DNA of 24,343 nt. Origin: a virus. Of the stretch, positions 1 through 24,343 are shown piece after piece. The DNA is taken from positions 1 to 24,343 of the IMG/VR virus record IMGVR_UViG_3300021964_000518; one strand, 5' to 3'. The position numbers were made by a program, and so were the translations under genes. Under the pieces are notes generated by a model. It was not told the origin of the DNA and made no database searches. It was given only the letters and a program-made list of their open reading frames with translations. Numbering within the stretch: the stretch's first letter is position 1; each line of letters starts with the position of its first letter.

Positions 1-129
1 AGAATTATATGGGCGAAAAGAAACGGATATACTCATATTAGTGCTTATATTATACCAGATTGGATAAGTCCTCTCGGGTCGGAGGTTGTTGATAAAATAA
101 TGAAAGACCAGTGGTTTCGTATCGACTAA
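1..129 (+). CDS. C-terminal end of an unrecognised protein (5' truncated by the window)
   Basis: An open frame runs from the first base to a TAA at 127-129, giving 42 residues that end in KDQWFRID. The piece is mixed polar and hydrophobic with no clear transmembrane segment, and I do not recognise the family. Its stop codon is part of a late-promoter-like motif (ACTAAATA) that precedes the porin gene, an arrangement repeated at several gene ends in this window. The start and most of the protein lie outside the window, so no function can be given. Confidence 0.6.
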   Translation, partial: RIIWAKRNGYTHISAYIIPDWISPLGSEVVDKIMKDQWFRID

Positions 130-132
130 ATA
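125..132 (+). promoter_or_regulatory. T4-type late promoter motif (ACTAAATA)
   Basis: ACTAAATA resembles the T4 late element TATAAATA. It contains the stop codon of the preceding gene and lies 81 bases before the porin start. By T4 spacing, transcription would start near 138 and give the porin a leader of about 76 bases. Confidence 0.4.
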
Positions 133-163
133 ATATACAATGATATATCGAGGAATACATTAA

Positions 164-194
164 AATCCCGTCCTGGGATTGATTAGAGTTAATC
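164..194 (+). promoter_or_regulatory. Two adjacent small hairpins in the porin leader
   Basis: AATCCC (164-169) pairs with GGGATT (175-180) around a 5-base loop. Directly after it GATTA (181-185) pairs with TAATC (190-194) around GAGT. No T-run follows the first hairpin and only ACATTTT follows the second, so they are weak as a terminator. They end just before the AAAGGAG ribosome site and could affect porin translation or mRNA stability. The role is inferred only from position. Confidence 0.35.
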
Positions 195-213
195 ACATTT
201 TAAAGGAGAATAC

Positions 214-1083
214 ATGTATAAATTAATAACCGTTATGGTGTCTAGTCTTCTATTGTCTGCATCAAGCATGGCAACAGAGGTAATGCCATATGGTACCTTT
301 AATTATAAAATGTCACATGACCAAGATTCGTCTGGCAATGCAAGTTCTAAATTAGAGAACAATGGTTCAAAGATTGGAATTGATATTGTGGATGTAGCCT
401 TGGAAGGAAGTAATGGTCTATCAGGCTTTGCCAATGTTGAAGTTGGTTTAGATGTAGATGATAGTGGTAGTGACACCTTTGATTCAAGAACAGCATTTGT
501 TGGTATTGAAAACTCAGGTGGTGCCGCAATCTCTTTAGGTAGACAAGCACATCCTTATACAGATGTTCATGTCACAAATAATTTCGAAGTCTATGGTGGT
601 AGTGCGTTCTGGAAGTATGCAGATCGTTCTAGCAATTCTGTTAAGGTTTCATCAGGACCTATTTCTGCTATGGGTATAGTAGATGGTTCATCTGGTGAGA
701 GTGGCATAGATGTTTGGGATTTATCTGTATCACATTCTATTGATGATTTAAATTTAGCAGTAGGATATACAGATGATTTAGTGAACGACATTTCTTACTG
801 GGCTGCTGGTGCATCTACAACCGTAGGTGATTTATCACTGGCAGGTACTTATTCAATCAAAGACGCCGCAACAGATTTATCTGCATATGAGGCAACAGTA
901 GGTTGGAAAGCTGCAACAGTAGGATATGGTGACAAAGAAGGAACTGGTACCTATTACACAGTGGGTCTATCTCATGGTCTATCTGATTCTCTAAGTGTTT
1001 ATGCTGAATATCAGCAAGAGCAATTAGATGCAAATAGCAAAGATTTAGAACACTATTCAATAGGAACAAAGTTCTCATTCTAA
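214..1083 (+). CDS. Phage-encoded outer-membrane porin (Gram-negative general porin-like)
   Basis: The protein is predicted to form a beta-barrel pore in the host outer membrane. Residues 1-20 form a signal peptide: Lys near the start, a hydrophobic core, and Ala-Ser-Ser-Met-Ala before a probable cleavage at 20/21. The mature part is rich in alternating polar and hydrophobic strands with Gly and aromatics. Residues 91-111 carry the classic porin pattern RTAFVGIEN...ISLGRQ, and the chain ends in Phe (KFSF), the usual outer-membrane assembly signal. At 289 residues it is shorter than many trimeric porins (about 340-380), mostly from short loops. The start is backed by AAAGGAG seven bases upstream. 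Porins on phages are known (for example Lc of coliphage PA-2), where they can replace the host receptor porin. That role here is inference; nutrient uptake by infected cells is an alternative. Confidence 0.85.
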   Translation: MYKLITVMVSSLLLSASSMATEVMPYGTFNYKMSHDQDSSGNASSKLENNGSKIGIDIVDVALEGSNGLSGFANVEVGLDVDDSGSDTFDSRTAFVGIENSGGAAISLGRQAHPYTDVHVTNNFEVYGGSAFWKYADRSSNSVKVSSGPISAMGIVDGSSGESGIDVWDLSVSHSIDDLNLAVGYTDDLVNDISYWAAGASTTVGDLSLAGTYSIKDAATDLSAYEATVGWKAATVGYGDKEGTGTYYTVGLSHGLSDSLSVYAEYQQEQLDANSKDLEHYSIGTKFSF

Positions 1084-1086
1084 ATA
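1079..1086 (+). promoter_or_regulatory. T4-type late promoter motif (TCTAAATA)
   Basis: The motif overlaps the porin stop codon (1081-1083) and lies 23 bases before the start of the 53-residue membrane protein. The expected transcription start near 1092 leaves the AAAGGAG site intact. It is a CTAAATA variant, weaker than TATAAATA. Confidence 0.35.
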
Positions 1087-1109
1087 ACTAATAACAAAGG
1101 AGAAAATTC

Positions 1110-1271
1110 ATGGATAAATGGATTAAAGATATAAGCGCATGGAAAGACTATGGACTGATTGTATTAGCAATCGCTATGTTCACAGGCTTTGTTGCCCCAA
1201 TGTTAATTATTAAATGGGGTCTAGTTGCGTGGGTCGCTGTCAATGTATGGCAGAGATGGAATAGCAAATAG
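1110..1271 (+). CDS. Small two-segment membrane protein, possible holin-like
   Basis: This 53-residue protein starts at an ATG preceded by AAAGGAG with a good spacer. After a charged N-terminus (MDKWIKDISAWKDYG), residues 16-34 and about 36-47 form two hydrophobic stretches, separated by a single Lys-Trp (WKDYG before the first, KWG between). The end WQRWNSK is basic. Small size, two membrane segments and charged ends are seen in class II holins, but also in many unrelated phage membrane peptides. No lysin gene is visible next to it, so the holin idea is weak. It lies between the porin and another small membrane protein, probably on one transcript. Confidence 0.65.
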   Translation: MDKWIKDISAWKDYGLIVLAIAMFTGFVAPMLIIKWGLVAWVAVNVWQRWNSK

Positions 1272-1279
1272 GAAAAATT

Positions 1280-1477
1280 ATGAGAGACATAACTAAGAAT
1301 CGTTGGAAGAAATTAATTTATGTCTTAATAGTAATTGGTGCCTTTTGGTTAGGTCATCAATATGGAGAGCAAGCTGCTTCTTTCATAGATGAAATACCTG
1401 TACCAAAGGTCATCATTGAAATGCCAACCAACGAAATAGAAACACCTATCGTTTCAGATGATGAAGTGAGAGGTTAA
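1280..1477 (+). CDS. Small single-pass membrane protein of unknown function
   Basis: The protein has 65 residues. A basic N-terminus (MRDITKNRWKK) is followed by one hydrophobic segment at about residues 12-25 (LIYVLIVIGAFWLG) and then an acidic, Pro-containing tail ending in SDDEVRG. The positive-inside rule predicts a cytoplasmic N-terminus and a periplasmic tail of about 40 residues. The layout recalls inner-membrane spanins or small superinfection-exclusion proteins, but there is no embedded second frame and no distinct motif, so function is unknown. AGGA precedes the start. The stop codon abuts the A-tract of the terminator hairpin. Confidence 0.65.
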   Translation: MRDITKNRWKKLIYVLIVIGAFWLGHQYGEQAASFIDEIPVPKVIIEMPTNEIETPIVSDDEVRG

Positions 1478-1507
1478 AAAAAAGAGCTCCACTTTTGTGG
1501 AGCTCTT
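1476..1507 (-). terminator. Rho-independent terminator of the - strand operon
   Basis: An 11-bp perfect stem (1482-1492 with 1497-1507) closes on a TTTT loop. Read on the - strand the stem is followed by eight T (the A-run 1476-1483), a textbook intrinsic terminator for genes coming from 1540-2623. On the + strand the hairpin is followed by CAAAGG instead of a T-run, so it would stop the porin transcript less well, though it may still protect its 3' end. Confidence 0.85.
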
Positions 1508-1539
1508 CAAAGGAAAAAGAAAAAACTAATTCTTAAATT

Positions 1540-1773
1540 CTAAGCCATGCTTTCAATCTGATCGAAGTATGCCCAATAGTTTTCACCACTATCATTTTTA
1601 TAACCAATCGAACCTACATAGTTCATATCTGTGTCATATTCTTGAACATTGACACCTAACTCACCAGCAGGATCTGATTTAACCAAACCAAGTGAAATGT
1701 CTATGATCACTCCCTCGACAATAGAAAGTGATCTTGTTTTAATTGCGACCTTGTCGCCAACCTTAATCAACAT
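1540..1773 (-). CDS. Small conserved-type phage protein, unknown function
   Basis: The protein has 77 residues and begins MLIKVGDKVAIKTR. The alternation of beta-type residues with 'VGDKVAIK' and 'VEGVIIDISLG' suggests a small SH3/KOW-like barrel, a fold typical of tiny regulatory or inhibitor proteins. This is an impression from pattern only. The start shares one base with the stop of the upstream gene (TAATG at 1773), so the two are probably translationally coupled. It is the last gene before the terminator of the - strand operon. Function unknown. Confidence 0.65.
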   Translation of the reverse strand: MLIKVGDKVAIKTRSLSIVEGVIIDISLGLVKSDPAGELGVNVQEYDTDMNYVGSIGYKNDSGENYWAYFDQIESMA

Positions 1774-2069
1774 TAGGCAAACCTATGTTGATCTTCCCAG
1801 GATTGAATCAGAGAGTATGGTACTCTCCACTTCGAACCAAGACCACCTTTCTCACGAATGACGGCTTTCTGTGGGTTCATCTTTTCGACAATCCCAAATC
1901 TCTTACGACCATTTGGTCGACCAAACTGAACCTCTGATCCAACAGAGATTTCAGACTTACTGCTTTTTGCTTTTGCAATCGCAGCCTCAATAAGAAACAA
2001 ATGTTCCTTATGAGATGGTTCCCTAATCCAGTCTAGGATGTCGGGAAGATTATTAAATGCAAGTTTCAT
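1773..2069 (-). CDS. Small basic phage protein, unknown function
   Basis: The protein has 98 residues. The N-terminal half (about 1-38) is predicted helical, with a run of Ala and Lys (IEAAIAKAKSSK). The second half (about 39-90) is beta-like and basic, with VGSEVQFGRPNGRKRFG and a Lys/Arg-rich stretch to SKWRVPYSLI. This suggests a helical part joined to a small barrel, possibly nucleic-acid-binding. I recall similar small proteins in marine T4-like phages but cannot name a family. The start has AAAGGAA at good spacing, within a leader nearly identical to that of the upstream gene. It ends in the TAATG overlap with the next gene. Confidence 0.65.
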   Translation of the reverse strand: MKLAFNNLPDILDWIREPSHKEHLFLIEAAIAKAKSSKSEISVGSEVQFGRPNGRKRFGIVEKMNPQKAVIREKGGLGSKWRVPYSLIQSWEDQHRFA

Positions 2070-2086
2070 AATATAGTTTCCTTTCG
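2070..2086 (-). repeat. Repeated ribosome-binding leader, copy 1
   Basis: On the - strand the bases before this start read CGAAAGGAAACTATATT-ATG. The same string, one A shorter, precedes the gene that starts at 2438. The conserved block covers the ribosome site and spacer, which suggests duplication or common selection for translation initiation. Confidence 0.6.
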
Positions 2087-2087
2087 T

Positions 2088-2438
2088 TTATCTTAAATAT
2101 AATGGACCAGTCCATTGCATTGGGTAGTTACCTTCGAGAACATTTCCTCTAGGTGCGTTCAAGGCAGGTTTATTCCAAGACGCAGCTTTGAGAACATCAC
2201 CTTTCTTAAACTTAGGTTGTCCACCAGGGGTGAACATATCTTCTTTCACTATGAAAGAATGAACAGAGTTCTTGGATATAATCTTGATAAACTTTTTACC
2301 AGACTTAACAATCCAAGAGTTTTTAAATTGTTCTATCATATTTGTATTATCAATATCTCTAGCATAGTCTAGGTTAGATGCGTTGATAAGATTTTGAATA
2401 CCGTCTTCGATATTTTGTGCAGGTTGTACTTTGATCAT
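2088..2438 (-). CDS. Hypothetical phage protein
   Basis: The protein has 116 residues. The N-terminal part (about 1-45) looks helical and acidic. The middle (about 46-72) is beta-like with several Lys and Ile residues (KKFIKIISKNSVHSFIV). The C-terminal part has 'KFKKGDVLKAASWNKPA' and 'RGNVLEGNYPMQWTGPLYL', compatible with a compact domain that binds a ligand or partner. I recognise the style from marine myophages but no defined family. It is the second gene of the - strand operon, after the 55-residue gene, with AAAGGAA before its start. Confidence 0.65.
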   Translation of the reverse strand: MIKVQPAQNIEDGIQNLINASNLDYARDIDNTNMIEQFKNSWIVKSGKKFIKIISKNSVHSFIVKEDMFTPGGQPKFKKGDVLKAASWNKPALNAPRGNVLEGNYPMQWTGPLYLR

Positions 2439-2454
2439 AATATAGTTCCTTTCG
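2439..2454 (-). repeat. Repeated ribosome-binding leader, copy 2
   Basis: On the - strand this reads CGAAAGGAACTATATT before ATG. It differs from copy 1 at 2070-2086 by one missing A. It contains the Shine-Dalgarno sequence for the gene starting at 2438. Confidence 0.6.
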
Positions 2455-2455
2455 A

Positions 2456-2623
2456 TTAGTTAATTTGTAGTTCTAAATGTTTGATACAATTATCAAAGTT
2501 AATTTGGTAAGTATTTGGTAGAGAGTTATCTCTCACAAATTTTAAGAGATTGATTTTTTCTTGCGGTGTATTCGCAAGTTTAAATTGAGTGTATAGTTCT
2601 TCTAGTGACATATTAAGTTTCAT
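2456..2623 (-). CDS. Small helical phage protein, first gene of the - strand operon
   Basis: The protein has 55 residues, beginning MKLNMSLEELYTQFK and ending LELQIN. Helix-forming residues dominate and there is one Cys near the end. A longer frame reaches 2683, but the start at 2623 is preferred: AAAGGAAAC lies just upstream at normal spacing, and the promoter at 2655-2683 would put the longer start codon inside the promoter. Function unknown. Position as first gene behind a strong sigma70-like promoter suggests early expression. Confidence 0.7.
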   Translation of the reverse strand: MKLNMSLEELYTQFKLANTPQEKINLLKFVRDNSLPNTYQINFDNCIKHLELQIN

Positions 2624-2645
2624 AATGTTTCCTTTGTTTTTCATT

Positions 2646-2653
2646 GATAAATA
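2646..2653 (+). promoter_or_regulatory. Weak late-promoter-like motif (GATAAATA) over the early promoter start
   Basis: A GATAAATA string on the + strand overlies the predicted start site of the - strand early promoter. It could add late + strand transcription that opposes the early operon, but there is no + strand gene until 2821 and a second, better placed motif lies at 2741. It may be chance in AT-rich DNA. Confidence 0.2.
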
Positions 2654-2654
2654 T

Positions 2655-2683
2655 ATCATATATGGAATTGCTCTTAATGTCAA
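2655..2683 (-). promoter_or_regulatory. Strong sigma70-type (early) promoter for the - strand operon
   Basis: On the - strand TTGACA (2683-2678) is separated by exactly 17 bases from TATGAT (2660-2655). That is a perfect -35 and a one-mismatch -10 at ideal spacing. The predicted start near 2648 gives a leader of about 25 bases before the ATG at 2623. Host-polymerase promoters of this type drive early genes in T4-like phages. Confidence 0.75.
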
Positions 2684-2740
2684 GGGTTTTGTTAAAAAAA
2701 AGTATAAAAAAGTGGTAATATATTATTACTATAAACTGTT

Positions 2741-2748
2741 GATAAATA
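2741..2748 (+). promoter_or_regulatory. T4-type late promoter motif (GATAAATA)
   Basis: GATAAATA, one base from TATAAATA, lies 72 bases before the first of the four coupled genes ending in the PAAR protein. No other + strand promoter is obvious in the divergent gap 2624-2820. The rest of that gap is AT-rich, with an imperfect inverted repeat at 2711-2730. Confidence 0.5.
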
Positions 2749-2820
2749 AGGGTTTTTTGTAGGTGCGACAATCTTGACCAATTATGTTCTTGTTTTGTTC
2801 GCATAAAAAATGGAGATTTT

Positions 2821-2949
2821 ATGGGATTTTTTTCGAATTTATTTAAGAATTGGGGTAACTCAGAGAATGTACTACCCCCTAAAGATACGACTAAAAAGAA
2901 AGTAGTTAAAAAGAAAAAGAAAACTACAAAGAAAAAAGGAAAGAAATAA
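2821..2949 (+). CDS. Lys-rich micro-protein
   Basis: The protein has 42 residues. It starts MGFFSNLFKNWGN, an amphipathic aromatic head, followed by a tail in which 14 of the last 22 residues are Lys. GGAG precedes the ATG at good spacing. The stop shares a base with the next start (TAATG at 2947-2951). The strongly basic tail suggests contact with DNA, RNA or an acidic partner such as a capsid or membrane surface. No family recognised. It is the first of three coupled micro-genes upstream of the spike-tip gene, so it is probably made late, with structural proteins. Confidence 0.6.
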   Translation: MGFFSNLFKNWGNSENVLPPKDTTKKKVVKKKKKTTKKKGKK

Positions 2950-3038
2950 TGGAATGTAATAACTGTGGACATGGATGTCATTGTAGTAATGGCGGATCTT
3001 GTCAATCATGTGAATGTTCTAATTGTGAACACTCATAA
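2949..3038 (+). CDS. Cysteine-rich micro-protein, probable metal-binding peptide
   Basis: The peptide has only 29 residues, of which 8 are Cys (3, 6, 10, 12, 18, 21, 23, 26) and 3 are His (8, 11, 28). The spacing gives three CxxC and two CxC pairs, as in metallothionein-like or zinc-cluster peptides. No cleavable signal is present, so it should stay in the reducing cytoplasm, favouring metal binding over disulfides. Start and stop are both within TAATG overlaps with its neighbours (2947-2951 and 3036-3040), which supports it as a real coupled gene despite its size. Function unknown; see findings. Confidence 0.6.
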   Translation: MECNNCGHGCHCSNGGSCQSCECSNCEHS

Positions 3039-3181
3039 TGGCTAAAGCACAAACAGTAATCTCTTACGAGAGAGGACCAAAGAAACGAACATCTATTGGG
3101 GATAGTGCAAGAACTAGACCAAAGAACAAGAACAAGAGACGATTATTCAAAAGAAGTGTAGGTCAAGGTAAGAGAAGATAA
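3038..3181 (+). CDS. Small basic protein of marine T4-like phage type
   Basis: The protein has 47 residues and is rich in Arg and Lys throughout, with 'SYERGPKKRTSIGDSARTRP' in the first half and KNKNKRRLFKRS and GQGKRR in the second. There is no hydrophobic segment. I recall similar Arg/Lys-rich short proteins with 'KTSIG...RPKNK' in marine myophages, without known function. It is coupled by TAATG to the Cys-rich gene before it and to the PAAR gene after it. A virion or nucleic-acid-binding role is a guess. Confidence 0.6.
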   Translation: MAKAQTVISYERGPKKRTSIGDSARTRPKNKNKRRLFKRSVGQGKRR

Positions 3182-3477
3182 TGGGCTCTGCTGTCACACG
3201 ATCAGGACTAGATACACATGTAGGTCACGCAAGTCCTACACCTAATCCGTTTCACAAAACTGCATATACTGGTGGTTCTAGTAATGTGAAAACGAATGGT
3301 GCAAATACTATTCGTATTGGTGATTCTACATCATGTGGCGATCCTGCAACTGGTGGATCATCTACTGTATTTGTAAATGGTAAAGGAGTTCATAGACAAG
3401 GTGACGCAACAGGTGGTCATGGGTCTTGGATACCTAATGCATCTGCCTCAGGTTCTTCTAATGTTTTTGCGGGCTAA
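3181..3477 (+). CDS. PAAR-domain baseplate spike tip (T4 gp5.4-like)
   Basis: PAAR proteins form the sharp cone at the end of the central baseplate spike and help pierce the outer membrane. This 98-residue protein matches T4 gp5.4 in size (97). It shows the repeated Gly/Ser/Asn turns and the likely zinc ligands: His13, His16 or His25 near the N-terminus, then Cys52, His71 and His80. Typical PAAR phrases are 'TRSGLDTHVGHA' and 'VFVNGKGVHRQGDATGGHG'. The start overlaps the preceding stop by one base. The gene lies directly before gp25, consistent with a baseplate block. Confidence 0.88.
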   Translation: MGSAVTRSGLDTHVGHASPTPNPFHKTAYTGGSSNVKTNGANTIRIGDSTSCGDPATGGSSTVFVNGKGVHRQGDATGGHGSWIPNASASGSSNVFAG

Positions 3478-3480
3478 CTT

Positions 3481-3494
3481 GATAAATAGTTATC
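3481..3494 (+). promoter_or_regulatory. Late promoter motif (GATAAATA) inside a small palindrome, next to the gp25 start
   Basis: GATAAATA at 3481-3488 precedes the gp25 ATG (3495) by only six bases. T4 spacing would put the transcript start near 3494, leaving almost no leader, and there is no Shine-Dalgarno sequence here. The same bases form GATAA-ATAG-TTATC, a 5-bp inverted repeat. Confidence 0.5.
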
Positions 3495-3938
3495 ATGGCA
3501 ATACTTCAATCAGGATATAAAGACGCATCTAGAACTAACGCAAGTGCGAGGTCCACTAGACTTTATAGAGATATCGCATTATCCTTTGAGCGTAATGCTG
3601 CTACAAAAGATGTTATTGTTAAAAAAGATATAGATGCTGTAAAACAATCAGTAAGAAATCTCGTATTAACAAATCACTACGAAAGACCTTTTCATCCTGA
3701 AATAGGTTCTGGTATATCTCAATTATTATTTGAACCTCTTGATCCAATCACAGCCAACTCATTGTCTAGAGTTATAGGAGAAGTTATAACAAACTTTGAA
3801 CCTAGAGCACAATTGATATCTGTTGATGCTAGACCAAATTTAGATTCAAATTCATACGAAGTGACAATAAATTTTCGAGTAATAAATGTTCCAGGTGAGT
3901 TAGTTAGTCTCACAACAATGTTAGAAAGAAGTAGATAG
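3495..3938 (+). CDS. gp25: Baseplate wedge protein gp25
   Basis: gp25 is a small sheath-like wedge subunit that starts sheath assembly in contractile tails; its homologue in type VI secretion is TssE. The protein has 147 residues (T4 gp25: 132). The family hallmark EPR is at residues 102-104 (NFEPRAQL). The upstream 'HYERPFHPEIGSGI..LLFEPLD' at about 61-83 is also typical. The C-terminus forms the expected beta pattern 'YEVTINFRVINVPGE'. Two bases separate it from gp6, so the two are probably co-translated. The ATG lacks a visible ribosome site. Confidence 0.93.
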   Translation: MAILQSGYKDASRTNASARSTRLYRDIALSFERNAATKDVIVKKDIDAVKQSVRNLVLTNHYERPFHPEIGSGISQLLFEPLDPITANSLSRVIGEVITNFEPRAQLISVDARPNLDSNSYEVTINFRVINVPGELVSLTTMLERSR

Positions 3939-3940
3939 AA

Positions 3941-5791
3941 ATGGTAAAAAGATTAGAAGTTACAGATTTAGATTTTGATGGTATCAAAAATAATCTTAAA
4001 GTTTTTTTAAAACAACAAGATCAATTAACAGATTATGATTTTGAAGGCTCAACCATGTCTACCTTGTTAGATGTTCTAGCATATAACACTCACTACAACG
4101 CTGTCTATGCTAATGTTCTGGCGAATGAAATGTTTTTAGATAGTGCAGATTTAAGAAACAGTATTGTCTCACACGCCAAACATGTGGGGTATACTCCAAG
4201 AAGTGCAACATCACCTGTTGCTTTTTTAAATGTGACTGTTAACAATGCAACTGGTTCTACTCTAACTGCAGCTAGAGGCACAACCTTTACTACAAGTGTT
4301 GATGGCACAACTTATAATTACATTGTCAAAGATGCCACTACGATTACACCAACAGATGGTGTTTATACTTTTTCTAGTTTACCTGTTTATGAAGGAACAC
4401 TTGTCACAAACAAATACACAGTGGATACATCAAATGCAGATCAAAGATTTTTAATTAAAAATAATTTAGCAGACACAACAACTTTAAAAGTTACAGTACA
4501 AAATAGTTCAACAGATTCAACATCCAACACTTATACTTTATCAACTGATTTAGCAGATGTGATATCAACATCAAAAGTTTATTATCTTGAAGGTGCTGAA
4601 GATCAACAATATGAAGTTCAGTTTGGTGATGGTGTACTTGGTGCTGCATTATCAACTGGTAACATAGTAACACTATCTTATATCGTTACTAATGCTGAAG
4701 AAAGTAACGGAGCGAGTTCATTTAGTTTGTCAGGAAATATTGGTGGATTCTCTAATGTGACAATTACTACTGCAACTAATTCAGCAAACGGTGCTCAACC
4801 AGAAACTCCAGAGAGTATTCGTTTCAATGCACCAAGACAATATGCTTCACAAAATAGAACAGTCACCGCAAAAGATTATGAGAGTAAAGTAAAATCAATT
4901 TTTACAAATGCACAATCAGTTCAAGTGTGGGGAGGAGAAGATAACGACACACCTGTTTATGGTCGTGTTTATATTTCAATCAAACCTGTAACTGGTGCAA
5001 CACTTACAGAAGCAAAAAAGACTGATATCATTACACAATTAAAAGATTTTAATGTTGCAAGTGTGACACCTGTTATACAAGATCCTGAAACAACATCTTT
5101 ACAATTAAATGTAAATGTTAAGTATGATGCAAAGGCAACAACAAAAACAACTGACAGTATTAAGTCTTTAGTATCTTCAGCAATTACAACATTTAACACA
5201 AACAATCTAGGACAGTTTGATGGATTGTTTAGACACTCTAAATTTATTGAAACAATTAACAAAGTAGATACTGCAATACTATCTAATATTACAACTGTTA
5301 AAATGCACAAATCATTTACAGCCACAACATCAGGTGCAACAACTTACACAATCAAATACAACAACGCATTTTATAATCCACACTCAGGACACAATGCAAG
5401 TGCTGGTGGTGTATTAGTTTCATCAGGATTTAAAATTAATGGTGATACAACTAACGAATATTTTTTAGATGAAGATGGTGCAGGTAATGTTAGACTTTAT
5501 TATCTTGTTGGTCAAACAAGAACATACACCAATAATACTTTAGGTACAATAGATTACACAAACGGAACAATCACCTTAAACTCTTTATTCATTACAGAGG
5601 TTTCAAATGTTGATGGTGCAACATCTACTGCTGTAAGATTAACAGTCATACCAAATTCTGTGGACATCATACCTGTAAGAAATCAAGTATTAGAAATAGA
5701 TGAAACAAACACAACGGTGACTGTATCTGCTGATGATTATGATACAACTTCAGGTATAGGCTATACCGCAACATCAAGTTATGCTTCATAG
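3941..5791 (+). CDS. gp6: Baseplate wedge protein gp6
   Basis: gp6 forms the inner ring of the baseplate wedge with gp7 and gp53 and carries a Baseplate_J-like fold. At 616 residues it is close to T4 gp6 (660). The N-terminus 'LEVTDLDFDGIKNNLKVFL' followed by 'YDFEGSTMSTLLDVLAYNTHYNAVYANVLANEMFL' (about 32-66) is highly characteristic of the gp6 family. A middle segment (about 290-330, RFNAPRQYASQNRTVTAKDYES) is also typical. About residues 507-513 read FLDEDGA, an acidic motif shared with the next gene. It follows gp25 by two bases and precedes the gp7-position gene by three. Confidence 0.92.
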   Translation: MVKRLEVTDLDFDGIKNNLKVFLKQQDQLTDYDFEGSTMSTLLDVLAYNTHYNAVYANVLANEMFLDSADLRNSIVSHAKHVGYTPRSATSPVAFLNVTVNNATGSTLTAARGTTFTTSVDGTTYNYIVKDATTITPTDGVYTFSSLPVYEGTLVTNKYTVDTSNADQRFLIKNNLADTTTLKVTVQNSSTDSTSNTYTLSTDLADVISTSKVYYLEGAEDQQYEVQFGDGVLGAALSTGNIVTLSYIVTNAEESNGASSFSLSGNIGGFSNVTITTATNSANGAQPETPESIRFNAPRQYASQNRTVTAKDYESKVKSIFTNAQSVQVWGGEDNDTPVYGRVYISIKPVTGATLTEAKKTDIITQLKDFNVASVTPVIQDPETTSLQLNVNVKYDAKATTKTTDSIKSLVSSAITTFNTNNLGQFDGLFRHSKFIETINKVDTAILSNITTVKMHKSFTATTSGATTYTIKYNNAFYNPHSGHNASAGGVLVSSGFKINGDTTNEYFLDEDGAGNVRLYYLVGQTRTYTNNTLGTIDYTNGTITLNSLFITEVSNVDGATSTAVRLTVIPNSVDIIPVRNQVLEIDETNTTVTVSADDYDTTSGIGYTATSSYAS

Positions 5792-5794
5792 ATC

Positions 5795-8770
5795 ATGGCA
5801 AAGTTTACTAAGAATATAAGCTCCCTAGTAAGTAGGCAATTTCCACAACACATACAAGCTAACAATCCGTTACTGGTTGAGTTCGTCAAACAGTATTATC
5901 GTTATATGGATTCAGCACAGCTGACACTATCAAGTGTTACTGCCAGTGATCAAATACTTTTAGAAACAGAGGTAGTATCATTTCTTGCTTTAGATGGTAC
6001 AGATGAAAAAGGAAATAATGCTGGCGATTATATACTAGACGAACAAGGTAGCATTGGGGAGTTCTCAAAAGGAGAAACGATCACAGGACAAACATCAGGT
6101 GAGACAGCAACTATACTTGCTGAAGATGCTGATAATTTACAATTATACATATCTGCAAATTCTAAATTTGTAACAGGAGAGACAGTTACAGGTGGCACAT
6201 CAGGTGCTCAAGGAGTGATATCAAAGTATAGGGCAAACCCTAATGAAACACTATCACAAATCCTTGAGTATGCTGATGTAAATGATACTCTTGATGATTT
6301 CTTTTTACAGTTTCGAAATGCTTTTCTTCAAACCATACCAAACGATCTAACAACAGGATTAAACAAAAGACAACTCACAAAAAATATTTTATCTTTGTAC
6401 AAAAGAAAAGGTACAAAGAAAGGTCATGAAATATTTTTCCGTGCATTGTTTAATGAAACACCAGAATTATATTATCCTACTGTTGATTTGTTGAGAGTTA
6501 GTGATGGTAATTTTTCTACACAAAAAATTTTAAAAGCAACTTTAGTATCACCATCAAATGGTGATATGACTAAACTTGTTGGACAAACAATTACACAAGC
6601 AAATATTCCAGGTAATGCAAATATTAATCTTGCAACGGCTGTTGTAGAAAGTGTAACTGTTAATGCTGTAAACCTAGGCGGTACTCAAAGAGATGTTGCA
6701 ACTTTAACTTTAAATAAAGATAATATTGTAGGAACATTTCAACCTAGTTTGGGTCATTCCATAGTTCAAGAACAAAATGGTGATGATATATTAGATGAAG
6801 ATGGTAATAGAATATTACAGCAATCCTTCTCTACTTTTACTGGCGTTGAAAATGATGATCCTGAAACAACGCTAACATGTAATATCGAAAGTATAACAGA
6901 TGATGTTTCTTTTGTTAATCGTGGTCGTTATTATTCTATTAATGAAAATGTTCCAGTAAAAAATCAGAGAGGTGGTGTTGGTCTTAATGCTCTTGTCGAT
7001 CAAATTACTTATGGTAAGATAGAAGATATTATTATTGAAACTGCTGGTTCAGGATATGTTGTAGGTGATACTTTAAGTGTCACTAATCCAACTGACGGTA
7101 CTGGACTTGCTGGTGAAGTCGCTGTGGTTAATGGTGGATTTAGATTAGAGCAAGATAGTTTAGAAGATGGTATATTAATGTTAGAACAGAGTTCTACGGA
7201 ACAACTTGTTATGGAAGATGCAACCAATTCTTCTTTAGGCGATATTACAAAAATAAAAATTACAAACAAAGGTGGTGGTTACTTATCATTACCCACCATT
7301 ACAGTCACATCAACTGCTGGTTCTGGTGCAGCCGTATTTGCTGTATCAAGTGAAGTAGGTCGAGCATTAAGTGCAAAAGTTTTAGACCATGGTTTTAGAT
7401 ACGAACAAGAACCTGTAATGAATCCAAAGTTACACATGCAGATAGATACTTTATCCGGAACTTTCACATCAGGCGAAACTGTTACAGCAACAAATGAAGA
7501 TAATATTATTTTAGAAAGTTTTGCTCAACAAGATTTTTCGATATTACTTGAAGACTTTAGACAATCAAGATTACGATTAGATAGTGAAGAAGGCGATATC
7601 ACTACGGAAGATGGTGAGCCATTTGTCTTTGAAGAAAACAATGAACCTGCTGTGTTTGATGGTGCAGAACAAGATGTATTGAGAACAGAAACAGCAGAGG
7701 GCAACAATAGAATTGCACATACAATTTATGCAGACAATGGTGAGGTTGATTTCTTAATTGTCACACATGATGGTTCAACTGATAGTCGATTACAATTTGA
7801 AACAACTGATAGTGTTACAGGTGTTGTAGAGGCATTTAATGGTAATACAAACATTCTTACATTGACAGGTGTGACAGGTACCTTTGATGATAAAGTTACC
7901 ATTACTGGTGGAACATCAGGTGAAACTGCAAGAGTAAGAAATGCTGATCAAGCATCAGCAACAGCAACAAGTAATACAGTAATCGAAACTGATGGTGAGT
8001 TTACTAATGTAGATGGACATATATCTGAGAACACAAAAAAGATACAAGATAGTTTATATTATCAAGATTATTCTTATGTTGTAAAAGTAGGTGAGGCAAT
8101 TGCAGATTGGAGAGAGTATCTTAAATCTGCTGTACACCCAGCAGGATTCTATCTTGCAGGTGAAGTGAGTATTCGTACAAGACTTGATGCCAAACTTAGA
8201 TCAGGTAGAACAATTACAGCAGGTATTGAACAAGATGAAGTTATCGAAGCATTTAGAGTTCTATTTGGTGAGAAAGTAGGTAGAAGATTAGGTACAACAA
8301 CTGATGGTACATCACTTCGTAGTAATCCTCAGTTAGGTGTAGAACGAGATGTTGCCTTTGCTTCATCAACTAGAGATGTCACATTAACACAAGATATTAC
8401 TATTAAAACAGGTGATGATAGAGAAACAAGTTTCAGATCAACTGATGTAAATCAAGGGTTTGTTTATGCAGGTGCAAGAATGGATACGATTGGTAAATTT
8501 ATCTTTACTGCATTTTCACATATACCTGATAGAATATTAGACGAAACTGATGCAGATGGTATTATCTTAGAGGATGGTGGTGATATAAAACAAGAAGAAG
8601 GATTGCGAGATATGGATTCAGGCATCTCTCAATCAGTAATAAATAATATAAGATTAACAGGTACAGGTGATACTTCACTTGATGGCGAACTAAATCAACT
8701 AGGTGATTTTAATACTAGAATAGGTACAAGATTTGCCATACCAGCACAAATTAGGACCACATCAAGTTAG
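5795..8770 (+). CDS. Large baseplate structural protein in the gp7 position
   Basis: The protein has 991 residues; T4 gp7 has 1032 and also lies between gp6 and gp8. I place it by position and size, not by clear sequence match. Residues 1-40 (FPQHIQANNPLLVEFVKQYYRYMD) and about 150-240 (NDTLDDFFLQFRNAFLQTIP, then a Lys-rich helix and ELYYPTVDLLRVSDG) form a pattern I recall from marine myophage virion proteins. The middle is built from beta repeats, including TGGTSG modules at about 96-103, 132-140 and 703-711 and acidic ILxEDG motifs at about 79, 332, 456, 584, 603 and 914-926. About 755-790 (YQDYSYVVKVGEAIADWREYL...HPAGFYLAGE) is a further conserved block. It probably links the inner wedge to peripheral baseplate parts. 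Confidence 0.75.
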   Translation: MAKFTKNISSLVSRQFPQHIQANNPLLVEFVKQYYRYMDSAQLTLSSVTASDQILLETEVVSFLALDGTDEKGNNAGDYILDEQGSIGEFSKGETITGQTSGETATILAEDADNLQLYISANSKFVTGETVTGGTSGAQGVISKYRANPNETLSQILEYADVNDTLDDFFLQFRNAFLQTIPNDLTTGLNKRQLTKNILSLYKRKGTKKGHEIFFRALFNETPELYYPTVDLLRVSDGNFSTQKILKATLVSPSNGDMTKLVGQTITQANIPGNANINLATAVVESVTVNAVNLGGTQRDVATLTLNKDNIVGTFQPSLGHSIVQEQNGDDILDEDGNRILQQSFSTFTGVENDDPETTLTCNIESITDDVSFVNRGRYYSINENVPVKNQRGGVGLNALVDQITYGKIEDIIIETAGSGYVVGDTLSVTNPTDGTGLAGEVAVVNGGFRLEQDSLEDGILMLEQSSTEQLVMEDATNSSLGDITKIKITNKGGGYLSLPTITVTSTAGSGAAVFAVSSEVGRALSAKVLDHGFRYEQEPVMNPKLHMQIDTLSGTFTSGETVTATNEDNIILESFAQQDFSILLEDFRQSRLRLDSEEGDITTEDGEPFVFEENNEPAVFDGAEQDVLRTETAEGNNRIAHTIYADNGEVDFLIVTHDGSTDSRLQFETTDSVTGVVEAFNGNTNILTLTGVTGTFDDKVTITGGTSGETARVRNADQASATATSNTVIETDGEFTNVDGHISENTKKIQDSLYYQDYSYVVKVGEAIADWREYLKSAVHPAGFYLAGEVSIRTRLDAKLRSGRTITAGIEQDEVIEAFRVLFGEKVGRRLGTTTDGTSLRSNPQLGVERDVAFASSTRDVTLTQDITIKTGDDRETSFRSTDVNQGFVYAGARMDTIGKFIFTAFSHIPDRILDETDADGIILEDGGDIKQEEGLRDMDSGISQSVINNIRLTGTGDTSLDGELNQLGDFNTRIGTRFAIPAQIRTTSS
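6188..6206 (+). repeat. 19-base repeat encoding the TGGTSG module, copy 1
   Basis: The string acaggtggcacatcaggtg occurs exactly here and at 10485-10503 and 11664-11682. Here it encodes TGGTSG at about residue 132 of the 991-residue protein. Confidence 0.9.
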
Positions 8771-8778
8771 ATATGTTG

Positions 8779-8786
8779 TATAAATA
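8779..8786 (+). promoter_or_regulatory. Exact T4 late promoter TATAAATA upstream of gp8
   Basis: The 8-base T4 late consensus is present without mismatch in the 31-base gap before gp8. By T4 spacing transcription starts near 8792, at the edge of the AGGAG ribosome site (8792-8796), leaving a leader of about 10 bases. Confidence 0.7.
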
Positions 8787-8801
8787 GTTTCAGGAGTAAA
8801 C

Positions 8802-10193
8802 ATGCCAGCAATAATAACAAAAGATTTTAGATTACATAACGCAAGACAGTTTGAAGAAAGTTTTGGCGAAGCTGCTGATACTTACTATCTTGCAATAGGA
8901 AGACCTCAAGCATTCGCAGACAATCAAGCATTTAATGATGGAACAGATGCTTCACCACCTACACCCGTAGATGATGTGGGGCAAGTAGAATACTATGCTT
9001 ATGACGATTTTCTGTCAGCAAAAAAGATAACAAGCACAGATGTAACTCTTGCGATCCCTAGAAGAAACTGGACAACTGGTACAGTATATGATTATTATAG
9101 ACATGATTATGGGGATATCAATAGTGCAGGTAGCACAATAACTGCTGATAGTGGTGCAACTTCTTTATATGACGCAACTTTTTATGTAATGAATAGCACA
9201 TTTGATGTTTACAAAGTTATTGATAATAATAGTGGTGCGGCTTCAACAGTAGAACCTACTGGTAACAAAACAACAAGTGTATTTACAACTGGTGATAGTT
9301 ACAAATGGAAATACATGTATTCATTGACTGCTTCTGAACAATCTAATTTTATGTCAACTGATTTTATACATGCGTCAACTGAAAGTACAGATTACTCAAC
9401 TACTGGTGGTGCAATTGAACATGTAAAAATAACCGCAGGTGGATCAAGTGGTTCAGACGGAACATACACAGGTGTTGCAATTCGTGGTGATGGTTCTAGT
9501 GGGGAATGTACAGTCGTTGTTTCTTCAAATGCTGTAAGTTCAGTTACAATCACAACTGCTGGTTCTGGTTATACTTTTGCAAGTGTTCTTGCTAGTGATA
9601 TAGGAAGTGTATCAGGCGCAGATATAGATTTTATTATCTCACCTCCAGGCGGACATGCTTCAGATATTCCTGCTGAGTTAGGTGCTTTCTTTGTAATGAC
9701 AAATGTTAACTTTACACAGGCAGATGGTTCAGGTGACTTTAGTACAGGTAATGACTTTAGAAGAATTGCATTAGTAAGAAATCCAACTGATAGTACAACT
9801 GGTTCAACTGCAACTGCAACAACATTAGACGCAACTAAGTCAATTACCTTTAGTGGCACACCAGGTTCATTTCAAGCAGACGAAAAGATTACACAAACAA
9901 CAACTGGTGCTGTGGGTTTCGTTGTAGATTTTGACGCAACAACAAAAGTGTTAAGATATGTTCAACCACAATTTGCAGATCAAGGTATTGATAGTAACCA
10001 AAATTTAACAGCATTTTCAACAACTGCTACTGTCACAGGCGCTACATCAGGTGCGACAGGTACTCCTTCATCACATGACACAACACCAGAGTTTACACAC
10101 GATACTGGTGATATTCTTTATATTGAAAATAGAAAACCAATATCTAGAGCGTCAGATCAAACGGAGAATGTTAAGTTAATCATAGAGTTTTAG
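8802..10193 (+). CDS. gp8: Baseplate wedge protein gp8
   Basis: gp8 is a dimeric wedge subunit that binds the gp6-gp7 arm. The typical N-terminal region is clear: 'YLAIGRPQAFAD' near residue 30, then 'YAYDDFLSAKKITSTDVTLAIPRRNWTTGTVYDYYRHDYG' (about 65-107). This is followed by 'LYDATFYVMNSTFDVYKVIDNN' and 'TGDSYKWKYMYSLT', a set of phrases shared with gp8 of marine T4-like phages. At 463 residues it is longer than T4 gp8 (334); the extra length is Ser/Thr/Gly-rich beta sequence, with VTGATSGATG at residues 411-420. AGGAG precedes the start. Nine bases separate it from the next gene. Confidence 0.9.
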   Translation: MPAIITKDFRLHNARQFEESFGEAADTYYLAIGRPQAFADNQAFNDGTDASPPTPVDDVGQVEYYAYDDFLSAKKITSTDVTLAIPRRNWTTGTVYDYYRHDYGDINSAGSTITADSGATSLYDATFYVMNSTFDVYKVIDNNSGAASTVEPTGNKTTSVFTTGDSYKWKYMYSLTASEQSNFMSTDFIHASTESTDYSTTGGAIEHVKITAGGSSGSDGTYTGVAIRGDGSSGECTVVVSSNAVSSVTITTAGSGYTFASVLASDIGSVSGADIDFIISPPGGHASDIPAELGAFFVMTNVNFTQADGSGDFSTGNDFRRIALVRNPTDSTTGSTATATTLDATKSITFSGTPGSFQADEKITQTTTGAVGFVVDFDATTKVLRYVQPQFADQGIDSNQNLTAFSTTATVTGATSGATGTPSSHDTTPEFTHDTGDILYIENRKPISRASDQTENVKLIIEF

Positions 10194-10202
10194 GGGTGAT
10201 AA

Positions 10203-13200
10203 ATGGCAACAACTAATTTTAATGTATCACCTTACTATGATGATTTTGCAGAGAGTAAAAAATTTCATAGAGTTTTATTTCGACCATCCTTTTCAATTCA
10301 AGGTAGAGAACTAACACAACTACAAACTATTCTACAAAATCAAATAGAGAGATTTGGTGAGCACATTTTTAAAGATGGTGCGATGGTTATACCAGGTCAA
10401 GTCACTCTTAATACAGAATATCAATATGTTAAATTAGCAAGTCACTCGACTTCAAATGTTTCTTCATTAAATGGATTAACAGTCACAGGTGGCACATCAG
10501 GTGTCGTTGCTGAAGTTACAAATACAACTGAAGCAACATCAACAGCAGCCGCAACAATTTATGTTACCTATACAAAAACAGGAACAAATAATACAGCAAA
10601 AACATTTACTGAAGGTGAAACAATATCGTTTACTGGTGGTACTGCTGTTGTAGGAACATCAGGTACTTCATTGCCCACAAGTTCAAATGCAACAGGTAGA
10701 GCAAGTGCGGTTAAAGTAGAAGAAGGTGTTTATTTCGTTAATGGTTTTTTTGTTAAGAATGATGAAGAAACTTTAATACTTGATGCATATACAAATACTC
10801 CAACATATAGAGTAGGATTTACAACAACAGAAAGTTTTGTCACACCAGAAGATGATAGTTCATTAAACGATAATGCTCAAGGTACATCAAATGTAAATGC
10901 ACCTGGTGCTCATAGATTTAAAATTGCTTTAACACTTGCAAAGAAAACATTAACAGCAACGGATGATGAAAACTTTGTAGAGATACTTAGAGTTAATAAT
11001 GGTAATACAGAAAAAATTGTAAAGAGAACAGACTATAATATTCTTGAAGAAACTTTAGCAAGAAGAACATCAGACGAAAGTGGTGATTATGTAGTTCAAC
11101 CTTTTGATATAGATGTAAGAGAACATCAAAACGATGGGTCTAATCGTGGTATCTATTCTGCTGATAGTTCTAGTTTATACAATGGTTTAACTGCTACGGC
11201 TTCTGAAGCAAGACTTGCTATTGGACTGTCACCAGGTAAAGCATATGTAAAAGGCTATGAAGTAGACACAACTTCTCAAAAATTTTTAACAATAGAAAAA
11301 GCAAGAGACTTTGATACTGTAAATAATTCAACAACAAGATTAAATATTGGTTCATCAATTGATGTTACAAACATTTATGGTCAACCTGATCTAGGAACAG
11401 TATCAGGTGAGACAGAAGCATTTAGAGAATTAACACTATTAAAACAAGCAACATCAAGTAGAGGAACAGCCAATGTAGGTTCTTCAACTACACTACACAC
11501 AATTGGTGTAGCAAAACCTCGTTTCTTTGAATACAAATCAGGAACTGCTGGTGCAACATCAAGTAACACAACCTCTGTATATAAATTAGGTTTATTTAAT
11601 GTTAGTATGTTTACTCATGTTGTTACAACTGGTTCATTTACTTTAGCTGCAGGTGAAACATTAACAGGTGGCACATCAGGTGCAACTGGTATCATTGAAG
11701 CAACTTCAACTGCTGATGGTTTATATATTCTTTCAAATGTCAAAGGCACATTCGTTGCTGGCGAAACAGTCTCAGATGAAACAGGTAATAGTGCAACGAT
11801 AGCCGCAAACGCAAATGCTCGAAATGCTGTTCAAACATACACTATTGCTGATGTTAAACAAGTTTCACAGGCAGGTAGTCCTGCCTTTACAGCAGACACA
11901 GTATTATCATCAAGTGCTGTTGATACAACTGATGATAGTTTTAAATTATTATCTGGTACAATTACATTTGGTAATAGTGACACAACTGCTATAGGTCAAA
12001 ATACAAAATTTACAACTGAATTAATTACGGGTGATTTAATTCAATTTACAGATAATACTGGTGAAGTAATTACTCGTGTCGTATCTGAAATTGCAAGTGA
12101 TACAGCATTAACAATATCAGCCGCAACTGGTTCAGCAGATATTACTACTGCTTCACCAATTGCAAGAAGACGAGTAAGACTTTCTAATATAGATCAAAAT
12201 TCACTTGTCTATAAATTACCTGCTGATGTTATCAAAACATTAAAGACTGATAACAACTCGGGTATTACAGACACTAATCATAAAGTAAGAAGAACCTTTG
12301 TAGAAACATTAGACTCAAATGGTGTAGGTACTTTTAACGCAGGTGCAAACGAAACTTTTGATAGTCATAGTGAAGGAGACTTTACATTACAGATATCAAC
12401 TGCTGGTGCAAGTGCAGGTGCTGTTGGTGATATTGTTTCTCTCTCTGGTAATAACCACGAGGGTGACGCCATCTTTACCTTAACTGGTACTCCATCAGGC
12501 AGACAGTTATCAGTAGATTTAGGTGCTAACTATGCCAATGCTGAAGTTAAATTCGTTGCAACAATAACAAGAAGTGTTGCAGGTGAAAAAACAAAAACAT
12601 TAACAACAGGACAAACTACAACTATTGCAACTGAAGCATTAGCAACAGAAAATAGAATTGCATTAGGTAAGGCAGACATCTTTGCTTTAACAAGTGTTCA
12701 TATGGCTGCAGATTTTAGCACCGCACCAACAACAAGTGATACAGAAATTACAGATAGATTTACATTAGACAACGGACAAAGAGATAGTTTCTACGACATA
12801 GGTTCGATTGTAAGAAAACCTGGTTCGTTAGCACCAACTGGTAGATTACTGATTACATTTAGTTTCTTCTCACATGGTGCCGGGGATTACTTCTCAGTAG
12901 ATAGTTATTCAGGTGCTGTTGATTATGACGCTATACCTTCTTTTGATAGTCCAACAAAAGGTAAATTAGAATTAAGAGAGTGTGTTGATTTCAGACCAAG
13001 AGTTTCAGACGATAGTGAAGTCGTAGGTTATAACAACAAAGACGCTACAGGTGCAAAGAACTTTGTCAATGCAGGTTCATCTGCTGTTGATATGCCAAAA
13101 CCAGGTAGTGATTTAACAAGTGACTTTGAATTTTACCTATCAAGAATAGATGGTATCTTTATGCAGAAAGATGGACAGTTTGTTCAAGCAAAAGGCACAA

Positions 13201-16088
13201 GTGCAATAGATCCACAAAGACCTGAACCTATTGATGATGCGATGGCATTATATTATTTAACTTTACCAGCATATACTTTTTCAACAACAGATGTAAAAGT
13301 ACAAACAATTGATAATAGACGATATACTATGAGAGACATTGGTAAGTTAGAAACAAGAATTAAGAATATAGAATACTATACTCAATTATCTTTATTAGAA
13401 CAACAAGCAATTAATACACAAATACAAGACGCAACAACAGGTTTAGATAGATTTAAAAATGGTATTGTTGTAGATAGTTTCAAAGGACATAATGTAGGTG
13501 ATGTTCAATCATTAGAATATAGAGCTGCAATGGATATGAGTGAAGGTGAACTAAGACCTACACACTTTACAGATCAAGTTAAATTAATTGAAGACGCAAC
13601 TATAAATACAGACAGTTTAAGAAGTGGTCAAGGTTATCAAAAGACTGGTGATCTAATTACATTGCCATACACACATTCATCTTTTATACAAAATGAGTTT
13701 GCAAGTAAAACTGTTAACTGTAATCCTTTCTTAGTATTTCAGTATCAAGGTGAAATTGCATTAACACCAGATGTAGATGAGTGGAAAGATGTAACAAGAA
13801 GACCAGATTTAATTGTAAATGATAACGGATTGTTTGATACAATAACAGCGCTTGCTGGTAACACTAATAATTTAGGTACAATGTGGAATGAGTGGCAAAC
13901 AAACTGGACAGGTCGATGGAATAACTTTACAAGAATTAATCAAAATTTTGTATCAGGTTCTGCAGGAAGAACAGGTACAAGAACAAGAACAGGTATTACA
14001 AGAGAGATTGCAGGTTCAAATGTTCAACGACAATCATTTGGTGATCGTGTTGTTGATTTATCTTTTGTTCCATTTATTCGTTCAAGAAATGTTTCATTTA
14101 GTGGTACAAGATTAAAACCAAATACAAGAGTTTATCCTTTCTTTGATAATGTTGATGTATCAGCACATGTAACACCCACAAGTGGTGTACTTGGAGGTGC
14201 TTTGATAACTGATGCTAATGGTGCTGTATCTGGAACATTTACAATTCCTAATACAGACACCGTAAGATTTAGAACAGGTGAAAGAATATTCAGATTGACA
14301 AGTTCGTCAACAAATTCTTCAACTGATGATGATGTTGATACTTTTGCTGATGGTAGATATACGGCTCGTGGTATGCAAATCACAATGGAAGAAACAGTAC
14401 AATCAACAAGAGTACCAATCATTCGTGCAACCAATGTATCAGATCAAGAAGATATTAGAGTAACAGATATATCAGGAACAGTTTTTGATCCAGAACCAAG
14501 ACAAAATAGAGATCCTATAGCACAAACATTTCTAATAGAAGGCAAATCAGGTGTGTTCTTATCTAAAGTAGATTTATTCTTTAGTGAGAAAGATGATAAC
14601 ATACCAATCAAAGTTTATCTTGTTGAAACAATTAACAGCAGACCTGGTAGAAGAATATTACCATTCTCTGAGGTGATTGTAAATCCATCTGATATTACTA
14701 CAAGTACAGACGCTTCAAGTGCAACTACGGTAACTTTTTCTAGTCCTGTTTATGTACAAGGCGGAAAAGAATATGCGATTATATTAAAACCAGATAGTCA
14801 AAAATATAAAGTTTGGGTATCTAGACTTGGTGATACAGACATTGGTGGCACAAGAAGAATATCTACACAACCTTTATTTGGTTCTTTCTTTAGATCACAA
14901 AATACTTCGTTATGGTCCGAAGATCAAATGGAAGATTTAAAATTCACATTGTATAAGTGTGCATTTACAACTGGCACAACTGGCACATTAAAACTTACAA
15001 ATGATACAGTAGAGAGTAAAACACTTACTAATAATCCTATTGAAACAGATAGTTCATCAGGTAGTGGTTCAGCGTTTGGTGGTAATCCAAACATTATTCG
15101 TATTACCCATGCAGGTCACGGTATGACTGATAGCAAACCAAGTAAGGTTACAATATCTGGTCTTGGTTCAACTACTGATTACAATGGTATCGCAGGTAGC
15201 GTGATTAATGGCACACACGATATTGGTAATGTTACAGAAGATACATACACTATTACATTATCTGGTGATCCTGCGACATCAACTGGTTCAGTAGGTGGCA
15301 CAAGTGTTGTGGCAACACAAGATCGTGCCTTTGAAGTTATACAACCACAAATTGGTTTAATGAGTTTTCCTGATACAACTTCCGTTCATTCTATTAAAAC
15401 AACTTCAACTCAATCTGTACATGGTAGTGAAACAGCATATTCAACTGCAAGTGCATTTTCAAATATTGTACCTAATGATAACTTTTATTTCACAAGTGCA
15501 AGAGCAATATTAAGTGGTATCAATGAATCAACTCATTTATCAAGTGCTAAATCATTTTTCTATAACATCACTTTACTTTCAACAAATGCAAATGTAAGTC
15601 CTATTATAGATTTACAACGAACAAATGTATTTTGTATTCATAATAAATTAGACAGTCCTACTAACTCTAACACAACAGGTTTTGTTGCAGAAACAGATCC
15701 AGATGGTGGTAGTGCGGCTGCAAAGTATATTACAAAAGAAATTAATTTAGAAAATCCAGCAACCGCAATTGATGTAAGATTGGCTGCGAGTATCTTCCCG
15801 ACATCTTCAATTGAAGTATATCGTAAGGTTAGAGGTGTAGATGATGAAACACCATTGAGTGAAATACCTTATGTGCAACTAACACAAGATAATGTAGCGA
15901 TTAACGCTGAAAATAGATCACAGTCACCATACAACGAAAGATATAAAGAAGATTTCTTTGACTATAATTTTAGTGAGTCAAGCATATCAGAGTTTAGTGC
16001 ATTTAAAATTAAAATAGTTATGAAAGGAACTAATCCTGCATATCCACCAAGACTAACGGATATGAGAGCGATTGCATTGGCAACATAA
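10203..16088 (+). CDS. Very large DUF4815-type baseplate/tail-fibre protein
   Basis: With 1961 residues it is the longest protein here. The N-terminus ('VSPYYDDFAESKKFHRVLFRPSFSIQGRELTQLQTILQNQIERFGEHIFKDG' split over residues 8-59) matches my memory of DUF4815 proteins of marine phages. The domain continues with 'AYVKGYEVDT' near 347 and 'LRECVDFRPRVSD' near 925-940. A helical stretch at about 1035-1070 (NRRYTMRDIGKLETRIKNIE) may be a coiled coil. TGGTSG modules lie at 95 and 488. The C-terminal third is beta-rich ('FLSKVDLFFSEKDD' near 1452, 'GGKEYAIILKPDSQKYKVWVS' near 1520). Following gp8, it likely forms the outer baseplate or the base of long fibres, in the place of T4 gp9-gp12. GGGGTGAT precedes the start. 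Confidence 0.8.
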   Translation: MATTNFNVSPYYDDFAESKKFHRVLFRPSFSIQGRELTQLQTILQNQIERFGEHIFKDGAMVIPGQVTLNTEYQYVKLASHSTSNVSSLNGLTVTGGTSGVVAEVTNTTEATSTAAATIYVTYTKTGTNNTAKTFTEGETISFTGGTAVVGTSGTSLPTSSNATGRASAVKVEEGVYFVNGFFVKNDEETLILDAYTNTPTYRVGFTTTESFVTPEDDSSLNDNAQGTSNVNAPGAHRFKIALTLAKKTLTATDDENFVEILRVNNGNTEKIVKRTDYNILEETLARRTSDESGDYVVQPFDIDVREHQNDGSNRGIYSADSSSLYNGLTATASEARLAIGLSPGKAYVKGYEVDTTSQKFLTIEKARDFDTVNNSTTRLNIGSSIDVTNIYGQPDLGTVSGETEAFRELTLLKQATSSRGTANVGSSTTLHTIGVAKPRFFEYKSGTAGATSSNTTSVYKLGLFNVSMFTHVVTTGSFTLAAGETLTGGTSGATGIIEATSTADGLYILSNVKGTFVAGETVSDETGNSATIAANANARNAVQTYTIADVKQVSQAGSPAFTADTVLSSSAVDTTDDSFKLLSGTITFGNSDTTAIGQNTKFTTELITGDLIQFTDNTGEVITRVVSEIASDTALTISAATGSADITTASPIARRRVRLSNIDQNSLVYKLPADVIKTLKTDNNSGITDTNHKVRRTFVETLDSNGVGTFNAGANETFDSHSEGDFTLQISTAGASAGAVGDIVSLSGNNHEGDAIFTLTGTPSGRQLSVDLGANYANAEVKFVATITRSVAGEKTKTLTTGQTTTIATEALATENRIALGKADIFALTSVHMAADFSTAPTTSDTEITDRFTLDNGQRDSFYDIGSIVRKPGSLAPTGRLLITFSFFSHGAGDYFSVDSYSGAVDYDAIPSFDSPTKGKLELRECVDFRPRVSDDSEVVGYNNKDATGAKNFVNAGSSAVDMPKPGSDLTSDFEFYLSRIDGIFMQKDGQFVQAKGTSAIDPQRPEPIDDAMALYYLTLPAYTFSTTDVKVQTIDNRRYTMRDIGKLETRIKNIEYYTQLSLLEQQAINTQIQDATTGLDRFKNGIVVDSFKGHNVGDVQSLEYRAAMDMSEGELRPTHFTDQVKLIEDATINTDSLRSGQGYQKTGDLITLPYTHSSFIQNEFASKTVNCNPFLVFQYQGEIALTPDVDEWKDVTRRPDLIVNDNGLFDTITALAGNTNNLGTMWNEWQTNWTGRWNNFTRINQNFVSGSAGRTGTRTRTGITREIAGSNVQRQSFGDRVVDLSFVPFIRSRNVSFSGTRLKPNTRVYPFFDNVDVSAHVTPTSGVLGGALITDANGAVSGTFTIPNTDTVRFRTGERIFRLTSSSTNSSTDDDVDTFADGRYTARGMQITMEETVQSTRVPIIRATNVSDQEDIRVTDISGTVFDPEPRQNRDPIAQTFLIEGKSGVFLSKVDLFFSEKDDNIPIKVYLVETINSRPGRRILPFSEVIVNPSDITTSTDASSATTVTFSSPVYVQGGKEYAIILKPDSQKYKVWVSRLGDTDIGGTRRISTQPLFGSFFRSQNTSLWSEDQMEDLKFTLYKCAFTTGTTGTLKLTNDTVESKTLTNNPIETDSSSGSGSAFGGNPNIIRITHAGHGMTDSKPSKVTISGLGSTTDYNGIAGSVINGTHDIGNVTEDTYTITLSGDPATSTGSVGGTSVVATQDRAFEVIQPQIGLMSFPDTTSVHSIKTTSTQSVHGSETAYSTASAFSNIVPNDNFYFTSARAILSGINESTHLSSAKSFFYNITLLSTNANVSPIIDLQRTNVFCIHNKLDSPTNSNTTGFVAETDPDGGSAAAKYITKEINLENPATAIDVRLAASIFPTSSIEVYRKVRGVDDETPLSEIPYVQLTQDNVAINAENRSQSPYNERYKEDFFDYNFSESSISEFSAFKIKIVMKGTNPAYPPRLTDMRAIALAT
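10485..10503 (+). repeat. 19-base repeat encoding the TGGTSG module, copy 2
   Basis: Exact copy of the string at 6188-6206, in the same reading frame relative to the codons. It encodes TGGTSG at residue 95 of the 1961-residue protein. Confidence 0.9.
11664..11682 (+). repeat. 19-base repeat encoding the TGGTSG module, copy 3
   Basis: Third exact copy of the string at 6188-6206, in frame at residue 488 of the 1961-residue protein and preceded by AGETL. The surrounding codons differ from the other copies, so identity is limited to this core. Confidence 0.9.
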
Positions 16089-16312
16089 TGAGTTACTTAA
16101 AAGTAGAAGGTCATAGAACGCTAGTAAGAGAAACAAATTCTAATGCTATTGTGAACACAGATCGAAGTGCTTATCAAGTTTATATGCAACGAGTAAAAGA
16201 AGCAAAACAAAGTAATAACGATTTACGATATGCTGTAAGAGAAATAAATAATCTTAAAGCAGAGTTAACTGAAATAAAAGATTTATTAATGAAAGTAGCA
16301 AATGGCAGATAG
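16088..16312 (+). CDS. Small coiled-coil virion-type protein
   Basis: The protein has 74 residues. The first part 'YLKVEGHRTLVRETNSNAI' is followed by NTDRSAYQVYMQRVKEAK and a long helix with heptad-like Leu/Ile spacing (INNLKAELTEIKDLLMKV, about 53-70). This resembles small structural proteins found between baseplate and fibre genes in marine T4-like phages. The ATG overlaps the stop of the previous gene by one base (TAATG), and the end overlaps the next gene by 11 bases, so it is tightly coupled. It may serve as a connector or trimerisation helper for a fibre; that is inference. Confidence 0.75.
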   Translation: MSYLKVEGHRTLVRETNSNAIVNTDRSAYQVYMQRVKEAKQSNNDLRYAVREINNLKAELTEIKDLLMKVANGR

Positions 16313-16964
16313 AAGCGTAGCAAGTACAAATACACTAGAACAGTTTAGAACGACTTTTAATAGTCTGGCAACTGATTTAGGTGATATCGCAAGCATAACA
16401 AGTGCTTCTGGTACGATTGCAAGTGCAACGGATGTTGTTGAAGCAGTTACATCATTAAACACAAAGGTTGATTCAATTGTTGCAGGTACATCTGTTTTTA
16501 CTGGTTCAATTATTTTTGAAGGTACAACTGATGATAGTTTTGAAACTACTCTGGCGGTAGAAGATCCAACAGCGGATAGAACAATTACAATACCAAATGT
16601 CACAGGTACTATTACAATTAATGATGCAACACAGACTTTAACGAACAAGACTTTGACAAGTCCTACAGTTTCAGGACTTACATTTTCTGATAGTTCTATC
16701 ATATTTGAGGGTTCAACAGCAGATAGTTTTGAAACAACGATTACTGTGACTGACCCAACAGCAGATAGAACGATTACAATACCTAATGTGACAGGTACTG
16801 TACTGACGACTGGTAACTCAGACAGTCCTGCTACAACGACAAGTTCTAGTGATGTCGATTTTCTTCTTGTAGATGACGGCGGCACTATGAAAAAAATAAC
16901 AACTGCTAATTCAGGATTAGCAACAAATGCTTTCGCAATTGCTCAAGCGGTTGCATTAGGATAA
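16302..16964 (+). CDS. Tail-fibre-type structural protein with a 63-residue repeat
   Basis: The protein has 220 residues. The N-terminus (TLEQFRTTFNSLATDLGDI) is a usual start of fibre or attachment proteins in marine phages. Two copies of a beta repeat begin at residues 69 and 132 (SIIFEG...DSFETT...DPTADRTITIPNVTGT), 63 residues apart. Between them is NDATQTLTNKTLTSPTVSGL, a phrase common in fibre shafts. Near the end 'VDFLLVDDGGTMKKITTAN' resembles repeats of the 214-residue protein at 19419. The start overlaps the previous gene, with no separate leader. Confidence 0.8.
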   Translation: MADRSVASTNTLEQFRTTFNSLATDLGDIASITSASGTIASATDVVEAVTSLNTKVDSIVAGTSVFTGSIIFEGTTDDSFETTLAVEDPTADRTITIPNVTGTITINDATQTLTNKTLTSPTVSGLTFSDSSIIFEGSTADSFETTITVTDPTADRTITIPNVTGTVLTTGNSDSPATTTSSSDVDFLLVDDGGTMKKITTANSGLATNAFAIAQAVALG

Positions 16965-16965
16965 G

Positions 16966-16973
16966 TATAAATA
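16966..16973 (+). promoter_or_regulatory. Exact T4 late promoter TATAAATA
   Basis: A perfect match in the 28-base gap before the 122-residue protein. The expected start near 16979 leaves about 14 leader bases with AGGA at 16981-16984 as ribosome site. Confidence 0.7.
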
Positions 16974-16992
16974 GTAAAAAAGGATATAAAAG

Positions 16993-17361
16993 ATGGCTAA
17001 CGATTTTAAAAGATTTGCTGTAACAAATGTAAATACTTCGTCTGGTGCTTCTGCGAGTGCAGTATATACTGTTCCTGCAGGTGCAGGTTCCTCTGCATTA
17101 GAGAGCATAGTTATCGGGATCACTATTGCAAATACATCATCAGCAGGTATTACTGCTAATGTATTTTTAGACAATAATACAGGTTCAAATGATGTGTATA
17201 TTGTCAAAAATGCAAGTATTCCTGCAGGTTCCTCACTTGAGGTCATGTCAGGAAACAAACTTGTATTACAAAATAGTGGATCTGCCGGTGATGTATTAAG
17301 AGTTTCAGCAAGTGCTTCTAGTAGTGCTGATGCATTAGTTTCAGTATTAGAAGATGTATAA
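16993..17361 (+). CDS. Small beta-rich fibre/attachment protein (paralogue of the gene at 20080)
   Basis: The protein has 122 residues, is Ser/Ala/Gly-rich and predicted all-beta. It has 'IVIGITIANTSSAGITANVFLDNNTGSN' in the middle, then IPAGSSLEV and a final SVLEDV. The order of these phrases matches the 121-residue protein at 20080-20445 (INSIIIANVDGSSSADITVE, VNNGSN, VPADATLVV, SGEILDDA), so they look like diverged copies of one fold. It is probably a small virion or fibre-tip subunit; no motif defines the ligand. Confidence 0.75.
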   Translation: MANDFKRFAVTNVNTSSGASASAVYTVPAGAGSSALESIVIGITIANTSSAGITANVFLDNNTGSNDVYIVKNASIPAGSSLEVMSGNKLVLQNSGSAGDVLRVSASASSSADALVSVLEDV

Positions 17362-17371
17362 GGATAAGTAA

Positions 17372-18106
17372 ATGGCATATTTAGGTTCAAGACCCTCGAC
17401 TAACTTTAGAGTCGCACCTACAAAAGATACTTTTACAGGTGATGGCTCTACAACAACATTTGATTTAGCAAACAAAGTACCAGCAGGTGGTGAGAATGCT
17501 TTACAAGTGTTTGTTGAAAATGTTAGACAAGAACCAGGTAGTGGTAAGGCATACACACTAGGAGCAGATGGATCAGGTGATTTAAAAAGAATTACATTCT
17601 CTAGTGCGCCAGTCGCTTCAGCAGAAATATATGTCATCACAACTTTTAGTAATGAAGCATTTATTTCAAACACAGATTTAAATGGTTCAGAGTTTGTATT
17701 AGATGCAGATGGTGACACAACTATTACAGCAGATACAGACGATACAATAGATATTAAGATTAATGGGGCAGATGATTTTCAGTTTACAGCAAATAACTTT
17801 AATGTATTATCAGGATCAACTTTAACTATTGATAGTGGTGCGACAATAAATAATAGTGGTACTGCTAGTGGATTTAAACCTGCAGCAGGTGATTACACTA
17901 CAAACAAATCACATACAGGTGATGGTTCAACTACTGTGTTTGCATTAGGTGTAAGTAGTCGAGCAGTAGATGATGTTTTGGTTTTCGTTAATGGAATATG
18001 TATGACACCAACAGATGACTATACTATATCAGGAACAAATTTAACTTTCATAACTGCTCCAGCGAGTAGTGCAGAAATAACTTTTAGGTTTTTACCAATT
18101 GCATAG
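17372..18106 (+). CDS. Tail-fibre protein with duplicated GDGSTT module
   Basis: The protein has 244 residues. It opens MAYLGSRPSTNFRVAPTKD, a usual start for marine-phage fibre proteins. A module of about 65 residues starting FTGDGSTTTF occurs near residue 21 and again near 183 (HTGDGSTTVF), each ending in a 'FSSAPVASAEI' or 'ITAPASSAEI' strand. The stretch between (about 110-170) is a Thr/Asp/Ser-rich beta shaft (DGDTTITADTDDTIDIKING). The same module occurs in the protein at 19419. It is likely a short fibre or an adaptor joining a fibre to the baseplate. The stop is eight bases before the next gene. Confidence 0.8.
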   Translation: MAYLGSRPSTNFRVAPTKDTFTGDGSTTTFDLANKVPAGGENALQVFVENVRQEPGSGKAYTLGADGSGDLKRITFSSAPVASAEIYVITTFSNEAFISNTDLNGSEFVLDADGDTTITADTDDTIDIKINGADDFQFTANNFNVLSGSTLTIDSGATINNSGTASGFKPAAGDYTTNKSHTGDGSTTVFALGVSSRAVDDVLVFVNGICMTPTDDYTISGTNLTFITAPASSAEITFRFLPIA

Positions 18107-18114
18107 GAAATAAA

Positions 18115-19218
18115 ATGGGAACAATAACAAGAGCATTCGCAAACAACTTAATCGAAAGAGCTGGTCCAGTAAGACCAACTTCAAAACCAATAATAATAAA
18201 TGGCGATATGTCTATTGCACAGAGGGGTACTTCAGTTTCTAGTATTACGACTGGTGGGTATAAAACATTAGACAGATTTAACATAGATATTAACAGTGCG
18301 GGAACTTGGACTATGTCACAATCAACAACAGTACCTAGCGGTCAAGGTTTTGCTACTTCTTTAAAAATGGATTGTACTACTGCTGATGCTTCTTTATCAG
18401 CTAGTGATTATTTGATTGTTAGAACATTACTTGAAGGTCAAAATCTACAACAATTAAAATTTGGAACTTCTTCAGCAGAAAGTTTAACTTTGTCTTTTTG
18501 GGTTAGAAGCAATAAAACAGGAACTTATGCAGTTTGGTTTTATGCAGATGTAGGAAATAAATCATTTTCAAAAACTTATACGATAGATAGTGCAGATACT
18601 TGGGAAAAGAAAACAATAACTATTAATGGAGATACTGCTTCAAGTTTTAGCAATAATAATAGTATTGGTTTAAGAATTAATTGGTATTTAGCATCAGGTA
18701 CAACATACACATCAGGAACTTTACCTACTAATTGGCAAACAGATTCAAATGGCGACAGAGCAGTCGGTCAAGTAAACCTCGCTGACAACACAGCTAACGA
18801 ATGGTACATCACAGGTGTTCAATTAGAAGTAGGCGAATATACTTCTTCTACTTTACCACCTTTTCAACATGAAAGTTTTGGAGATAATTTACTAAGATGT
18901 CAAAGGTATTTAGAATTTTCAAGTGATTACGGTGCTGATTATGCAAGTGGTATTGCCTCTTGTGTGATAATGGATATGGGTGGGGCACATCCTATCTATG
19001 TGCCCATGTCCTATAATGTTTATAAGAGAGCCGCACCAACAATGACTTTTTACAATAGTAATAGCGGTGCAACAGGCACATGGAGAACTAATGTTCCAGA
19101 AGACAAGTCTATTTCTGGAACATCAATTTCAGCACAAGGATTTTCAACTAATAGTAGTGATTTAGGTGGCGATGGTAGAAGTTCAAGTGGAACATGGAAA
19201 GCGGAGTCTGAATTATGA
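18115..19218 (+). CDS. Tail-fibre protein with carbohydrate-binding-like beta-sandwich
   Basis: The protein has 367 residues. Residues about 24-52 (PIIINGDMSIAQRGTS...TTGGYKTLDRF) form a widely shared phage fibre motif. The following 180 residues read as a jelly-roll sandwich with 'LTLSFWVRSNKTGTYAVWFY' and 'NEWYITGVQLEVGEYTSSTLPPF', typical of CBM-like fibre domains. 'LLRCQRYLEFSSDYGA' after it is also common in these proteins. It ends WKAESEL, the usual C-terminal signature. It probably binds host surface sugars. The stop overlaps the next start by four bases (ATGA). Confidence 0.83.
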   Translation: MGTITRAFANNLIERAGPVRPTSKPIIINGDMSIAQRGTSVSSITTGGYKTLDRFNIDINSAGTWTMSQSTTVPSGQGFATSLKMDCTTADASLSASDYLIVRTLLEGQNLQQLKFGTSSAESLTLSFWVRSNKTGTYAVWFYADVGNKSFSKTYTIDSADTWEKKTITINGDTASSFSNNNSIGLRINWYLASGTTYTSGTLPTNWQTDSNGDRAVGQVNLADNTANEWYITGVQLEVGEYTSSTLPPFQHESFGDNLLRCQRYLEFSSDYGADYASGIASCVIMDMGGAHPIYVPMSYNVYKRAAPTMTFYNSNSGATGTWRTNVPEDKSISGTSISAQGFSTNSSDLGGDGRSSSGTWKAESEL

Positions 19219-19400
19219 TATCTATTGATAATATAACAAATGTAAAGAAAAATAAAGTTGGTAGTGTTTTTGATAATACTTATCAAGTAACATTATCAAA
19301 TAGTGAAATTATAACTGTACCAAAAGATGAAGCTAACATAGACTATCAAGAAATCCTTCAATGGGTAGCAGATGGTAACACAATACAGGAAGCAGATTAG
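19215..19400 (+). CDS. Small fibre-associated protein
   Basis: The protein has 61 residues. The first two thirds are beta-like with 'GSVFDNTYQVTLSNSEIITVP'. The end 'DYQEILQWVADGNTIQEAD' is a motif I recall at the end of small proteins behind phage fibre genes. Four-base ATGA overlap with the fibre gene before it indicates coupled translation, fitting a partner or assembly role for that fibre. No enzymatic motif. Confidence 0.7.
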   Translation: MISIDNITNVKKNKVGSVFDNTYQVTLSNSEIITVPKDEANIDYQEILQWVADGNTIQEAD

Positions 19401-19403
19401 GAG

Positions 19404-19411
19404 AATAAATA
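19404..19411 (+). promoter_or_regulatory. T4-type late promoter motif (AATAAATA)
   Basis: One mismatch to TATAAATA, seven bases before the next ATG. By T4 spacing the transcript would start at 19417, with only two leader bases, so it would lack a ribosome site unless the true start lies further upstream. Confidence 0.45.
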
Positions 19412-19418
19412 AAAGAGT

Positions 19419-20063
19419 ATGGCATACATAGCAAGAGAACCAAGTTACGGAGCATTTGAGAGACAATCTCTGACAGCAGATGGATCTACTACAACATTTA
19501 CATTAAATTATACAGTAGGATCAAGTTCATCTATTTTAGTATCCGTTGCCGGTGTTGTTCAAGACCCAACAGGTGCTTATGGTATAACAAATGGTGGTAC
19601 TCAAATAGTTTTTACTGCCGCACCAACAAGTGGTGATACAGTCTTTGTTATATTCTTAGGATTTGGTTTAGATAGTTCTGCTCTATTATCTACAAGCACA
19701 ATCACATCACAAACAGATTTAACAACAGGCATAGAAGGTGCTGATTCTATATTAGTTCATGATAATTCAGCAAGTGCCTTAAAAGAAGTTACTTTAGCAA
19801 ATTTAGTAACTGGTCAAACAGATTTAACAACAGGCATAGAAGGTGCTGATGAATTGTTATTATTTGATAGTTCAGCAACTGATGTAAAAAAAGTAAACTT
19901 AGATAATTTAATAATTGGACAAACAGCATTGACTACTACAGCAGATGATGATGTTTTTTTAATATATGATACAGACGCAACAGAGATTAAGAAGGTAACA
20001 AAAGCTAATCTTAACTTTACAAGTCCAGGTAAGGCAGTAGCGTTCAGTTTAATATTTGGATAA
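19419..20063 (+). CDS. Tail-fibre protein with a 35-residue repeat array
   Basis: The protein has 214 residues. Residues 1-80 carry one GDGSTT-type module (LTADGSTTTFTLNYTVGSS to TSGDTVFVIFLG), as in the protein at 17372. From about residue 97 there is a 35-residue repeat: two close copies of QTDLTTGIEGAD followed by a variant of 'LVHDNSASALKEVTLANL', and a third diverged copy (QTALTTTADDDVFLIYDTDATEIKKVTKANLN). The DNA of the first two copies is identical over 36 bases. It is a fibre shaft or adaptor protein; the repeats probably form a trimeric beta structure. RBS weak; AAAGAG precedes the ATG. Confidence 0.8.
   Translation: MAYIAREPSYGAFERQSLTADGSTTTFTLNYTVGSSSSILVSVAGVVQDPTGAYGITNGGTQIVFTAAPTSGDTVFVIFLGFGLDSSALLSTSTITSQTDLTTGIEGADSILVHDNSASALKEVTLANLVTGQTDLTTGIEGADELLLFDSSATDVKKVNLDNLIIGQTALTTTADDDVFLIYDTDATEIKKVTKANLNFTSPGKAVAFSLIFG
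19710..19745 (+). repeat. 36-base in-frame repeat, copy 1
   Basis: Identical to 19815-19850, 105 bases (35 codons) apart. It begins caaacagatttaacaacagg and encodes QTDLTTGIEGAD in the fibre protein. Confidence 0.95.
19815..19850 (+). repeat. 36-base in-frame repeat, copy 2
   Basis: Perfect copy of 19710-19745. The third repeat unit further on has diverged, so this pair is a recent duplication or gene-conversion product. Confidence 0.95.
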
Positions 20064-20069
20064 TAAATA
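20062..20069 (+). promoter_or_regulatory. T4-type late promoter motif (AATAAATA) overlapping a stop codon
   Basis: The motif shares bases with the TAA stop of the fibre gene and is followed by GGAG, the ribosome site of the next gene. A T4-spaced start near 20075 would exclude that ribosome site from the new transcript. Confidence 0.4.
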
Positions 20070-20079
20070 GGAGAATAAA

Positions 20080-20445
20080 ATGGCAACACCAAATTTAGTA
20101 AATGTCACATCTATAACTCCATTTACTATTGCAGGAGCGGTAACCAATAGTGCAACAGATGTAATAGATGTTGCTGCTGATAAAGTTAGAAAAATAAATT
20201 CTATCATTATTGCAAATGTAGATGGTTCAAGTTCTGCTGACATAACTGTGGAAGTTTCTGTAAATAATGGTTCTAACTATTATAAACTGGCAAGCACAGT
20301 TGCTGTACCGGCAGACGCTACTCTGGTAGTATTGGATAAAAATTCACAAATTTACTTAGATGAAACAGATTTACTTAGATTAACAGCTTCCGCTAACGGA
20401 GATTTAGAATATGTTATATCTGGTGAAATTTTAGATGACGCATAG
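20080..20445 (+). CDS. Small beta-rich fibre/attachment protein (paralogue of the gene at 16993)
   Basis: The protein has 121 residues, probably all-beta. 'KINSIIIANVDGSSSADITVEVSVNNGSNYYKLASTVAVPADATLVVLDKNSQIYLDETDLLRL' (cut here over residues about 44-107) aligns by eye in order with the 122-residue protein upstream. GGAG lies six bases before the ATG. Placed between a repeat-containing fibre and the Gly-rich protein, it is likely a virion component of the distal fibre. Ligand or partner unknown. Confidence 0.75.
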   Translation: MATPNLVNVTSITPFTIAGAVTNSATDVIDVAADKVRKINSIIIANVDGSSSADITVEVSVNNGSNYYKLASTVAVPADATLVVLDKNSQIYLDETDLLRLTASANGDLEYVISGEILDDA

Positions 20446-20454
20446 GATTAACTA

Positions 20455-21786
20455 ATGGGTACAAGATTAATTGGTAAAGCAAAATCGACATTAAAGACAG
20501 CTGGTACTAAAACATTTGGTGCTAAAACTGAAAACGATTTATTAGCATTATTTCAAAATGCTGTAACAGCAGGTTCTATTACTGGTGTTTACAGTATGCA
20601 AGAAGTATATCAAGATGAATTAAATGATGATTGGATTGCTGATCAAAAAGCAACCACCGCTAGAGCTCAAACAGGTGGAACAATGACTTTAAATTCAGTA
20701 TCATTAGGTAGTTATGATTATACTTATGTTGGTGGTAATCAAACTGTATCATCTTTTACAAATTCAGATTATTTTACAACAACAACAGATAGTAACAGTG
20801 CATTAGTTTATATTGATGGTGACTTCACTATTGATTCTGGTCAAGTATTTGTTCCATCAAATAGAAAACTATTTACAGCGATATATGTTGCTGGTAATTT
20901 AACTGTCAACGGAAAAATTGTTATGGATAGTCGAGGTGCTAATCACAGTCCTGCTGGTTCTCCTCGTTCATCTGCTAACATTAAATTAATTAGTCCTGGA
21001 ACATATTCAGGTGTTCCTGACCCACAAATACCTTCAAGCGGAGGTTCTGCAGGTTCAGGTACTACTGCTTCACCTGGCACTATCAATGCTCAAGGAACAG
21101 CGGGTGCCGCTGGTTCTGCCGGAGGCACAGGTGGTGGCGGTGGTGGTAATGCTACTATTGGTGGTTCTACTTACGGTGGTGGACCTTCTACTGGTGGTAA
21201 TGGTTCAGCAGGAACAAGTTTCTCAGGTGGTACTGGAGGCGGTGGTACTGCTTCACTAACATCATCTCCCTCTCCAAATACTAATGGTGGAAATGCTACA
21301 TCTAATGGAGGTGCTGGCGGAAATTCTGCTCCTTCACCAACTCACTATACAAGTGGAGGAGGTGGAGGTAATCCTGGTGGTTTTGGAAGAAATGCTGGGG
21401 GAGCTGACTCACCAAATGCTTACGGATTAGATGGTACTGGTGGTGTTTTAGTAATTTATGTTGTAGGTAATTATACAGGTTCAGGTGAAGTTTCCGCTGA
21501 TGGTAGAAATATGTTTTATAGACAATTTCAAACAGGTTTTGGTGGTAGTGTAGGTGGAGGTTCTGTAACAATCTTTGTTGGTGGAACTGATAGTGGTCCA
21601 ACACCAACTGCTGCTGGCGGACAAGGACAAGGTGGTCCATCAGATACAGGTGCTATACCTGCTACTTCATTCTACGACAATTCAATAAATCCTGCTGGTT
21701 TTGGTGTAGGTGGTCATGGTAATTCATCAACAGGTGGATACGGTGGCGCTGGAACAGCAAGAAAATTAAGTTTAACAAGTAGTTAA
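20455..21786 (+). CDS. Glycine-rich putative receptor-binding adhesin
   Basis: The protein has 443 residues. About 1-110 is an ordinary folded attachment region. About 115-185 shows beta strands like a solenoid (YIDGDFTIDSG..., IYVAGNLTVNGKIV). Residues about 195-330 and 360-435 are very Gly-rich, with GGTGGGGGG, GGTGGGG and GGGGGNPGGFG runs separated by Ser/Thr/Asn/Pro loops. Such Gly-rich stretches are known from T4-family gp38 adhesins, where they pack as polyglycine-II helices and present variable loops to the host receptor. The last gene position in the fibre series fits a tip protein. It is larger than gp38 (about 260), so homology is not claimed. AGGA precedes the start. Confidence 0.75.
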   Translation: MGTRLIGKAKSTLKTAGTKTFGAKTENDLLALFQNAVTAGSITGVYSMQEVYQDELNDDWIADQKATTARAQTGGTMTLNSVSLGSYDYTYVGGNQTVSSFTNSDYFTTTTDSNSALVYIDGDFTIDSGQVFVPSNRKLFTAIYVAGNLTVNGKIVMDSRGANHSPAGSPRSSANIKLISPGTYSGVPDPQIPSSGGSAGSGTTASPGTINAQGTAGAAGSAGGTGGGGGGNATIGGSTYGGGPSTGGNGSAGTSFSGGTGGGGTASLTSSPSPNTNGGNATSNGGAGGNSAPSPTHYTSGGGGGNPGGFGRNAGGADSPNAYGLDGTGGVLVIYVVGNYTGSGEVSADGRNMFYRQFQTGFGGSVGGGSVTIFVGGTDSGPTPTAAGGQGQGGPSDTGAIPATSFYDNSINPAGFGVGGHGNSSTGGYGGAGTARKLSLTSS

Positions 21787-21788
21787 TC

Positions 21789-22208
21789 ATGGCAGTAACA
21801 TTAGATACAACAAAGAAATATTTCTTTCACAATATTTACGGTGATGCTCAAACATTATTAGATACATTACCTTCAGATGTTGTGGCAGTTCCTGCTGGGT
21901 GGTCACCTGAAGCAGAAACAAATAGAGAAGAACACTCAACAGCATTAGGACAATCACCAAATGCTTATCCAACAATATTTTATTATAGAGATGAATTTGA
22001 TATGACAATCACAACAACAGATGTAGAAGATCATCCAAATGCTAGTGCGATTATTACAGAGGATGGTAATGAAGTTTTTAAATATGCTACAACTATGGTT
22101 GCTGGTTGGTACCAATGTCGTATCTATAAAATTTTTGAGAAACCATGGAGTTGGACTCAGATAAACACAGAAATACAAAGACGAATTGATAATAATATTG
22201 TGTCATAA
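21789..22208 (+). CDS. Conserved-type phage protein behind the adhesin, unknown function
   Basis: The protein has 139 residues. It starts MAVTLDTTKKYFFHNIYGDAQ and has a Trp-rich C-terminal region (AGWYQCRIYKIFEKPWSWTQ) ending in a charged helix (INTEIQRRIDNN). No signal, membrane segment or catalytic motif is visible. It starts two bases after the adhesin stop, which suggests a role in adhesin assembly or attachment, as for fibre chaperones placed directly downstream of fibres. That is position-based inference. Its stop codon forms part of a late promoter motif. Confidence 0.7.
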   Translation: MAVTLDTTKKYFFHNIYGDAQTLLDTLPSDVVAVPAGWSPEAETNREEHSTALGQSPNAYPTIFYYRDEFDMTITTTDVEDHPNASAIITEDGNEVFKYATTMVAGWYQCRIYKIFEKPWSWTQINTEIQRRIDNNIVS

Positions 22209-22211
22209 ATA
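22204..22211 (+). promoter_or_regulatory. T4-type late promoter motif (CATAAATA) ahead of the cupin unit
   Basis: One mismatch to TATAAATA, fused to the preceding TAA stop. The predicted start near 22217 leaves GAAAGG as ribosome site for the cupin gene at 22235. Confidence 0.55.
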
Positions 22212-22234
22212 ATTTAAAAATTGAAAGGTATATC

Positions 22235-22648
22235 ATGGCTAGTTTTGATACTAAACACATTTTTTTCGATAAAGAAAATCCAAACACACCCGGAACAACA
22301 ATCTCATATGTAAGTAATACATTTACAAGAACAATGTATTTCAAAAAAGCAGGTGATAAAGAAATGGGTCACTCACACAATTACGATCATGTTACATTAT
22401 TAGCATTAGGTAAAATTAAAATAACTGTTGGTGACAAAGAAACAGAATTTACAGCACCTAAAAATATTCTTATAAAGAAAAATGTCAATCACATTGTAGA
22501 AGCATTAGAAGATGGTACATTGTGTTATTGTGTTCACCCTCTACATGATAGAAACAATCCTGAATATATTTTAGATCCTGATTCTATACCTGAGCAAAGT
22601 AGTCATGCATTACCTAGACAATATGTTCCTATAAACAATGATGAGTAA
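22235..22648 (+). CDS. Cupin-fold protein
   Basis: The protein has 137 residues with a single small cupin barrel. Motif 1 is HSHNYDH at residues 46-52 (candidate ligands His46, His48 and His52) followed by 'VTLLALGKIKITVGDKE'. Motif 2 is 'PKNILIKKNVNHIVEALEDGTLCYCVHPL' with His86, then Cys97, Cys99 and His101. The set suggests a bound metal such as iron, nickel or zinc. Cupins range from dioxygenases and isomerases to simple binding proteins, so the reaction cannot be assigned. It begins the three-gene unit with a 2OG oxygenase-like and a TusA-like gene, and its last 11 bases overlap the next frame. GAAAGG precedes the ATG. Confidence 0.8.
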   Translation: MASFDTKHIFFDKENPNTPGTTISYVSNTFTRTMYFKKAGDKEMGHSHNYDHVTLLALGKIKITVGDKETEFTAPKNILIKKNVNHIVEALEDGTLCYCVHPLHDRNNPEYILDPDSIPEQSSHALPRQYVPINNDE

Positions 22649-23441
22649 TTTTTATTCTACTTGCATAGATAATTTTTTAGAAGATCCTGATAAACTCATT
22701 GATTTTTCAAAAAAATTACCATGGAAACCTACATCGGGAAACTTTCCCGGAACTAGAACACCTGCATTTCATGATATAAATGAAGATTTAAATACATACT
22801 TATCTTTAAAAATATTATCTGTTTATTTTGATTTTAACATACAAGAAAATATAGATAATGTCACTTGGGATAAATCTCAAATATATTTTCAAAAAGTAAA
22901 AAAATTTTCGAATAAGGTTAAAAGCTCTTTTAACAAAGGATGGATTCATAAAGATAATGAACAATTAGCATTTGTCATTTACCTTAATAAAAATATTCCT
23001 GATGTCGCAGGCACAAATGTTTACACATTAAAAGAAGATGTTGATGAAGATTATTTAAGAGAAAAAATGAAATGGAATATGGTGTTAAAACATTGGTTCT
23101 ACACAGGTCAAAATGTAAAAGAAAATGAGTATAAAAACTCAATAGAAGAAATAGAAAACCATTTTGATGAATCTATTTTATTTAAACCTCGATACAATAG
23201 GTTGGTTGTTTATGGTCAAGATTTTCATTCTGCTAATAATTATTGGATGCCAAATGAAGAAGAACGATTCTTTATAGTAGGGTTTATGAATGGAATTAAA
23301 TGTAAAAATTTTCCATTACAGCGAATAAAAAATAAAGTTATAGATAAGAACATAAAGAAAAATTTAGTAATTAAAAAATTGTTAAGTCCACAAAGAATGA
23401 TAAAGGATAATGTATATGATAAAATTGCATTTCGAAAGTAA
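22638..23441 (+). CDS. 2-oxoglutarate/Fe(II)-dependent oxygenase-like protein
   Basis: The protein has 267 residues. The double-stranded beta-helix pattern is recognisable: HKD at 104-106 gives the HxD iron ligands, followed by 'AFVIYLN'. His197 in 'RLVVYGQDFHSANNYW' gives the distal His, and Arg210 in 'ERFFIVGFMN' is placed to bind 2-oxoglutarate. The family resembles prolyl-hydroxylase-type tail-region oxygenases of marine myophages. About 220-267 is an unusually Lys-rich tail (KNKVIDKNIKKNLVIKK). Substrate unknown; fibre or host proteins are candidates. It overlaps the cupin frame by 11 bases (ATG at 22638, alternative 22641) and the TusA-like frame by 26. Confidence 0.8.
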   Translation: MMSNFYSTCIDNFLEDPDKLIDFSKKLPWKPTSGNFPGTRTPAFHDINEDLNTYLSLKILSVYFDFNIQENIDNVTWDKSQIYFQKVKKFSNKVKSSFNKGWIHKDNEQLAFVIYLNKNIPDVAGTNVYTLKEDVDEDYLREKMKWNMVLKHWFYTGQNVKENEYKNSIEEIENHFDESILFKPRYNRLVVYGQDFHSANNYWMPNEEERFFIVGFMNGIKCKNFPLQRIKNKVIDKNIKKNLVIKKLLSPQRMIKDNVYDKIAFRK

Positions 23442-23643
23442 ACATTGTCCTGATATTGTTTTAGATTTACAGTCAAAAGTAAAAACATTAACAGAATCAG
23501 ATGACATAACTTTATATACGACAGATCCATTATCACCAATTGATGTAAAGTATCTTTGTTATACGAGAAAAGATTTAGAATTTATTTCTCATACAAAAGA
23601 TAATGAAACATATACAATCAATTTAAAGTATTATTATACATAA
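23416..23643 (+). CDS. TusA-like sulfurtransferase-family small protein
   Basis: From the preferred ATG at 23416 it has 75 residues, close to E. coli TusA (81). The N-terminus has Cys-Pro at 11-12 (KHCPD) followed by a helix. Then comes 'ITLYTTDPLSPIDVKYLCY', matching the TusA core '.l.v..tDp....Di...c', and a last strand 'YTINLKY'. TusA passes sulfur on the Cys of its Cys-Pro motif to tRNA thiolation, molybdopterin or other routes. The second Pro of the usual CPxP is Ile14, not Pro. An ATG at 23410 is only three bases from AGG; the 23416 start has nine. The frame overlaps the oxygenase end. Function inferred from pattern only. Confidence 0.7.
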   Translation: MIKLHFESKHCPDIVLDLQSKVKTLTESDDITLYTTDPLSPIDVKYLCYTRKDLEFISHTKDNETYTINLKYYYT

Positions 23644-23646
23644 ATA
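23639..23646 (+). promoter_or_regulatory. T4-type late promoter motif (CATAAATA)
   Basis: The motif is fused to the stop codon of the TusA-like gene and lies 59 bases before the next gene, which has AAAGGAG as ribosome site. It ends the cupin unit and begins the next. Confidence 0.5.
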
Positions 23647-23705
23647 ATCTAGTATAATATTGGTCTGACTTGCAAAAGGCAGCACATAATTAAAGGAGAG
23701 ACGAA

Positions 23706-24212
23706 ATGGCACATTTTGCTAAACTAGGGGTGAACGGTAAAGTAATTGCTGTTCATGTTTTAGATAATAATAAAATGTTGAACGCTGATAGTCAAGAAGA
23801 TGAATCAGTAGGTCAACAAGAATTAGAAAGAATCCACGGATGGCCTGCGGCATTATGGATTCAAACATCATACAACACTAACAGAAATACTCACTCATCA
23901 GGTGATAACTCTCAAGCATTTAGAGGTAACTATGCAGGTATAGGTTTTACTTGGGATGAAGATAACGAAATCTTTTGGGCTAAACAACCATATGCAAGTT
24001 GGACAAAGAACACTTCAACAGCAACATGGGATGCACCAATCACATATCCAAGTGTAGAAACTTATCTTGATGATAGTTCAACATCACAACCGTGGAGTAT
24101 ATATTGGGATGAAACCGCATATCAAGCAAACAACTCAAAAGGTTGGGAAGCAACTAAAGTAGATGCTTCAGATGTTTACGAGTGGAATGGTTCTGCTTGG
24201 ATTGCACAATAA
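23706..24212 (+). CDS. Marine-phage conserved protein of 'MAHFAKLG' type
   Basis: The protein has 168 residues. The start MAHFAKLGVNGKVIAVHVLDN, the middle 'WIQTSYNTNRNTHSSGD' and 'GNYAGIGFTWDEDNEIFWAKQPYASW' match a family I recall as common in cyanophage and other marine myophage genomes, often near structural genes. Function is not established as far as I know. The C-terminal 50 residues have several Trp residues (PWSIYWDETAYQ, GWEAT, EWNGSAW), a pattern often seen in surface-binding modules. The ATG is preceded by AAAGGAGAG. Likely late-expressed and possibly a virion component. Confidence 0.75.
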   Translation: MAHFAKLGVNGKVIAVHVLDNNKMLNADSQEDESVGQQELERIHGWPAALWIQTSYNTNRNTHSSGDNSQAFRGNYAGIGFTWDEDNEIFWAKQPYASWTKNTSTATWDAPITYPSVETYLDDSSTSQPWSIYWDETAYQANNSKGWEATKVDASDVYEWNGSAWIAQ

Positions 24213-24230
24213 GATTATTATGGTGTTGTT

Positions 24231-24343
24231 ATGCAAAAAAATACATTAAGTGAAAAATTTGTACTGACTGGTACGGTTAACAAAGTATCACATTTAAATC
24301 CAAGACAAATACAAAATCATTGTTTATCTAATTTTTCATTAGA
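24231..24343 (+). CDS. N-terminal start of an unrecognised protein (3' truncated by the window)
   Basis: An open frame begins at ATG 24231 and continues to the end of the window, giving 37 residues (MQKNTLSEKFVLTGTVNKVS...). There is no clear ribosome site upstream, and the 18 bases since the last stop hold no promoter motif, so the exact start is uncertain. No motif allows a function. Confidence 0.5.
   Translation, partial: MQKNTLSEKFVLTGTVNKVSHLNPRQIQNHCLSNFSL

Follow-up and report, generated by a model that had tools for sequence, protein, structure and literature searches.

The 2-oxoglutarate (2OG)-Fe(II) oxygenases of marine phages (PHROG 61 and others), often several per genome, have EGLN3-like folds (PMC12774648). 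The cyanophage genes have been proposed to modulate NtcA and 2OG levels or to act in DNA repair (PMC3037559), and in pelagiphages such genes are co-located with ferrochelatases (PMC9599517). Protein prolyl hydroxylases with a comparable fold include OGFOD1, PHD2, P. putida P4H and the vCPH of the chlorella virus PBCV-1. Solved Cupin_2 metal cupins comprise 9bwf (a cellulose oxidative enzyme) and 5fpx/5fpz (a pectin degradation protein). TusA sulfur carriers belong to PF01206, and TusA of phages has been reported near sulfur genes (PMC8190135).

Here we analysed three overlapping genes, encoding a cupin, a 2OG-Fe(II) oxygenase and a TusA-like protein, in a virus record of 24,343 bases (the whole stretch is called the window below). 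The best explanation, to which we give a probability of about 0.5, is that they form a small, mosaic late accessory segment between the fibre genes and the phrog_7759 gene, at the head of the region that in related phages holds a 2OG-Fe(II) oxygenase island, with modification of fibre proteins as the leading candidate function.

Results

Gene layout and late promoter motifs

Among 2,369 records matching the baseplate protein of the window (3941-5788), the best was Pelagibacter phage HTVC008M (74.9% identity), and the window was therefore assigned to an HTVC008M-like, T4-type phage. The three-gene unit sits 3' of the fibre region and 5' of the phrog_7759 gene (Table 1). The Gly-rich gene upstream has a comparable gene in HTVC008M, gp065 (Gly_rich_2 domain), which lies behind the fibres of that phage. 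The last gene begins in the final 113 bases of the window, and the residues encoded there look, by eye, like the start of the 167/185-aa gene found 3' of phrog_7759 in related loci. Elsewhere in the window, a protein at 214-1083 looks porin-like by eye, and in HTVC008M a gene annotated as an outer membrane porin lies 5' of the same baseplate genes; a small protein at 3181-3477 resembles, also by eye, a PAAR spike tip.

Table 1. Positions of the three-gene unit and its surroundings in the window
Feature	Position	Strand	Remarks
Gly-rich fibre-region gene upstream of the unit	20455..21786	+	ORF
139-aa gene immediately 5' of the cupin gene	21789..22208	+	C-terminus RIDNNIVS, untagged
TATAAATA, T4-type late-promoter motif, 5' of the cupin gene	22204..22211	+	motif scan
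Four-His cupin gene	22235..22648	+	137 aa; HxHx3Hx6G (H46, H48, H52) plus H86; C99 and H101 also invariant
DUF6445 / phrog_1644 2OG-Fe(II) oxygenase gene	22638..23441	+	267 aa; prolyl-hydroxylase-like predicted fold; H104, D106, H197, R210
TusA-like small protein gene	23410..23643	+	77 aa; start 23410 or 23416; C13-P14 and TDP retained; CPxP without its second Pro
TATAAATA, T4-type late-promoter motif, 5' of the phrog_7759 gene	23639..23646	+	motif scan
phrog_7759 protein gene	23706..24212	+	heads the oxygenase island in related phages
Next gene, start only (MQKNTLSEKFVLTGTVNKVSHLNP...)	24231..24343	+	cut by the contig end

The original prediction described three genes with 11- and 26-base overlaps between two late promoter motifs. 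In the ORF list, the overlap of the cupin and DUF6445 genes is exactly 11 bases, and that of the DUF6445 and TusA-like genes is 32 bases, or 26 if the latter starts at its second ATG (23416). Both bounding motifs were recovered at 22204 and 23639. The shorter string ATAAATA occurs 13 times on the + strand versus 0 on the - strand, and 7 of the 13 copies lie 8-70 bases 5' of a gene start (expected 0.46, maximum 3 in 200 dinucleotide shuffles). Because of the late motifs, the strand bias and pre-gene placement of ATAAATA, together with the overlaps, the three genes likely form one late unit.

The four-His cupin and its neighbours

Cupin_2 (PF07883) matched the window cupin with an E value of 3.6e-4 (20.6 bits, under the 27.2 cut-off) and matched 19 of 20 members of its family (E up to 0.01). 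An alignment scan of viral contigs gave 244 confirmed stretches, of which 80 were kept. In 40 nonredundant members H46, H48, D51, H52, H86, C99 and H101 are invariant; the His-rich cupin type assigned earlier was upheld. Compared with the cupin motif HxHx3-4Ex6G and the second-motif His, the spacing and both His sites are present. Solved cupins were retrieved with the window cupin both by sequence and by profile; the barrel motifs and metal His residues of 9bwf and 5fpx/5fpz align with it, whereas the family differs from these metal cupins in having His52 at the canonical Glu position (40/40) and in its fibre-gene context. By these residues, gene 1 is a predicted metal-binding cupin with an unusual four-His site. 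No relative was confirmed in genome contigs by the alignment scan, and neither the window cupin nor family member L066 had a match in the phage-record collection.

The cupin family is usually found 3' of fibre-type or small fibre-associated genes, with long proteins of fibre type (by eye) and small proteins matching tail-fibre phrogs as frequent neighbours. A 2OG-type gene directly adjoins 13 of the 40 nonredundant cupins; 11 of these 13 belong to one cluster (cluster 18), whose 2OG identity rests on motifs because its Pfam match is weak (Asp_Arg_Hydrox, E 0.021). No description of a link between these cupins and tail fibres was found in a limited search of the literature on cupins with tail fibres or viral contigs. 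A weak match to phrog_2954 'ferrochelatase' (E 0.18) was seen for one 2OG-type protein next to a cupin, and HTVC008M gp068, also called 'ferrochelatase' (L174:29309-29950), matched no Pfam family at E 0.5; the label may merit checking.

A C-terminal tag on small fibre-associated proteins

A tag, [IV]Pxx[IV]L or GAQTL, is the usual C-terminus of the small fibre-associated protein encoded 5' of the cupins (for example in the IMG/VR loci L035:4729-5351, L066:4744-5351 and L019:4714-5805, all directly 5' of a cupin gene). With the scanned pattern [ILMVF]P[VTAGSQ][TSEQVADN], followed by no more than five residues to the C-terminus, the tag was found in 21 of 39 genes directly 5' of a cupin versus 7 of 308 other genes (Fisher 2e-17), a significance that is inflated because the earliest cupin loci served to define the pattern and the sequences are not independent of one another by descent. 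Three of the 7 other genes are small genes of the same kind, separated from the cupin by a 2OG-type gene; the tag is also present with such a gene in between (L073, L061, L038). In one small-protein family, an IP-type tag or GAQTL ends 32 of 37 members followed by a cupin versus 0 of 14 not so followed (hand count, partly non-independent), and among the loci new to the scan of this family the tag was present in 7/11 with a cupin and 0/12 without. About half of the 14 cupin-less members end, by eye, in a tail-assembly-chaperone-like region, which in the one case tested (L019) matches PF16778 below the cut-off. L019 and L036 each encode, further along, a paralogue with such a region at its end instead of the tag. 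GAQTL goes with the 92-93-aa cupin form (8/8) and IPxxxL with full-length cupins, and tagged proteins fall into several clusters that stay separate from each other. That the tag is a mere artefact of gene overlap was considered and rejected: although overlap may restrict the final codon, all four Pro codons (CCT, CCA, CCC and CCG) are used, so that conservation is at the level of the residue, and the tag persists where a 2OG-type gene intervenes. The window cupin is without a tagged partner, its upstream gene ending in RIDNNIVS.

We propose, tentatively, that uncultivated phages carry a fibre-side module in which a dedicated four-His cupin, in many cases beside a 2OG-type oxygenase, would bind or modify a tagged small fibre-associated protein; the window cupin would then be a T4-like branch with its tagged partner lost or replaced and DUF6445 as the oxygenase. 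This proposal is possible but on balance doubtful.

The DUF6445 oxygenase

Gene 2 matched DUF6445 (PF20043) at 48.8 bits (E 1.1e-12), above the cut-off of 24. The oxygenase motif HxD...H...R originally assigned to it was confirmed, as H104, D106, H197 and R210 are invariant in 83 DUF6445 sequences and constitute an HxD...H iron triad with an Arg after the distal His; by its position, R210 is presumably the 2OG-anchoring Arg. The AF2 model (pLDDT 89) has 2OG oxygenases with the double-stranded beta-helix fold as its top PDB matches, the best being OGFOD1 (Z 12.8), P. putida P4H (12.4), PHD2 (12.2) and vCPH (11.7). These matches span 151-165 residues and share a common fold over roughly residues 1-224 of gene 2, at only 13-18% identity. 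Gene 2 is therefore, according to the model, a 2OG-Fe(II) oxygenase of prolyl-hydroxylase type by predicted fold, although prolyl specificity does not follow from similarity of fold. The structure prediction suggested for the unit was informative for gene 2; for gene 3, the single-sequence model (pLDDT 50.8) was uninformative as to the two-layer alpha/beta fold of TusA. The PHROG 61-type oxygenases likewise have a prolyl-hydroxylase-like fold and occur in marine phages, whereas DUF6445/phrog_1644 is a separate sequence family labelled as a coat protein, and the window gene differs from them in overlapping cupin and TusA-like genes.

The label of phrog_1644, 'minor coat protein', would favour a structural role, in which DUF6445 is a minor virion protein and the cupin a non-catalytic fibre adhesin or cap; relatives of the cupin also have weak matches to the phrogs 'short tail fiber protein' and 'tail fiber adhesin'. 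Against this stand the metal-site residues, fully conserved in the two families, the predicted oxygenase fold, and the absence of the phrase 'minor coat' from the one cyanophage proteomics paper searched. We consider structural roles improbable, and the label is likely misleading.

Relatives of DUF6445 in viral contigs were found only with an alignment, and a single-protein scan confirmed none. The cyanophage gene is located either in a slot from gp55 to gp47 or close to phoH, with genes of replication and late transcription, not fibres, around it. Outside the gp55-gp47 slot it occurs in oxygenase islands, in several cases beside fibre-type genes or phrog_7759 (L097, L099, L101, L110, L123, L166).

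The TusA-like protein and co-occurrence of the three genes

Gene 3 matched PF01206 at E 1.5e-5 (25.2 bits, under the 28.6 cut-off) and NCBIfam PRK00299 at 19.9 bits (cut-off 78). In an alignment with four bacterial TusA homologues (16-24% identity), C13, P14, TDP and D45 are kept, but CPxP reads CPDI, the second Pro being replaced by Ile. Of the Cys-Pro TusA-like carrier first described, the C13-P14 and TDP elements stood; since CPxP is lost and both matches are below curated cut-offs, the protein is called TusA-like only. No relative was confirmed in viral contigs, either by a single-protein scan or with the alignment of bacterial homologues, and nothing ties this gene to fibre modification.

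Conserved co-occurrence of the three genes had been named as a check on the original prediction, and its absence as a refutation; the outcome was the refuting one, since no second locus was found within the sensitivity of the searches. Of the loci retrieved with the cupin and DUF6445 scans, only the window has both genes together; no cupin lies within three genes of phrog_7759 in the phrog_7759 loci; and no PF01206 (TusA-type) gene was present in 50 related records, many being fragments. Many records are fragmentary and the nearest records of the window may be left out, so the absence of the trio holds within these searches. A dedicated pathway of three enzymes, combining oxidation and sulfur transfer on one substrate, as originally read, agrees with the overlapping genes between two late motifs; it is weakened by the trio not being found together elsewhere and by the TusA-like protein below curated cut-offs and without CPxP, and we regard it as very unlikely. 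The best reading is that the trio is a mosaic and not a dedicated three-step pathway.

The fibre-side oxygenase island

In 49 of 57 nonredundant loci a 2OG-type gene lies within three genes of phrog_7759 (a raw count), and in 45 of these 49 the gene belongs to a cluster matching Pfam 2OG-FeII_Oxy_3 at 6.5e-15. Typically in the 57 loci, phrog_7759 precedes a 167-aa gene, which is followed by one to four oxygenases. In HTVC008M, four 2OG genes lie 3' of the fibre genes. This phage also has 13 PF13640-type matches, and since 2OG oxygenases are abundant in such phages generally, the island could be a hot spot of gene gain. The trio is best read as a probable addition at the head of such an island. 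Runs of 2OG-type genes were seen 3' of phrog_7759 in most of the loci L238-L317. At L210:2785-3384 and L212:2785-3387, a small fibre-associated protein with a different C-terminal tail is followed directly by a ~200-aa protein resembling a 2OG oxygenase by eye.

Discussion

Modification of fibres by these genes, raised in the original prediction, is plausible. It gains indirect support because DUF6445, other 2OG-type oxygenases and the cupin family each recur beside fibre-region genes, and because the fold of DUF6445 is closest to protein prolyl hydroxylases. Late in infection, the DUF6445 oxygenase would use O2 and 2-oxoglutarate to hydroxylate a side chain, perhaps of proline, in a fibre or fibre-associated protein, and the cupin may act on, or dock to, a fibre-associated protein via its metal pocket. 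As a probable independent passenger, the TusA-like protein may carry sulfur on Cys13 for thiolation of host tRNA or a cofactor.

The missing tagged partner of the window cupin, the position of cyanophage DUF6445 away from fibres, and an island that may be a hot spot count against this explanation. An alternative is that the genes serve host metabolism, the oxygenase and cupin acting on small molecules or on 2-oxoglutarate balance and the TusA-like protein feeding host thiolation, with the place behind the fibres being an insertion hot spot. The roles proposed for cyanophage 2OG genes, the ferrochelatase neighbours in pelagiphages, the phage TusA near sulfur genes, and 9bwf and 5fpx/5fpz as the nearest solved cupins by sequence are consistent with such functions; the DUF6445 fold nearest to protein hydroxylases, the recurrent fibre adjacency and the C-terminal tag on most small proteins 5' of cupins argue against them. 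We hold host metabolism to be a less probable, though serious, alternative to fibre modification.

The role of the many 2OG oxygenases in marine T4-like phages is debated (2OG balance, DNA repair). The tag on small fibre-associated proteins is a by-product of this analysis that may matter more than the trio. The 2OG genes recurring beside fibre-region genes and the tag-linked cupin family point to a testable class of substrate, the fibre proteins of the phage itself; if this is true, phages would chemically mature their own host-recognition apparatus.
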